DNA from: Xanthobacteraceae bacterium
GTDB taxonomy: Bacteria; Pseudomonadota; Alphaproteobacteria; Rhizobiales; Xanthobacteraceae
Length of the DNA: 64,000 nt
Direction: 5' to 3'
Assembly (NCBI GenBank): GCA_022844205.1
Contig: JALHMF010000002.1
Span: 372,001 to 436,000, forward strand
Positions 1 through 64,000 of this stretch are shown here, one piece after another. The notes below the pieces were generated by a model. The model saw nothing but the letters and a program-made list of their open reading frames with translations. It was not told the DNA's origin and searched no databases. How positions within the stretch are numbered: the stretch's first letter is position 1; every line of letters begins with the position of its first letter. A program made the position numbers and the translations under genes.

Positions 1-874
<874 letters not shown>

Positions 875-875
875 C

Positions 876-1490
876 ATGATCATCACCATCGACGGGCCAG
901 CGGCATCGGGGAAAGGCACGCTTGCGCGGCGCATCGCGGCGCATTTCAAGCTGCCGCATCTCGACACCGGGCTTCTCTATCGAGCCGTTGGAGAAGCGAT
1001 GCTGGCGCAAAGCCTGCCGCTCGACGACGCGGCGGCGGCATCCCGGATCGCGGCCTTGATCGATCTAGCCAAACTCGACCGCAAGCGCCTCTCGGGCGAT
1101 CAGGTGGGCGAAGCCGCATCCCGGGTGGCCGTGATTCCGGGGGTGCGGGCGGCCCTTCTGAAGCTTCAGCAGGATTTCGCCCGCCAGCCGGGAGGAGCGG
1201 TTCTCGACGGCCGGGACACCGGCACGGTCATCGCCCCTAACGCGGATCGCAAATTGTTCTTGACCGCGAGTGCGGAAGTCCGAGCCGAACGGCGCCACCG
1301 GGAACTCGCGGGGCAGGGCGTGGTTGTGACTTATGAGCAGGTGCTGGCCGACATTAAAAAGCGCGACGAGCGCGATCAGAGCCGGCCGCTCGCACCCCTG
1401 AAACCCGCTCCGGATGCGGTCTTGCTCGATACCACCGGTTTGGATATAGAAGCCGCATTCCAAGAGGCTCTGAGCGTGGTCCGCCGCTAA
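876..1490 (+). CDS. cmk: Cytidylate kinase
   Basis: Phosphorylates CMP and dCMP with ATP in pyrimidine nucleotide metabolism. The 204-residue protein opens with IDGPAASGKGTLA (P-loop, residues 5-17), followed by HLDTGLLYRAVG, which contacts the nucleotide, and DGRDTGTVIAP near residue 109, the NMP-binding Asp-Arg-Asp region. The Arg-rich lid, RAERRHRELAGQG, lies near residue 137. It is slightly shorter than the E. coli enzyme (about 227). The ATG lies one base after the aroA stop, and rpsA follows 50 bp later, giving the common aroA-cmk-rpsA order. Confidence 0.96.
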   Translation: MIITIDGPAASGKGTLARRIAAHFKLPHLDTGLLYRAVGEAMLAQSLPLDDAAAASRIAALIDLAKLDRKRLSGDQVGEAASRVAVIPGVRAALLKLQQDFARQPGGAVLDGRDTGTVIAPNADRKLFLTASAEVRAERRHRELAGQGVVVTYEQVLADIKKRDERDQSRPLAPLKPAPDAVLLDTTGLDIEAAFQEALSVVRR

Positions 1491-1540
1491 GAATGGCGCG
1501 GCTTCGAACGCGCTCAAATCACGCCGTTTTAGGAGAATGA

Positions 1541-3244
1541 ATGCCCGCTACCGCTACGCAACCCACTCGTGAGGATTTTGCCGCCCTTCTCGAGGAGTCA
1601 TTTAGCCGTACGAACCTCACCGAAGGTTCGGTCGTTAAAGGCACCATCGTCGCCATCGAAAAAGACATCGCCGTGATCGACATCGGTCTGAAGACCGAAG
1701 GCCGCGTCCCGATGAAGGAATTCGCCGGGCCGGGCCGGGAAGCCGCGCTGAAGGTCGGCGACGAAGTCGAAGTTTTCCTCGACCGCATCGAGAACGCGCT
1801 CGGTGAAGCGGTTCTGTCGCGCGACAAGGCCCGCCGCGAAGAATCCTGGGTCAAGCTCGAGAAGGCTTTCACCGCGAACGAGAAAGTCACGGGCGTCATC
1901 TTCAATCAGGTCAAGGGCGGTTACACCGTCGATCTCGACGGCGCGGTGGCCTTCCTGCCGCGCTCGCAAGTGGACATCCGTCCGATTCGCGACATCGGTC
2001 CCTTGATGCACAACGCGCAGCCGTTTCAGATCCTCAAGATGGATCGCCGGCGTGGCAACATCGTCGTCTCCCGCCGCACCGTGCTCGAGGAAACCCGCGC
2101 CGGTCAGCGTCAGGAACTGGTCTCCAGCCTTGAAGAAGGTCAGGTGATCGACGGCGTGGTGAAAAACATCACCGACTACGGCGCGTTCGTGGATCTCGGC
2201 GGCATCGACGGCCTCCTGCATGTCACCGACATCGCTTGGCGCCGCGTGAACCACCCGACCGAGGTGCTGGCGATCGGCCAGACGGTCAAGGTCAAAATCA
2301 TCAAGATCAATCACGAGACGCACCGCATCTCGCTCGGCATGAAGCAGTTGCAGGGCGATCCGTGGGAAGGCATCGAAGCCAAGTTCCCGGTCGGCTCCAA
2401 GGTCAAGGGCCGCGTCACCAACATCACCGACTACGGCGCGTTCGTGGAACTGGAGCCCGGCATCGAGGGCCTCGTACATGTTTCCGAAATGTCCTGGACG
2501 AAGAAGAACGTCCATCCGGGCAAGATCGTCTCTACCTCGCAGGAAGTGGAAGTCGCCGTGCTCGAAGTGGATTCGGTCAAGCGCCGCATCTCGCTCGGCC
2601 TGAAGCAGACGCTTGCCAATCCTTGGGACTCGTTCGCTGAGAAGCATCCGGTTGGCTCCACCATTGAAGGCGAAGTGAAGAACAAGACCGAGTTCGGTCT
2701 CTTCCTCGGCCTCGAAGGCGAGGTCGATGGCATGGTCCATCTCTCCGACCTCGACTGGAACCGTCCGGGCGAGCAGGCGATCGAGGAATACAAGAAGGGC
2801 GACATGGTCAAGGTCGTCATTCTCGACGTTGACGTCGAGAAAGAACGCATTTCGCTTGGCGTGAAGCAGACACAGGGCGATCCGTTCGCCGATGCCGGCG
2901 ACCTGAAGAAGGGTGCCGTCGTGACCTGCGAAGTGACGGCCGTTTCCGATGCCGGTGTCGATGTGAAGATCATCGGCACCGACTTCACGTCCTTCATCAA
3001 GCGTTCGGACCTCTCCCGCGACCGTGGCGAGCAGCGTGCGGATCGTTTTGCCGTTGGTGAAAAGGTCGATGCCCGCGTCACGCTGTTCGACAAGCGTGCC
3101 CGTAAGGTCTCGGTCTCGATCAAGGCGCTGGAAATCGCCGAGGAGAAGGAAGCGGTCGCCCAATACGGTTCGTCCGATGCGGGCGCCACGCTGGGCGACA
3201 TTCTCGGCACCGCCCTGAAGCGGGCGGGTGGCAAGAAAGAGTGA
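1541..3244 (+). CDS. rpsA: 30S ribosomal protein S1
   Basis: A 567-residue mRNA-binding ribosomal protein that brings mRNA to the 30S subunit. S1/OB-fold repeats can be read along the chain. The clearest begin near residues 27, 199 (EGQVIDGVVKNITDYGAFVD), 284 (VGSKVKGRVTNITDYGAFVE), 371 (VGSTIEGEVKNKTEFGLFLG) and 457; a weaker one lies near 112. Repeats three and four are almost the same and carry the typical YGAFV-DGL-H-S/T-D core. A strong ribosome-binding site, AGGAG at 1531-1535, precedes the ATG. A strong intrinsic terminator follows at 3268. Strand-shadow open frames cover the gene because of its biased codon use; they are not genes. Confidence 0.98.
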   Translation: MPATATQPTREDFAALLEESFSRTNLTEGSVVKGTIVAIEKDIAVIDIGLKTEGRVPMKEFAGPGREAALKVGDEVEVFLDRIENALGEAVLSRDKARREESWVKLEKAFTANEKVTGVIFNQVKGGYTVDLDGAVAFLPRSQVDIRPIRDIGPLMHNAQPFQILKMDRRRGNIVVSRRTVLEETRAGQRQELVSSLEEGQVIDGVVKNITDYGAFVDLGGIDGLLHVTDIAWRRVNHPTEVLAIGQTVKVKIIKINHETHRISLGMKQLQGDPWEGIEAKFPVGSKVKGRVTNITDYGAFVELEPGIEGLVHVSEMSWTKKNVHPGKIVSTSQEVEVAVLEVDSVKRRISLGLKQTLANPWDSFAEKHPVGSTIEGEVKNKTEFGLFLGLEGEVDGMVHLSDLDWNRPGEQAIEEYKKGDMVKVVILDVDVEKERISLGVKQTQGDPFADAGDLKKGAVVTCEVTAVSDAGVDVKIIGTDFTSFIKRSDLSRDRGEQRADRFAVGEKVDARVTLFDKRARKVSVSIKALEIAEEKEAVAQYGSSDAGATLGDILGTALKRAGGKKE

Positions 3245-3267
3245 ACTTCTTCGTGATTTGAAGGTTG

Positions 3268-3299
3268 AACGGCCGGCATAAGCCGGCCGTTTTCTTTTC
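3268..3299 (+). terminator. Intrinsic terminator of rpsA
   Basis: Perfect 10-bp stem AACGGCCGGC / GCCGGCCGTT (3268-3277 and 3282-3291) with an ATAA loop, followed by TTTCTTTT. It starts 23 bp after the rpsA stop and separates the aroA-cmk-rpsA unit from sppA. Confidence 0.93.
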
Positions 3300-3382
3300 G
3301 ATTACCGCGTTTATGCCCGCGCCTTGAAGGCGCCATGTGCCCGGCGCTAGTTTCGGCCAAATTTCCCTATCGGAGGATCGCC

Positions 3383-4357
3383 ATGTCCCTCAACGCTGAC
3401 AGCATCATCGACCGGCGCCGCCTGCGCCGGAAACTCGTTCTCTGGCGTGGCCTGGCGCTGGTCGCGGCCGTCGTCGCGATTGCCGGCATCTACCGCTTCG
3501 CCGGGGGCAGCGCCTATATCGGCGAGCAGAGCCCGCACGTCGCGCGCATCACCGTCGGCGGACTGATTCGAAACGACCGGAAACGGCTGGAGATGCTGGA
3601 GAAGATCGCAAATTCCGGCGCCAAGGCGTTGATCGTGACCATCGACAGCCCGGGCGGGACAGTCGCGGGCTCCGAGGCGCTCTATGCGGGGCTTCGCCGA
3701 TTCGCGGAAAAGAAACCGGTTGTAGCGGTGGTCGAGGGAGCAGCCGCGTCCGGCGCCTACATCACGGCGATCGCCGCCGATCATATCGTCGCGCCGCGTA
3801 ACGCGATCATCGGATCGATCGGCGTGATCTTCCAGTATCCGAATTTGCACGAGTTGCTGAAGAGCGTCGGCGTCACCGTCGAGGAGATCAAGTCTTCGCC
3901 GCTGAAAGCCGCACCCAACGGCTACGAGCCGACCAGCCCCGAAGCCCGTGCCGCAGTGCGCGGCCTCGTCCTCGACAGCTACGGCTGGTTCAAGGACCTC
4001 GTGCGCGAGCGCCGCAACCTCGACCCAAAGCTCCTCGAAGCCGCCGCCGACGGGCGAGTCTTCACCGCCCATCAGGCTTTACCGCTCCGTCTCATCGACC
4101 AGATCGGCGACGAGCGCGCGGCCCGCGAATGGCTCGCGAATAACAAAGACGTAGCCAAGAATCTGAAAATCCGCGACTGGCGCACGCGCGCGCTCGGTTC
4201 CGAATTCCGCTGGCTTTCGACGCTCGCCTCCGTGCTGGAACTTGCCGGCATGCATTCGCTCGCTTCATTCGTCGGGAGCGACGCTCTGGCGGGCGCCGCC
4301 GCGCGGGCACAACTTGACGGGCTTCTAGCGCTCTGGCAGCCTCCCTTTGCGGAATGA
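3383..4357 (+). CDS. sppA: Signal peptide peptidase SppA, single-domain (S49) type
   Basis: Membrane-anchored serine protease that degrades cleaved signal peptides. From the ATG at 3383, preceded by CGGAGG at 3371-3376, the protein has 324 residues; a longer in-frame start at 3335 lacks a ribosome-binding site. A basic N-terminus (RRRLRRK) is followed by one membrane segment at about residues 19-38. The S49 fold follows: VTIDSPGGTVAGSE near 86-98, GAAASGAYITA with the probable nucleophile Ser123, and SSPLKAAPNGYEP with the probable general base Lys175. Length and layout match the short 36K-type SppA, not the double-length E. coli enzyme. It ends 54 bp before ihfB. Confidence 0.93.
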   Translation: MSLNADSIIDRRRLRRKLVLWRGLALVAAVVAIAGIYRFAGGSAYIGEQSPHVARITVGGLIRNDRKRLEMLEKIANSGAKALIVTIDSPGGTVAGSEALYAGLRRFAEKKPVVAVVEGAAASGAYITAIAADHIVAPRNAIIGSIGVIFQYPNLHELLKSVGVTVEEIKSSPLKAAPNGYEPTSPEARAAVRGLVLDSYGWFKDLVRERRNLDPKLLEAAADGRVFTAHQALPLRLIDQIGDERAAREWLANNKDVAKNLKIRDWRTRALGSEFRWLSTLASVLELAGMHSLASFVGSDALAGAAARAQLDGLLALWQPPFAE

Positions 4358-4411
4358 TTGAGGCAACCCGTTTGTTTCATTTGGGTTTTTGCTCCGAGGG
4401 CGGCCGGAACA

Positions 4412-4702
4412 ATGATCAAGTCGGAACTCGTGCAGCGGATTGCTGAAGCCAATCCGCATCTCTACCAGCGCGACGTAGAAAACATCATCGATGCGATCCT
4501 GGACGAAGTCACGCGCGCGCTCGCACGCGGCGATCGCGTGGAACTGCGCGGTTTCGGCGCCTTCTCGGTAAAGTCGCGGCCCGCCCGCACCGGCAGAAAT
4601 CCGCGTACCGGCGCGCAGGTGAAGGTCATGGAAAAGGTCGTTCCCTACTTCAAGACCGGTAAGGAGATGCGCGAACGTCTCAACCGCCGCGCGGGCAAGT
4701 AA
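4412..4702 (+). CDS. ihfB: Integration host factor subunit beta
   Basis: DNA-bending protein of 96 residues from the ATG at 4412 ([15 protein letters not shown]); an upstream in-frame start at 4358 adds sequence with no match to the family. IHF-beta pairs with IHF-alpha and bends DNA at promoters, origins and recombination sites. The chain shows the HU/IHF layout: N-terminal helices, then [27 protein letters not shown] at the arm tip with the intercalating Pro, and a C-terminal helix ([11 protein letters not shown]). It lies between sppA and the LapA-domain gene, the usual order rpsA-ihfB-lapA-trpF. Confidence 0.96.
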
Positions 4703-4768
4703 CCGTTCGGTTCACCCGCGGGGTGGCCGCTTCGTTTTAAAAAGCTGAGAGACATTGGACTCTCGATC

Positions 4769-5116
4769 ATGCGCAAACTGCTGTTCTGGATCGTCGTCGC
4801 GCCGTTTGCCCTGATCTTTGTGCTGTTTGCCGTCGCGAACCGGCAGTGGGTTACCGTGTCGCTCGACCCATTTTCGCGCGAGGCACCGGCTTACGCGATG
4901 AGCATGCCGCTCTTTCTCGTCATCCTCGGCTCGCTGTTTGCAGGGGTCCTGATCGGCGGTCTGGTCGTTTCCTTCGGCAAAATGCGCTGGCGCATGGCCG
5001 CGCTAAAAGCCGAGCGCGATATGAGCCGCCTGAAAGACGAGACCGAGCGCGCCAAGGCCGACTATTTCTCCAGCGGCCGCGACCTCACCCGCATGAACGA
5101 CCGGATCGCGAACTAA
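4769..5116 (+). CDS. LapA-domain (DUF1049) membrane protein
   Basis: A 115-residue inner-membrane protein of the LapA/DUF1049 family; E. coli LapA works with LapB in controlling lipopolysaccharide synthesis through LpxC. Two hydrophobic segments are seen, about residues 4-24 (LLFWIVVAPFALIFVLFAVA) and 44-66. Between them is the typical NRQWVTVSLDPF motif, and after them a charged coiled-coil tail. The family and place (between ihfB and trpF) are conserved in rhizobia. A direct role in lipopolysaccharide control here is inference: the cytoplasmic partner LapB is not in the window. Confidence 0.85.
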   Translation: MRKLLFWIVVAPFALIFVLFAVANRQWVTVSLDPFSREAPAYAMSMPLFLVILGSLFAGVLIGGLVVSFGKMRWRMAALKAERDMSRLKDETERAKADYFSSGRDLTRMNDRIAN

Positions 5117-5119
5117 TCC

Positions 5120-6073
5120 GTGCGGTTCATCTCCGCGGCGGAAATCGATTCCGGGTTTGATTTTCCAGCACTCATCGATGCGCTCCGCGACGCCTTCCGG
5201 GCGGATGTCACGATCCCCGAGCGGCATCATCATTACATCCCGCGCCCCGAGCACGAGGCGACGATCCTCATCATGCCGGCCTGGACCGGCGGCGAGAGCG
5301 ACGCCTTCGTCGGCATCAAGGTCATCACGATCTTTCCGGAGAATCTCGCCAAGGGGATTCCGAGTCTCACTGGGAATTATCTTTTGCTGGCGGGGGACTC
5401 CGGTCTTCCATTGGCAGTCATGGACGGCGGCATTCTTACCCGCTGGCGGACGGCAGCGGCTTCCGCGCTCGCCTCGACATATCTCGCGCGTGAGGACGCA
5501 AGCAGTCATCTAATCGTCGGCGCCGGAGCGCTGGCTCCTTACTTTGCCCGCGCCCATGCAAGCGTACGTCCGATCCGGCAGACGTTGGTGTGGAATCGCA
5601 CAGCCGATCGCGCGAATGCCGTGGCAGCGGAAATGAACAGGCACGGACTGAATGCCCGCGCCGTTCCCGATCTCGAGAAGGCCGTCGGCGAAGCCGATAT
5701 CGTGACCTGCGTCACCGGTGCGCAAAGCCCGGTACTATTCGGAAAATGGCTTAAGCCCGGCGTGCATGTGGATCTTGTCGGCGCCTTCAAGCCGGCGATG
5801 CGCGAGTCCGACGACGAAGTGATCCGCCGTTCGCGCATCTTCGTAGATACCCATCATGCGCTGCATGAGCCTGGCGACCTGATCGAGCCGCTGCGGGACG
5901 AGGTCATCAGCGAGGCTGATATCCAGGGCGATCTATTCGAGCTTTGCCGGGGCGAAGTGAAAGGCCGCGGGGGACGGGACGAGATCACACTGTTCAAATC
6001 GGTGGGCACGGCACTCGAAGATCTGGCTGCGGCCATACTCGCCTGGAAACGGCTCGGAATAGCCGCGCGCTAG
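5120..6073 (+). CDS. Ornithine cyclodeaminase / mu-crystallin family protein
   Basis: 317 residues starting at GTG 5120, three bases after the preceding stop, so translation may be coupled. The family contains NAD(P)-dependent enzymes: ornithine cyclodeaminase, alanine dehydrogenase, ketimine reductases. Family marks are FVGIKVITIFPENLAKGIPS near residue 72, GNYLLLAGDSGLPLAVMDGG, TRWRTAAASALASTYLA (the Arg contacts the carboxylate), a Rossmann segment at about 130-160 (LIVGAGALAPYFARAH), and HVDLVGAFKPAMRESDDEV near 210. The substrate cannot be told from the sequence. No proline or arginine gene is nearby; its place just before trpF is probably incidental. Confidence 0.85.
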   Translation: MRFISAAEIDSGFDFPALIDALRDAFRADVTIPERHHHYIPRPEHEATILIMPAWTGGESDAFVGIKVITIFPENLAKGIPSLTGNYLLLAGDSGLPLAVMDGGILTRWRTAAASALASTYLAREDASSHLIVGAGALAPYFARAHASVRPIRQTLVWNRTADRANAVAAEMNRHGLNARAVPDLEKAVGEADIVTCVTGAQSPVLFGKWLKPGVHVDLVGAFKPAMRESDDEVIRRSRIFVDTHHALHEPGDLIEPLRDEVISEADIQGDLFELCRGEVKGRGGRDEITLFKSVGTALEDLAAAILAWKRLGIAAR

Positions 6074-6112
6074 TCCGGTAGACAAGCGGCCTAGCCCGTG
6101 TCATCGAAAAGC

Positions 6113-6775
6113 ATGGTGGAGATCAAAATCTGCGGGATCAACGACTTAGCTGCGATGGAAGCGGCCGTGGGAGCGGGCGCCGATTACGTCGGGCTGGTGT
6201 TTTTCCCGCCTAGTCCACGCGCGGTTTCGCTGCCTGACGCGGCGAAATTCGCCGATATAGCGCGCGGCCGCGCCAAGGTTGTCGCGCTGACGGTCGATGC
6301 TGACGACGCGTTGCTGGAAGGAATTTTCAAGGAAGTCTCGCCGGATATCCTGCAACTGCATGGCCGCGAAAGCATGGAGCGCGTTTCCGCCTTGAAGGCC
6401 CGCTACGGACGTCCGATGATGAAGGCGCTGCCGATTGCCTCTGAAAAGGATTTGCGCGCGGCCGAACAATACGCCGCCGTGTCGGACTGGATCCTGTTCG
6501 ATGCGCAGCCGCCGAAGGACGCAACCCGGCCGGGCGGCCACGGCAAGTCGTTCGATTGGAATTTGCTCGCCAGCATGAAGCGTACAAGACCGATCATGCT
6601 GTCCGGCGGTCTCGATCCCTCGAATGTCGCCGCTGCAATCGCGACGGTGCATCCCGATGCGGTCGATGTTTCATCCGGCGTTGAAGACGCGCCCGGCATG
6701 AAGGACGCGGCGAAGATCAAGGCGTTTGTCGCGAATGCGCGGGCAGCGGCCCAGAAACTGGAGAAAGCGTCATGA
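6113..6775 (+). CDS. trpF: Phosphoribosylanthranilate isomerase
   Basis: Third step of tryptophan synthesis: rearranges N-(5-phosphoribosyl)anthranilate to CdRP. A TIM-barrel protein of 220 residues from ATG 6113; a GTG at 6098 would add five residues. Motifs: [10 protein letters not shown] (catalytic Cys in the first strand), [31 protein letters not shown] (catalytic Asp), [10 protein letters not shown] and [15 protein letters not shown] at the phosphate-binding end. Its TGA overlaps the trpB ATG (ATGA), a sign of translational coupling in a trpF-trpB-trpA unit. Confidence 0.96.
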
Positions 6776-7983
6776 ACGTTCATCCGAATTCGCTGCGCAA
6801 CGGTCCCGACGATCGTGGACACTTCGGCATTTACGGCGGCCGCTTCGTCGCCGAAACGCTGATGCCGCTGATCCTCGAACTGGAGAAGGCGTACAACGAC
6901 GCCAAGGCCGATCCGGCATTCCACGCCGAAATGAACGGCTATCTCACGCATTATGTCGGCCGCCCTTCGCCGCTCTACTTCGCCGAGCGCATGACCGAGC
7001 ATCTCAAGGGCGCGAAGATTTATTTCAAGCGCGAGGAGCTGAACCATACCGGCGCGCACAAGGTGAACAACGTGCTCGGCCAGATCATGGTCGCGCGCCG
7101 CATGGGCAAGAAGCGCATCATCGCGGAAACGGGTGCGGGCATGCACGGTGTCGCCACGGCGACGCTCTGCGCGCGCTTCGGGCTTGAATGCATTGTTTAC
7201 ATGGGTGCGGTCGACGTCGAGCGGCAGAAGCCGAATGTTTTCAGAATGAAAATGCTCGGCGCCGAAGTGCGGCCCGTTGTTTCTGGGTCGAAGACGCTGA
7301 AGGACGCGATGAACGAGGCGCTGCGCGACTGGGTGACGAACGTCTCGGATACATTTTATTGCATCGGCACGGTCGCCGGCCCGCATCCCTATCCGGCGAT
7401 GGTGCGCGATTTCCAGTGCGTGATTGGCCGAGAAACGCGCGAGCAGATGATGGCAGCGGAGGGTCGCCTGCCGGATTCGCTCGTCGCTTGCATCGGGGGC
7501 GGCTCGAACGCGATGGGCCTCTTCCACCCGTTTCTCGACGACAAGGACATCGAAATCTACGGCGTCGAAGCGGCGGGTCATGGACTCGACAAACAGCATG
7601 CCGCCTCGATCGCGGGCGGCAAGCCCGGCGTGCTGCACGGCAATCGCACTTATCTCTTGATGGACTCCGACGGGCAGATCGCCGAGGCGCATTCCATTTC
7701 CGCGGGCCTCGATTATCCCGGCATCGGGCCGGAGCACGCCTGGCTCAGCGACATGGGCCGGGTGAAATTTCTGTCAGCCACGGACGACGAAGCGGTCGCG
7801 GCGCTGCAGCTTTGCAGCAAGCTCGAAGGCATCATTCCGGCACTCGAGCCCGCCCATGCGCTGGCGCAGGTCATGAGGCTCGCGCCGAAGAAGCCGAAGG
7901 ATCATCTCATGGTGATCAATATTTCCGGCCGTGGCGACAAGGATCTGGATGCGGTCGCGCAGTATCTGGAAACCAAAAAATGA
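6772..7983 (+). CDS. trpB: Tryptophan synthase beta chain
   Basis: PLP enzyme that condenses indole with serine; forms an alpha2-beta2 complex with TrpA. 403 residues. The PLP lysine is in [15 protein letters not shown] (about residue 97). [13 protein letters not shown] holds the catalytic Glu. [12 protein letters not shown] is the phosphate-binding loop, and [11 protein letters not shown] forms part of the communication region. The start overlaps the trpF stop and the stop overlaps the trpA start, both by ATGA. Confidence 0.98.
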
Positions 7984-8825
7984 CCGCGCGCATCGACCAG
8001 CGCTTTGCTGATCTTGCGCGCGAAGGCCGCGCGGGGCTTGTTACCTTTATCATGGCCGGCGATCCGGATTATTCAACGTCGCTCGCGATCGCGAAGGCAT
8101 TGCCGGGAGCGGGCGCCGACATCATCGAATTGGGAATGCCCTTCACCGATCCGATGGCGGACGGGCCTGCCATTCAGGCCGCCGGACTGCGTGCGTTGAA
8201 GGCCGGTCAGAACATGCTGAAGACGCTCGAGCTTGTGCGCGATTTTCGCAAGACGGACAGCGCTACCCCGATCGTGCTGATGGGTTACTACAATCCGATC
8301 TACGTCTACGGCGTCGAGAAATTTCTGAAGGATGCGAATGCCGCCGGCGTCGATGGGCTGATCGTCGTCGACCTCCCGCCGGAAGAAGACGAAGAGCTTT
8401 GCATTCCGGCGATGCAGTCGGGTCTTGCGTTCATCCGGCTCGCGACCCCCACCACCGACGACAAGCGCCTGCCGGCGGTGCTGAAGAATACATCGGGCTT
8501 CGTTTATTACGTCTCGATCACCGGCATCACGGGAGCCGCGACACCGGAAACCTCCAAGGTTTCGGGCGCGGTGGCGCGGATCAAGCGTCACACCAAACTC
8601 CCGATTGCCGTCGGTTTTGGTGTCCGCACCGCCGAACATGCGCGCGGCATCGCGGAAGGTGCCGGTGCCGATGCCGTGGTCGTTGGCTCGGCGCTGGTCG
8701 ACGCGGTGCGCGGCAGCCTCGACAAGGATGGCCGCGCCAGCGCCCACACCGTTCAGGCTGCTACCGCTCTCGTCTCAACCCTTGCTTCCGGTGTAAAGTC
8801 CGCGCGGCGGATGGCGGCGGAGTAA
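7980..8825 (+). CDS. trpA: Tryptophan synthase alpha chain
   Basis: Cleaves indole-3-glycerol phosphate and passes indole to TrpB through the tunnel. 281 residues from ATG 7980, which overlaps the trpB stop. The TIM barrel shows [19 protein letters not shown], which holds catalytic Glu (IELG) and Asp (FTDPMADG), then [33 protein letters not shown] and the phosphate loop [11 protein letters not shown] longer open frame on the same strand starting at 7188 is only an out-of-frame run through trpB that merges into trpA. Confidence 0.97.
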
Positions 8826-8829
8826 TTGC

Positions 8830-9720
8830 ATGAACTGGATCTCGAACGCTGTTCCGAAAATCCGCAATCTCCTTCAGCGCCGCGACGTCAAGGAAAATCT
8901 CTGGATCAAGTGTCCGGAAAGCGGCCAGCTCGTCTTCCATAAGGACGTCGAAGCGAACCAGTGGGTGATCCCCGGCTCGAACTATCACATGCGCATGAGC
9001 GCCACCGCGCGCCTGAAATCGATGTTCGACGGCGAGACCTGGTTCGACATCGCTGTCCCCGACGTGCCGGTGGACCCGCTGAAATTCCGCGACGAGCGCC
9101 GCTATACGGATCGCCTGAAGGATGCGCGCACGAAGACCGGACTGAACGATGCGGTAAAGCTTGGCTTCGGCCGCATGGAAGGCCTGCCGGTCGTGATCGC
9201 CGTACAGGATTTCGACTTCATGGGCGGCTCGCTCGGCATGGCGGCGGGCGAGGCTGTGGTCAAAGGATTGCAGACCGCCGTCGAAAAGAAGTCGCCGTTC
9301 ATATTGTTCGCGGCGTCCGGCGGCGCACGCATGCAGGAAGGGGTGCTCTCGCTAATGCAGCTTCCGCGCACGACCGTCGGCGTGCAGATGCTGCGTGAGG
9401 CGAAGAAGCCCTACATCGTGGTGCTGACCAACCCGACAACGGGGGGCGTTACCGCTTCCTATGCGATGCTAGGCGATGTGCAGATCGCGGAGCCCGGAGC
9501 CCTCATCGGCTTCGCGGGCCCGCGCGTGATTGAGCAGACGATCCGCGAAAAATTGCCTGTGGGATTTCAGCGTGCCGAATACCTGCGCGATCACGGCATG
9601 GTGGATCTCGTGGTCCACCGCCACGAGATGCGGGCGACGATTTCCCGTCTCTGCCGCGTGCTGACGAAGCAGCCCTCGGAGCCGACACCCGACCAGTTGC
9701 TCCTGACGGGGGCCGTTTGA
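8830..9720 (+). CDS. accD: Acetyl-CoA carboxylase carboxyltransferase subunit beta
   Basis: Carboxyltransferase beta subunit that works with AccA to move CO2 from biotin to acetyl-CoA, giving malonyl-CoA for fatty-acid synthesis. 296 residues. The crotonase-like core is intact: [61 protein letters not shown]. The N-terminal zinc-ribbon is degenerate: where E. coli AccD has two Cys-x-x-Cys pairs, this protein has KCPESG and [10 protein letters not shown], leaving one cysteine. I recall the same loss in related Rhizobiales, so it is probably a lineage trait and not a sequencing error. It lies 4 bp after trpA, and its stop overlaps the folC start. Confidence 0.96.
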
Positions 9721-11045
9721 GCGGGAACTCTGCCGATCAGGCGCGCGAACTGATCGCAAGGCTCGGCCAGCTTCATCCGAAGAAAATCGACCTTTCGCTC
9801 GGCCGCCTCGAGAATTTGCTGGCCCGGCTCGGCAATCCAGAACGCAAGCTGCCGCCGGTGATCCATGTCGCCGGCACCAACGGCAAAGGTTCCACCGTCG
9901 CCTTCCTGCGTGCGATCCTGGAAGCGGCCGGACTCTCTGTTCATGTCTACACCTCGCCCCATCTCGTGAATTTCAACGAGCGTATCCGGCTCGGCGCGAA
10001 AGGCGGCGGCAGGATCGTGGGCGACGGGGAACTGGTCGGTGCGCTTTCCGAATGTGAAACAGTCAATCGCGCCGATCCGATCACGTTTTTCGAGATCACG
10101 ACGGCGGCGGCATTCCTGATCTTCTCGCGGCATCTCGCGGACGTACTGCTGCTGGAAGTGGGACTGGGCGGGCGCTTGGATGCGACCAACGCGATCGAGC
10201 GCGCAGTGGCGACGATCATCACGCCCGTTTCCATCGACCACACGGATTTTCTGGGGTCTTCGCTCATCGGAATCGCAGCGGAGAAGGCGGGCATCCTGAA
10301 GCGCAACACGCCCGCCATCATCGCGCGCCAGGACAAGGCCGCGCTGGAAGTGATCGAACGTGCGGGCAGGAAGGTGGGCGCGAAGCTCGCCGTTTCCGGC
10401 GACCATTGGCACGCGCATGAAGAAGCGGGACGGCTCGTCTATTCCGACGACGACGGACTGCTCGATCTCCCCCCTCCGCGCCTGCTCGGCGCGCATCAGG
10501 TCGAGAATGCCGGCTGCGCCATCGCGGCGCTGCGATTTTCGCACTTCAAAATTCCGCCGGCGGCGTTCGAGACGGGCCTTGCGAGCGCCGAATGGCCGGC
10601 GCGGATGCAAAGACTTTCATCCGGCGCGCTGCTGGCAAAATTGCCCGCCGGCAGCGAACTCTGGCTCGATGGGGGCCACAACGCAGCCGGCGGTCAGGCG
10701 GTGGCAGCGAGCCTTGCCGGGATCGAGGAACGCGTGTCGGCGCCACTGGTGCTGATCGTCGGCATGCTGAATACAAAAGACGCGGGCGGCTTTATTTCGA
10801 GCTTTGCCGGAATCGCCCGGCATTTGCTGGCCGTGCCGGTGAATTCGGAAAACGCCCGCGCGCCGGAAGAGATCGCGGCCCTTGCAAGACAGGCCGGCAT
10901 CTCCGCCGAAGCGGGGCCGAGCCTTGAGGCGGCGCTCCTGCGCGTCCGTGCGCTCGATCTGGAATCGCCGCCGCGCGTTCTGATCACCGGTTCGCTTTAT
11001 CTCGCGGGGCAGGTGCTGGAAGCGAATGGCACCCCGCCGCAATAA
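9717..11045 (+). CDS. folC: Bifunctional folylpolyglutamate synthase / dihydrofolate synthase
   Basis: Adds glutamate to dihydropteroate and to folates in the cytoplasm. 442 residues, from a TTG at 9717 that overlaps the accD TGA; no ATG fits the conserved N-terminus ([21 protein letters not shown]). Mur-ligase-family motifs: [14 protein letters not shown] (P-loop, about residue 53), [38 protein letters not shown], and the C-terminal GGHNAAGG and [11 protein letters not shown] segments. accD-folC linkage is widespread in proteobacteria. It ends 2 bp before a two-way terminator shared with trxA. Confidence 0.95.
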
Positions 11046-11046
11046 A

Positions 11047-11074
11047 AACTCCCCGCGAGCGATCACGGGGAGTT
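11047..11074. terminator. Bidirectional intrinsic terminator between convergent folC and trxA
   Basis: Perfect 9-bp inverted repeat AACTCCCCG / CGGGGAGTT (11047-11055 and 11066-11074). Read on the minus strand it is followed by TTTTATT, a good U-tract for trxA; on the plus strand the tail is CTAATATTT. Confidence 0.88.
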
Positions 11075-11098
11075 CTAATATTTAAATTTCGATGTGGT

Positions 11099-11419
11099 TC
11101 AGATCGCGCCGTTGATCCACTGCACGATCTTCGCCTTTGGTGCCGCACCGATCTGGCGCGCGGTCATCTCGCCGTTCTTGAAAATCATCAGAGTCGGGAT
11201 CGACTGGATGCCGTATTTGGACGCCGTGTTCGGGCTCTCGTCCACGTTCAGCTTCACGATCTTCACCTTGCCCGCGAGTTCGCCGGCGACTTCCTCAAGC
11301 ACCGGCGCCACCTGACGGCAGGGGCCGCACCATTCCGCCCAGAAATCGACAACGACGGGTTCCTTGGACTGCAGCACGTCGCTATCCCATGACGTGTCGG
11401 AAACTTTCTCTACGGCCAT
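11099..11419 (-). CDS. trxA: Thioredoxin
   Basis: Small cytoplasmic protein-disulfide reductant of 106 residues with the classic active site [13 protein letters not shown] (Cys33 and Cys36 of the WCGPC motif), the buried-Asp strand VVVDFW, and the cis-proline loop [10 protein letters not shown]. Its substrates here would include ribonucleotide reductase and reductases of peroxide defence. It is the last gene of a minus-strand run below addA, about 90 bp away, and shares a two-way terminator with folC. Confidence 0.98.
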
Positions 11420-11512
11420 GACAACCTCTCGAATTGGCGGAAATCTTCTGGCGCCGATGAAGGGGGAATCCCTTGCGGTTGGCTCCTACGTAGGGATCGC
11501 TCGTCGCTGCCG

Positions 11513-14500
11513 TCAAGGCGCATCACAACGTGGTGAGCCGTCATCCACCGCGCCGCTTAAGTCATGCACCAGAGGCCCGGTCGTATAGGCGAGGAGTGTG
11601 CGGATGGTTTTGCCGGGAAACACCGCCTGCAGGGCTTTCCGGTAGAGAAGAAGCTGGGTCCTGTAGCGCTCGGGCACTTGTGCCGGGGTTTTGGGGGGAA
11701 CCGCGTCGGTCTTGTAGTCCACGAAGATCACTTCCTCGCCCTTTGCATAGAGCCGGTCGATGCGGCCGCTGATCTCATCGCCGTTCGGCTCCCGGTACAG
11801 AAACGGAACCTCCGGTAGGCTCTGCGCGCCAAGCAGGGGGGCCATGCCGGGATGGGCGATGACGGCCAAGGCGTCCGCCATCAGTTTCTCCTGCTCGGCA
11901 GGAGTGAAGTCGATAGCGGCGGATTTCAGGAAATACATGGCCCGCTCCCGGCGCACCGCCTCCGGCTGGGCGGGAATGAACTCCAGCAGGCGATGCATGA
12001 GATCGCCGCGCTGCATCGCCCTTGCCCGTGGCGCGGATTTCTCCGCCGCTTCTCCATCATACTTTTCATCGTAATCGGACGGATGTTTGCGGGCGGAAGG
12101 CCTCTTTGCGGCGGGAGCCGGCCGCTCAAGGACGGCCGGAATCTTCACGTCCGCCGGCGTGGTGGAATCTTTTCGGGTTGCCGCCTTCATCTCCTGCGGG
12201 CGCCAGCGCAGGACCGTGCCATAGTTCGTTTCGGTTTCGATCAGCGCGGAAGGCTCGCCCGCTTCCAGGGCGTCACGCACGAGGCGGTACCAGCAGCCAT
12301 CCTTCAGTTTATCCTTGCCTTCCGCGCCACAGACGATCAGCGCGTCGGCGGCGCGGGTGAGCGCTACATAGAGAAGACGCCGGTATTCCGCCTCGCGCGC
12401 ATCCTTTGCCTCCTCCCTTGCGGCCATCTCGCGCGACGAATCGAAACCTGTTTTTCCCGCCCACACGAACGCTTTGCTATCCGGGATGTCATGCAGCCGC
12501 GTATTGCTGCCGTCGGGAATCGAAGTCGTGTCGGCGAGGATGACAAGTGGCGCTTCCAGACCCTTTGCGCCATGCACCGTCATTACGCGCACGGTCTTGC
12601 TCTCCACTTCGAGGTCGCGCTTCACCTCGGTGCCGGCACGGCGCAGGAAACTCAGAAATCCCGTGAGCGAAGGCGTCTCGATCTGTTCATAGGCGAGCGT
12701 GCGGGCGAGAAACTCGTCGATCGCATCCGCCGCTTCATGGCCAAGCCGGGCGAGAATCTTCTCCCGTCCGCGGTCGCGTCCGAGCACGCGCGAATAAAAA
12801 TCGAACGGACGGAGCAAGACGGCTTCCTTCCGCCACCGGTCGAGTGCCGTCTCGGCTTCCGCAAGGCGCGCATCGCCGTTCGCATATTCGCGCAGCGCAG
12901 CCATCAGCGTGCTTTTGCGCTGGTGGGCGAGCAGGAAAAGATCGTCCTCGGAAAGATTGAACAGCGGGCTCTTCAGCACGCAGGCGAGGGCCAGATCGTC
13001 GGCTTCGAGCAGAAGCGCGTCACCAAGGGCCGCAAGATCCATGACCGCGATGTGGTCGTAGAGTTTCAGCCGGTCGGCGCCCGCCACCGTGAGCCCAATC
13101 GATTTCAGCTCCTGCAGGATGGCGTCGAACAGCGGACCGCGCCGCCGCACGAGCACGATGACATCGCCGGCATGCGGCACGCGCAGCTCGCCCGTGTCGC
13201 GATCCTGGATAACAAGCTCTCCCTCGGTCCAGTTTTTCACCGCGCGCGCAATGCGCTGGGCGAGTTTGACGGTCGGGCTTGCCTCGCTTGTGGCATTGAG
13301 CGGCGCGTACCACGGAAGATCTTTCCCATCATCGGGCGTGGGCTTCTCGGTGTCCCAGATTTCGACAAGCGCCGGCGCCTTGCTGCGGATCGCCTCATGC
13401 GGCGGAACGCGGCTGTCACTCGAAACATGCTTATTCGCTTGGGTGCGGCTGAACACGGTGTCGATCGCCTGCAATACGCCGGGCGCCGAACGAAAGGAGA
13501 GATTTAGTGTTGCCGGCTGGAATTTCCCGCCAGCACCTTCAACCAGTTCCTTGAACGTCTTTCGTTTCTCATCGAATTTCCCCGGCTCCGCGCCCTGAAA
13601 ACTGAAGATCGACTGCTTCTCGTCGCCGACGGCGAAAATCGTGCGCTCCCGGTCCTCGCGCGCGCCCTTCCCCGCGAAGAATTCTTCCGTCAGCTTTTCG
13701 ATCACGCTCCATTGTTCGGGGCTCGTGTCCTGCGCCTCGTCCACGAGTACGTGGTCGATGCCGCCATCGAGCTTGTAGAGCACCCACCCGGAACCATTGC
13801 GGTTCAGCATGTCGGCGGTCTTATCGATCAGGTCGCCATAATCGAGCGCGCCGCGCTCGCGCTTCGCCTGATCGAATTTCTCCATAACGGCATGGGCGAG
13901 CCTGAGCAGCGCCGCGGTGCGCTCCAGCGCGCGCGCGGCGAAGAGCTTGTCGCGGAGCGGCGCCACGCGTTTGCGCTCTTCAAAAATGCGGTCGAACAAA
14001 TCAGAATTGGTCTGGCGTACTTTGTCGGCCGCGAAGCCGCTGTCGTCGCGAAGTCCGCCCTCGCCGGTGAAGAAGATCGCGAAATAACATTCAACCAGGG
14101 CTTCGCGGTTTTTCGCGCGGTGGGCAGTCAAAAACCGCTCCGCGCATTTCTTCGCGTTGCCGCCAAACTCCTGCAGCGTGGCCGCGAGCGTTCCCCATCC
14201 GCTTTGCGGCAACAGGCTGCCGTCCAGAATTTCCCCGATGACCCCCGCGACCGAAGTGCCTTGCCTAAGGCCAAACGATTGCGCCAGCGCCTCGCTACCC
14301 AACTCCGCGACGATTTTCAGCTTGCGCCGCGAACGTACGCATTCGCCGAGCGCCTTGCCGAAACTGTCATCGCTCGCCGAGGCGACGACCGTGGCAAGCG
14401 CCCGGCCAATGTCTCCCTCGGGGTTTTCCGAAGCATTGATCAGCACCGCGTCGCGGGCGCGGCGCAGCAGCTCTTCTTCCTGCAGGTCGTCGAGCACCTC

Positions 14501-14944
14501 GAAGCCCGCCGGTACATCCGCCTCCAACGGAAACTGGTGCAATACGCGGTCGCAAAAGGCGTGGATCGTTTGCACCTTCAGGCCGCCCGGCGTCTCGAGT
14601 GCCGCCGCGAATAGCCGCCGTGCGCGCGAGCGTAGTGCCGGCGAACATTGCTCCGGCGTGATGGCAGCGAGCCGGCGAGCGAGGGCCTCGTCGTCGAGCC
14701 GCACCCAGTCAGCGAGCGTGCCTAAAACCTTGTTCGCCATGTTGGCGGCGGCGGCCTTGGTGAAGGTGAGGCAGAGGATGCGTGAGGGCGGATTGCCCGC
14801 GAGCAGGAGCCGGATCACCCGGCGGACCAGCACTGTGGTCTTGCCCGATCCGGCATTCGCCGACACCCAGGCCGACACGGCGGGATCGGACACGCGTTCC
14901 TGCCGCGCGCGGGTGTCGGCGGAGACTTCCCCGCGCGGGCTCAT
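11513..14944 (-). CDS. addA: Double-strand break repair helicase-nuclease AddA
   Basis: UvrD-like helicase plus RecB-type nuclease; with AddB it resects DNA ends for RecA. 1143 residues from ATG 14944 (MSPRGEVSADTRARQ), which overlaps the addB stop (ATGA); an in-frame extension to 15019 would run inside addB. Seen in order: Walker A SANAGSGKTTVL near residue 30, LCLTFTKAAAANM (motif Ia), VLVDEAQDTSPEQW (motif II), FAVGDEKQSIFSFQGA (motif III), VMTVHGAKGLEAPLVILADT (motif V), RLLYVALTRAADAL (motif VI), and a C-terminal nuclease with FLYREPNGDEISGRIDRLY and EVIFVDYKTDA holding the metal ligands. The two-gene AddAB form replaces RecBCD in rhizobia. Confidence 0.95.
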   Translation of the reverse strand: MSPRGEVSADTRARQERVSDPAVSAWVSANAGSGKTTVLVRRVIRLLLAGNPPSRILCLTFTKAAAANMANKVLGTLADWVRLDDEALARRLAAITPEQCSPALRSRARRLFAAALETPGGLKVQTIHAFCDRVLHQFPLEADVPAGFEVLDDLQEEELLRRARDAVLINASENPEGDIGRALATVVASASDDSFGKALGECVRSRRKLKIVAELGSEALAQSFGLRQGTSVAGVIGEILDGSLLPQSGWGTLAATLQEFGGNAKKCAERFLTAHRAKNREALVECYFAIFFTGEGGLRDDSGFAADKVRQTNSDLFDRIFEERKRVAPLRDKLFAARALERTAALLRLAHAVMEKFDQAKRERGALDYGDLIDKTADMLNRNGSGWVLYKLDGGIDHVLVDEAQDTSPEQWSVIEKLTEEFFAGKGAREDRERTIFAVGDEKQSIFSFQGAEPGKFDEKRKTFKELVEGAGGKFQPATLNLSFRSAPGVLQAIDTVFSRTQANKHVSSDSRVPPHEAIRSKAPALVEIWDTEKPTPDDGKDLPWYAPLNATSEASPTVKLAQRIARAVKNWTEGELVIQDRDTGELRVPHAGDVIVLVRRRGPLFDAILQELKSIGLTVAGADRLKLYDHIAVMDLAALGDALLLEADDLALACVLKSPLFNLSEDDLFLLAHQRKSTLMAALREYANGDARLAEAETALDRWRKEAVLLRPFDFYSRVLGRDRGREKILARLGHEAADAIDEFLARTLAYEQIETPSLTGFLSFLRRAGTEVKRDLEVESKTVRVMTVHGAKGLEAPLVILADTTSIPDGSNTRLHDIPDSKAFVWAGKTGFDSSREMAAREEAKDAREAEYRRLLYVALTRAADALIVCGAEGKDKLKDGCWYRLVRDALEAGEPSALIETETNYGTVLRWRPQEMKAATRKDSTTPADVKIPAVLERPAPAAKRPSARKHPSDYDEKYDGEAAEKSAPRARAMQRGDLMHRLLEFIPAQPEAVRRERAMYFLKSAAIDFTPAEQEKLMADALAVIAHPGMAPLLGAQSLPEVPFLYREPNGDEISGRIDRLYAKGEEVIFVDYKTDAVPPKTPAQVPERYRTQLLLYRKALQAVFPGKTIRTLLAYTTGPLVHDLSGAVDDGSPRCDAP

Positions 14945-17900
14945 TCCGAACCCTCTTCGTTCGCGGACCATTCCTTGATGCGCGCGAGGTGGTCGTATTT
15001 GCCAAAGCGCCCGCGCCATTTCGGGCGGGGCACCGAGAGATAGGGCGTTTCGGCTTTGGCAAAGACCCTGATCAGCACTTCGAGGTTCGAGCGAGCGGCA
15101 TCGGCCAACTCATCGCACGTCATGATCGGATTGCCGGCAGAATCCCGCGCGCCGCCCTTTGCCTTTGCTGGATCGATACGAACGACCTTTCCCGGTGGAT
15201 GCCCGCCCGCGAGATTGAGGATGATGATCTCCGCGATCGATGCCGCCTTCAGAGCCTTGAAGCCGCCGCTCTTGGCAATGGCGGCTTCGAGCGGCATCTG
15301 CGGGGCGAGCCCGCTCATCGCCTGCGCAAGCGATGGCGGTGTGCCGGTCTTGTAATCGATCACCGCAATCGATCCGTCATTCCGGAGATCGATACGGTCG
15401 GCGCGGGTGGTGAGCGTGAACTCGCGCCCGCCCATGTCGAACTTTAGAGAGCCGTTTTCCTCGCCAAACACGCGGTCGATGTCCTTGCGCAGTTCCTCTT
15501 CCTCGCCAACCAGCCATTCCGCCGCGCGCACGAAACGGGGCCACCACAAGGCACGCAGCTCGGGATAGTCGGCGATCCGCGCGAATGCTTCCTTTCCCGC
15601 GGCTAGAAGTTTTTCGAGCGCATCGGCGGGAAGCGCCTGCGGCACCGTGCGCGCGAACGCATCGAAAGCTTCATGGATGATGGTGCCGCGTTCGGCGGCA
15701 CCGGGGTCAGCGGCCACTTCTTCCAGCGGCGAGAGGCCGAGCACGTCGCGGGCGTAAATCGAATACGGATCGCGGATTAGGGTTTCGATGTCCGTGACGC
15801 TGAGCCGGTCCGGACGCACGGCGGCGGGCGGTGTCGGGGCAGGGCGGCTCACGCGCGGCAGTGTAATCCTGTTTTCTAGCGCCCGGGCGATGGCGACAAG
15901 ACCGTCGCCACGCGCTTTCGCGCTCTCCCAGGCATCCTTCGGTGCGATCGCCGCAAGCCGTTGCAGGAAGCGCGACGCCACCGTCTCGACGCCGTTCTGT
16001 TTCTTCGCACGCGTGAGCACGGTGTTGCCCATGCCGATTGCCTGGACGAAATCATGGGCTGCAAGCCCGATGCGGCGTTCCGGCAGATCGAGACCGAGCC
16101 GTTTTCTCAAGGGACGGTTGAGCCAGGCATCGGCATGGGTTTCCGGCGGCCAGGTGCCCTCGTTCAATCCGCCCAGGAGAATATGGTCCACTTGCAGCAG
16201 GCGCGCTTCGAGCGGGCCGAGAATGCGGATGCGGTCGTCGGGATTGAACTCGCGCCGCACCGGCTGCTCGCCTTGCAGGAGTTCGGCGAAGGCGCCGGCA
16301 TAACCGCGCAAGTCCAGCTCGAACGACTTTCCTGCAAGCGTCAGCGAAGCGAATGCCTCACCAAGTTCGAACGCGCCATGGGAGCCGTCGCGCTTGAAAT
16401 CCAACCCGCAGTTGAGGAGAGAATCCCGGTGTGCGGCGATCAGTTCGTGGCAGGAAACTTTCCCGACCGTAGGGAAACGCAACAGCGGCGCAAGCGCAGA
16501 CTTGATCCGCTCGGTGAGCGCAAGCGCCGCTTCCCATTGCGGGTCAGTGAGTTTGAATCGGCGATCGCGGCGATGATGCTTTTCCCCGCGCGCGCGGTGA
16601 ACGGCCCTGATCAAGGCATCAATGCCCGCGGCCGGGCTCGGTCCCCGCAACGCCGCCAATTCAAGCGCATCGATGGCCGCACGATCGCCGCCGATCCTGT
16701 TCATCGGATGCCGCAGGAACGCGACCAACTCCACCGGCGCCAGCGACCGTGCGGCAACGGCAGCCGTGAGGCGCGCGAACCGGCCCGCATCAGACTCGGC
16801 AAGCGGAATGCCCGCGGAATCGTCCACCACGATGTCCCAGCGGCGAAGTTCCGCCGCGACGCGGCGGGCGAGCGAACGATCCGGCGTGACGAAGGCCGCG
16901 CGTGCGCCGGGATTTTCAACCGCCTGGCGGAGAATGATCGCGGCTGCCAGCGCTTCCTCGCGCGGGTCGGCGGCCTCGACGAGGGTCAACGAGGAGATCG
17001 CGGCCCGGGCTTCCCGGTCCGGCAGCCGGTCACTGCGCGATTGCCAGAGATCGGTGCTTTCGGCGGGCCGGAAGGATTCGGAAAGATACACTTCCTTCGC
17101 AGCGTCACCTTCGCCACCGAGAACTTGCACATCGCCGCGAGCGATCTTGAGTTTGCCGAGCAGTCGGCTGAGGCCGAATTGCGGATGGCCAAAAGAAGCG
17201 TCGATCCTCTTGGATTCGATCCCCTGAATCATCCGGAAGGAATCTTCATCGAGCCGTGTGTCGAGACCCGGCAGCACCACGGCGCCATCTTCGCGTCCTG
17301 CGATCACAACCAGAAGATTGGCGACGGCGGGAATGGTGCCGGTCGATCCGGCTGCGATGAACGGTCCGCCGGTGCGTTTTCCTAAATCCTCGGCCTTGCG
17401 CGAAAGCAGAAGATCGCGCCGCGCGGTGGGATCGGATTTGCGGTTTTCCGCGAGATGATCCTGCCACGCCTGCGATGCAATCCGGACAAAACGAATCGAA
17501 TCTTGCCAAAAGGGGTCAAGATGCTCCGGCAGTTCATCATCCTTCAGGCCTTCGACGGAAATACCCGCGATGGCGAGGTCGTCGAACAGCCGCGCCAGTT
17601 CATCTGCGAGCCGGATCGCCGATGCCGCCGATGTGGCGACGCGGCCGGATTCGGCAAACTTGGAAACGAGCCGAGCCAGCACCAGCCGCCGCTCCGTCAC
17701 CGAGACGGCGGGCAAGACGTCTTCCGCCGGCTGATCCTCGGAAAATGCGAGCGCGTCCTCGTCGAGGTCGCCGAGCGGCACGATGCGCGGCAGCAGCGCC
17801 GCATCGCTGCCCAGCGCATCGAGGATTGCATATTCGAATGCGCGTGCCGCGCGCCGTGTCGGCAGGAATACCGTGGCGCCGGCGAGTTTCAGCGGCTCCG

Positions 17901-18009
17901 CCCGCGGCGCAAACCCCGGCACCAGCCGCCCGTCGAGCATTGCGGCGGCCAATGTCGGAAGAAACGGTATGGAAGGCGGGATCGTAAAGACATGGGGCCG
18001 GCGCGACAT
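14941..18009 (-). CDS. addB: Double-strand break repair protein AddB
   Basis: Partner of AddA: a degenerate helicase with a second RecB-type nuclease. 1022 residues from ATG 18009 (MSRRPHVFTIPPSIPFLP); a TTG at 18027 is possible. FLPTRRAARAFEYAIL near residue 45 sits where a Walker A would be but lacks GKT, as in other proteobacterial AddB. The nuclease lies at the end: FTLTTRADRIDLRNDGS and IAVIDYKTGTPPS. It has only a few scattered cysteines (CHELI, NCGLD, TCDEL), so the four-Cys iron-sulfur staple of Bacillus AddB is absent. Translationally coupled to addA. Confidence 0.93.
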   Translation of the reverse strand: MSRRPHVFTIPPSIPFLPTLAAAMLDGRLVPGFAPRAEPLKLAGATVFLPTRRAARAFEYAILDALGSDAALLPRIVPLGDLDEDALAFSEDQPAEDVLPAVSVTERRLVLARLVSKFAESGRVATSAASAIRLADELARLFDDLAIAGISVEGLKDDELPEHLDPFWQDSIRFVRIASQAWQDHLAENRKSDPTARRDLLLSRKAEDLGKRTGGPFIAAGSTGTIPAVANLLVVIAGREDGAVVLPGLDTRLDEDSFRMIQGIESKRIDASFGHPQFGLSRLLGKLKIARGDVQVLGGEGDAAKEVYLSESFRPAESTDLWQSRSDRLPDREARAAISSLTLVEAADPREEALAAAIILRQAVENPGARAAFVTPDRSLARRVAAELRRWDIVVDDSAGIPLAESDAGRFARLTAAVAARSLAPVELVAFLRHPMNRIGGDRAAIDALELAALRGPSPAAGIDALIRAVHRARGEKHHRRDRRFKLTDPQWEAALALTERIKSALAPLLRFPTVGKVSCHELIAAHRDSLLNCGLDFKRDGSHGAFELGEAFASLTLAGKSFELDLRGYAGAFAELLQGEQPVRREFNPDDRIRILGPLEARLLQVDHILLGGLNEGTWPPETHADAWLNRPLRKRLGLDLPERRIGLAAHDFVQAIGMGNTVLTRAKKQNGVETVASRFLQRLAAIAPKDAWESAKARGDGLVAIARALENRITLPRVSRPAPTPPAAVRPDRLSVTDIETLIRDPYSIYARDVLGLSPLEEVAADPGAAERGTIIHEAFDAFARTVPQALPADALEKLLAAGKEAFARIADYPELRALWWPRFVRAAEWLVGEEEELRKDIDRVFGEENGSLKFDMGGREFTLTTRADRIDLRNDGSIAVIDYKTGTPPSLAQAMSGLAPQMPLEAAIAKSGGFKALKAASIAEIIILNLAGGHPPGKVVRIDPAKAKGGARDSAGNPIMTCDELADAARSNLEVLIRVFAKAETPYLSVPRPKWRGRFGKYDHLARIKEWSANEEGSE

Positions 18010-18039
18010 GCGCGCATTATAGAGCAAGCAATGCTTCCG

Positions 18040-18777
18040 TCATCCTTGCGCGGCGGTAATCGCTTGTTCGGCGGCGGTCACGGCTTCCGGCGTACCCACA
18101 TGCAGGAACGTTCCGTCCATCGGCAGCCCGTAAAGCGTGCGATTCGCTTCCGCGCGATCGAATAGCTGCCCAATCGGGAATGCGCCCTGCGGTGCGTGTT
18201 CGAAAAATTCAGGCGTCAGGATCGCGACACCCGCATATACATAAGGCGCCGTGCCGTCCGCTGCGCGCCGTTCGATGGTTCCATCCGGCTGCAACGCATA
18301 ATCGCCGCGGCCATCGTAACCGATCGAGCGGCCGGTGGATGCGAGCAGCAGCAAGGCGCGCATTGTGTTGCGGTCGAAGGCCGATGCGATCCGCAGCAGG
18401 TTCGGCGTCTCGCCTTCGATCCAGAGGCTGTCGGAATTCACCAGCAAAAATGGACCGCCGCCGAGCAGCGGCAGCGCTTTCCTGATGCCGCCGCCCGTTT
18501 CCAGCAATTCGCCGCGTTCGTCGGAAATTTCGATGACCGGATTGGCGCGGCCCTTCAAATTCTCCTGAAGAAGATCCGCGAAATGATGCACATTCACGAC
18601 GGCGCGCTTTACGCCCGCCTGCGAGAGGCGATCCATCACATGATCGATCAGCGGGCGGCCCATGAATTCGACGAGCGGTTTTGGCTTGCTGGAGGTGAGA
18701 TTGCGCATACGCTTGCCGTAACCCGCGGCAAGCACCATCGCGCATTCAGGCACGCGTAATGTCGGGACCGCGCTCAA
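18040..18777 (-). CDS. murU: MurNAc/GlcNAc-1-phosphate nucleotidyltransferase, MurU-like
   Basis: Sugar-phosphate nucleotidyltransferase of 245 residues. In Pseudomonas, MurU makes UDP-MurNAc from the MurNAc-1-phosphate formed by the kinase AmgK, a route that recycles peptidoglycan and bypasses MurA. Signature: AMVLAAGYGKRMRNLTSSKP (nucleotide loop, with the KPK-lysine after it), ETGGGIRKALPLL, and FLLVNSDSLWI (metal-binding Asp region). The start is taken as TTG 18777 because it overlaps the upstream stop (TTGA) and keeps the whole fold; an ATG at 18738 would begin directly at MVLAAG. Its partner kinase is the C-terminal half of the preceding gene, which strongly supports this role; the true sugar is inferred. 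Confidence 0.85.
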   Translation of the reverse strand: MSAVPTLRVPECAMVLAAGYGKRMRNLTSSKPKPLVEFMGRPLIDHVMDRLSQAGVKRAVVNVHHFADLLQENLKGRANPVIEISDERGELLETGGGIRKALPLLGGGPFLLVNSDSLWIEGETPNLLRIASAFDRNTMRALLLLASTGRSIGYDGRGDYALQPDGTIERRAADGTAPYVYAGVAILTPEFFEHAPQGAFPIGQLFDRAEANRTLYGLPMDGTFLHVGTPEAVTAAEQAITAAQG

Positions 18778-20357
18778 GGATGTCTGGCCGTCTGCGAAGA
18801 ATCGCCGGAATATGTTTGCAAATACCCCGCCGGCGGCGGGACATTTGCGTTGTACCAGGCGGCGAGATTTTCCAGCGACGGATGACTGAAACAGCGCTGA
18901 AGATAATTCCAGATTCGCGGCAGGTGGCGGATGTAGTGGGGCTTGCCGTCGCGCCGGTCGAGCCGGGCAAAGATGCCAAGGATTTTCGTCGCGCGCTGCA
19001 CGCCCATCATCACATAACGCGCCGCAAAATGCGCCGGGTCGAAATTCGGATCGCGGATACGCCGGCCAGCCGCATAGCGGGAAAGCAGGCGAAGCTCCAT
19101 CGCGTCGGGAATATCGACCCGCGCATCCATCAGGAGCGAGGCGACGTCATAAGCGGCCGGTCCCAACACGGCGTCCTGAAAGTCGAGAAGGCCGATCGCC
19201 TGGATTCCGGTGCGGTCGGGCAGCCACATAAGGTTCGGTGAATGAAAGTCGCGGAGCACCCAGGTTTTCGGCTCGGCCAGCGTTTGGGCGAGCATCAGCC
19301 GCCAGTCGGTGAGAAACTGCTCGCGCGAAGCCGCGTCCGGCTGCTTTCCGCCGCGATAGGGCAGGTACCAGTCGAATAGAAGTTCGATCTCGATCAGAAA
19401 CGCATCAAGGTCGTACGGAAGGAGCTTGTGCTCGATACGGGGCGCTACCGGCAGCTTTTCCGGCAAGTCGATCATATGCAGCGCGATCAGCACGTCGATT
19501 GCAGTTGCATAGCGTTCTTCAATCGGCGCATGGGCTTCGGTGACGAGCCGCTCGCTGCCGAAATCTTCCAAGAGCAGCACGCCACCTTCCAGATCGGCGG
19601 CATAAAGCTCTGGCGCGCTGAAGCCGCGATCGCGCAAGCCCCGCGCCATCGCGACAAACGGCCGGACGTTCTGCGCAATATGCGCGGTGTCGCTGTAGGT
19701 GCGGCCGTGGCGGAGCTTCGGCTCGCCCGAGCGTGGTGGATGCTTCATGAGAACAGCGGTGCCGGCCGTTAAATAAAGCCGCTCGTAGCTGCGGCTCGAA
19801 GCATCACCCTCAAGATGCGTGCGTAGCGCAGAGCCAAAGCCGGACGCGTCCAGCAGCGTTCGCGCGGAGCGAAGCTGCGCAAGCCGTGTCGCCCATGCGC
19901 CATATCCCGTGAGCCGCACGCGCCGGAAGGAAGGACCGTGACGCGGCGAGAGCATGAGGGCGACATCGAGCCGGTCGGCCTGCAGGAGTGCCGCCGCGCG
20001 ATCCGGCCATTCCACGAGGACGACCGCGCCTTCGGCAGCATCGCGCCAGCCGATCTCGGTCAGTTCCGCAACGGTAGTCACGCGGTAAAGATCGACGTGG
20101 ATCAGCGGGAAACGTGGCAGTTCGTAGATCTGCATCAGCGTGAAAGTGGGACTGGGGACTTCCAAGTCCGGGTCGGCGGCGAGATAGCGGATCACCGCGC
20201 GCGCGAAGGTGGTCTTTCCCGCGCCGAGATCGCCGGAGAGCGTGACGAGATCACCCGGCGCCAGCGATACGGCAATATCCATCGCGAGGTGCTGGGTCGC
20301 ATCCTCGTCGGTTAGCTCGATATCCCAGGTGGCGCGCGGAATGTTCGAGTTCGGCAT
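18774..20357 (-). CDS. tsaE: Fusion protein: TsaE (tRNA t6A ATPase) + AmgK-like sugar kinase
   Basis: 527 residues with two unrelated domains. Residues 1 to about 165 are TsaE: Walker A SGDLGAGKTTFARAVIRYL, SPTFTLMQIYE and IHVDLYRVT; TsaE is the ATPase that cycles the TsaBD complex making t6A37 in ANN-decoding tRNAs. Residues 195-500 are an aminoglycoside-phosphotransferase fold: GDASSRSYERLY, VLLLEDFGSERL, catalytic loop WVLRDFHSPNLMWL (Asp and Asn) and metal-binding GLLDFQDAVLGP. These match AmgK, the anomeric MurNAc/GlcNAc kinase. The fusion is known in Rhizobiales annotation. murU follows with overlapping start and stop; divL precedes by 7 bp. Confidence 0.92.
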   Translation of the reverse strand: MPNSNIPRATWDIELTDEDATQHLAMDIAVSLAPGDLVTLSGDLGAGKTTFARAVIRYLAADPDLEVPSPTFTLMQIYELPRFPLIHVDLYRVTTVAELTEIGWRDAAEGAVVLVEWPDRAAALLQADRLDVALMLSPRHGPSFRRVRLTGYGAWATRLAQLRSARTLLDASGFGSALRTHLEGDASSRSYERLYLTAGTAVLMKHPPRSGEPKLRHGRTYSDTAHIAQNVRPFVAMARGLRDRGFSAPELYAADLEGGVLLLEDFGSERLVTEAHAPIEERYATAIDVLIALHMIDLPEKLPVAPRIEHKLLPYDLDAFLIEIELLFDWYLPYRGGKQPDAASREQFLTDWRLMLAQTLAEPKTWVLRDFHSPNLMWLPDRTGIQAIGLLDFQDAVLGPAAYDVASLLMDARVDIPDAMELRLLSRYAAGRRIRDPNFDPAHFAARYVMMGVQRATKILGIFARLDRRDGKPHYIRHLPRIWNYLQRCFSHPSLENLAAWYNANVPPPAGYLQTYSGDSSQTARHP

Positions 20358-20364
20358 TCAGGCT

Positions 20365-22872
20365 CTATTCGGCGGCCTTCGATCCGAGTTCGGCATGGAT
20401 CGGGAAAGCGCAGACGGCCACAGTACCTTTTCCCGGCTTGGAGTCGATGGCGATGCGGCCGCCATGCAGCTCCATCAACGACTGTACGATCGAAAGGCCA
20501 AGCCCCGCGCCACGGTGATGAGACGCGCCCCGGTGCGTTTCAAACCGCTCGAACGCGCGGCCCTTTAGTTCCGGCGGTATTCCCGGCCCGTCGTCGGAGA
20601 TGGTGAAGAGGATTTCGCCGCCGTTGCGCTCCGCCGTCAGTTTCACCTCGCCGCCTTCGGGTGAAAAACCGATCGCATTGGACAGGAGATTGAACAGCAC
20701 CTGCCGCACGCGCTTTTCATCCGCGACGAAACTGCCGACATCCCCCGGAACCCGGATGCTCAGACGCACGCCGCGTTCGCTGAGCCGAATGCGGACTCCC
20801 TCGGCGGCGGCTTCCACTGCGGTAATGGCATCGACTTCGGCAAGGTCTAGCGCCATCGCTCCGGCATCGATGGTCGCAAGGTCTAGAATGTCGTTGATGA
20901 TCGCAAGCAGCGCCGAACTCGAATCCGTGATGTGCGCAAGATATTCACGCTGCTTTTCGTTGAGCGGGCCGATCACCGGATCGTCCAGCAACTGCGCAAA
21001 GCCGATGATCGTCGTCAGCGGCGAACGCAATTCGTAGGACACATGGCTGACGAATGTGTTCTTGAGTGCGTCTGCGGCGACCAGCGCTTCGTTGCGCTCG
21101 ATCAGTGCGCGCTCCACGCGATTGCGATCGCTGATGTCGCGGAAGGTCACGAGCGAGCCGCCGTCGGGGAGCGGCATCGCGCCGCCGTCGAGTACGCGCC
21201 CGTCCTTCAGTTCCAGCTTGCGAACGACCGGATTGCGCTGACCGATGCCGGTGACGGCGAGCTGGATTGCGGTCCACGCCGCGTCGCTGGCACTTAAATA
21301 CGGCTTGCAGAGATTGCCGATCGCCTCGATGTGCGGACGTTCGGAAAGCTGCTCCTGCGGCAGCGTCCACAACTCGCCAAAGGAACGATTGAAAAGTTTC
21401 AGTTTCCCGTCGCTGCCAAACACCGCGACGGCTTCAGTGAGCGCATCCAGGGTCTCGCTCTGGATCTGGATGAGCGCGTTGTGGCGGCTTTCGAGATCGT
21501 ATTTTTCCGTCAGTTCGTCGAAGAGATACGTGACGCCGCCTTCCGGATTGGGCGCCGTGACGACGCGCAGCGTGCGGCCGCCTGGCAAATGCCACGCGTG
21601 CTCCTTGATCTCGGTCGCGCGATAGGCTTCGTGCAGAAGTTTTTTCCATCCACGGAAGTCGGCCTGCTCCGGCAGCAGCCGCTCGGCGCGCAGACGGTCG
21701 AGGATCGCCGAATCCGTCGGGCGTTCGTCGAGAAAAGCAGAATTCAGCCGGAACAGCGTCGCATACGCATCGTTGTGAAAGACCAGCCGCTCATCCGCGC
21801 CGAAGATCGCAACCGCGGTCGCAAGCTGATCGAGCGTGCGGCGATGGCCGCTGACGACGCGGTTGAGTTCGGCCCGCATCCGCTCGGATTCGGTGACATC
21901 GATGCCGAGGCCTGCGGCACCCTCGCCGCCGCCCACTTCGAGCACATCAAAGACGCGTCGCTCGCCGGCCGCGATCAGCGCGAGCCGCTTTGAGAAAACC
22001 TCACCGCCCGCACGGAGGCGCGCGGCCTCCATACGGGATTCGCCATCGAGCAATTCCAGCCCGCGCGCGGATGCTTCGCCCGCGTCGGCGGCTTCGACCG
22101 CGGTTGCAAAGGCGCGGTTGGCATAAGCGAGATTTCCCTCCGCGTTGCGAATCCAGATTGGGGTCGGCAATGCGTCGAGCAGTCTGCGAAGCCCGGTGAC
22201 TTCGTTTGCAAGCGCGCGATGCTGTTCGGCAAGAGCGGCGTGATCGAGCTTGGCGCCGGTGACGTCGCGGAGCCGCAATACGGCGGCACCGGCGATCGGC
22301 CGTCCTTCCGCTTCGATATGGCGCGCGCGCGTGCTGACGATAAGCATCTTGAAGGACTGACCGCGTTGGCGGAGCGCATCAACGGCGACATCCATGGAAT
22401 GGGCGCGTGCGGCATCGAGCCAGCTTCCGAACACGAGCACGCGCCGCGCGCCCGCATGCCCGGTGATCTCCGCCGTCTCGCCGATGATCACGGGCTCCGA
22501 ACGGTGGTCGCGCCAGAGCACCACCACCTGCGGATCGGTCTGCATGAGGGCAAGCGCCAGATCGGCTTCCTCGCGCAAGGCCGCGATCTGTTGTCTTGAT
22601 GCGGAAAGTTGCAGGCCGGTGCGGGTACGCAGGCGCATGAAGGCGATGGCAGAGATCGCCGCGAACAGGAATACGCCAGCGACAAAAGCCAACATTGCAA
22701 GTTCGTGGTTCGCGAAAGACTGCAACGCGGAATCGATTCTCTCGAAGCCGGTCACGGCTGCCTGCGAAGAGGAGACGATTGGCATTAGAAAAAACGCCGG
22801 AATCAGCACGCGGCTGCAACGCCCGCGCAGGGATGCGCGTGCTCCGATACCGCTGACCGACAGACCCGGCAT
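20365..22872 (-). CDS. divL: DivL-type PAS sensor pseudokinase, Tyr replacing phospho-acceptor His
   Basis: Cell-cycle regulator; in Caulobacter, DivL acts at the pole with the CckA kinase and DivK to control the CtrA pathway. About 835 residues from ATG 22872 (GTG 22902 also possible). Two hydrophobic N-terminal segments (VLIPAFFLMPIVSS and LAMLAFVAGVFLFAAISAIAF), then PAS-like regions at about 235-330, 350-450 and 480-585, then a HisKA domain where the usual SHELRTPL reads SYELRSPL: the codon at 21036-21034 is TAC, Tyr. The ATP-binding domain keeps its boxes (FNLLSNAIGFSPEGG, DDGPGIP, RGAGLGLSI). Tyr at this site is the mark of DivL. It heads the divL-tsaE-murU-addB-addA-trxA run. Confidence 0.9.
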   Translation of the reverse strand: MPGLSVSGIGARASLRGRCSRVLIPAFFLMPIVSSSQAAVTGFERIDSALQSFANHELAMLAFVAGVFLFAAISAIAFMRLRTRTGLQLSASRQQIAALREEADLALALMQTDPQVVVLWRDHRSEPVIIGETAEITGHAGARRVLVFGSWLDAARAHSMDVAVDALRQRGQSFKMLIVSTRARHIEAEGRPIAGAAVLRLRDVTGAKLDHAALAEQHRALANEVTGLRRLLDALPTPIWIRNAEGNLAYANRAFATAVEAADAGEASARGLELLDGESRMEAARLRAGGEVFSKRLALIAAGERRVFDVLEVGGGEGAAGLGIDVTESERMRAELNRVVSGHRRTLDQLATAVAIFGADERLVFHNDAYATLFRLNSAFLDERPTDSAILDRLRAERLLPEQADFRGWKKLLHEAYRATEIKEHAWHLPGGRTLRVVTAPNPEGGVTYLFDELTEKYDLESRHNALIQIQSETLDALTEAVAVFGSDGKLKLFNRSFGELWTLPQEQLSERPHIEAIGNLCKPYLSASDAAWTAIQLAVTGIGQRNPVVRKLELKDGRVLDGGAMPLPDGGSLVTFRDISDRNRVERALIERNEALVAADALKNTFVSHVSYELRSPLTTIIGFAQLLDDPVIGPLNEKQREYLAHITDSSSALLAIINDILDLATIDAGAMALDLAEVDAITAVEAAAEGVRIRLSERGVRLSIRVPGDVGSFVADEKRVRQVLFNLLSNAIGFSPEGGEVKLTAERNGGEILFTISDDGPGIPPELKGRAFERFETHRGASHHRGAGLGLSIVQSLMELHGGRIAIDSKPGKGTVAVCAFPIHAELGSKAAE

Positions 22873-23027
22873 TCCCCGCCTTCGCCTTCGCTGAACCTTC
22901 ACCCGAATCGCCCGGGAATCTAACCCCGGGTGGAGTCAGCGCAGAAGAGGAAAGCGGCGAAAAATCGAAATAAAAGAGCGGCCGGGTGCGCTTACTTGGC
23001 CCCTTTTAACCTTTCGTTCGCGTTTTG

Positions 23028-23045
23028 ATTCCGCGCGCGCGGAAT
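23028..23045 (-). terminator. Palindromic hairpin just after cysK
   Basis: ATTCCGCGCGCGCGGAAT is a perfect 18-nt palindrome ending 7 bp from the cysK stop. No T-tract follows on the minus strand, so it may act with Rho or as an mRNA 3'-end protector and not as a true intrinsic terminator. The rest of the 179-bp gap to divL holds a CCCGGG-N8-CCCGGG inverted repeat at 22911-22930 in the divL leader. Confidence 0.5.
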
Positions 23046-23051
23046 TTTGCC

Positions 23052-24041
23052 TCAAAGCCCTTCGAACAGGGCAGTTGAGAGATAGCGCTCGGCGAAGGAG
23101 GGAACGATCACCACGATGTTCTTGCCCGCATATTCTGGCCGGGTTCCAATTTCGAAAGCGGCGGCGATGGCCGCACCCGACGAAATGCCGGCGGGAATGC
23201 CCTCGAAGCGCGCGAGTTCGCGTGCGGTTTCAAACGCGGTCTGGTTGCCCACCGTGATGATCTCGTCGACGACGGAGCGATCGAGCACCTCCGGCACGAA
23301 GCCCGCACCAATACCCTGAATTTTGTGCGGTCCGGGCTGGCCGCCAGAAAGCACCGGACTATCTTCCGGCTCCACGGCGACGATGCGAAGCGACGGCTTC
23401 CGCGGCTTCAGCACCTGGCCGACGCCGGTGATGGTGCCGCCGGTGCCGACGCCCGCGACAAAGACATCGACCGCGCCGCCGGTGTCGTTCCAGATTTCTT
23501 CGGCGGTGGTGCGGCGGTGGATTTCAGGATTGGCGAGATTCTTGAACTGCTGCGGCATCGCGGCTCTCGGCAATTCGCGGATCAGTTCCTCGGCCTTGGT
23601 GACCGCGCCGCGCATTCCCTTCGCCGGATCGGTCAGTACGAGTTCGGCGCCGAGCAGCGCCAGCATCTTGCGCCGTTCCAGCGACATCGATTCCGGCATC
23701 ACAAGGATCAGACGATAGCCGCGCGCCGCCGCGACGAAGGCGAGCGCGATGCCGGTGTTGCCCGAGGTCGGTTCCACCAGCACGGTGTCCTTGTCGATGG
23801 CGCCGGCCTTTTCCATCGCGTCGATCATCGACACGCCGATGCGGTCCTTCACCGAGCCGATGGGATTGAAAAATTCGAGCTTCGCGAGAATATTCGCCTT
23901 CACGCCGCGCTGCTGCGGCAGCCGGTTCAGGCGCACGAGCGGCGTGTCGCCAATGGTTTCCGTAATGGAATCGAATATGCGGCCGCGGCCGGGGGCCTGT
24001 TCGGCGGATTGTGCGCGGGGCTTGCGTGCGGGCTCGGCCAT
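23052..24041 (-). CDS. cysK: Cysteine synthase A (O-acetylserine sulfhydrylase)
   Basis: PLP enzyme joining O-acetylserine and sulfide to give cysteine. 329 residues with a 22-residue basic leader before the core ([16 protein letters not shown]). The PLP lysine is in [27 protein letters not shown] is the Asn loop; [14 protein letters not shown] binds the phosphate. AGGAG lies 8 bases before the ATG. The gene lies 22 bp after an Rrf2-type regulator and in the same run as dut and coaBC. Confidence 0.96.
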
Positions 24042-24062
24042 ATTGAACTCCTGTATTCAGTC

Positions 24063-24503
24063 TTAAATCGTGAAGTCGGAATGCGCCGCCGGTTCGATCA
24101 GGCCGGTTTTCTCGGCCTGCTGGCAGAGACGGTCGATCGTCACCGACGAAAGCGAGTTTTCAAAGATCGCTTCGGCTTCGGCGACCGCGGGAGAAATCAC
24201 ATCGCGCACGATGGCGGGCACGGAAGCGTCCTTGTCCTCGTTGGTCGCTTCGGCGATGCGTACGATCTCCGCCACCGAAATACGCCGCCGTTCGCGCGCA
24301 AGCTCGTAGCCGCCGCGCGGCCCGCGCACGCCCTTGAGAATTCCGGCATGCACGAGCGCCTGCAACACCGGCTCCAGGTGCCGCGGCGGAAGATTGTGCC
24401 GCTCGGCGAGCGCCTTTGCTGCAACCGGTTGGCCGCGTGCGTGGATCGCGACATCGATCACCGCCGCGACCGCAAGCAAACTTTTTTCGGACAGTCGTGC
24501 CAT
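24063..24503 (-). CDS. Rrf2-family transcriptional regulator, probably of cysteine metabolism
   Basis: Winged-helix regulator of 146 residues from ATG 24503 (MARLSEKSLLAVAAVIDVA), with GAGGAG just upstream; the longer frame to 24563 would overlap dut. Family marks: PVAAKALAERHNLPPRHLEPVLQALVHAGILKGVRGPRGGYELAR, spanning the recognition helix and wing. It lacks the three clustered cysteines that hold the Fe-S cluster in IscR and NsrR, having one Cys near the end (LCQQAE). That makes it more like CymR, the Rrf2 repressor of cysteine genes that senses OAS through CysK. The gene directly before cysK supports this, but the ligand is inference. Confidence 0.85.
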   Translation of the reverse strand: MARLSEKSLLAVAAVIDVAIHARGQPVAAKALAERHNLPPRHLEPVLQALVHAGILKGVRGPRGGYELARERRRISVAEIVRIAEATNEDKDASVPAIVRDVISPAVAEAEAIFENSLSSVTIDRLCQQAEKTGLIEPAAHSDFTI

Positions 24504-24510
24504 CTTCTCC

Positions 24511-24987
24511 TCAGCCGGTTTTACGGTCGAGCGTGGTGCCCGTAGAGCCGAAGCCCCCGGCACCCCGCGCGGTTGAATCCAAAGTCTGCACCCGCTCCAG
24601 CGCTGATTGCACGACCGGCGCGAAGACCAGCTGCGCGATCCGCATGCCGCGGGTAATGACGAAATTTTCCGTGCCCAGATTGATCAGGATCACCTTCACT
24701 TCGCCGCGATAGTCCGCGTCGATGGTGCCGGGCGCATTGAGTACGGTGATCGCGTGGTTGAGGGCGAGGCCGGAGCGCGGGCGCACCTGAGCCTCGAAGC
24801 CGGAAGGAATCGCCAGCGACAGGCCGGTCGGCACCGCCGCGCGCTCGCCGGGTTTTAGGGTCAGCGGTTCGTTCTCCGCGACCGCGGCAAGAAGATCGAT
24901 TCCGGCGGAATCCTTCGTTGCGTAAACCGGGCCCGGCAGGCCGGCGGCGTGCGGAAGCTCCACGAATGACACCGACATCGCTTTCAT
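24511..24987 (-). CDS. dut: Deoxyuridine 5'-triphosphate nucleotidohydrolase (dUTPase)
   Basis: Hydrolyses dUTP to dUMP, keeping uracil out of DNA and feeding dTMP synthesis. 158 residues, trimeric family, with all five motifs: AGIDLLAA (1), VRPRSGLAL (2), [17 protein letters not shown] (3, catalytic Asp), [10 protein letters not shown] (4) and [11 protein letters not shown] at the C-terminus (5). Its ATG overlaps the coaBC stop (ATGA). coaBC-dut is a common pair in proteobacteria. Confidence 0.97.
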
Positions 24988-26204
24988 TTGCCCGCCCTTT
25001 TCAGCGTATCGGCGATACGGCGCACGAGCGCGCCCGCCACCGCTTCCTTGCTTTGTGTCGGCCAGTCCTCGACGCCTTCGCGGGTGACGAGATGCACGGT
25101 GTTGCGTTCGCCGCCAAAGACGCCGGTTTCCGGCGAGACATCGTTCGCGACGATCCAGTCGCAGCCTTTTTTCGCGAGCTTGGCTTTGGCGTTGTCGAGG
25201 ATCTTTTCGGTTTCCGCCGCGAAGCCGACAACGAGTTTCGGGCGGCGCTTGTGATGGGCGATGGTGCTCAGAATGTCCGGGTTCTCGGACAGGCAGAGCG
25301 TCAGCGGCCCCCCATTGGCCTTCTTCATTTTTTCCGGTGCTGCGTCGTCGATCTTCCAGTCGGCGACGGCAGCGGCACAGATCGCGACATCGACCGGCAG
25401 TGCAGCTTCCGCCGCCTTCAGCATTTCGGCGGCGGTATTCACGTGAATGGTTTTGATACCGGAAGGATCCGGCAGTTCGACCGGGCCCGAAATCAGCACG
25501 ACCTCGGCACCCGCCGCCGCCGCCGCGCGTGCGACCGCATGGCCCTGCTTGCCGGACGACTGATTGGAAATGAACCGCACCGGGTCGATCGGCTCGCGCG
25601 TCGGTCCCGACGTCACGAGCACGCGCTTGCCTTTGAGCGAACTTTTATCCGGAGCAATCGCGATCAGGTTTTCAACCGCAGCAACGATCTCGACCGGCTC
25701 CGCCATGCGACCGGTACCGGTCTCGTTGCTTTCCGCCATCTCGCCCTGATTCGGGCCGATGGCGGAAATTCCGTCTGCGATGAGTTGCGCGAAGTTTCGC
25801 TGCGTCGCCGGATGCGTCCACATCGCCGGGTTCATCGCGGGCGCAACCAATACCGGCCGATGGGTAGCGAGCAGGATCGCCGTCGCGAGGTCGTTGGCGA
25901 GACCGTTCGCCATTTTCGCCATGAGGTCGGCGGTGGCGGGCGCCACCACGATTACATCGGCCTCGCGCGCGAGCCGGATATGGCCGACATCGAATTCGCT
26001 GGCCGCGTCGAAGAGTTCGGTGAAAGGCTTTTCGCCCGTGAGCGCGCCCACGGATAAAGGGGTGACGAACTCCTGCGCCGCGCCCGTCATCACCGCCCGC
26101 ACCGAGGCACCCCGCTCGCGCAGGCGGCGGATCAGATCGAGGCTTTTATAGGCGGCGATGCCGCCACCGATGATGAGGAGTAGCTTTTTGCCCGCAAGTG
26201 ACAT
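24984..26204 (-). CDS. coaBC: Bifunctional phosphopantothenoylcysteine decarboxylase / phosphopantothenate-cysteine ligase
   Basis: Two steps of coenzyme A synthesis: CoaB joins phosphopantothenate to cysteine, and CoaC (flavin) decarboxylates the product. 406 residues from ATG 26204 ([20 protein letters not shown]); a TTG at 26216 is less likely. The CoaC half shows [16 protein letters not shown], the HFCD-type His in [14 protein letters not shown], and [17 protein letters not shown]. The CoaB half (from about 185) shows [25 protein letters not shown] and CAAAVADWK. It opens the coaBC-dut-Rrf2-cysK run, joining a cysteine-consuming enzyme with a cysteine-making one. Confidence 0.96.
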
Positions 26205-26245
26205 GCAGAACGCCAACCGCCGTCTAATTATCAGACTAAGCCTGT

Positions 26246-26275
26246 ATATTACGACAATTTACGGTGAGAACGCAA
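26246..26275 (-). promoter_or_regulatory. Candidate sigma-70 promoter for coaBC-dut-Rrf2-cysK
   Basis: On the minus strand TTGCGT (26275-26270) and TAATAT (26251-26246) are 18 bp apart, about 42 bp upstream of the coaBC ATG. The 112-bp gap to ubiB is unusually A/T-rich. No start site is known; call by motif only. Confidence 0.45.
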
Positions 26276-26316
26276 AGGGCTTAGCAGCCTCATAAAAAAC
26301 CACGTGAATCAATGGC

Positions 26317-27882
26317 TTAGCGAAACAGCCAGACCGCGAGCAGGCCCGCGATCACCCACAAAGCCAGCGTTGTCCAGCGGCCACGTTTGGCCTCAGCCCG
26401 GCCGATGGCCTCGACCGTTTCGGGGGCAAGCACCAGTCCCTCGCGGGTCTGCTCGTCCAGTCGCTCTATAGTACCCGCCGCACGGGTCAGGATGCCGGGG
26501 GCAGCACCGATCAGTCTGCCGATGCCGCCCAGTTCAGTCGCGGCATCCTCGATCCGGCCGACCGGGCCGAGATGGCGTTCGATCCAATCGCGCACCACCG
26601 GCTCGGCGGTGGCCCACATATCCAGCTTGGGATCGAGCGCGCGGGCAACGCCCTCGACGACCACCATCGTCTTTTGCAGCAGCAAGAGTTCGGGGCGCGT
26701 GCGCATGTCGAAGAGGGCCGTCACCTCGAACAGAAGAGTGAGCAGCTTCGCCATGGAGATTTCATCCGCCGGCCGGTCGTGGATCGGCTCGCCGATGGCG
26801 CGGATCGCCTGCGCGAAATCCTCGACCGCATGATGTGTCGGCACATAGCCCGCCTCGAAATGCACTTCTGCCGTGCGATACCAGTCCCGCGTGATGAAAC
26901 CGAAGAGAATTTCCGCAAGGAAGCGCCGCTCTTTCGGATTGAGCCGGCCCATGATTCCGCAATCGACCGCGACCAGCCGGCCATCGCAGTCCACGAACAG
27001 GTTTCCCGGATGCAGGTCCGCATGGAAAAATCCATGCCCGATCGCCTGCCGCAGAAACGACTGGATCAGCACGCGCCCGAGACGGACGAAATCGTGTCCC
27101 GCCTCGCGCAACTTGTCTTGGTTATTAAGAGGAATGCCGGACACCCATTCCGTGGTCAGCACGCGTCGCGCCGTTCGCTCCCAATCGACCTTGGGCACGC
27201 GAAAATCGGGATCGTCCTTGGCGTTTTCGGCGAGCTCTGAATAGGCCGCGGCTTCCAGCCGCAAATCCATTTCCATCGTGACGGAGCGCGCGAGTGTCTC
27301 CACGGTGGCAACCAGCCGCAAGCGCTTGGCTTCGGCCGAATGCCGCTCGGCGAGCCGGGCAATGAAGAAGAAGGAATCAAGATCGTTCTGAAACCGGCGC
27401 TCGACCCCTGGCCGCAAGACTTTTACGGCCACCGTGCGCGCGCCCTTGGCGTCGTTGATTTCCGCGCGATGGACTTGCGCGATGGAGGCCGCTGCCACCG
27501 GCGGGCTGAACGACAAAAAAAGCTCCGAAACCGGCTTGCCGAGCGATTCCAGGATCGCTTTCTCCGCGTCCTGCTGGCCGAACGGCGCCATGCGGTCTTG
27601 CAGCGATTCAAGATCCTTCGCGATGGCCTTGCCGACTACATCCGGGCGGGTGGCTAGAAACTGCCCCAGCTTCACGTAAGTGGGCCCGAGTTTTGTTAGT
27701 GCCGCCGCGAGCCGGGCTGAACCTTCGCCCGCATCCCTGCGTTCGATCAATCGCCCGATCTTCAGCACAAACCGCGGCCCCGGTGGCAGCGCCTGCGGAT
27801 CGGGAAGACCGAGCACGCCTTCTCGCGCGAACACAAAGCCCGCCCGGATTAGCCTGAAGAAATGCGTGATGGCGTTGAACAT
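26317..27882 (-). CDS. ubiB: Ubiquinone biosynthesis protein UbiB (ABC1/ADCK kinase-like)
   Basis: Atypical protein-kinase-fold ATPase needed for ubiquinone synthesis, membrane-anchored. 521 residues. Family marks: the KLGQFLATRPDVVG region near residue 70, the Ala-rich loop AAASIAQVHRAEI in place of the Gly-rich loop, VAVKVLRPGVERRF with the Lys, HADLHPGNLFVDCDGRLVAVDCGIMG (catalytic Asp and the DFG-like DCG). The end, TTLALWVIAGLLAVWLF, is a membrane segment and its Arg is the last residue. It lies 7 bp after ubiE on the same strand, so ubiE-ubiB are an operon. Confidence 0.96.
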   Translation of the reverse strand: MFNAITHFFRLIRAGFVFAREGVLGLPDPQALPPGPRFVLKIGRLIERRDAGEGSARLAAALTKLGPTYVKLGQFLATRPDVVGKAIAKDLESLQDRMAPFGQQDAEKAILESLGKPVSELFLSFSPPVAAASIAQVHRAEINDAKGARTVAVKVLRPGVERRFQNDLDSFFFIARLAERHSAEAKRLRLVATVETLARSVTMEMDLRLEAAAYSELAENAKDDPDFRVPKVDWERTARRVLTTEWVSGIPLNNQDKLREAGHDFVRLGRVLIQSFLRQAIGHGFFHADLHPGNLFVDCDGRLVAVDCGIMGRLNPKERRFLAEILFGFITRDWYRTAEVHFEAGYVPTHHAVEDFAQAIRAIGEPIHDRPADEISMAKLLTLLFEVTALFDMRTRPELLLLQKTMVVVEGVARALDPKLDMWATAEPVVRDWIERHLGPVGRIEDAATELGGIGRLIGAAPGILTRAAGTIERLDEQTREGLVLAPETVEAIGRAEAKRGRWTTLALWVIAGLLAVWLFR

Positions 27883-27889
27883 TGCTCGC

Positions 27890-28654
27890 CTAGAGCCGCC
27901 AGCCGGAATGCAGGGCCACGATTCCTCCGGTCAGGGCGGTGGCGTTCACGCGCAAAAAACCCGCCTTGCGGATCATGTCGGATAAAGTTTCGCGGTCGGG
28001 GAATTTGCGGATCGATTCCACGAGATATCGATAGGAATCCGCGTCACCCGTCACCGCGCGTCCGAGCTGCGGGATCACATGGAAGGAATAGGCCTCATAG
28101 ATTTCGTCCAGCACCGGCACATCGGTCGAGGAAAATTCGAGACAGAGAAAATGTCCGCCGTGCTTGAGAACGCGGTGCATTTCAAAAAGGGCAACGGGAA
28201 TGCGCGGCACGTTGCGAATCCCGAAAGCAATGGTGACCGCATCGAAATGCCTGTCGGCAAACGGGAGCGTTTCGGCATTGGCCTCCACGAACTCTACCCG
28301 GTTGGCGAATGGCAGCGCCGCCGCCCGCTCGCGGCCGACCGCGAGCATTTCCTGATTGATGTCGGCAACGATGGCGCGCGTGCCGGGTCCGCCGGCACTC
28401 AAGGTACGGAACGAAATGTCTCCGGTGCCGCCCGCGACGTCGAGCAGGCGGAAGCCGCGGTCGCTTTTCGGCGGCCGGAGCCTGGAGACAAGGATTTCCT
28501 TCCAGGCCCGGTGCAGCCCGCCCGACATTAGGTCGTTCATCAGGTCGTAGCGCTTTGCCACACTGTGAAAGACGCCATCGACCATCGACTGCTTTTCTTC
28601 CAGCGGAACGTCGCGGAAGCCGAAATGGGTGGACTCTTTATGCTTGCCGGCCAT
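27890..28654 (-). CDS. ubiE: Bifunctional ubiquinone/menaquinone C-methyltransferase UbiE
   Basis: SAM-dependent C-methylation in ubiquinone synthesis (and menaquinone where present). 254 residues. UbiE signatures: [25 protein letters not shown] (first signature), [14 protein letters not shown] (SAM motif I), [23 protein letters not shown] (second signature) and LCLEFSST. No menaquinone-specific gene is in the window. It is divergent from mutM, with 83 bp between the two starts. Confidence 0.97.
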
Positions 28655-28737
28655 GGGATTTCCGATCGGCGCGGACCATAGCGCGCACGCCTGTCAGGCG
28701 CTATCAGAACGCTCGCCTAGTTAAGGAGATCGTGAAC

Positions 28738-29619
28738 GTGCCCGAACTGCCCGAGGTCGAGACGGTCCGGCGCGGTCTGGCCCTTGTGATGGAAGGCTTC
28801 GTCATCAAAGGGGCTGAAACGCGCCGCTCCGATCTGCGCTGGCCGTTTCCGGAAAACTTTACCGCCCGCCTGAAGGGGCAGAAGATTCTCGGCCTTGGCC
28901 GCCGCGCCAAGTATCTCCTCGCGGACCTTTCCTCGGGCGAAGTACTGATGATGCATCTTGGCATGTCCGGGTCGTTCCGGATCGGCAAGGACAGCGCCAA
29001 TACTGTGCCCGGCAGTTTCCATCATCCGCGCTCGGAAGACGCCAAGCATGACCATGTGGTGTTTCACATGAGTTCGGGCGCCAAGATCACCTTCAACGAT
29101 CCTCGCCGGTTTGGTTTTATGAAGCTTGTGCCGCGTGCCAGTCTGGAAGACGATGCGTTGATCAAAAACCTCGGGCCGGAGCCGCTCGGCAACGAGTTCG
29201 ATGCTTCGATGCTGGCCCGCGCCTGCAAGGGAAAGGCAACGAGTCTGAAAGCCGCACTTAGCGACCAGCGTGTGGTCGCCGGTCTCGGTAACATCTATGT
29301 CTGCGAGGCGCTGCACCGGGCCAAACTTTCCCCGAAAAAACGCGCCTCCACTATCGCCGAAAAATCGGGCGTGCCGCGCGCTTCTGCGAGGGAGCTGGCC
29401 GAAGGCATCAAAACGGTGCTGAAGGATGCGATCGAAGCCGGTGGCTCCTCCTTGCGGGATCATCGCCGTACCAACGGCGAGCTTGGCATGTTCCAGCATA
29501 ATTTCCGGGTCTATGACCGCGAGGGCGAACGCTGCCCGCGCCGCGGCTGCAACGGCACGATCCGGCGCATCGTGCAGACGGGCCGTTCCACTTTTTATTG
29601 TCCCGTTTGCCAGCGTTGA
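28738..29619 (+). CDS. mutM: Formamidopyrimidine-DNA glycosylase (Fpg)
   Basis: Base-excision repair enzyme removing 8-oxoguanine and FapyG, with AP-lyase activity. 293 residues from GTG 28738, chosen because the catalytic N-terminal proline must be residue 2 ([13 protein letters not shown]) and GGAG lies 9 bases upstream; longer frames start inside ubiE. Other marks: Glu3, the lysine loop near [17 protein letters not shown], the helix-two-turn-helix [18 protein letters not shown], and a C-terminal zinc finger (CPRRGC then CPVCQR). Common neighbour of ubiE in alphaproteobacteria. Confidence 0.97.
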
Positions 29620-29681
29620 TTTTATCCGGGGAACGCGGTTCGCTGGTCAAAAGCGGAAAACAGGCGCTGGAGGAAGTAACG

Positions 29682-30455
29682 ATGGGCTATGAAAACATCC
29701 TCGTCGAAACCAAGGGCCGGGTCGGCATCGTCCGGCTCAACCGTCCGAAAGCGCTGAACGCGCTCAACGCCAGGCTGATCGCGGAACTCGGCGAGGCGCT
29801 CGACCAGTTTGAGAGCGATGATGCGATTGGCTGCATACTCCTCACGGGTTCCGAAAAAGCCTTCGCGGCCGGCGCAGACATCAAGGAGATGCAGGATTTC
29901 AACTATCCCGACGTCTATCTGAAGGATTTCATTCAGTCCTGGGAGCGGCTGTCGCGCACCCGCAAGCCGGTGGTGGCGGCGGTGGCGGGCTTTGCGCTCG
30001 GCGGCGGTTGCGAGCTTGCAATGATGTGCGATTTCATCATCGCAGCCGACAACGCGAAATTCGGCCAGCCGGAAATCAAGCTTGGCGTGATCCCGGGCTC
30101 CGGGGGAACCCAGCGCCTAACGCATCTCGTCGGCAAATCCAAAGCGATGGACTTGATACTGACCGGTCGGATGATGGATGCCGCCGAAGCTGAACGGTCC
30201 GGTCTGGCTGCGCGGGTCGTTCCCGCCGCCGATCTGATGAGCGAGGCGATGAAAGCGGCCGATGAGATCGCCAACATGTCGCTTCCGGTTGCGATGGTGG
30301 CGAAGGAAAGCGTCAACCGGGCGCTGGAAACCACGTTAAGCGAAGGAATCCGGTTTGAGCGACGCGTTTTTCACGCCTTGTTCGCGCTCGCCGACCAAAA
30401 GGAGGGCATGGCGGCCTTCGTCGAGAAGCGAAAAGCCGATTTCAAACACCGCTAG
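29682..30455 (+). CDS. Enoyl-CoA hydratase
   Basis: Crotonase-fold enzyme of 257 residues that hydrates enoyl-CoA in beta-oxidation. The ATG at 29682 is chosen for GGAGGA at 29669-29674. Marks: [11 protein letters not shown], the CoA-binding loop [14 protein letters not shown], the oxyanion-hole helix [16 protein letters not shown] (first catalytic Glu in GGGCE) and [19 protein letters not shown] (second Glu in PEIKLG). Both glutamates are kept, so a true hydratase is likely. It follows mutM by 62 bp and precedes rpsT, an order seen in Bradyrhizobium-like genomes. The in vivo substrate chain length is unknown. Confidence 0.92.
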
Positions 30456-30472
30456 ACGGGGCTTTTCTCGCG

Positions 30473-30501
30473 TTGACGGCTGCCAAGCCCCCCACTATGT
30501 T
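30473..30501 (+). promoter_or_regulatory. Strong sigma-70 promoter for rpsT
   Basis: TTGACG (30473-30478) and TATGTT (30496-30501) with a 17-bp spacer, about 100 bp upstream of the rpsT ATG. The spacing and the TTGAC core are the best match to consensus seen in the window, as expected for a ribosomal-protein gene. A short GGCC-TTT-GGCC hairpin lies in the leader. Confidence 0.7.
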
Positions 30502-30607
30502 CCGCTCCAATCGCGCTGGGCCTTTGGCCGGGCGCATAAATTTCCGGTAACAGCTACGGGTCTGTGGGCGGCAACGCCTCCACTCGGCATGGATCAGGTC
30601 TAGAGAG

Positions 30608-30874
30608 ATGGCGAATACTTCATCGGCAAAGAAAGCGACCCGCAAGATTGCGCATCGCACCAGCGTAAACACCCTGCGGCGCTCGCGTATGCGTACATTC
30701 GTGCGCGCGGTGGAGGATGCCATCACTTCGGGTGACGCGAAGAAGGCTTCCGCAGCACTACAGGTCGCCGAACCGGAGATCGTTCGCGCCGGCCAGAGCG
30801 GAATCATCCATCGCAAGGCTGCTTCCCGCAAAGTTTCACGCCTCTCCAAGCGCGTGAAGAAGCTCGGCAGCTAG
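30608..30874 (+). CDS. rpsT: 30S ribosomal protein S20
   Basis: Primary 16S rRNA-binding protein of 88 residues, three-helix bundle rich in Lys and Arg. The sequence begins [18 protein letters not shown] and ends [18 protein letters not shown], matching S20 along its full length. AGAGAG lies just before the ATG. The rpsT-dnaA neighbourhood is conserved in Rhizobiales. Confidence 0.97.
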
Positions 30875-30904
30875 TTTTCTTTCCGGCCTGTCTGGAATTT
30901 GCAC

Positions 30905-30949
30905 TGCACCGCATGAAATAGGCGGTGCAATCACGGTTATTTGCCGTGA
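30905..30949 (+). terminator. Tandem hairpins downstream of rpsT
   Basis: Two adjacent perfect stems: TGCACCGC / GCGGTGCA (30905-30912 and 30922-30929) and TCACGG / CCGTGA (30931-30936 and 30944-30949). No T-tract follows, so this may be a weak or Rho-aided terminator or a 3'-end protecting structure for rpsT mRNA. Confidence 0.5.
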
Positions 30950-31233
30950 CAACGCCGTAAATGGTCTTTCCTTGACGTTTACCGCCGCTTGACCGCTGAA
31001 AAAATTTCTGCCGTCGCGTCATCTTGCAAGCCCGCAAAAGACGGCTACCTGAAAATCCGATCAGAAAAATTTCATATCATCCAGAACCTTGCTGGCTAAT
31101 TGCTCCGCGGGGTTCAATTTTCCCCGATTGGGCGTCTGCGCTGGAAATTTTTTTTGAAGCGGTTCCTTTTTTGTCACAAGCGCCACAGAAAATCATTTCT
31201 ACGCGGAATTCTGAAACAGAGTCATGGCGTTGG

Positions 31234-31262
31234 GCACCTACGGGTGTCTCTGAATTTTTTTT
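31234..31262 (+). terminator. Candidate intrinsic terminator in the rpsT-dnaA gap
   Basis: A short stem, GGCACC with GGTGTC around a TACG loop (one G-T pair), is followed a few bases later by eight T residues at 31255-31262. It could end an unannotated short transcript starting in the A/T-rich stretch upstream. Confidence 0.4.
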
Positions 31263-31562
31263 ACCCGTGCTTGAGTCAGATTTGCTGCGGAATTCAAGCA
31301 ATGAATCTCGTTGACGCTCCAAAGCACCAATGTAACCATTTCGTCACGATCAGGATTTTCTCCAATCTCCAGCGCATCATTGGAGGGAGGAGTTGTCACC
31401 GGGAGCCGCGGCGATCGATGAGACACCGGGCTCCCGTTGAGTGAAGGCAAGGCGTGAACGGAAGTTGTCGGCAATAGCGCGTACGCTTCGAGGACCAACG
31501 TCGAGCAATGCTCGGCGCAAAATCGAGGCACGATCTAAAACTGAGCTTCAGAAACGAAATGA

Positions 31563-31586
31563 CGCCATCCAGGGCGCTGGATGGCG
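31563..31586. repeat. Perfect 10-bp inverted repeat upstream of dnaA
   Basis: CGCCATCCAG (31563-31572), loop GGCG, then CTGGATGGCG (31577-31586). It is about 280 bp upstream of the dnaA ATG and is not followed by a T-tract. No second copy was noticed in the window. Confidence 0.85.
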
Positions 31587-31864
31587 AGCGGGGCGGTCAT
31601 GATTGAAATGCAGAGGCGGTCTGGCTTCGTAAAGAAGTCCGATTTCAAGAGACCGTGCGTGAGCGCGGGTTCCATTGCCGAAGATTGCGAGCATATTTTT
31701 GGTTTTGATCGAAGGTCGATCATTTTTGCGCCGATGCGAAGTTGAGCATCAAGGCGCCGACAGCTTCAAACCCTTAATCTTAAAAATCAGTCAGGCCGCT
31801 CCGGTGCTTCGCCCAGAGACGGGCGCATCGAGCAGGACTTGGCCGCTTGAAATCGGAGTTCGCG

Positions 31865-33307
31865 ATGGCATTGCCCCGGCCGGAGCAGAAAACCACGATG
31901 CCCGAAACCCTCGTCGTCAGTTGGGATCGGATTTGCCGCCAGCTGCGGGCGGAAGTCGGTGAGGACGTGTACACGAGCTGGTTCACGAGCATCTCGCTGG
32001 AATCTTGCACGAACGACTGCATCCGGTTGTCGGTACCCACACGCTTTCTGCGCAACTGGATCCACACCCACTACTCCAGCAAGCTCATGAAGCTCTGGGT
32101 CGCGGAGATCGCGGACATCAAAAAAATCGATCTGGTGGTGAGATCGACGCTGTCGCGCATGGAAGATGCCGCGAAACCCGTTACCGGTAATGGCGCGCCG
32201 CCGCCGGATCGTGCGGGCCGCCCGCCCTTCACCGTGGGCGCGATCGGTGCGGTACGGGCGGGCAACTCCGGCTCGCCGCTCGACTCCCGCCTCAGCTTCG
32301 CGACGTTTCTGGTCGGCCGCTCCAATGCACTGGCGCACGCGGCGGCGAAGCAGGTCGCCGAAAGCGACAGCAGCACCGTGGCGCGCTTCAATCCGCTCTA
32401 CATCCATTCCGCCGTCGGCATGGGCAAGACGCATCTCCTGCAGGCGGTCGCCTGGGCGGGCGAAGCGAGCGGCCGCCGCATGGTGTATCTGACCGCCGAA
32501 AAATTCATGTACGGCTTCGTCGCCGCACTGAAGAACCAGTCCGCGATCGCCTTCAAGGAGGCGCTGCGCGGCATCGACGTTCTCATCATCGACGACATGC
32601 AGTTTCTCCAGGGCACCAAGGTGCAGCAGGAGTTCTGCCACACGCTCAATGCGCTGGTGGATGCCGGCCGCCAGGTCGTGATCGCCGCCGACCGCACGCC
32701 CTCCGAACTGGAAAGCCTCGAGGAGCGCGTGCGCTCGCGCCTTGCCGCCGGCCTTGTGGTGGAGATCGGCACGCTGGAAGCGGAATTGCGCCTGCGGATC
32801 TTGCAGTCGCGCGTCGCCGCGATGAAACTGCAGCATCCGGGCTTCGACGTTCCGCCCGCGGTCATGGAACACGTTTCGATCCAGATTACCCAGAACGGCC
32901 GCGATCTCGATGGCGCCGTCACCCGCCTGATGGCGCACAACCAGTTGAGCGGCCGTCCCGTCACCATCGAGATGGCAGACGAGGTGATCCGCGATCTGGT
33001 GCGTCCGGCCGATCCCCGCCGCATCCGGGTCGAGGACATCCTGCGGATCGTGGCGAAGCATTACGGGGTTTCCCGCGCCGACCTGCTCTCATCGCGGCGG
33101 ACGGCGAACGTGGTCCGCCCACGCCAGATCGCGATGTATCTCGCAAAGACCTTGACCTTGCGCTCCCTGCCGGAGATCGGACGCCGCTTCGGCGGCCGCG
33201 ATCACACCACGGTTCTCCATGCGGTGCGCAAAATCGAAGGGCTGGTGCAGGGCGACAAGGGGCTTGCCGACGAGATCGAGGTTCTGAAGCGCCAATTGCA
33301 GGAATGA
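31865..33307 (+). CDS. dnaA: Chromosomal replication initiator DnaA
   Basis: AAA+ protein that binds DnaA boxes and melts oriC. 480 residues from ATG 31865, with CGGAG at 31854-31858; a TTG at 31847 is less likely. Domain [23 protein letters not shown] near residue 20. Domain II is a Pro/Gly-rich linker around 105-140. Domain III: Walker [15 protein letters not shown], where the usual GGxGxGKT reads SAVGMGKT, Walker [14 protein letters not shown], sensor and Arg-finger region [15 protein letters not shown]. Domain [22 protein letters not shown] and [16 protein letters not shown], the DnaA-box recognition motif. A CCGCCG-ATTC-CGGCGG hairpin follows at 33318-33333. Confidence 0.98.
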
Positions 33308-33439
33308 ACCTGGGAAACCGCCGATTCCGGCGGCTCCGGTCTTGCGGATTCCGGCGCAAGCGGCCAAATTCCGTCGTCCGGCAACCGGCGCTAAGTCCGC
33401 GCCATTGCTTTCAGAACGAATGACCCGGATCCAGCGCGC

Positions 33440-34555
33440 ATGAAGGTCACTTTAGAGCGAGCCGAACTCGTCAAGGCGCTTGCGCATGTCCACCGGGTCG
33501 TCGAACGCCGGAATACGATTCCGATCCTCGCGAACGTGCTGATCCGCGCCACCAAAAACGGCCTGGAGCTGAAAGCGACCGATCTCGATCTTGAAATCGT
33601 GGAGACGATCCCCGCCGAGGTGAAGCAGGCGAGCGCCACCACGGTGCCCGCGCACATGTTCTACGACATTGTGCGCAAGCTGCCGGAAGGCGCGCAGGTG
33701 GAATTGCAGTCGGGCAGCGACAAGTCGGCGCTGCAAGTCCGCGCCGGCCGCTCGCGCTTTACACTTCAGGCGCTTCCGGAAACCGATTTCCCCGATCTCG
33801 CCGCGGGTGAACTGCCGCACAAATTCAAGGTCGTGGCCGCCGATCTGAAGCGGCTGGTGGACAAGACGCAGTTCGCGATTTCGACCGAAGAAACGCGCTA
33901 TTACCTGAACGGAATTTATCTGCATGCCGTCGATGAAAAGAACGCACGCCTGCGGGCGGTCGCGACCGACGGGCACCGGCTGGCACAGGCCGAACTCCCG
34001 CTGCCGAAGGGGGCTTCCGGCATGCCGGGCGTAATCGTGCCGCGCAAGACCGTCGCGGAAATCCAGCGGCTGATCGAGGACGCGGGCGAGGAAGTGGAAA
34101 TTGAGCTTTCACCCGCCAAAATCCGTTTTTCGCTTGGCTCCGTTGTACTGACCTCGAAGCTGATCGACGGCACCTTCCCGGATTACGGCCGCGTGATCCC
34201 GACCGGCAACGATAAAACATTGATAGTAGACAAGAGCGATTTCGCTGCCGCGGTGGATCGCGTGTCCACCGTTTCGAGCGAACGCGGCCGCGCGGTGAAG
34301 CTATCGCTCACCAGCGGCAAACTTACTTTGTCCGTCACCAATCCGGATTCCGGCAGCGCCACCGAAGAACTCGAAGTCGATTACGGCTCAGAGGCGCTCG
34401 ATATCGGCTTCAACAGCCGCTACCTCCTCGACATCACCAACCAGCTCGAGGGTGACAAGGCGCGCCTCAAGCTCGCCGATCCGGGCTCGCCCACTTTGCT
34501 TGAAGACAGCGAAAAATCCGGCACGCTCTATGTGCTGATGCCGATGCGGGTGTGA
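33440..34555 (+). CDS. dnaN: DNA polymerase III subunit beta (sliding clamp)
   Basis: Ring-shaped processivity clamp, dimer of three-domain subunits. 371 residues; starts MKVTLERAELVKALAHVHRVVERRNTIPILAN, contains FAISTEETRYYLNGIY in the middle, and ends GTLYVLMPMRV, where the partner-binding cleft forms. It lies 132 bp after dnaA. Its stop overlaps the possible GTG start of recF, so dnaN-recF are probably co-translated. Confidence 0.98.
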   Translation: MKVTLERAELVKALAHVHRVVERRNTIPILANVLIRATKNGLELKATDLDLEIVETIPAEVKQASATTVPAHMFYDIVRKLPEGAQVELQSGSDKSALQVRAGRSRFTLQALPETDFPDLAAGELPHKFKVVAADLKRLVDKTQFAISTEETRYYLNGIYLHAVDEKNARLRAVATDGHRLAQAELPLPKGASGMPGVIVPRKTVAEIQRLIEDAGEEVEIELSPAKIRFSLGSVVLTSKLIDGTFPDYGRVIPTGNDKTLIVDKSDFAAAVDRVSTVSSERGRAVKLSLTSGKLTLSVTNPDSGSATEELEVDYGSEALDIGFNSRYLLDITNQLEGDKARLKLADPGSPTLLEDSEKSGTLYVLMPMRV

Positions 34556-35739
34556 GCACCGACGCCTCGCTCCGGCCTCCATCGACTTCTAACGCTCCGC
34601 CAATGCGCGCGCAGGTCAGCCGTCTCCAGCTTGCGAATTTCCGCTCCTACCGCACTGCTGCGATTGATGTTGCGGGCGGGCTACCCGTGCTGCTCACCGG
34701 TCCGAACGGGGCCGGAAAAACCAATGTGCTGGAAGCGATTTCGTTTCTAACGCCGGGCCGGGGCCTGCGCCGGGCGACCTTGACCGATGTTGCGGCAAGC
34801 GAAGGCGACGGCTCCTGGGCGGTGTCCGCGGAAGTGGAGGGGGCACTCGGCGTTGTGCAACTCGGCACCGGCATCGATCCCACGCCGGAAGAAGGCAACC
34901 CCACCCGCCGCTACCGGATCGACCGTGAGAAAGCGAATTCGGCGGCGGCGTTCGCCGATCACCTGCGCGTCGTCTGGCTGGTGCCGGAAATGGATGGGCT
35001 CTTTCTCGGCCCCGCCTCCGAGCGGCGACGCTTCCTGGATCGTCTCGTGCTCGCCATCGATGCCGAGCATTCAAGCCGCGTGAACGGGCTGGAGCGCGCG
35101 CTGCGCTCGCGTAACCGTTTGCTGGAAGAAAACTCCCCCGACCCGCGCTGGCTCGACGCGATCGAGCACGAGGTCGCCGAACTGGGCGTCGCGGTGGCGG
35201 CGGCGCGGGCGGAAACAGTGCAGCGGCTCAGCCGGCAGATCCAATCCTCGCGTGAACCCAATTCGCTTTTTCCGAGTGCGGCGCTGCATCTTGCGGGCTG
35301 GCTCGACGAGGAATTGCTGTCGGCCCCGGCGCTGCAAATCGAGGAACGTTACAGATCGAGCCTCCGCGATGCCCGCCCGCGCGACAAGGCGGCCGGCCGC
35401 ACGCTGGAAGGCCCGCACCTCTCCGACCTGAGTGTCGCGCATTTCGAGAAACAGATTCCGGCCGGCCGCTGTTCGACCGGAGAACGCAAGGCGCTGCTGG
35501 TCGGCCTTGTTCTCTCGCACGCGCGGCTCGTCGCTTCGATGCATGGATGCGCTCCTCTCGTCCTGCTCGACGACGTTTCCGCCTTCCTCGACGAAGACCG
35601 CCGCGCGGCGCTGCTGAACGGGCTTCGCGTGCTCGGCTCGCAGGTCTGGATGACAGGGGTCGATCTCTCCGCGTTCAACGCGCTCGGCGGCGAGCGCCAG
35701 CATTTTTTGGTCAGTCCGGGCGTTCTGTGGAAGTCCTGA
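34552..35739 (+). CDS. recF: DNA replication and repair protein RecF
   Basis: SMC-like ATPase that helps load RecA at gaps. 395 residues from GTG 34552, which overlaps the dnaN stop; an ATG at 34603 (MRAQVSRLQLANFRSY) begins exactly where homology starts and is an alternative. Marks: LQLANFRSYRTAAIDV, Walker A LTGPNGAGKTNVLEAISFL, SPGRG-like TPGRGLR, FLGPASERRRFLDRL, signature CSTGERKALLVGLVLSHARL, and Walker B LVLLDDVSAFLDEDRR. Order dnaA-dnaN-recF-gyrB is the classic replication cluster, kept whole here. Confidence 0.96.
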   Translation: MSTDASLRPPSTSNAPPMRAQVSRLQLANFRSYRTAAIDVAGGLPVLLTGPNGAGKTNVLEAISFLTPGRGLRRATLTDVAASEGDGSWAVSAEVEGALGVVQLGTGIDPTPEEGNPTRRYRIDREKANSAAAFADHLRVVWLVPEMDGLFLGPASERRRFLDRLVLAIDAEHSSRVNGLERALRSRNRLLEENSPDPRWLDAIEHEVAELGVAVAAARAETVQRLSRQIQSSREPNSLFPSAALHLAGWLDEELLSAPALQIEERYRSSLRDARPRDKAAGRTLEGPHLSDLSVAHFEKQIPAGRCSTGERKALLVGLVLSHARLVASMHGCAPLVLLDDVSAFLDEDRRAALLNGLRVLGSQVWMTGVDLSAFNALGGERQHFLVSPGVLWKS

Positions 35740-35821
35740 GCGGGCCTTGGTGCGTCCGTTTGTCACTGGAAAAACGCGGCGGAATTCCGCCCGGACAAAA
35801 TCATCTCCGGTCCTCGACTAA

Positions 35822-38371
<2,550 letters not shown>

Positions 38372-38377
38372 CCTTAC

Positions 38378-38391
38378 GCCGCTCTAGCGGC
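38378..38391. terminator. Short hairpin between convergent gyrB and MBL-fold gene
   Basis: GCCGCT-CT-AGCGGC, a 6-bp stem that overlaps the stop codon of the minus-strand gene (38384-38386). The two stops are only 12 bp apart. No T-tract, so weak as an intrinsic terminator. Confidence 0.4.
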
Positions 38392-39187
38392 CCTGTAGCA
38401 CCAGCATTGTTGGCTTTTTCGGCACACTGTCGCGCGTCAGTTCGATCGACGCCGAAGGACTGCGCTCGATCTCGTAGATCGAGCCCATCGTGGCGAGAAA
38501 CTGGTGCAGCGTGTGCTCCCCGAAAATATGCATCGGGATCGCAAGCGGCGCCTGGATCTGCTTCAGCACCTCCACCATGCCTTCCGTATTCAGCGTGAAC
38601 GTGCCGTCCACCGGCACGAGCACCACATCGATGCGGCCCAGTTCATCGATGTGCTGCGGCGTCAGCGTATGATGCAGATGGCCTAGATGGGCGATGCAGA
38701 CTCCTGCGATTTCGAACACGAAGATCGAGTTTCCATGCAGCGAAGTGCCGCCCGCCCAGTCGCGGATATTGGTGACGACGTTGCGCACCCACACGTCTTC
38801 ATAGGAAAAATCATGCCGCGCTGGCTCGTCAGGCGCGCCCCAGCCCTTCAGCACATATTTGATGCCGGGATCCGGATTGTTCGTGTAATGCGTGGAGTGC
38901 GCCCGGTTCATGGTGGCGATGTCGGGAATTTCGCGCGGCCGTACATAGTCGTTGTAGTCGGTCGCGATCCGCACACCCTTGGCGCTCTCGATCAGAAAGG
39001 TCGAATGGCCGATGAAGGTGATGCGGACTTCTTCCCGCTTCAAGGACGCGCGGATGATGCGGGACGGTACTTCCGCCACGAGACGCGGGCAGCGTTCTTC
39101 CGTGGCGGGATTTTGCGCCGCCACCGCGGAGGGTGCGACCATCGGCAATCCAAGCAAAGCGATTTGCAATGTTTTGCATAGGTTCAT
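38384..39187 (-). CDS. Secreted MBL-fold (metallo-beta-lactamase-like) protein, unusual metal site
   Basis: 267 residues from ATG 39187; the much longer open frame to 39517 runs across the divergent moeB start and is not supported. A signal peptide is visible: MNLCKTLQIALLGLPMVAPSAVA, cut likely after AVA. The body is of the UlaG/YcbL-like MBL class: ITFIGHSTFLIES and VRIATDYNDYVRP open the fold, HLGHLHHTLTPQHIDELGRIDVVLVPVDG follows in the middle, and IPMHIFGEHTLHQFL comes near the end. The usual metal motif HxHxDH reads AHSTHYTNNPD, keeping two His but no DH. The substrate is unknown; periplasmic place is inferred from the signal peptide. Confidence 0.82.
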   Translation of the reverse strand: MNLCKTLQIALLGLPMVAPSAVAAQNPATEERCPRLVAEVPSRIIRASLKREEVRITFIGHSTFLIESAKGVRIATDYNDYVRPREIPDIATMNRAHSTHYTNNPDPGIKYVLKGWGAPDEPARHDFSYEDVWVRNVVTNIRDWAGGTSLHGNSIFVFEIAGVCIAHLGHLHHTLTPQHIDELGRIDVVLVPVDGTFTLNTEGMVEVLKQIQAPLAIPMHIFGEHTLHQFLATMGSIYEIERSPSASIELTRDSVPKKPTMLVLQGR

Positions 39188-39280
39188 GTCCGCAAGGGTG
39201 GCACGGTTCTGCGGGTTGCGCCAATATCGGCGCTTCAACTGCGCGTGACGGCACCGCGCTGAAGTCCTAGAAGCATCCGC

Positions 39281-40087
39281 ATGGCTCTTTCGCCGGACGA
39301 ACTTGAACGCTACGCCCGACACATCGTGCTCCGCGAAGTGGGCGGGCCGGGGCAGGCCCGTCTGCAACAGGCGCGGGTGCTCGTCATTGGCGCGGGCGGG
39401 CTCGGTTCGCCCGCACTTCTTTATCTGGCCGCGGCAGGGGTCGGCACGCTTGGCGTAGTGGACGACGATCTGGTTTCTCTTTCCAATTTGCAGCGGCAGG
39501 TGATCCACGCCACGCAAGATCTGGGTATGCAGAAAACCGCAAGCGCCGCCTCAGCCATTGCGAAACTGAACCCGCATGTGAAGGTCGAGACCCATGCGAA
39601 GCGCATCGATGCCTCCAATGCGTTCACGCTCATCTCCGCCTACGATATCGTGCTCGACGGTTCGGATAATTTTGCGACGCGCTATCTGGTTTCGGACGCC
39701 TGCTATCTGGCAAAGCGGCCGCTGATTACGTCCGCCCTCGGCACCTTCGATGCGACGCTGACGACCATCCGTGCGCACGAAAAAAATACCAAGGGCGGGC
39801 CGAACCCGACCTATCGCTGTCTTTTCCCGGAGCCGCCTCCGGATGGCTCCCTTCCCACTTGCTCGCAGGCAGGGATTCTCGGGGCGCTTGCGGGCGTTGC
39901 GGGCAGCCTTGCGGCACTCGAGGTCATCCGCGCGATCGTGGGCTTTGGGGAAAGTCTCGTCGGACGCCTGCTGATGATCGACGCGCGCTCAATGCGGTTC
40001 GAGATGCTCGAATACCGGTGGGATCCGTCCAATCCGCTGTCGGGAAAAAATCCGTCGATCCGGGATTTATCTCTGTACGCGCGCTGA
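39281..40087 (+). CDS. moeB: MoeB/ThiF/HesA-type adenylyltransferase
   Basis: E1-like enzyme that adenylates the C-terminal GlyGly of a small sulfur carrier (MoaD or ThiS). 268 residues. Marks: ERYARHIVLREVGGPGQARL, VLVIGAGGLGSPALLYLAAAGVGTLGVVDDD (ATP site), SNLQRQVIHATQDLG (Arg), DIVLDGSDNFATRYLVSDAC and GSLPTCSQAGILGALAGVAGSLAALE, with the Cys that matches the ThiF/MoeB nucleophile region. Only three cysteines exist in the protein, and neither CxxC zinc pair of E. coli MoeB is present. No moaD, moaE or thi gene is in the window, so molybdopterin versus thiamine use stays open. Divergent from the MBL-fold gene. Confidence 0.85.
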   Translation: MALSPDELERYARHIVLREVGGPGQARLQQARVLVIGAGGLGSPALLYLAAAGVGTLGVVDDDLVSLSNLQRQVIHATQDLGMQKTASAASAIAKLNPHVKVETHAKRIDASNAFTLISAYDIVLDGSDNFATRYLVSDACYLAKRPLITSALGTFDATLTTIRAHEKNTKGGPNPTYRCLFPEPPPDGSLPTCSQAGILGALAGVAGSLAALEVIRAIVGFGESLVGRLLMIDARSMRFEMLEYRWDPSNPLSGKNPSIRDLSLYAR

Positions 40088-40089
40088 AG

Positions 40090-41088
40090 TCATGCCGCCG
40101 CGGGCAACACACGATCCGGCGGGCGGTGGCCGTCCATATACGTCTTGATGTTCACGATCACTTTGTCGCCCATGTCCATGCGGCCTTCGATCGTGGCCGA
40201 GCCCATATGCGGCAGCAGCACGACCTTGCCCATTCTCGCAAGCTTCACGAGACGGGGGTTCACCGCGGGCTCATGCTCGAACACATCGAGGCCTGCGCCT
40301 GCGAGTTCGCCCGCCTCGATCATCTTTGCCAGTGCATTTTCGTCGATCGCGGCACCGCGCGCGGTGTTCACGATGTAGGCGTCCTTCTGCATAAGCTTTA
40401 GCCTCCGCGCCGAGAGCAGATGATAGGTCGCGGGCGTGTGCGGGCAGTTCACCGAAACGATGTCCATGCGAGCGAGCATCTGGTCGAGGCTTTCCCAGTA
40501 TGTTGCCTCCAGCATTTCCTCGAGATCGGCCGCGATTCGCCGGCGGTTGTGATAGTGCACCTGCAGTCCGAAGGCGCGGGCGCGCTTGGCGACGGCGCTG
40601 CCGATGCGTCCCATGCCGATGATGCCCAGACGCTTTCCCGAAATGCGGCGGCCGAGCATCCAGGTCGGCGACCAGCCGCTCCATTCGTTGTCGCCCGTCA
40701 GTACGCCGGAGCCTTCTGCAAGGCGGCGAGGGACAGCGAGAATCAGCGCCATCGTCATGTCGGCGGTGTCTTCGGTGAGCACGCCCGGCGTGTTCGTGAC
40801 CGTGATTCCCTTCGCCGCCGCCGCAGCGATGTCGATATGATCGGTGCCGTTCCCGAAATTGGCGATCAATTTCAATTGGGGTCCGGCCGCGGCGATTACC
40901 TCCGCATCAATCTGGTCGGTGACAGTCGGCACCAGCACCTCGGCGGTTTTCACCGCTTCGACCAGTTCCGCCTTGGTCATGGGTTTGTCGGTGTCGTTCA
41001 AGCGGGCGTCGAACAGCTCGCGCATGCGCGTTTCGACGTTTCCGGGGAGACGCCTTGTTACCACAACAAGCGGCTTCTTTTTCGGCAT
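40090..41088 (-). CDS. D-2-hydroxyacid dehydrogenase (glyoxylate/hydroxypyruvate reductase type)
   Basis: NAD(P)H-dependent reductase of 332 residues. Substrate-domain start VVVTRRLPGNVETRMRELFD is typical of the GyaR/GhrB glyoxylate reductase group. Marks: ANFGNGTDHIDIAAAAAKGI, cofactor loop LGIIGMGRIGSAVAKRARAFG (about residues 152-172), catalytic Arg in IVNTARGAAIDE, Glu in DVFEHEP and His in LLPHMGSAT. After the loop comes HYHNRRR, basic residues that suggest NADPH preference. Convergent with the MoeB-type gene (stops 2 bp apart) and divergent from the SH3-domain gene. Confidence 0.9.
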   Translation of the reverse strand: MPKKKPLVVVTRRLPGNVETRMRELFDARLNDTDKPMTKAELVEAVKTAEVLVPTVTDQIDAEVIAAAGPQLKLIANFGNGTDHIDIAAAAAKGITVTNTPGVLTEDTADMTMALILAVPRRLAEGSGVLTGDNEWSGWSPTWMLGRRISGKRLGIIGMGRIGSAVAKRARAFGLQVHYHNRRRIAADLEEMLEATYWESLDQMLARMDIVSVNCPHTPATYHLLSARRLKLMQKDAYIVNTARGAAIDENALAKMIEAGELAGAGLDVFEHEPAVNPRLVKLARMGKVVLLPHMGSATIEGRMDMGDKVIVNIKTYMDGHRPPDRVLPAAA

Positions 41089-41254
41089 TGGCCGGGTGGA
41101 ACCCTTCCGGTGACTTAAATTTAACCGCCTCGGCTGACACTCCCATGTCCGCCGGACCAGCGATTCTTCCTATCAGAGGGAACCTGAATCACAAACCGGC
41201 GGCAAGCCTCGCGGGACGGCACGGCAGTTGGTCAATACAGGGACAGCATTCTCC

Positions 41255-41782
41255 ATGAACAAGATCGAATTTCCGCCGCGGACAATTCAAGCCGGGCTTT
41301 TGCTGGCTATGTTTATCGTTCACTCGCCGGCCGCGCTCGGCCAGGCCGAGATACAGACCGGATTGCCGGTACCGCGCTTCGCAAGTCTCAAGACGGAGAA
41401 AGTGAACGTGCGCGGCGGGCCGTCGCGCGGTCACGAAGTGACGTTCATCTTCACGCGCGCGGGTCTCCCGGTCGAGATCACCGCCGAGGCGGAGAACTGG
41501 CGCCGCATCCGCGATGCCGAAGGTTCCGAAGGCTGGGTGTTCCACTCGCTGCTGTCGGGCCGGCGCATGGTGCTCGTGGCGCCATCGCAGCGGAACGTTT
41601 CATTCCCGCTCTATGCAAACGCCAGCAGGGAAGCGCGGGTCGTCGCCGAACTGCAATCAAGTGTGCTCGCCTCGGCAAAGAACTGCGACGGGAAATGGTG
41701 CCGCGTCAGCGGCCAGGGCTTCGACGGATATGTCGAGCAGCAAAGACTGTGGGGCGTCTATCCCAACGAGACCATCGACTGA
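41255..41782 (+). CDS. Exported SH3-domain protein
   Basis: 175 residues from ATG 41255 (MNKIEFPPRTIQAGLLLAMF). The first 34 residues form a signal peptide with hydrophobic core LLLAMFIVHSPAALG, cut likely near GQA. Two bacterial SH3-like repeats follow: one with KVNVRGGPSRGHEVTFIFTRAGLPVEI and WRRIRDAEGSEGWVFHSLLSGRR, one with SREARVVAELQSSVLASAKNC and WCRVSGQGFDGYVEQQRLWGVYP. Such domains often bind cell-wall peptides, but that is not shown here. Paired divergently with the dehydrogenase, as in related genomes. Confidence 0.85.
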   Translation: MNKIEFPPRTIQAGLLLAMFIVHSPAALGQAEIQTGLPVPRFASLKTEKVNVRGGPSRGHEVTFIFTRAGLPVEITAEAENWRRIRDAEGSEGWVFHSLLSGRRMVLVAPSQRNVSFPLYANASREARVVAELQSSVLASAKNCDGKWCRVSGQGFDGYVEQQRLWGVYPNETID

Positions 41783-41799
41783 GAAAGCGGAAGTTTTGT

Positions 41800-42309
41800 T
41801 CAGGCGCTCTTGCGGCGGAGCCGTACGACCACATCGATGCGCGCGATCTCGTAGCCTTCCGGCGTAACCGGCAGCTTATCGACCAGCACTTCGGCTCCCG
41901 GAATATCGAGAAGCCTGCTGTCGCCTTCGACATAGAAGTGGTGATGTTCGGATGAGTTGGTATCGAAATAGGTCTTGGAGCCGTCCACCGCGACTTCGCG
42001 CAGCAGGCTCACTTCGGTGAACTGGTGCAGCGTGTTGTAAACGGTGGCGAGCGAAACCGGGAAACGGGCGCGCAGCGCTTCTTCGTGCAGCATTTCCGCG
42101 GTGATGTGGCGGTCGCCCTTGGCGAAGAGAAGCCAGCCAAGTGCCAGGCGCTGGCGGGTCGGACGCAGGCCGACTTCGCGGAGCATTTCGCGGACATCGT
42201 GGAATGGGCAGCCCGTTCGGCGGCCTGCAGCCGGTTCGACGCGAAGCCGTTCCACCGGCAGTTCGACGCGGCCGTCTTCAAACACAACTCTGCGCGGAGT
42301 TTCGTTCAT
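41800..42309 (-). CDS. irr: Iron response regulator Irr (Fur family)
   Basis: Heme-sensing transcription factor that replaces Fur as the main iron regulator in Rhizobiales; it represses heme and iron-using genes at low iron and is degraded after binding heme. 169 residues from ATG 42309 (MNETPRRVVFEDGRVELPV). The N-terminal heme regulatory motif is present as GCPFHDVREML (Bradyrhizobium has GCPWHD). The DNA-binding helix region GLRPTRQRLALGWLLFAKG and SLATVYNTLHQF, and the second heme site with three His (SSEHHHFYVEG), are clear. The C-terminus (PEGYEIARIDVVVRLRRK) is typical. The Cys-Pro motif points to the Bradyrhizobium-type, heme-degraded Irr. Divergent from fabA. Confidence 0.95.
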   Translation of the reverse strand: MNETPRRVVFEDGRVELPVERLRVEPAAGRRTGCPFHDVREMLREVGLRPTRQRLALGWLLFAKGDRHITAEMLHEEALRARFPVSLATVYNTLHQFTEVSLLREVAVDGSKTYFDTNSSEHHHFYVEGDSRLLDIPGAEVLVDKLPVTPEGYEIARIDVVVRLRRKSA

Positions 42310-42336
42310 GTCCGATCCGATACTCAAAAGCCGTAA

Positions 42337-42357
42337 TAGCCAGAACCTGACTGGCTA
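42337..42357 (-). promoter_or_regulatory. Perfect palindrome upstream of irr, candidate operator
   Basis: TAGCCAG-aacctga-CTGGCTA: a perfect 7-bp inverted repeat with a 7-bp spacer, 28-48 bp upstream of the irr ATG, where a promoter or leader would lie. It does not match the Irr iron-control element I know (TTTAGAA-N3-TTCTAAA type). The remaining 200 bp to fabA hold a TTGACA at 42520-42525 without a clear -10 partner, and no gene. Confidence 0.5.
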
Positions 42358-42559
42358 GACAAACCCAGCACTTAGGGTCAATTTTCCACATAATAAGGCC
42401 GACATCCCGGCCATGCAACACGAACTCAGGTGGGGTGTTTCGTGTTCGATTCCAATAGTTTCCACCATGCCTATCCTCGCTTTGAGGAGCCGTATCGCTG
42501 TGTTAGGAACCGGGTCTAGTTGACATCCAGCCCGAACGCCAACCACTTCTTTCGGAACA

Positions 42560-43093
42560 ATGACGAATAAACAATCGAATTTCAGTTACGAAGAGTTGCT
42601 TGCCTGCGGCAGAGGCGAGCTTTTTGGCCCCGGCAATGCCCAGTTGCCGCTACCGCCGATGCTCATGTTCGACCGGATTACCGAGATTTCCGAGCAGGGC
42701 GGCGAGTACGGGAAGGGCATTGTGCGCGCCGAATTCGACATCAAGCCGGACCTCTGGTTTTTTCCCTGCCACTTTAAAGGCGATCCGGTGATGCCCGGCT
42801 GCCTTGGCGTCGATGCGCTCTGGCAGTTGCTCGGTTTCTTCTTGGGCTGGACCGGCTCGCTGGGCCGGGGCCGTGCGCTTGGCGTGGGCGAGATCAAATT
42901 CTCGGGCCAGGTGTTGCCCACCATGAAAAAGGTAATTTACGGCCTCGAATTGAAGCGGGTCATGCGCTCGAAACTCGTGCTTGGCATCGCCGATGGCTGG
43001 CTATCGGCCGATGGAGAAGTCATATATCGGGCAAGCGACCTGAAGGTTGGATTGTTCCGGATCGATCTGGATCCGGCCGCGGCAAAGGCCTGA
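42560..43093 (+). CDS. fabA: 3-hydroxydecanoyl-ACP dehydratase/isomerase
   Basis: Makes the cis double bond at C10 for anaerobic-type unsaturated fatty-acid synthesis. 177 residues with [20 protein letters not shown], the catalytic His in [31 protein letters not shown], and Asp in the same helix (GVDAL). Starts fabA-fabB-fabI, the full route for unsaturated fatty acids. The ribosome-binding site is weak (CGGAACA). Confidence 0.97.
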
Positions 43094-43149
43094 TGTTCGG
43101 CGTCGGGAATTTGTCTTCTGCAATGACGTGACCATACGGCGAGGCATAC

Positions 43150-44367
43150 ATGCGGCGGGTCGTTGTCAGCGGGATGGGCATTGTTTCGTCCATCGGAAAC
43201 AGCACTCAGGAAGTTCTGGCCAGCTTGCGCGAGGCCAAGAGCGGCATTTCCTTCGCTGAGGATTATTCGAAGCTGGGATTTCGCTGCCAGGTCCATGGCG
43301 CGCCGAATTGCGACGCTGCGGCGATCGTCGATCGCCGCGCGATGCGCTTCCATGGCGGCGGAACAGCCTGGAATCACGTCGCGATGGATCAGGCAATCCG
43401 TGACGCCGGGCTCGAGGAAAAAGACATCAGCAACGAGCGCACCGGCATCATCATGGGCTCGGGGGGGCCTTCTACCCGTACGGTCGTCGAAGCCGCCGAC
43501 ACCACGCGCAGCAAAGGCCCTAAGCGTGTCGGCCCGTTCGCCGTGCCGAAAGCGATGTCCTCGACCGCGTCGGCGACACTTGCGACCTGGTTCAAGATTA
43601 AGGGCGTGAACTATTCGATCTCGTCGGCCTGTGCCACGTCCAACCATTGCATCGGCAACGCGTACGAGCTGATTCAGTGGGGCAAGCAAGATGTCATTTT
43701 CGCCGGCGGCTGCGAGGAACTCGACTGGACGCTATCGGTTCTGTTCGATGCGATGGGGGCCATGTCATCCGGGTTCAACGGCACTCCGGCCAAGGCCTCG
43801 CGGCCCTATGACGCGAACCGCGACGGCTTCGTGATCGCAGGCGGCGCCGGAGTGCTCGTGCTGGAAGAACTGGAACACGCCAAGGCCCGCGGCGCCAAGA
43901 TTTACGGCGAAGTCGCCGGTTACGGCGCTACTTCCGACGGTCACGACATGGTGGCCCCGTCCGGTGAGGGCGCCGTGCGCTGCATGAAGATGGCGATGAA
44001 AGACCTGAAAATTCCGGTCGACTACATCAATCCGCACGCGACCTCGACCCCGATCGGCGACCAGAAGGAAATTGAGGCGATCCGCGAAACCTTCGGCGCC
44101 AAGTGCCCGCCGATCTCGGCGACCAAGGCGCTGACCGGGCATTCTCTGGGTGCGACGGGTGTGCAGGAAGCGATCTATTCGCTCCTGATGATGAACAACG
44201 GTTTCATCTGCGAGAGCGCCAATATCGAGGAAATCGACCCTGCCTTCGCGGATATACCCATCGTTCGCGAACGGAAAGACAACGTAAAGATCGGGTGCGT
44301 GCTGTCCAATTCGTTCGGCTTCGGCGGCACCAACGCAACGATTGCGTTCAAGCGGCTCGACGCGTGA
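43150..44367 (+). CDS. fabB: 3-oxoacyl-ACP synthase I
   Basis: Condensing enzyme that extends the cis-decenoyl product of FabA. 405 residues, thiolase fold. The catalytic Cys is in [18 protein letters not shown]; the two catalytic His are in [13 protein letters not shown] and [11 protein letters not shown], and [10 protein letters not shown] closes the active site. The His-His-Cys triad marks a true elongating KAS I/II and not FabH. It starts 56 bp after fabA, with GAGG eight bases before the ATG. Confidence 0.97.
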
Positions 44368-44408
44368 AGCGCGGACTGATTGGAAGAGAGTGGAGAGGCG
44401 CGTAGGTT

Positions 44409-45233
44409 ATGAGTCTCATGAACGGCAAGCGCGGTCTGATCGTCGGCATCGCCAACGATCATTCGATTGCCTGGGGCATCGCAAAAAAACTGGCGGCGGA
44501 AGGCGCGCGCACGGCGCTCACCTATCAGGGTGAAGCGCTCGGCAAGCGCGTGAAACCGCTGGCCGAGTCGATTGGCTCCGATCTTTGCCTGCCCTGCGAT
44601 GTCGAGGACATCGCTTCGGTGGACAAGGTGTACGCCGATATCGCCAAGAAATGGGGCGGGCTCGATTTTCTCGTTCACGCAGTCGCCTTCTCCGACAAGA
44701 ATGAATTGAAGGGCCGCTATTCCGACACGACGCGCGAGAACTTTCAGCGCACCCTGCACATCTCCTGTTTTTCCTTTACGGAGCTTGCGAGGCGCGCAGC
44801 CAAGCTGATGCCGCCCGGCGGCGCCATGCTGACGCTTTCCTTCGACGGCGCCACTCGCGTGATGCCGAATTACAACGTAATGGGCGTGGCGAAGGCGGCA
44901 CTCGAAGCAAGCACGCGCTATCTCGCGGCCGATTTCGGCCCGCAAGGCATTCGGGTGAATGCGATTTCCGCCGGCCCGATCCGCACGCTGGCGGGCGCCG
45001 GCATCACCGACGCGCGCGTCATGTTCAATTACATGAACCAGCATTCGCTGTTGCGGCGCGGGGTCTCCATCGACGAGATCGGCGGTGCCGCATTGTATCT
45101 GCTTTCCGATCTTTCCTCGGCCGTCACCGGGGAAATCCATTACGTGGATTGCGGCTACAACACAGTCGCAATGCCCCGGCCGGAAATGCTGAAGGATCAG
45201 AATTTCAGCGACGAGAAAAAAGCCGCCGAGTAA
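44409..45233 (+). CDS. fabI: Enoyl-ACP reductase (NADH), FabI
   Basis: Last step of each fatty-acid elongation round; target of triclosan. 274 residues, SDR fold with the FabI-type cofactor loop GLIVGIANDHSIAWGIAKKLA, HAVAFSDKNELKGRYSDTTRENF, and the catalytic pair Tyr-x6-Lys in YNVMGVAKAALEAS. VNAISAGPIRTLAGAGI carries the substrate loop. Third gene of fabA-fabB-fabI. The chain ends in a charged tail (DEKKAAE). Confidence 0.97.
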   Translation: MSLMNGKRGLIVGIANDHSIAWGIAKKLAAEGARTALTYQGEALGKRVKPLAESIGSDLCLPCDVEDIASVDKVYADIAKKWGGLDFLVHAVAFSDKNELKGRYSDTTRENFQRTLHISCFSFTELARRAAKLMPPGGAMLTLSFDGATRVMPNYNVMGVAKAALEASTRYLAADFGPQGIRVNAISAGPIRTLAGAGITDARVMFNYMNQHSLLRRGVSIDEIGGAALYLLSDLSSAVTGEIHYVDCGYNTVAMPRPEMLKDQNFSDEKKAAE

Positions 45234-45464
45234 TCTCCCCGTTCCGGCGGTCCGACGACCTGCAATCCAATTTTATGCTCTGCTATAATTTCGCTGCCCG
45301 CGATATGCGGGCGCATCCTTGCTGTATCAGTAGACGCGATCGCGATGACCAAGCTCCGCGAACTCCTGGACAGGCGGCCATCTGCTGATGCATCGTCTTC
45401 ATCGTCTTGGCGATAACGTAGCCGCTGGGCATCGAACAGTGGCGGCAGTTTTTGTTCTGGTTCC
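45234..45464. other. Gene-free stretch after fabI
   Basis: No supported gene. It holds TATAAT at 45284-45289 and a GCCCGC-GATAT-GCGGGC hairpin (45296-45312). A 22-codon frame at 45345-45413 (MTKLRELLDRRPSADAS) has no known relative. The stretch runs into the cyclase relic below. Confidence 0.5.
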
Positions 45465-45640
45465 TGGGGTGACGCCGTGAATGTCGCTTCGCGCATGGAA
45501 TCCCAGGCGTTGCCGGCCGCATTCAAGTGAGCGAGCAGTTTCGCGCGGCAACCGAGGATGCATTCTACTTCGATGAACGTGGAACTGTGCAGGTGAAAGG
45601 TCTAGGCGAAGTGCGTACCTACTTTTTGCAAAAAAGAAAA
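45465..45640 (+). pseudogene. Remnant of an adenylate/guanylate cyclase catalytic domain, frameshifted
   Basis: In one frame from 45465 the DNA reads WGDAVNVASRMESQALPA and then stops (TGA at 45528-45530). In the next frame, from about 45527, it reads VSEQFRAATEDAFYFDERG followed by TVQVKGLGEVRTYFL. Together these are the C-terminal part of a class III nucleotide cyclase (the WGDxVNxASRMES and KGxGxxxTYFL motifs), broken by a frameshift at about 45527 and with no proper stop at the end. The upstream two-thirds of the domain are not recognisable. The fragment touches the katA terminator. Confidence 0.82.
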
Positions 45641-45644
45641 ATAA

Positions 45645-45668
45645 AAGGGCAGCACGCAGGCTGCCCTT
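45645..45668 (-). terminator. Intrinsic terminator of katA
   Basis: Perfect 9-bp stem AAGGGCAGC / GCTGCCCTT with loop ACGCAG (45645-45653 and 45660-45668). On the minus strand it is followed by TTATTTTTCTTTTTT, a strong U-rich tail 28 bp after the katA stop. The plus-strand side also has CCTTTTT. Confidence 0.92.
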
Positions 45669-45695
45669 ATCCTTTTTGCGTAAGTTGTAAGCCGT

Positions 45696-47207
45696 TTATT
45701 CGGCGGCCTGCACGCCGTGCGGCATCTTCTGCTGCTGCGCGGTTTCGGATGCTTTCGCGCGGGTCATCTTCTCGAGTGCCGCCCGTACGCCCTTGGCGTA
45801 GTCCGGATGCACTTTCGCGAAGTGCTCCATCTGCCGCTCAACGATTGCTTCCGGTACGCTCCACATCGCCTCGGCAATGTTCAGGTAGAGCCGGTCCTTT
45901 TGCGCGGCGTCGAACAGATTGAACAGCGCCGTCACCTGCCTGTAGTCGTCGTTTCCGTCACGATGACTGTAGCGGTCGGCATTGCCGTCGATCTTGAGCA
46001 CAGGTTCGTTATAGCGAGCATCCTGCTCGGCCGAACCGCTGACCGAATTAGGCTCGTAGTAAGCGTCCACATTGCCGGCCTTCTGTTCGAAGAACCGCAT
46101 CGGGCCATCCTTGTGATAGTGATGCACCGGGCAGCGCGCGGCGTTGACCGGGAGCTGCTCGTAATGCGTGCCGAGACGATAGCGGTGCGCATCCGCGTAG
46201 GAGAAAATACGCGCCTGCAGCATTTTATCGGGCGAGAAGCCGATGCCCGGCACGATGTTCGACGGTGAGAACGCGGCCTGCTCGATCTCGGCGAAATAGT
46301 TTTCCGCGTTGCGGTTCAGCTCCAGCACGCCGATGTCGATCGGCGGATAGTCGCCGTGCGGCCAGACCTTGGTGAGGTCGAACGGATTGTACCAGTGCTT
46401 GCCGGCATCCGTTTCCGGCATGATCTGCACCTGCATCTTCCACTTCGGGAATTCGCCTTTTTCAACGGAGTTGAACAAGTCTTCCTGCGTGGATTCGCGC
46501 GTGCGGCCGACGATCTGCGTTGCTTCCGAATTGGTCCAGTGCTTGTGGCCCTGCATCGTCTTGAAATGGAATTTCACCCAGAAGCGCTCGTTTTTGGCGT
46601 TGATGAACGAGAAGGTGTGCGAACCGTAGCCGTTGATGTGGCGAACATCGGTAGGCAGTCCGCGATCCGACATCAGGATCGTGACCTGATGCAGACTCTC
46701 CGGCGAAAGCGACCAGAAATCCCACATCGCGGTGGGCGAGCGCAGGTTGCTCTTTGGGTGGCGCTTCTGGGTGTGGATGAAGTCCGGGAACTTGTAGGGA
46801 TCGCGCACGAAGAACACCGGCGTGTTGTTGCCGACGAGATCCCAGTTACCTTCCTTGGTATAGAACTTGATCGCGAAGCCGCGAACGTCGCGCTCGGCGT
46901 CGGCGGCACCCATTTCGCCTGCGACCGTTGAGAAGCGCAAGAGCAGGTCGGTCTTGGCGCCCTTCTGGAGCACGCTTGCCTTCGTGTATTTCGAAATATC
47001 GCCGGTGATCGTCAGCGTGCCGTAGGCACCCCAGCCCTTCGCATGCACCGTGCGCTCCGGAATGCGCTCGCGGTTCTGGTGCGCGAGCTTTTCGATGAGT
47101 TGATAGTCCTGCAGCAGCACCGGTCCGCGCGGGCCGGCGGTGATGGAATTCTGGTTGTCGCCGACCGGGTTGCCGGCGGTGGTCGTCAGTTGCGGTTTTT
47201 TGGACAT
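45696..47207 (-). CDS. katA: Catalase, small-subunit heme type
   Basis: Decomposes hydrogen peroxide. 503 residues from ATG 47207, with GGGAGGT ending 4 bases upstream; a GTG at 47213 is unlikely. Active-site His in [12 protein letters not shown] (about residue 58), distal Asn in [14 protein letters not shown], and the heme-ligand Tyr in [14 protein letters not shown]. Length fits clade 3, the NADPH-binding small-subunit group. Divergent from oxyR, which is expected to induce it. Confidence 0.97.
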
Positions 47208-47320
47208 CAACACCTCCCAAATACGATCCGGCCGTTTCCGGACGCAAACTGGGAGTAACCTGCGCGCTTCCTTGGATAAGGTCTAATTGTAATAAATCCA
47301 ATTTATGATAAGAAAAACTG
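47208..47320. promoter_or_regulatory. katA-oxyR divergent control region
   Basis: 113 bp between divergent katA and oxyR. The half next to oxyR is A/T-rich and holds an inverted repeat AATTG-N9-CAATT (47285-47303) flanked by two GATAAG repeats (47275-47280 and 47307-47312). OxyR binds four ATAG-like elements over such a region, so this is the likely OxyR site; it is placed by context and only loosely by motif. Confidence 0.5.
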
Positions 47321-48232
47321 ATGAGTGCGGTTACCCTTCGCCAGCTTCGGTATCTGGAATCACTTGCCCGGCATCGTCATTTTGGCCGCGCGGCGGAGGA
47401 TTGCTCGATCTCGCAGCCGGCCCTTTCCATGCAGATCAAGGAACTGGAGCAGACGCTGGGGATCGATCTGGTCGAACGTTGCAGCGGCGAGGTCGTCCTC
47501 ACGTCCAAAGGCGAAGAGATCGTGGAGCGCGCGACGAAGATCCTGATCGCCACGCGCGACCTTATGGATCTCGCCCGGCAAGGCACGCATGCGCTGAGCG
47601 GCGTGCTGCGGCTTGGCGTGATCCCGACGCTGAGCCCGTATCTGCTGCCGCGCATCCTCCCCCTGTTGCAAAAAAAGTATCCCAAACTGCGACTTGAGCT
47701 TCGCGAGACGCAGACGAAGCCGATGCTCGATGAACTAGCGCGCGGCAATCTTGATGCGGTGATGCTGGCGCTCCCTGCGGAAGCGGCCGATGTGGAAGCG
47801 CTCAATCTGTTCGAGGACAGCTTCCTTCTCGCCGTGCCGGCGGGAGATCCCTTGCAGAAACGCATGCAGATCTCCGTTGATGATTTCGATCCGCGGCGGC
47901 TGCTGCTGCTGGAAGAAGGCCATTGCCTGCGCGATCAGGCGCTCGCCTTTTGCGGGATGGCGCGGTCGGAGGCATCGACCACGCTTGGCGCCACGAGCCT
48001 CGCCACCGTGATGCAGATGGTGGCCAGCGGTTACGGCATCACGCTCGTGCCGGAAGTGGCGGCGGACGCTGAAGTGCGCGATGCGCGCGTGAAGCTGATC
48101 CAGTTCGTGAAGCCGCGGCCCAGCCGGATGATCGGTCTTGCCTGGCGGAAGACATCACCGCGCAAGGCGGATTTCCGGGCGCTTGGCGAGGTTGTGAAGG
48201 CGGTGTTCGCGCAGAAAACCGCACGGAAATGA
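47321..48232 (+). CDS. oxyR: Hydrogen peroxide-inducible genes activator OxyR
   Basis: LysR-family peroxide sensor of 303 residues. N-terminal HTH: TLRQLRYLESLARHRHFGRAAEDCSISQPALSMQIKELE. The redox switch is in the segment LLLEEGHCLRDQALAFCGM, with two Cys nine residues apart as in E. coli OxyR (Cys199 and Cys208), and GATSLATVMQMVASGYGITLVPE follows. Both cysteines kept means thiol-disulfide sensing. Divergent from katA, its classic target. A GNRA-capped hairpin follows. Confidence 0.96.
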   Translation: MSAVTLRQLRYLESLARHRHFGRAAEDCSISQPALSMQIKELEQTLGIDLVERCSGEVVLTSKGEEIVERATKILIATRDLMDLARQGTHALSGVLRLGVIPTLSPYLLPRILPLLQKKYPKLRLELRETQTKPMLDELARGNLDAVMLALPAEAADVEALNLFEDSFLLAVPAGDPLQKRMQISVDDFDPRRLLLLEEGHCLRDQALAFCGMARSEASTTLGATSLATVMQMVASGYGITLVPEVAADAEVRDARVKLIQFVKPRPSRMIGLAWRKTSPRKADFRALGEVVKAVFAQKTARK

Positions 48233-48234
48233 AA

Positions 48235-48258
48235 CGGGGCAGCCGCAAGGCCGCCCCG
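48235..48258. terminator. Hairpin between convergent oxyR and pnp
   Basis: CGGGGC / GCCCCG (48235-48240 and 48253-48258) enclosing GCC-GCAA-GGC, so the tip is a GNRA tetraloop. It starts 3 bp after the oxyR stop and lies about 22 bp past the pnp stop on the other strand. Only a weak T-tract. Confidence 0.6.
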
Positions 48259-48280
48259 CATGACTCAATTTCTTGAGAGC

Positions 48281-50434
48281 TTACTCGGCGGCGCCGGCGG
48301 GTTCGCCTTCCGTCTTCTGCTTCGCTTCAAGGTCTTCGCCGGTCTGTTGATCGACGGCCTTCATCGAGAGCTTCACCTTGCCGCGATCGTCGAAGCCGAG
48401 AAGCTTCACCTTCACCTTGTCGCCTTCCTTGACGACGTCCGACGTCTTGTTCACGCGGCGCGGGGCAAGGTGCGAGATGTGGACGAGGCCGTCCTTCGGG
48501 CCGAAGAAGTTCACGAAGGCGCCGAAGTCCACGACCTTCACGACGGTGCCGTCGTAAATGGTGCCGACTTCCGGTTCCGACACAATGGTCTTGATCCAGT
48601 TCATCGCGGCCTTGATCGCCTCTCCGTTCGAGGAGGCGACCTTCACGGTGCCGTTGTCTTCCACGTTGATCTTGGCGCCGGTCTTTTCCACGATTTCGCG
48701 GATGACCTTGCCGCCAGTGCCGATCACTTCGCGGATTTTATCGACCGGGATCTGGATCACTTCGATGCGCGGAGCATGTTCGCCAAGCTCCGGACGAGCG
48801 GTGGTGAGCGCCTTGGCCATTTCGCCGAGGATGTGCAGACGGCCGTCCTTGGCCTGTGTCAGCGCCACCTTCATGATCTCTTCGGTGATGCCGGCGATCT
48901 TGATGTCCATCTGAAGCGCGGTGATGCCTGTGTCGGTGCCCGCGACCTTGAAGTCCATGTCACCGAGATGATCCTCGTCGCCGAGAATATCGGAGAGCAC
49001 CGCGAACTTCTTGCCTTCCAGGATCAGGCCCATCGCGATGCCAGCAACCGGGCGGCGGAGCGGAACGCCCGCATCCATCAGCGCGAGAGAGGCGCCGCAG
49101 ACCGTGGCCATCGAGCTTGAGCCGTTCGACTCCCAAATTTCCGACACGATACGCAGGGTGTACGGAAACTCGTGCGCAGCCGGCAGGATCGGATGGATTG
49201 ATCGCCAGGCGAGTTTGCCGTGACCGATTTCGCGGCGGCCCGGAGCGCCGGTGCGGCCGGTCTCGCCGACGGAGAAGTGCGGGAAATTATAGTGCAGCAG
49301 GAACCGTTCCTTGTAGGTACCGGTAAGCGCGTCGATGAACTGCTCATCTTCGCCGGTGCCAAGCGTGGCTACGCACATCGCCTGCGTTTCGCCGCGGGTG
49401 AAGAGTGCGGAACCATGCGTACGCGGCAATACGCCGACTTCCGCGACGATCGGACGGACGGTCTTGCCGTCGCGGCCGTCGATGCGTTTGCCGGTGTCCA
49501 GGATCGAGTTGCGCACGACCCTGGCTTCGAGTTCCTTGAACACGCCCATCACACGCGTGATCGCCGGTGCATCCTTGTCATCTTCGGCCAGAGTGAAGGC
49601 TTCCTTCACCTTGACCTTGGCGGCATCAACCGCCTTGTGGCGCTGCTGCTTCTCGCGGATCGAATAGGCGGCGCGGAGGTCGGATTCAACCAGCGAAGCG
49701 ATCTTCTTTTCGATTGCGCTGTTGTCGATGAGCTTCAGTTCGCGTGGTTCCTTCGCCGCCTTTTCCGCGAGGCGGATGATCATGTCGATCACCGGCTGGA
49801 AATGGCGGTGCCCGAACATCACCGAGCCGAGCATGACTTCTTCCGGAAGTTCCTTCGCTTCCGACTCGACCATCAGAACCGCATCGGCGGTGCCGGCGAC
49901 CACGAGCTCGAGGCTCGATTCCTTCATCTCGTCGATCTGCGGATTCAGCACGTACTCATTGTTGATGAAGCCAACGCGAGCCGCGCCGATCGGGCCCTGG
50001 AACGGCGCACCGGAAAGCGTCAGCGCGGCCGAAGCCGCCACCATCGCAACGACGTCAGGATCGTTTTCGAGATCGTGCGAAAGCACATTGATGGTGATCT
50101 GCGTGTCGCAGCGCCAGCCGTCAGCGAACAGCGGACGGATCGGACGGTCGATGAGACGCGAGATCAGCGTGTCGCGTTCCGTCGGACCGCGTTCGCGCTT
50201 GAAGTAGCCGCCCGGGATGCGTCCCGCGGCGTAGAATTTTTCCTGGTAGTTGACGGTGAGCGGAAGGAAATCGATTCCGGGCTTCGGCTCTTTTGCCGCC
50301 ACGACGGCGGCGAGAACGGTGGTGTCGCCGTAGGTGGCGAGCACGGCGCCGTCCGCCTGGCGCGCGGCGCGGCCGGTTTCGAGGACTAGCTTGCGGCCTC
50401 CCCAGTCGATTTCTTCACGATGAATGTTGAACAT
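48281..50434 (-). CDS. pnp: Polyribonucleotide nucleotidyltransferase (PNPase)
   Basis: 3'-to-5' phosphorolytic exonuclease and degradosome enzyme. 717 residues from ATG 50434 ([21 protein letters not shown]); longer frames run through the leader. Two RNase PH domains: FRRSFF-like [19 protein letters not shown] and [14 protein letters not shown], with catalytic Asp in [19 protein letters not shown]. Then a KH domain ([20 protein letters not shown]) and an S1 domain ([20 protein letters not shown]). Follows rpsO, as in most bacteria. Its leader holds a striking set of repeats (separate entry). Confidence 0.98.
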
Positions 50435-50439
50435 AGATT

Positions 50440-50552
50440 TTTTCCATGGCTTGCGGAGACGAAAAGCCATGGGCAAGACGGCAAGATGCTCGCCTCCGCG
50501 CGGTTGCGCGGCATGAGGTGAGCATCCAACGATCCTGCCATGGCTTTTGTCT
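50440..50552 (-). promoter_or_regulatory. pnp mRNA leader with mutually exclusive hairpins
   Basis: On the plus strand CCATGGCTT occurs at 50444-50452 and, extended to CCATGGCTTTT, at 50538-50548; its inverse AAAAGCCATGG is at 50462-50472. The middle arm can pair with the distal copy (11 bp, plus GCA/TGC and outer GAC/GTC pairs) to form a long stem enclosing GATGCTC / GAGCATC (50485-50491 with 50520-50526) and CCGCGC-GGTT-GCGCGG (50496-50511), or with the near copy (9 bp, 11-nt loop) right beside the pnp start at 50434. In E. coli, RNase III cuts a long pnp leader stem and PNPase then represses itself; the long stem here is a good candidate for the same. Confidence 0.75.
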
Positions 50553-50564
50553 TCCTTCGGTGAT

Positions 50565-50583
50565 GCGGCGGCCCTGCCGCCGC
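50565..50583 (-). terminator. GC-rich hairpin between rpsO and pnp
   Basis: GCGGCGGC-CCT-GCCGCCGC, a perfect 8-bp stem with a 3-nt loop, 36 bp after the rpsO stop. No T-tract follows. It could be a partial rpsO terminator or processing site, letting some transcripts run into pnp. Confidence 0.6.
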
Positions 50584-50618
50584 GGGCCCGCACGGTGCGA
50601 TCACCGCGCGGCGTGCGA

Positions 50619-50888
50619 TTAGCGGCGAATGTCCAGCCGCTCGATCAGTTTCTGGTAACGGGTTTCGTCCCTCGACTTCAGATAGTCGAGAAGTCCACGG
50701 CGCATCGCGACCATTTTCAACAGTCCGCGGCGCGAGTGGTTATCCTTCACATGGTTCTTGAAGTGGCCGGTCAGGTTGTTGATCCGTTCGGTGAGGATCG
50801 CGACCTGTACTTCGGGCGAACCGGTGTCGCCCTTCTTGGTGGCATAGTCGTTTACAAGCGCCTGCTTGCGCTCAGCCGTAATCGACAT
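50619..50888 (-). CDS. rpsO: 30S ribosomal protein S15
   Basis: Small-subunit assembly protein binding the 16S three-way junction. 89 residues from ATG 50888 ([20 protein letters not shown]), with GAAGGA six bases upstream. Motifs: [58 protein letters not shown]. Its own promoter likely lies in the 163-bp gap after truB (50889-51051), which also holds a CCGTAC-CA-GTACGG hairpin (51009-51022). Confidence 0.98.
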
Positions 50889-51051
50889 CGGATGTTCCTT
50901 CTGTTCGGGTTTATGGGGACGGCAGTGGCCGGGATGTCGTCCAGCCTTGTCGCCAAGGTTGACCGCACAAGGCGATTCAACTGGCGGGAATATACCGATA
51001 TTCGCGCTCCGTACCAGTACGGAAAAAGTGAGCAAAACCAGACACAAACGC

Positions 51052-51975
51052 TTATCGGGGCAAATTGAAGATGCGCTTCGGCTTGAGCGAGCCGTGTTCG
51101 ACTTCGGCGAGCGCGATAAGCGCGCCCTGCGCGCTGACCGAAACAAGACCCTCGATGATGGGCGCGTCGCGGCCGCGCAGGAGAACCGGCTGGCCTTGCG
51201 TCAGCCTTTGGGCGTCGTTGCTACTGACGTTCAGCGCAGGCAGCGATCCAAACCCGGCCTCGACCGGAAGCAGCACAGGGGTGAGACCTGCTTCGCCTTC
51301 CTGCTCGGAGATTTTTTTCAGCGCATCGATCGAGATCGCGCGCTGCTCATCGAACAGCCCAACCATCGTCCGGCGCAGATTTGTCACATGCCCGAAGCAG
51401 CCGAGCCTGCGGCCCATGTCGCGCGCGAGTGCGCGCACATAGGTGCCTTTTCCGCATTCTACTTCAAAAACCGAATGTTCAGCCTCGGGCGAGCTGACAA
51501 GCCGCAGTGAGTGAACCTCGATCTCGCGCGAGGCAAGATCGACATCCTCGCCGGCGCGCGCCAGATCGTAAGCACGCTCGCCGTTGATCTTCAGCGCGGA
51601 AAATCGCGGCGGCGTCTGCTCGATCGCGCCGGTGAATTCCGGCAGCAGCGCAAGCACGGAATTCCGGTCGGGACGAAGATCGGAATTCTGCATGGACCGG
51701 CCTTCGGCGTCGTCGGTGTCGGTCTCGATGCCCCAGCGAACGGTGAAGCGATAGATCTTCCGTCCGTCCATCACGAACGGAACGGTCTTGGTCGCCTCGC
51801 CGAGCGCAATGGGGAGGACGCCGGAGGCAAGCGGATCGAGCGTGCCGGCGTGTCCGACTTTCTTCGCGCGGAAGATGCGCTTGATCGCCCCGACAGCGCC
51901 GGTGGACGTTTCGCCGACGGCCTTGTCGAGGATGATCCAGCCGTGCACATCCCGCCGCTCGATGCGTGTCTGCAT
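51052..51975 (-). CDS. truB: tRNA pseudouridine(55) synthase TruB
   Basis: Makes pseudouridine 55 in the T-loop of tRNAs. 307 residues. [24 protein letters not shown] opens the fold, with the catalytic Asp in [37 protein letters not shown]-like [17 protein letters not shown] and [20 protein letters not shown] follow, and a C-terminal PUA-like part ends the chain. Its ATG overlaps the rbfA stop (TGATG), so it is translationally coupled in the nusA-infB cluster. Confidence 0.97.
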
Positions 51976-52388
51976 CAGGAATTCCTGTTCTTGTCGCGGG
52001 CGGTGTCGCGCACGACTTCCGGCGAGCGTAACAGTTTTTCGATTCGTTCCGCCTCGTCGAATCGCTCGTCGATCAGAAAGCGGATGTCGGGCGCGAATTT
52101 CAGGTTCACGCGTTTGGCGATTTCGGTGCGCAGGTATTTGCGGTTGTTACCGAGCGCCTCGAGAACCGCCTCCTTGTCGCGCCCGCCAAGCGGCATCACA
52201 TAGATGGTCGCAAGCCGCAGGTCGGGGCTCATGCGCACTTCGGGCACGGTGATCATGTTCTTCGCCAGCACCTTGTCGAAGTCAGCGCCGCGCGTCAGCA
52301 CTTCGGATAGGGCATGGCGGATGAGTTCGCCCACGCGCAACTGGCGCTGGCCTGGGGTCGATGGATGTTCGCTGCGGTGTTTTTTCAT
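51975..52388 (-). CDS. rbfA: Ribosome-binding factor A
   Basis: Late 30S maturation factor of 137 residues with a KH-type fold. Motifs: [45 protein letters not shown], and [35 protein letters not shown]. The N-terminus ([12 protein letters not shown]) is polar. It follows infB by 54 bp; its stop overlaps the truB start. Confidence 0.97.
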
Positions 52389-52442
52389 GGCATCACGCCG
52401 TTCCGGGATTGAACCGGAAGCGGCGTTCCAGTTGCGGTCAGC

Positions 52443-55010
52443 TCAAAGCGTGCGCTTGATGCTCTCAACGCGGTAGCATTCGATCAGGTCGCCCTTGCGG
52501 ATGTCATCGTAGGATTCAAACGACATGCCGCATTCCTGACCGGCGAGTACTTCGCGGGCATCGTCCTTGAAGCGCTTGAGCGTGGAGAGCTTGCCTTCGT
52601 GAATGACGATGTCGTCGCGCACGAGGCGGACATTGGCGCCGCGCTCGACCTTGCCTTCGGTCACGCGGCAGCCGGCGACCTTGCCGATCTTGGAGACGTC
52701 GAACACTTCGAGGATTTCGGCCTTGCCGAGTGCCGTTTCGCGCAGCATCGGCGCGAGCAGGCCTGACATCGCACCTTTCACATCGTCTACGAGGTTGTAG
52801 ATGATGTTGTAGTAGCGGATTTCGTTGCCCGAACGCTCGGCCTTCTCGCGCGCTTCCTTGTGGGCGCGCACGTTGAAGCCGATGATCGCGGCACCCGAGG
52901 TTTCGGCGAGCGTCACGTCGGATTCGGTGATCGCACCGACGCCCGCATGCAGCACGCGCGCCATCACTTCCTCAGTGCCCAGTTTTTCAAGCGCGCTGAC
53001 AATCGCCTCGACCGAGCCCTGCACGTCGCCCTTGATGAGGAGCGGGAATTCCTTGCGGCCGGTGGTCTTGAGCTGGCTCATCATCTGTTCGAGCGAGCCG
53101 CCGGTCTTCATGCCTGCCGACGCTTTTTCGCGGCGTTCGCGCTGGCGATAGTCGGTGATCTCGCGGGCACGGGCTTCGTTTTCGACGACCGCCAGACGGT
53201 CGCCCGCCTCCGGTGTGCCGGCAAAACCGAGGACTTCGACCGGCAATGAAGGACCGGCCGTTTCGATCTGCTTGCCCTGGTCGCTGACGAGCGCGCGCAC
53301 GCGCCCCCATTCCGCACCGGCGACAACGATGTCACCGACGCGCAGCGTGCCGCGTTGTACGAGCACGGTTGCGACCGGGCCGCGGCCGCGGTCGAGTTTC
53401 GCTTCGATCACCGTGCCTTCGGCAGGACGATCCGGATTGGCGCGCAGGTCCAGAATTTCGGCCTGCAGGCTGATCACTTCCAGCAGCTTGTCGAGATTGA
53501 TCTTCTTGGTGGCCGACACTTCCACTTCGAGTGTGTCGCCGCCCAGCGATTCCACCTGCACCTCGTGCTGGAGGAGTTCGGTGCGGACACGTTCCGGCTT
53601 GGCGTCGGACTTGTCGATCTTGTTGATCGCAACGATCATCGGCACCTTGCCGGCGCGCGCGTGATTGATCGCTTCGATGGTTTGCGGCTTCACGCCGTCG
53701 TCGGCCGCGACCACAAGAATGACGAGATCGGTGACCTTGGCGCCGCGCGCACGCATGGCGGTGAATGCCGCGTGGCCCGGGGTATCGATGAAGGTGACTT
53801 TGGCGCCCGACTTGTTGGTCACCTGATAGGCGCCGATATGCTGCGTGATGCCGCCGGCTTCGCCCGACACAACATCCGTCTGCCGGATGGAATCGAGCAG
53901 CGAAGTCTTGCCGTGGTCGACATGACCCATGATGGTCACGACCGGGGGACGCGGCTGCATGTGAGCCGTATCGTCGGCGGTATCGAACAGGCCTTCGACC
54001 ACGTCCGCTTCGGAAACGCGCTTGACGGTGTGGCCCATTTCCTCGGCGACCAGTTGCGCCGTGTCGGCGTCGATCACGTCGGTGATCTTCAGCATCTGGC
54101 CCTGCTGCATCAGCAGCCGGATCACGTCGACGCCGCGCTCGGCCATGCGGTTGGCCAGTTCCTGGATCGTGATGGATTCCGGGAGCACGACTTCACGAAT
54201 GATCTTTTCCTTCGGCTCGTCCGAAGGACGATGACCCGTCATGCGCTGCGTGCGCCGGCGGAACGCGGCGATCGAGCGCTGACGCTCGTCGCCTTCCGTG
54301 AATGCGGTGACGACGGTGAGACGGCCACGGCGGCGTTCTTCGCCTCCCGTACGCGTTGGCTTGGGCGGCGGAGCCGCCTTGCTGCCGCGGTGTTTGGAGC
54401 GCGGCCCGTCTTCGTCCTCTTCCAGGGTCAGCGGCCCGCGAACGACGGGCACTTTGGTCGGATCTTCGCCGAAACGCTTGCGCGCTTCCTGCTCCGCCTT
54501 GCGCTTCTTCTCTTCCTCGAAGGCGCGGCGGGATTCTTCCTCATGCTTGCGCTTTTCAGCGGCGTCGCGTTCGGCGCGATCGACCGCGTCGCGGCTGGCG
54601 CGGCGCTTTGCATCTTCTTCCGCATGGCGTCGATCTTCGGCTTCGCGTTCGCGTGCGTCGCCGAGCGCCTTCATACGGTTGATGCGCTCTTCCTCGGTCA
54701 GCGTGCGCAGCACGACGCCGGAAGGTTTTGCATCGGCGGATGGTGCAGGACGGGCTACGGTCTGTTTCGCGGTTTCTACAGGAGCGGCAGACGCTGGACG
54801 CGGCGCGGGTTTCTGGATTTCCGGCGCGGGCTCCTTCGCCTCGGTCGCAGGACCGACGACGCGGCGCTTGACCGTCTCGACGACCACTTCCTTGGAGCGG
54901 CCGTGGCTGAAGCTCTGGCGCACGGTACCCTTGCCCGCTGTCCGCTTGATCGTGAGCGTCTTCGGCGCCACGCGCAGGGTCTTTTCGCCAGTGTCTTTCG
55001 TGTCGGCCAT
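52443..55010 (-). CDS. infB: Translation initiation factor IF-2
   Basis: GTPase that places initiator tRNA on the 30S subunit. 855 residues. The first 230 or so are low-complexity and charged (coiled [20 protein letters not shown] type), usual in alphaproteobacteria. The IF2N-like domain shows [26 protein letters not shown]. The G domain from about 350: [16 protein letters not shown] (G1), ITQHIGAY (G2), [15 protein letters not shown] (G3), NKIDKSD (G4). The chain continues into the C1/C2 domains with FSNIG-like segments. It follows ylxR by 11 bp in the rimP-nusA-ylxR-infB-rbfA-truB unit. Confidence 0.98.
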
Positions 55011-55021
55011 TCCAGTTCCTG

Positions 55022-55711
55022 TCAGTTCTGTCCGGCGCCCGGTTCCGGCGCCAATTGCTCGCCGCCCGGACCACCGTTCCGCCAGTGATCAAGTCGCAGA
55101 CAGCGCGAAAGAAAAGCCGTGCTGACGGGGTGCGCGAGCAGGGCTGCATGTACCACATTTGACCGCCCGAGCGCCAAGTCCAATTGCTCGCCTGCAAATG
55201 GGGAAAGGCTGGCCGGACGTGGTTTTCCGGCGGCTTCGGTGCGTCCGGCGGCCTGTTGCAGCTTCCGGACGCCATCCGTTGCGGCATCGCTGGCATGAAG
55301 GAGCAGGGCGATTTTCTGTTCCATCAGCGCCTTCTCGATCTTGGAGAAGCCTGTGACGACGGCTCCGGCCTTGTTCGCTATCGAAAGCGAAGCCAGTGCT
55401 GCCTTCTCAAGTAGGTTTTCCACTTCGCTGGACAAGTCCGGACGGGGGGAAACCTTTCCCCGGAAGGCGCGCGTGAGCGCTTTTTCCGCGATCGCTTTCT
55501 CAAGTGCCGCTTTCGTCGCGGTGATCCACGCACCTCGGCCCGGCAGCTTCCGCTCCAGATCGGCCACGACCCGCCCGTCAGGGCCGCCGACTAGACGAAT
55601 CATCCGGTCCACCGGTTTCACTTCTCGCGTCGCCAGACAAAGCCGCTCGACCTCGCCGCGCGAGGCGGCAAGACCGTTATCGGTTTCGTCAGGTTCCACG
55701 GCGGCCAGCAT
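55022..55711 (-). CDS. YlxR-family RNA-binding protein with L7Ae-like second domain
   Basis: 229 residues. The N-terminal YlxR (DUF448) domain shows [20 protein letters not shown] and [19 protein letters not shown], with the conserved PGRGAW core. The second half, from about residue 105 ([21 protein letters not shown]), looks like an L7Ae/L30e-type RNA-binding fold, found fused to YlxR in alphaproteobacteria. The C-terminus is Pro/Gly-rich. YlxR is always near nusA and infB and is thought to act on RNA or RNase P; its exact role is not settled. Starts 3 bp after the nusA stop. Confidence 0.9.
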
Positions 55712-55714
55712 CGA

Positions 55715-57325
55715 TCAGCCTTCGGCTTTCTCTTCGGCTTCTTCCGCCGGCGGCGCTTCGGGCGGTGTCAGGGCCGCTGCATCGACCCAGCCCGCCTTCA
55801 CGCGCGCCTGCATCACCATCGTTTCCGCTTGATCGCGTTCAAGGCCGAAGCCATCGAGTATGCCGGGCTGGCGAACATTTTCGCCATCCTTGCGCTCGAC
55901 CCAGCCCACGAGATCGTCGGTCGCGCAGCCGGCAAGATCTTCCACGGTCTTGATGCCGTTCTCGCCGAAGGTGACGAGCATCTTGCTGGTTACACCCGGT
56001 ACTTCGCGCAGTTCGTCAGCAACGCCGAGCTCCTTTCGCTTGGCATCGATTTCGCCTTCGATCTTAGCAAGATATTCCTGGGCGCGGGTCTGCAACTCGG
56101 CGGCGGTTTCCTCGTCGAACCCCTCGATGCCGGCGAGTTCCTGCACCGGCACGAACGCAAGTTCTTCGATGGAGCCGAAGCCTTCGGAACTCAACAATTG
56201 GCCAACCATCTCGTCCACGTCGAGCGCTTCCATGAAGGTATTGGTGCGTTCCGCGAATTCCTTCTGGCGGCGTTCGCTTTCCTCGGCTTCGGTGAGAATG
56301 TCGATGTCCCAGCCGGTGAGCTGCGAGGCGAGGCGGACATTCTGGCCACGGCGGCCGATGGCGAGCGAAAGCTGCGCATCGGGAACGACGACCTCGATGC
56401 GCTCGCGCGTTTCATCGAGCACGACCTTGACGACTTCCGCCGGCGCCAGCGCGTTCACGACGAAAGTCGCGATATTTTCCGACCAGAGGATGATGTCGAT
56501 TTTTTCGCCGGCAAGCTCGTTCACCACCGCCTGCACGCGCGAACCGCGCATGCCGACGCAGGCGCCGACCGGATCGACCGACGAATCGCGGGAGATCACG
56601 GCGATCTTGGCGCGCGATCCCGGATCGCGGGCGACCGCGCGGATTTCGACGATGCTGTCGTAGATTTCCGGCACTTCCTGCGCGAACAGCTTGGCCATGA
56701 ATTGCGGATGCGTCCGCGACAGGAAAATTTGCGGGCCGCGCGGCTCGCGGCGCACGTCGTAGACATAGGCGCGCACCCGGTCGCCGTTGCGGAAGATTTC
56801 GCGCGGCAAGAGTTCGTCGCGCCGCACGATCGCTTCGCCGCGGCCGAGATCGACGACAACGTTGCCATATTCGACGCGCTTCACGACGCCGCTGACGATC
56901 TCGCCGATACGGTCCTTATATTCCTGGTACTGCCGGTCGCGCTCGGCATCGCGCACCTTCTGCACGATCACCTGTTTCGCCGACTGGGCGGCGATGCGGC
57001 CGTATTCGAGCGGCGGCAGCGATTCAGCGATGTAGTCGCCCGGCTGCGCGGCGGGGTTTTTGCGGCGGGCCTCTTCGAGGCTGATCTGCGTGGCTTCATT
57101 CTCGATCTGGTCCGCGACCAGCAGGAGACGCGAAAGCCGCAACTCGCCGGTTTTCGGATTGATCTCGGCCCGCACTTCCGTCTCGCTGCCATAGCGAGAG
57201 CGTGCGGCCTTCTGGATCGCGTCTTCCATCGCGGCGATCACGATGCCCTTGTCGATCGACTTCTCGCGCGCCACGGCTTCGGCGATCTGAAGCAGTTCGA
57301 GCCGGTTTGCGCTGACGGCTGCCAT
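55715..57325 (-). CDS. nusA: Transcription termination/antitermination protein NusA
   Basis: RNA polymerase-binding factor for pausing, termination and antitermination. 536 residues: N-terminal polymerase-binding domain ([24 protein letters not shown]), S1 domain near 135 ([21 protein letters not shown]), two KH domains ([22 protein letters not shown] and [20 protein letters not shown]), and a C-terminal tail with two helix-hairpin-helix acidic repeats ([21 protein letters not shown] and [20 protein letters not shown]). The tail repeats resemble the AR1/AR2 regions of E. coli. Follows rimP by 20 bp. Confidence 0.98.
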
Positions 57326-57345
57326 CTGGCGTCTCCTCGTGCTGT

Positions 57346-57984
57346 CTAAACGTTCGAGCGGCTTGCTGCCGCGGGATGGGGTGAATTGGAATTCTGGTTT
57401 TCCTGCGCGGGCTTTGCGCCGCGCGCGGCGTCTTTTCCGCGCTTCAGGGATTGGGCGACCAGCGCATCGGTGAGCACGAGTTTTGCTTCGCTCATGTCGC
57501 GGATCGGCGCCTTGATCTCCACCGGTCCGCCTTCGGCATCCACGCGAATTTTTGCGTAATCGCCTTCGGCACCGAGGAGGACGCCGCGAAAGCGTTTTCG
57601 CCTTTCGACCGGCACATCCATCTCGATCTTGATCTCATGGCCGGCATTTCGTTCGAAATCGGAGCGCCGCACGAGCGGCCGGTCGATGCCGGGCGAGGAA
57701 AGCTCAAGCCGGTATCCGGTCTGGATCGGGTCCTCGACGTCGAGCGTGGGTGAAAGCACACGGGATGCCGTCTCGCAGTCCTCGATCAGAAAGGTGCCGT
57801 CCGGGCGCTCGGCCATGATCTGCACCGTGCAGCCGTCGCGGCCTGAAACCTTCACGCGCACAAGCCGGTAGCCGAGCCCGATCAGCACTGGCTCGATGAT
57901 CGCCGCGACGCGCGCGGAGATGCCCTTCTCGCCGATGAGGCGGGGCTCTTCGAGTTGTTCGTTCGTTGTTTCGTGCTCGTTCAT
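57346..57984 (-). CDS. rimP: Ribosome maturation factor RimP
   Basis: 30S maturation factor of 212 residues from ATG 57984 ([14 protein letters not shown]); the open frame extends to 58125 but would cross the leader terminator. Marks: [75 protein letters not shown] and [15 protein letters not shown]. The C-terminal 40 residues are basic and low-complexity. First gene of the nusA-infB operon; see the leader entry. Confidence 0.96.
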
Positions 57985-58007
57985 TGTTTGTGTGCGGCGC
58001 AAGTAAC

Positions 58008-58039
58008 AAAAAAGAGCGGGTCCCGGCCGGGGCCCACTC
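58008..58039 (-). terminator. Intrinsic terminator in the rimP leader (candidate attenuator)
   Basis: On the minus strand a strong stem, GAG plus GGGCCCCGG pairing with CCGGGACCC plus CTC (58039-58014, one G-U pair), is followed directly by TTTTTT (58013-58008). It lies only 24 nt upstream of the rimP ATG and downstream of the likely promoter, so some transcripts of the whole rimP-nusA-infB unit should end here. In E. coli a tRNA gene (metY) sits in this place; I see no tRNA in the short leader. Confidence 0.85.
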
Positions 58040-58087
58040 TCCCAATATCCGATCACCAGATCGCTATGAGATGATGTTGTTGCCGGG

Positions 58088-58115
58088 AATATAGCGCCGA
58101 ATGACGGGGGCGCAA
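58088..58115 (-). promoter_or_regulatory. Candidate sigma-70 promoter of rimP-nusA-infB
   Basis: TTGCGC (58115-58110) and TATATT (58093-58088) on the minus strand, 16 bp apart. Start would be near 58081, giving a leader of about 97 nt that contains the terminator hairpin. Motif call only. Confidence 0.5.
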
Positions 58116-58236
58116 GGGCCACCAAGGCACGTCGTTAAGGCCAATTTCCTAGCTTCTAACCCATTCTTCAGGATTGTCGGATAGCCTGAACGGACCTTTT
58201 TCAGGCTTCTTTGGTTCAATTTTTTCAGGATTGCCA

Positions 58237-59331
58237 GTGGCCGGCCGCGACTCCCTGATCGCCGAACTTGAACACGCGATCCAGTGCGGCTCCACCGACC
58301 AATGCGCGCAGACCATCCGCCGCGTGACGGAACTCTTTACCGACCGCTCGCCGCAACTGAACGAACAACACATCGAACTGTTTGACGAGGTAATCCTGCG
58401 TCTCGCGGATGAGATCGAGGTCAAGGCGCGCGCGGAGCTGGCCAGGCGTCTGGCCTTGGTCGAGAATGCTCCGGCAAAAACAATCGGCCGTCTCGCGCTG
58501 GATGACGAAATCTCGGTCGCGGGACCCGTGCTTGTCCGCTCCGGCCGTCTCAGCGAAGAGCAACTTCTCGAGATCGTGCGGACGAAAAGCCAAGCACATC
58601 TCCTTGCCGTCTCAAACCGTGCGCAGGTTACGGAGGTAGTGACGGATATTCTTGTCGATCGCGGCGACAGCTCGGTGCTTTTCAACGTCGCGTCGAATGC
58701 CGGTGCGAACTTTTCCGAAAGCGGCTTTGCGGCACTCGTCGAGAAGGCGGGCACGGACGATGCGCTTGCCAACCGCGTGGGCGAACGGCCGGATATCCCG
58801 CGCCCGCTGTTCCGCATGCTCGTGCTGCAGGCGAGCGACATGGTGCAACGCCGCCTCATTTCGATTGCGGCACCCGACATGCGCGGCGAGATCCAGAAAA
58901 TCCTCACCAAGGTTTCTCACGAGATCAATCCCGACGCTCCAGCCCCGCATAATTTCGTCGCGGCACAGCGCATGATGCGGATGCTGTCCGACGCGGGCCA
59001 GCTCAACGAAGATCATCTGCATGGCCTTGCGAAGTCGCGGCGCTATGAGGAAACCGTCGCGGCACTCTCCCTGCTGAGCAGCGTTCCGCTCGACACGGTG
59101 GACTGGCTGATGAACGGCGACCGGATCGAGCCGTTTCTGATCCTGTTCAAGGCGCTTGGCTTCGAATGGATGACCGTCCGCGTTGTGCTGATGATCCGGC
59201 CAAGCGGACGAAAACTATCCGCGAAGGAAGTCGAGGAAGTATGCAGCGACTTCAACCGGCTGTCCTATTCCACCGCGCGGCGCGTGATCCGGCATTGGCA
59301 GGGCCGCGAAGGAATGAAGACGGCGAGCTAG
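58237..59331 (+). CDS. DUF2336-family protein
   Basis: An all-helical protein of about 364 residues; no function is established for the family, which is common in Hyphomicrobiales. The start is uncertain: GTG 58237 has AGGA 6 bases upstream and begins just before the conserved part (DSLIAELEHAIQCGSTDQCAQTIRRVTELF); TTG codons at 58174 and 58231 are in frame but have no spaced ribosome-binding site. Repeated helical segments with EIVRTKSQAHLLAVSNRAQVTEVVTDILVDRG-like pattern recall HEAT-type repeats. It sits between rimP and trmB, divergent from rimP, and its stop shares bases with the trmB stop (CTAG). Confidence 0.8.
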   Translation: MAGRDSLIAELEHAIQCGSTDQCAQTIRRVTELFTDRSPQLNEQHIELFDEVILRLADEIEVKARAELARRLALVENAPAKTIGRLALDDEISVAGPVLVRSGRLSEEQLLEIVRTKSQAHLLAVSNRAQVTEVVTDILVDRGDSSVLFNVASNAGANFSESGFAALVEKAGTDDALANRVGERPDIPRPLFRMLVLQASDMVQRRLISIAAPDMRGEIQKILTKVSHEINPDAPAPHNFVAAQRMMRMLSDAGQLNEDHLHGLAKSRRYEETVAALSLLSSVPLDTVDWLMNGDRIEPFLILFKALGFEWMTVRVVLMIRPSGRKLSAKEVEEVCSDFNRLSYSTARRVIRHWQGREGMKTAS

Positions 59332-60029
59332 AGCCGCCGGAATGTGAGATAGACCGGAATACGCCCCTCGCGCTTTGCTTTTGTTTCATAGCGTGTGCCT
59401 GGAAAAGCCCGCCACGGAAGCCGCCAGTCGTCGGCCTTCGCGGCGCTCCATTCAAAATCCTTTGAACGGGCAAAATGGACAAGCGTCCATTCGACATAGC
59501 TTTCGATGTCGGAGGCGAAACGGAAACTTCCTCCGGGTTTCAGGATTCGGGCGAACTGGCGCACGCGCTCATCTGAAACAAATCGGCGCTTCCAGTGCCG
59601 CCGCTTCGGCCATGGATCGGGATAGAGGAGATCCACGCGCATGAGCGATTGGTCCGGCAGCCAGTCCAGGAGTTCGATTGCATCGCCGAAGTACAACCGA
59701 ATATTCGCAAGCCCGGCTGAAGAGATGGCGGAGAGGGCGCTCGCCATTCCGTTCACGAACGCTTCTGCCCCGATCAGCCCGGTTTCCGGCCGCGATCTTG
59801 CTTCGTGCACGAGATGCTCCCCGCCGCCAAAGCCGATCTCAAGCGCCACGTTCGTCGCGACTTGAGGAAACAGCTTTTCAAGCCGGTCAGGCGGGGGAGT
59901 TGCGAGATCGAGTGCCAGCGAGGGAAGCGTGTGCTCGATCAGTTCCGCGCGTTGCGGGCGAAGTTTGTGCCCCTTGCGCCGCCCGAAGAAGGCCCGGCGT
60001 TTCGTGGGAGACATGCTTTCCGATTGCAT
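59328..60029 (-). CDS. trmB: tRNA (guanine-N7-)-methyltransferase TrmB
   Basis: Methylates G46 in the variable loop of tRNAs. 233 residues (ATG 60029, or ATG 60014 with a five-residue shorter start). SAM-binding LEIGFGGGEHLVHEARSRP near residue 63, GAEAFVNG, then the TrmB signature YPDPWPKRRHWKRRFVSDE and the C-terminal TRYETKAKREGRIPVYLTFRRL. The gene ends with a TAG that overlaps the TAG of the convergent DUF2336 gene in a CTAG palindrome. Confidence 0.96.
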   Translation of the reverse strand: MQSESMSPTKRRAFFGRRKGHKLRPQRAELIEHTLPSLALDLATPPPDRLEKLFPQVATNVALEIGFGGGEHLVHEARSRPETGLIGAEAFVNGMASALSAISSAGLANIRLYFGDAIELLDWLPDQSLMRVDLLYPDPWPKRRHWKRRFVSDERVRQFARILKPGGSFRFASDIESYVEWTLVHFARSKDFEWSAAKADDWRLPWRAFPGTRYETKAKREGRIPVYLTFRRL

Positions 60030-60083
60030 TCGTGCCTCGCGTCGGTTCGCGCGAGGATAGCAAAATCCAGGTGGCGAAGGTGG

Positions 60084-60506
60084 TTACTTCTTGGACTCTT
60101 TGGTCTCTTCGCTGACCATCGCTTCGACAAGGTCCACGATCCGGCGGCGGACCTTGGGATCGCGCACTTTCATGAAAGCCTTGGTGAGCGCGAGGCCGTC
60201 AGAGGTAGCCAGAAAATCAGAAACATAGGCGGGGTTCGCGCTGTCGGAAAAACCACTGGCGGAGCCATCCGGAACCGGCGCGCCCTCGAAGAAAAAAGAA
60301 ACCGGAACGCCTACTACGATCGCGATCTGCTGCAGGCGGCTCGCACCGACGCGGTTGGTTCCCTTCTCATATTTTTGAATTTGCTGAAATGTAATCCCGA
60401 GCTTTTCGCCAAGTTTCTCCTGGCTCATGCTGATCATCATGCGGCGCATGCGAATGCGGCTGCCGACATGGCGATCGATCGGATTTGGCGATTTCTTCGT
60501 CATCAT
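60084..60506 (-). CDS. Xre-family transcriptional regulator, PraR/SinR-like
   Basis: 140 residues. HTH: DRHVGSRIRMRRMMISMSQEKLGEKLGITFQQIQKYEKGTNRVGASRLQQIA, followed by VPVSFFFEGAP. This matches the rhizobial PraR group as I remember it, repressors affecting biofilm, symbiosis and quorum genes, usually next to lnt. The C-terminal half has a conserved helix (ALTKAFMKVRDPKVRRRIVDLVEAM). In other rhizobia metK follows it; here trmB does. Which genes it controls cannot be told from this window. Confidence 0.88.
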   Translation of the reverse strand: MMTKKSPNPIDRHVGSRIRMRRMMISMSQEKLGEKLGITFQQIQKYEKGTNRVGASRLQQIAIVVGVPVSFFFEGAPVPDGSASGFSDSANPAYVSDFLATSDGLALTKAFMKVRDPKVRRRIVDLVEAMVSEETKESKK

Positions 60507-60614
60507 GCTTTCGCTAATATATCACAAAATTACTTACTCGAATCGCATTGGTTCAGAAAGCAATTGTGTTTGGCATTGCTGCGACGAGTGCGCACAGCAT
60601 GTTCGGAATATGAA

Positions 60615-62219
60615 CTAAGCCTTTGGCCGCTTAAGTTTTTGCAGCCGCGAGCGCCCCAAAAACAGAGTAAATATTGTTATCGTGAGCATTACCGGGAGGT
60701 CACCGGTGCGCGCGTAAATCGTCGGCGCAATCGATTGTGGCAGGGGGGCATCAAGCACGCCTGCGCTGCCCAACGGCATTGACGCGACGATTCGTCCAAA
60801 CGAGTCGACAACCGCGGAAATTCCATTGTTCGCGGATCGAACCAGCGGCAATCCCTGTTCGATCGTTCGCAGCCTTGCCTGTGCGAAATGCTGATGCGGT
60901 CCCGGCGTAATTCCAAACCAGGCATCGTTTGTCAGATTCAAAAGCCATGAGGGCCGGCGGCCTTCCGGCAATACCTGTCCCGGAAAAATAATCTCGTAAC
61001 AGATCAGCGGTGCTGCCAGCGGAAGCCGTGGAATGGAAAGTGCGCGGCGAGCGCTGCCCGGCGTGAAACCGCCGCGAACGCGGGTGAGCTGCTGGAAGCC
61101 GAGACTTTCGAGAAAATTCTGAAACGGCAAATATTCGCCGAACGGAACGAGATGAACCTTGTCGTAGGTCGCAAGGATCGCGCCGTCGTCGCCGATAACA
61201 CGAATGCTGTTGAAAACTCGCTGCGATCCCTGCCGCTGTTCGCCGCGCGCGGCACCTGTGATGAGCACGACACCGGGCGGCAGGAGATCGGCGATTTGGG
61301 CAAGTGCATCCGATTCCCGCTCCAGCAAAAACGGAAACGCCGATTCCGGCCAGATCAAATGCGTGACATCGCGCACTCCTTGGCTCTCGGGCCGCGTCGC
61401 GCGGTCACTCAGCGAAGTATAAAGGTCCATCACCTTTTTCTTCACGGCGTAATTGAATTTATCGTCTTGCGGCAGGTTCGGCTGCATCAGCCGCAGCCGC
61501 ACACCCTCAACCTGGCGCGTCTCGGCATTCGACAGCCGGTAGGAACCGGCGGCCGCAAGAAGCGCTAGTGAAAGTGCAGCGAGCGCGGGCCACAAAAGCG
61601 GATGCCGCGACTTTTCGCGCGGATCGGCAAGCAGCGCAGGCGTTGCAAGCGTGAGCAACGCGATGAAGCTCAGGCCCCAGAGCCCGACATAGGCGGCGCT
61701 TTGCGCGATCGGCAGCACGGAGGCGAGCGCGTATCCGTACGCATTCCATGGAAAGCCCGTGAGGATGTGCCCGCGCAGCCATTCAGCGATGAGCAGGCCG
61801 GCCGCGAATGCGAGGATGCGCAACGCGCCCTGCGTCCAGAGCAGGCGCGCGAACAGCGTCCCGATGCCGGTGAAGATCGCAAGACCCGCTGGAAGGCCCG
61901 CGACCGCGAAAGGCAACAACCAGGCGAACTGGTCGGCCTCCACCAGCAGCGCGTTGCCAATCCAGAAAAGTCCCGCAATGAAATAACCGAAGCCAAACCA
62001 CCAGCCTGCGGCGAATGCGGCGCGCAGTCCGCTTCGACCGCCACCGCTACCGTCGATCAGCCAGACCAGGACGGGAAAGGTGAGTGCGAGCATGATCCAG
62101 AGATCGAACGGCGCCATCGCCAGCGCGGAGGCAGCACCCGCCCCGAACGCAATCAGCCGCCGCCGCCAGCCCGACGCCAGTACGACTGCACGAGCGAGTG
62201 CTGCTAGCTTCGCGTTCAT
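60615..62219 (-). CDS. lnt: Apolipoprotein N-acyltransferase
   Basis: Inner-membrane enzyme that N-acylates the Cys of mature lipoproteins. 534 residues with several N-terminal membrane segments and a periplasmic nitrilase domain. The triad can be read: Glu in LIWPESAFPFLLERE, Lys in YDKVHLVPFGEYLPF and Cys in AAPLICYEIIFPGQV. The last segment (LPVMLTITIFTLFLG) is a C-terminal membrane helix. Neighbour of corC and the Xre regulator, the standard phoH-ybeY-corC-lnt order. Confidence 0.96.
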   Translation of the reverse strand: MNAKLAALARAVVLASGWRRRLIAFGAGAASALAMAPFDLWIMLALTFPVLVWLIDGSGGGRSGLRAAFAAGWWFGFGYFIAGLFWIGNALLVEADQFAWLLPFAVAGLPAGLAIFTGIGTLFARLLWTQGALRILAFAAGLLIAEWLRGHILTGFPWNAYGYALASVLPIAQSAAYVGLWGLSFIALLTLATPALLADPREKSRHPLLWPALAALSLALLAAAGSYRLSNAETRQVEGVRLRLMQPNLPQDDKFNYAVKKKVMDLYTSLSDRATRPESQGVRDVTHLIWPESAFPFLLERESDALAQIADLLPPGVVLITGAARGEQRQGSQRVFNSIRVIGDDGAILATYDKVHLVPFGEYLPFQNFLESLGFQQLTRVRGGFTPGSARRALSIPRLPLAAPLICYEIIFPGQVLPEGRRPSWLLNLTNDAWFGITPGPHQHFAQARLRTIEQGLPLVRSANNGISAVVDSFGRIVASMPLGSAGVLDAPLPQSIAPTIYARTGDLPVMLTITIFTLFLGRSRLQKLKRPKA

Positions 62220-62234
62220 GCCGCTCTTTTTTAT

Positions 62235-63314
62235 TTAGTGGGACGAATCGTCGGCCGCTTTGACCGCGCGCACCATAGAATCGCGCTGGCCGGGAGCCAA
62301 GGCTGGCGCGGGCGTGCTTTCCTTCTTGCCCTGCTGCATACCGGGCCGTTCGGGTGCCCGGCGATAAATCCGCAGCCGCTTGGCCTTTCGCGGATCGGCG
62401 TCGAGCACTTCTATCTCGAATTCGCCCGGGCCGGGAATGATCTCGCCGCGTACTGGGAGCCGTCCGGCGAGCAACACCAGCAGGCCGCCGAGCGTGTCCA
62501 CTTCCTCCGCGGCCTCGATAGCGGCGAACTCCGCGCCGATCTTCTCGCTCGCCTCGTCGAGACTTGCGCGCGCATCCGCGACGAAACTCCCGTCCGCTTG
62601 CGGGACGATTTGCGCGGGCTCCGTGTCGTCGTGTTCGTCCTCAATATCGCCGACGATCTGCTCGACGATGTCTTCCATGGAAACGAGGCCGTCGGTGCCG
62701 CCGTATTCGTCGATGACGAGCGCCAGATGCACACGTGTGGCCTGCATTTTTACCAGCAGATCAATCGCCGGCATCGATGGTGGCGCAAACAGGATGCGCC
62801 GCACGAGTTGTGTCGTCGAGAGCGGAACCGCAAGATCGACATTGCGCGGGTCAAGACCGGCAGGCAGCGAAGTCCCGGCGCGCTCTGCATTTTCATGATC
62901 GACAAGGGCGCGCGTGGTTAAATACGCGACGACGTCGCGAATATGAACGAGGCCCGTAGGGTCATCCAGCGTATCGTCATACACGACAAGCCGTGAATGG
63001 GCGGCGCTTGCGAATACGCTCAACAGCTCGCCGATCTTGATACCTTGATGCACCGCCACGATGTCGGCGCGCGGCACCATGATGTCACCGATGCGCTGTT
63101 CTTCGAGCGCCAGGATATTCTGCAACATCGTGCGCTCGACCGGCGTGAATTCAGTCTCGCTGACTTTCTTTTCGGCGAGCACTTCCTCAAGGTCGGTGCG
63201 GATGGAAGCGGTCCGCAGGCCAAGCAGCGATTTCAGTCGGTCGAACCAGCGGATAAGTCCGCGCGGCGCGTCGTTCTGTCCGGGCTTCGAGATTTCGGCT
63301 TCGCTTTTGCTCAT
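62235..63314 (-). CDS. corC: HlyC/CorC-family CBS-domain protein
   Basis: 359 residues, soluble form without membrane segments. FTPVERTMLQNILALEEQRIGDIMVPRADIVAV leads into the first CBS domain, with SRLVVYDDTLDDPTGLVHIRDV, and the second CBS contains VKMQATRVHLALVIDEYGGTDGLVSMEDIVEQIVGDIEDEHD, the CorC/HlyC signature. A transporter-associated CorC_HlyC domain follows (VADARASLDEASEKIG). E. coli YbeX (CorC) is linked to magnesium efflux and ribosome maturation. Its ATG overlaps the ybeY stop (ATGA). Confidence 0.93.
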   Translation of the reverse strand: MSKSEAEISKPGQNDAPRGLIRWFDRLKSLLGLRTASIRTDLEEVLAEKKVSETEFTPVERTMLQNILALEEQRIGDIMVPRADIVAVHQGIKIGELLSVFASAAHSRLVVYDDTLDDPTGLVHIRDVVAYLTTRALVDHENAERAGTSLPAGLDPRNVDLAVPLSTTQLVRRILFAPPSMPAIDLLVKMQATRVHLALVIDEYGGTDGLVSMEDIVEQIVGDIEDEHDDTEPAQIVPQADGSFVADARASLDEASEKIGAEFAAIEAAEEVDTLGGLLVLLAGRLPVRGEIIPGPGEFEIEVLDADPRKAKRLRIYRRAPERPGMQQGKKESTPAPALAPGQRDSMVRAVKAADDSSH

Positions 63315-63799
63315 TTTGATTCCGCCAGCCTCTGATCGCCCGCGGCATAAGGGTCGGGAATTCCGAGCCTTGCCAGGATTTTTTGCTCACGGGCTTCCAT
63401 CGCCTGGGCTTCCGCGGCGTCCTGATGGTCGAGCCCGAAGAGATGCAATGCTGCATGAACGGTGAGGTGTGTAACGTGATGCAGCGGCTTTTTCATTTCA
63501 TCAGCGGCCTCGCGGATTATTGTTTCATAAGCGAGCGCGATGTCGCCGAGAAATCCGTCGGCCTGCAGTGGGGTTTGCGCCGCCGGAAACGAGAGCACGT
63601 TGGTCGGCTTGTCGGCGCTGCGCCAGTTTTTGTTGAGTGCGCGCATTTGCTCGTCACCAGTCAGCAGCACGCTGAACCCGGCATTGGAAAATCCGAATTC
63701 ATCGCTGGCAGTTTGCAGCGAATTTAGGATCGCATCGTTAAGTCCGGAAATCGTCTCCCAGCCAGCGGCGTCTGCCGCTACTTCCACTTTGACCGGCAT
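63311..63799 (-). CDS. ybeY: Endoribonuclease YbeY
   Basis: Single-strand-specific endoribonuclease for 16S rRNA 3'-end maturation and ribosome quality control. 162 residues. The metal motif is HLTVHAALHLFGLDH (His-x3-His-x5-His). FSNAGFSVLLTGDEQMRALNKNWRSADKPTNVLSFPA is the conserved N-terminal part. ATG 63799 overlaps the phoH stop, and its stop overlaps the corC start, so the three are co-translated. Confidence 0.97.
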   Translation of the reverse strand: MPVKVEVAADAAGWETISGLNDAILNSLQTASDEFGFSNAGFSVLLTGDEQMRALNKNWRSADKPTNVLSFPAAQTPLQADGFLGDIALAYETIIREAADEMKKPLHHVTHLTVHAALHLFGLDHQDAAEAQAMEAREQKILARLGIPDPYAAGDQRLAESK

Positions 63800-64000
63800 C
63801 AGCGCGGCTCGCGCTTTTTCGTAGCATCCGCGCTGTCATAGGCGGAAACGATGCGCGAAACGAGTTCGTGGCGCACCACGTCCGCCGCCGAGAATGCGCA
63901 GTGCGCGACATCTTCGAGTCCGGAGAGCAGGTTCACCGCTTCCACGAGGCCCGACGCCTGCCCGTTGGGAAGATCGATCTGGCTCGGATCGCCGGTAACG
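63799..64000 (-). CDS. phoH: PhoH-like ATPase (YbeZ), C-terminal end only
   Basis: The right edge cuts this gene: only the last 66 residues are present, with the stop at 63801-63799 (TGATG with the ybeY start). The visible part begins VTGDPSQIDLPNGQASGLVEA, a motif of the PhoH P-loop ATPases, and ends in a charged tail (DSADATKKREPR). It is too short to be in a list of long open frames. PhoH/YbeZ binds YbeY in E. coli. Confidence 0.93.
   Translation of the reverse strand, partial: VTGDPSQIDLPNGQASGLVEAVNLLSGLEDVAHCAFSAADVVRHELVSRIVSAYDSADATKKREPR

Follow-up and report, generated by a model that had tools for sequence, protein, structure and literature searches.

Background

In Escherichia coli the rpsO-pnp leader is reportedly processed by RNase III and serves the autocontrol of PNPase, as Jarrige et al. 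are said to have described in 2001. In the leaders of phage lambda cIII and N and of E. coli adhE the access to the ribosome site is altered by alternative structures or by RNase III cutting; these are different genes, and their product is not known to be an exonuclease that consumes a guarding strand. According to an extract of PMC10362022, the pnp mRNA of E. coli is shielded from RNase E by a short RNA, which PNPase degrades; PNPase probably represses pnp translation by binding as well. Repression of PNPase by RNase III is reported for four other bacteria in an extract of PMC8708148, and an extract of PMC7866481 gives the pnp mRNA level as unaffected in an rnc mutant of Rhodobacter sphaeroides, a species whose leader lies outside the present comparison. 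The Actino-pnp RNA motif of Actinomycetales (Rfam RF01688) is classed as cis-regulatory (extract of PMC2864571). The leader presented here resembles it in being a conserved structured RNA tied to pnp, and differs from it in that Actino-pnp comes from another phylum. At E<=1 the window stretch had no match among the Rfam families, RF01688 included, nor did nine related loci have one at the gathering score. In the literature searched, which leaves subscription journals mostly uncovered and does not establish absence in print, no description was recognised of such a pnp switch or of a Hyphomicrobiales pnp leader.

Here we surveyed and analyzed the rpsO-pnp gap in a window of 64,000 nucleotides, the whole stretch of DNA under study, from a Xanthobacteraceae bacterium. 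Access to the ribosome site was measured as the cost of freeing -15..+3 in the whole leader as against the fragment without the 5' strand, all energies being ViennaRNA predictions without proteins or ribosomes. The window leader agrees with the E. coli one in its rpsO-pnp intergenic position and in a long stem with few interruptions that would suit RNase III as a substrate, and by analogy RNase III would be expected to cut it and PNPase to strip off the 5' strand here too. The two differ in the third arm, which the window leader has and the K-12 leader by folding lacks. In the K-12 gap the opening cost was 3.9 kcal/mol for the whole RNA, 2.7-2.8 kcal/mol when it was 5'-trimmed within the stem, 4.0-4.2 kcal/mol with 41-56 nt left and 5.4 kcal/mol with 31-36 nt left, whereas in the window it went from 4.6 to 10.0 kcal/mol upon removal of the 5' strand. 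The window leader is therefore treated as a variant and not as a plain member of the E. coli kind, since a ribosome site that stays open after strand removal (our own mark of that kind, not a published one) was not found in it. According to the original prediction no described pnp switch is known to have the three-arm layout; the lack of such a rise in K-12 fits this, and a literature search cannot prove newness. We consider it probable that the leader is a strand-release switch, a variant of the pnp leaders controlled by RNase III and PNPase.

Features of the locus

The feature lies in the gap between rpsO and pnp on the minus strand (rpsO stop 50621-50619, pnp ATG 50434-50432), and its parts are collected in Table 1; the upstream open reading frame is taken by us to be rpsO (S15). 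The three 9-bp copies that had been described, with no strand given, stand exactly at the stated positions, on the minus strand, as AAGCCATGG at 50546-50538 and 50452-50444 and as the complement CCATGGCTT at 50472-50464. The mRNA reads, from 5' to 3', distal AAGCCAUGG, a long insert, middle CCAUGGCUU, near AAGCCAUGG, 9 nt and AUG.

Table 1. Coordinates of the genes, arms and signals at the rpsO-pnp locus of the window
Feature	Position	Strand	Evidence
pnp (PNPase)	48281..50434	(-)	ORF; start ATG 50434-50432; homologues match from the same Met
rpsO (S15, as presumed), upstream gene	50619..50888	(-)	ORF; 5' strand expected at the 3' end of its mRNA
5' strand, base of long stem (distal arm GACAAAAGCCAUG)	50539..50551	(-)	MFE pairing with 50471-50458; alignment A1 pairs 6-138 to 17-128
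Upper stem 5' strand GCAGGAUCG, near-invariant	50530..50538	(-)	A1 columns 18-26 invariant or >=90% conserved, 80 rows
Upper part of long stem and apical loop, putative RNase III substrate	50481..50529	(-)	Continuous stem in MFE
Upper stem 3' strand CGUCUUGC, anti-Shine-Dalgarno-like	50473..50480	(-)	Conserved A1 columns
Middle arm (switch strand) CCAUGGCUUUUCGUC	50458..50472	(-)	Upstream-paired in whole leader, downstream-paired in fragment (predicted)
Near arm AAGCCAUGG	50444..50452	(-)	Pairs with 50472-50464 in fragment
GGA, Shine-Dalgarno-like triplet before pnp start	50443..50445	(-)	Sequence; both G's inside near arm

In the 3.17 Mb genome the 9-mer has 22 occurrences, both strands counted, and 3 of them fall within these 103 bases. 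A repeat with clusters in other parts of the genome was considered and rejected, as no such clustering was seen among the 22 places. The GGA triplet is equally placed in all four other genomes of the window's genus, and a gene for RNase III is present in the window's genome. By a simple scan, which may miss one, no sigma-70 promoter was seen between rpsO and pnp; the terminator scan gave two candidate sites for an expectation of 1.0, and one of the two is weak and overlaps the middle arm. A transcription attenuator was rejected as well, the near hairpin being followed by A and not by U. A second G+C-rich hairpin (GCGGCGGCAGGGCCGCCGC) at 50555-50615 (-), just past rpsO and without a U run, is possibly the 3' end of rpsO.

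Leaders and alignment

Leaders came from 80 named loci, from 5 genomes of the genus (the window's own included) and from a family sample, in which 288 of 296 genomes had a PNPase. Through their best listed matches these 288 genomes supplied 121 leaders of the GTDB family, window included, as 91 fetched short stretches and 30 family-sample loci; Bradyrhizobium-like genera are thin among them. Two were dropped (L194 without the motif, L207 with runs of N) and 119 were parsed. Nearly all 121 have a common order of parts, GCCAUG-GCAGGAU[C/U]GC-NGGACGCUG...CAGCNUCUCGCCGUCUUGCUCAUGGCUUUCG, which in the larger genera is followed by ...CGAAAACCAUGAGAGA...AUG; by our reading this last part carries the Shine-Dalgarno (SD) sequence, GAGAGA. 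The alignment A1 was made of 80 of the 119 leaders, while 39 were omitted as near-duplicates or as members of genera with a differing near region (g148, g155, g160, g178, g3, g166 and g180 among them), so that percentages from A1 favour the near helix.

Folding of the leader and access to the ribosome site

At minimum free energy (MFE; -71.3 kcal/mol, z -5.66) the whole window leader is a single long stem interrupted by few mismatches, and the two inner hairpins that had been expected between the distal arms gave way in it to one nearly continuous stem. The distal pairing extends beyond 9 bp, with about 13 bp at the base and a continuation into the upper stem, and the near pairing has 9-10 bp in the fragment fold. 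The 3' fragment from 50487 folds the near hairpin by itself; the stability of the window fragment is about that of its shuffles (z -0.43).

The original prediction stated that the inverted middle copy can pair with only one partner at a time, and that once freed it refolds onto the near copy and closes the ribosome site. Both statements are supported by the predicted folds, in which the partner of the middle arm lies upstream in the whole leader and downstream in the fragment; when the 5' strand is deleted from the computed RNA, the ribosome site closes. Across the 119 leaders the upstream pairing of the middle arm has a mean probability of 0.83 in the whole leader (above 0.5 in 116/119) and the downstream pairing 0.04, and in the fragment the downstream pairing reaches 0.72 (above 0.5 in 103/119). 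The mean opening cost goes from 4.67 to 8.78 kcal/mol, with a rise of more than 1 in 101 of 119 leaders. The rise, 4.11 on average, stands against 0.60 for a shuffled near region and 2.72 for a 5' part taken over from another genus; per genus, own exceeds shuffled in 26/30 (Wilcoxon p=3e-7) and swapped in 21/30 (p=0.004). The mean cost stays at 8.6-9.3 wherever the cut is placed between -22 and +3 of UCUUG, and it drops to 6.75 when the cut goes into the middle arm and to 5.16 when it goes through it. In the window alone the rise vanishes with the cut 22 nt before UCUUG (4.8).

These probabilities bear on a switch or thermometer at equilibrium, in which a protein, ribosome traffic or temperature would shift the balance of distal and near pairing and no cleavage is needed. 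The two pairings are mutually exclusive, as such a device would have it, and the invariant upper stem with its fixed G.U and C.C seems to exceed what a simple duplex calls for and could be a protein's binding site; but with the downstream pairing of the middle arm at 0.04 in whole leaders, computed at one temperature, the intact stem would first have to be opened, and we judge this explanation quite unlikely.

The place of the near hairpin would also suit a 5' cap which stabilises the processed pnp mRNA and does not block translation, as the hairpin would sit close to the new 5' end after cleavage. It includes SD bases in many groups, however, and in some leaders of family f29 (L272, L274) the AUG itself is drawn into the pairing, none of which is needed for a mere cap, and this function is highly improbable.

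The middle arm contains an AUG in 115 of 119 leaders, and in 57 leaders the pnp frame meets a stop ahead of pnp, in 34 cases after 9 codons, as might be expected of a short upstream reading frame that controls pnp. Such control is hardly credible against the mixed frames (the pnp frame in 65 leaders, the two other frames in 24 and 26, no AUG in 4), the lack of a visible SD ahead of this AUG and its inclusion in the paired core. In the window the middle-arm AUG is in the pnp frame and would extend PNPase by 12 residues (50470-50434, minus strand); the extension is unlikely to be real, as the corresponding frame hits a stop just before the pnp AUG in L125 and L126, two of the genus's four further genomes. 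In one genome of the same genus (L133, also L093) an in-frame TAG stands at pnp codon 7, which may be a sequencing error or a broken gene.

Conservation and covariation of the two helices

It had been asked whether relatives keep the three arms with covariation. Most of the sampled leaders do, and in A1 both helices score above their shuffles. Over its 80 leaders the covariation of the near helix is 0.172 against 0.124 shuffled and that of the distal stem 0.157 against 0.106, neither being reached by any of 500 shuffles, with the reservation that related rows may top shuffles without any structure. The distal stem has 30 pairs with 88.5% of cells paired; in the near helix 79.2% are paired, as compared with 28-68% when the helix is slid. 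Two of the five near-helix measures are not clearly above shuffles, namely pairs with two-sided changes (60/500) and pair types (67/500). At the near pair 127-164, 15 genera have U-A and 4, the window's genus among them, have C-G; at the near pair 139-148, C-G and G-C occur in 7 genera each. At column 132 the distal, middle and near positions are altered jointly (U, A, U) in three rows, all of genus g164. The core of the middle arm is nearly invariant, as expected for bases with two partners, and covariation there is limited for this reason. The near pair 133-157 is non-standard in 71/80 rows and the distal partner of 133 pairs in 80/80, which makes the near helix the weaker of the two by design. 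When run on A1, RNAalifold gave the distal stem only, the near helix not being predicted. The leader has two mutually exclusive helices, each with comparative support, as befits a two-state RNA switch; a difference in output between the two states is predicted from the opening costs.

The apical part of the long stem (50481..50529) differs among the genomes of A1. The GCAGGAUCG/CGUCUUGC upper stem (50530-50538 with 50473-50480) is more invariant in A1 than pairing demands, and this near-invariance includes an unvarying G.U at 21-123 and, in 80/80 rows, a 25-119 mismatch that is mostly C.C. A contact with a protein or a rule of the RNase III site is a possible cause. We read GCAGGAUCG as SD-like; by our reading GCAGGAU would mimic the SD and GUCUUGC the anti-SD.

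Proposed mechanism

The switch mechanism is the likeliest reading of this conserved architecture. In the intact read-through transcript the 5' strand (AAAAGCCAUG-GCAGGAUCG) would hold the 3' strand (CGUCUUGC-CCAUGG-CUUUUC), and the pnp ribosome site would be open, which corresponds to ON. RNase III would cut the long stem, and the rpsO-side strand would stay base-paired to the pnp leader; abundant PNPase would then digest this strand from its new 3' end, and the freed 3' strand would fold forward onto the near arm and close the ribosome site, which corresponds to OFF. PNPase would in this manner gauge its own activity by eating the strand that keeps the pnp mRNA open. The cleavage by RNase III, the digestion of the strand by PNPase and the fall of translation in the cell are inferred. 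If true, the scheme would explain directly, in terms of structure, how pnp translation is turned off by the loss of one RNA strand, and the leader would be an RNA switch responding to the activity of an enzyme and not to a small ligand.

Distribution in the order

The covariance model of A1 matched 162 of 297 genomes of the order, with 24 families among the matches listed. In a class-wide sample it matched 3 of 190, all in the same order (the window's own and two others); both searches, best fits included, were run with strict filters. If the proposed mechanism is true, it would amount to an RNA element without an Rfam match that the model finds in 162 of the 297 genomes sampled from the order. 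A pattern search of the order (118/397), in which chance matches were mixed in and 80 bases were given per match, was superseded by the covariance model search.

From the listed model matches 60 leaders of 23 other families were hand-picked, the model behind this pick having been built on leaders that bear the near arm; 4 of the 60 were skipped, as the start or the motif was not found in the stretch, and 56 from 22 families were usable. Their opening cost goes from 5.15 to 7.94, a rise of 2.79 against 0.62 shuffled and of more than 1 in 40/56, and 19 of the 22 other families are above shuffled (p=1.5e-4). When 5' parts were exchanged between families, the rise over 86 leaders was 3.14 with the own part and 1.59 with that of another family, the own part being better in 17/23 families including f1 (p=0.008) and, for single non-f1 leaders, in 36/56. 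By named genus (folding covered 46 of the 80 named loci) the rise is +6.5 to +8.6 in Microvirga, +4.9 and +5.7 in Ancylobacter and +7.1 in Xanthobacter agilis.

The extent of this rise is also relevant to control of the E. coli type only, in which the stem is just the RNase III site, PNPase strips the strand, the message is lost via RNase E or through PNPase binding, and the near hairpin has no regulatory part. The shared gene order and the equally placed long stem speak in its favour, and E. coli pnp is so controlled (extract of PMC10362022), without a third arm in the K-12 fold. It leaves the near helix, which is conserved and covaries, and the excess of the rise over shuffled in 26/30 genera and 19/22 other families without a role, and we hold it to be rather unlikely.

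For the strand-release switch the other families add that the closing arm is not the same throughout. In several of the 22 a different closing sequence pairs with the common 3' strand, as seen in f14 (L280) with CGAGCCAUGAGGCA against UGCCCAUGGCUCG, in f16 (L257) with CCAUGAGGCAAGA against UCUUGCCCAUGG and in f24 (L290) with GGACAAGACA against UGUCUUG, and in several families folding pairs the counterpart of the CGUCUUGC strand with the SD after strand removal. A tentative extension, which we hold to be somewhat less likely than not, is a switch common to the order Hyphomicrobiales that senses the catalysis of the enzyme it encodes: an SD-like 5' strand would guard an anti-SD 3' strand, digestion by PNPase would free the anti-SD, and the closing arm would have been re-invented by lineage (CCAUGAG in Xanthobacteraceae; GGACAAGAC, CGAGCCAUGAGGC and others elsewhere).

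Groups without the rise

No rise was seen in genera g148, g160, g163 and g172 among the 30 genera of the family sample, nor in the two Bosea leaders (-1.8, +0.1) among the 46 of 80 named loci that were folded, and it was little or absent in families f11, f21, f40 and f41 among the 56 leaders of 22 other families. In Bradyrhizobium, again among these 46 loci, only 6 of 12 leaders rise by more than 1, and the other 6 are without a clear rise. Loci L043, L046, L064 and L072 and similar ones of the Bradyrhizobium type have a separate local hairpin, for example CUUUCGUG with CAUGAAAG, which covers the pnp SD. This local hairpin is another way to close the pnp ribosome site.
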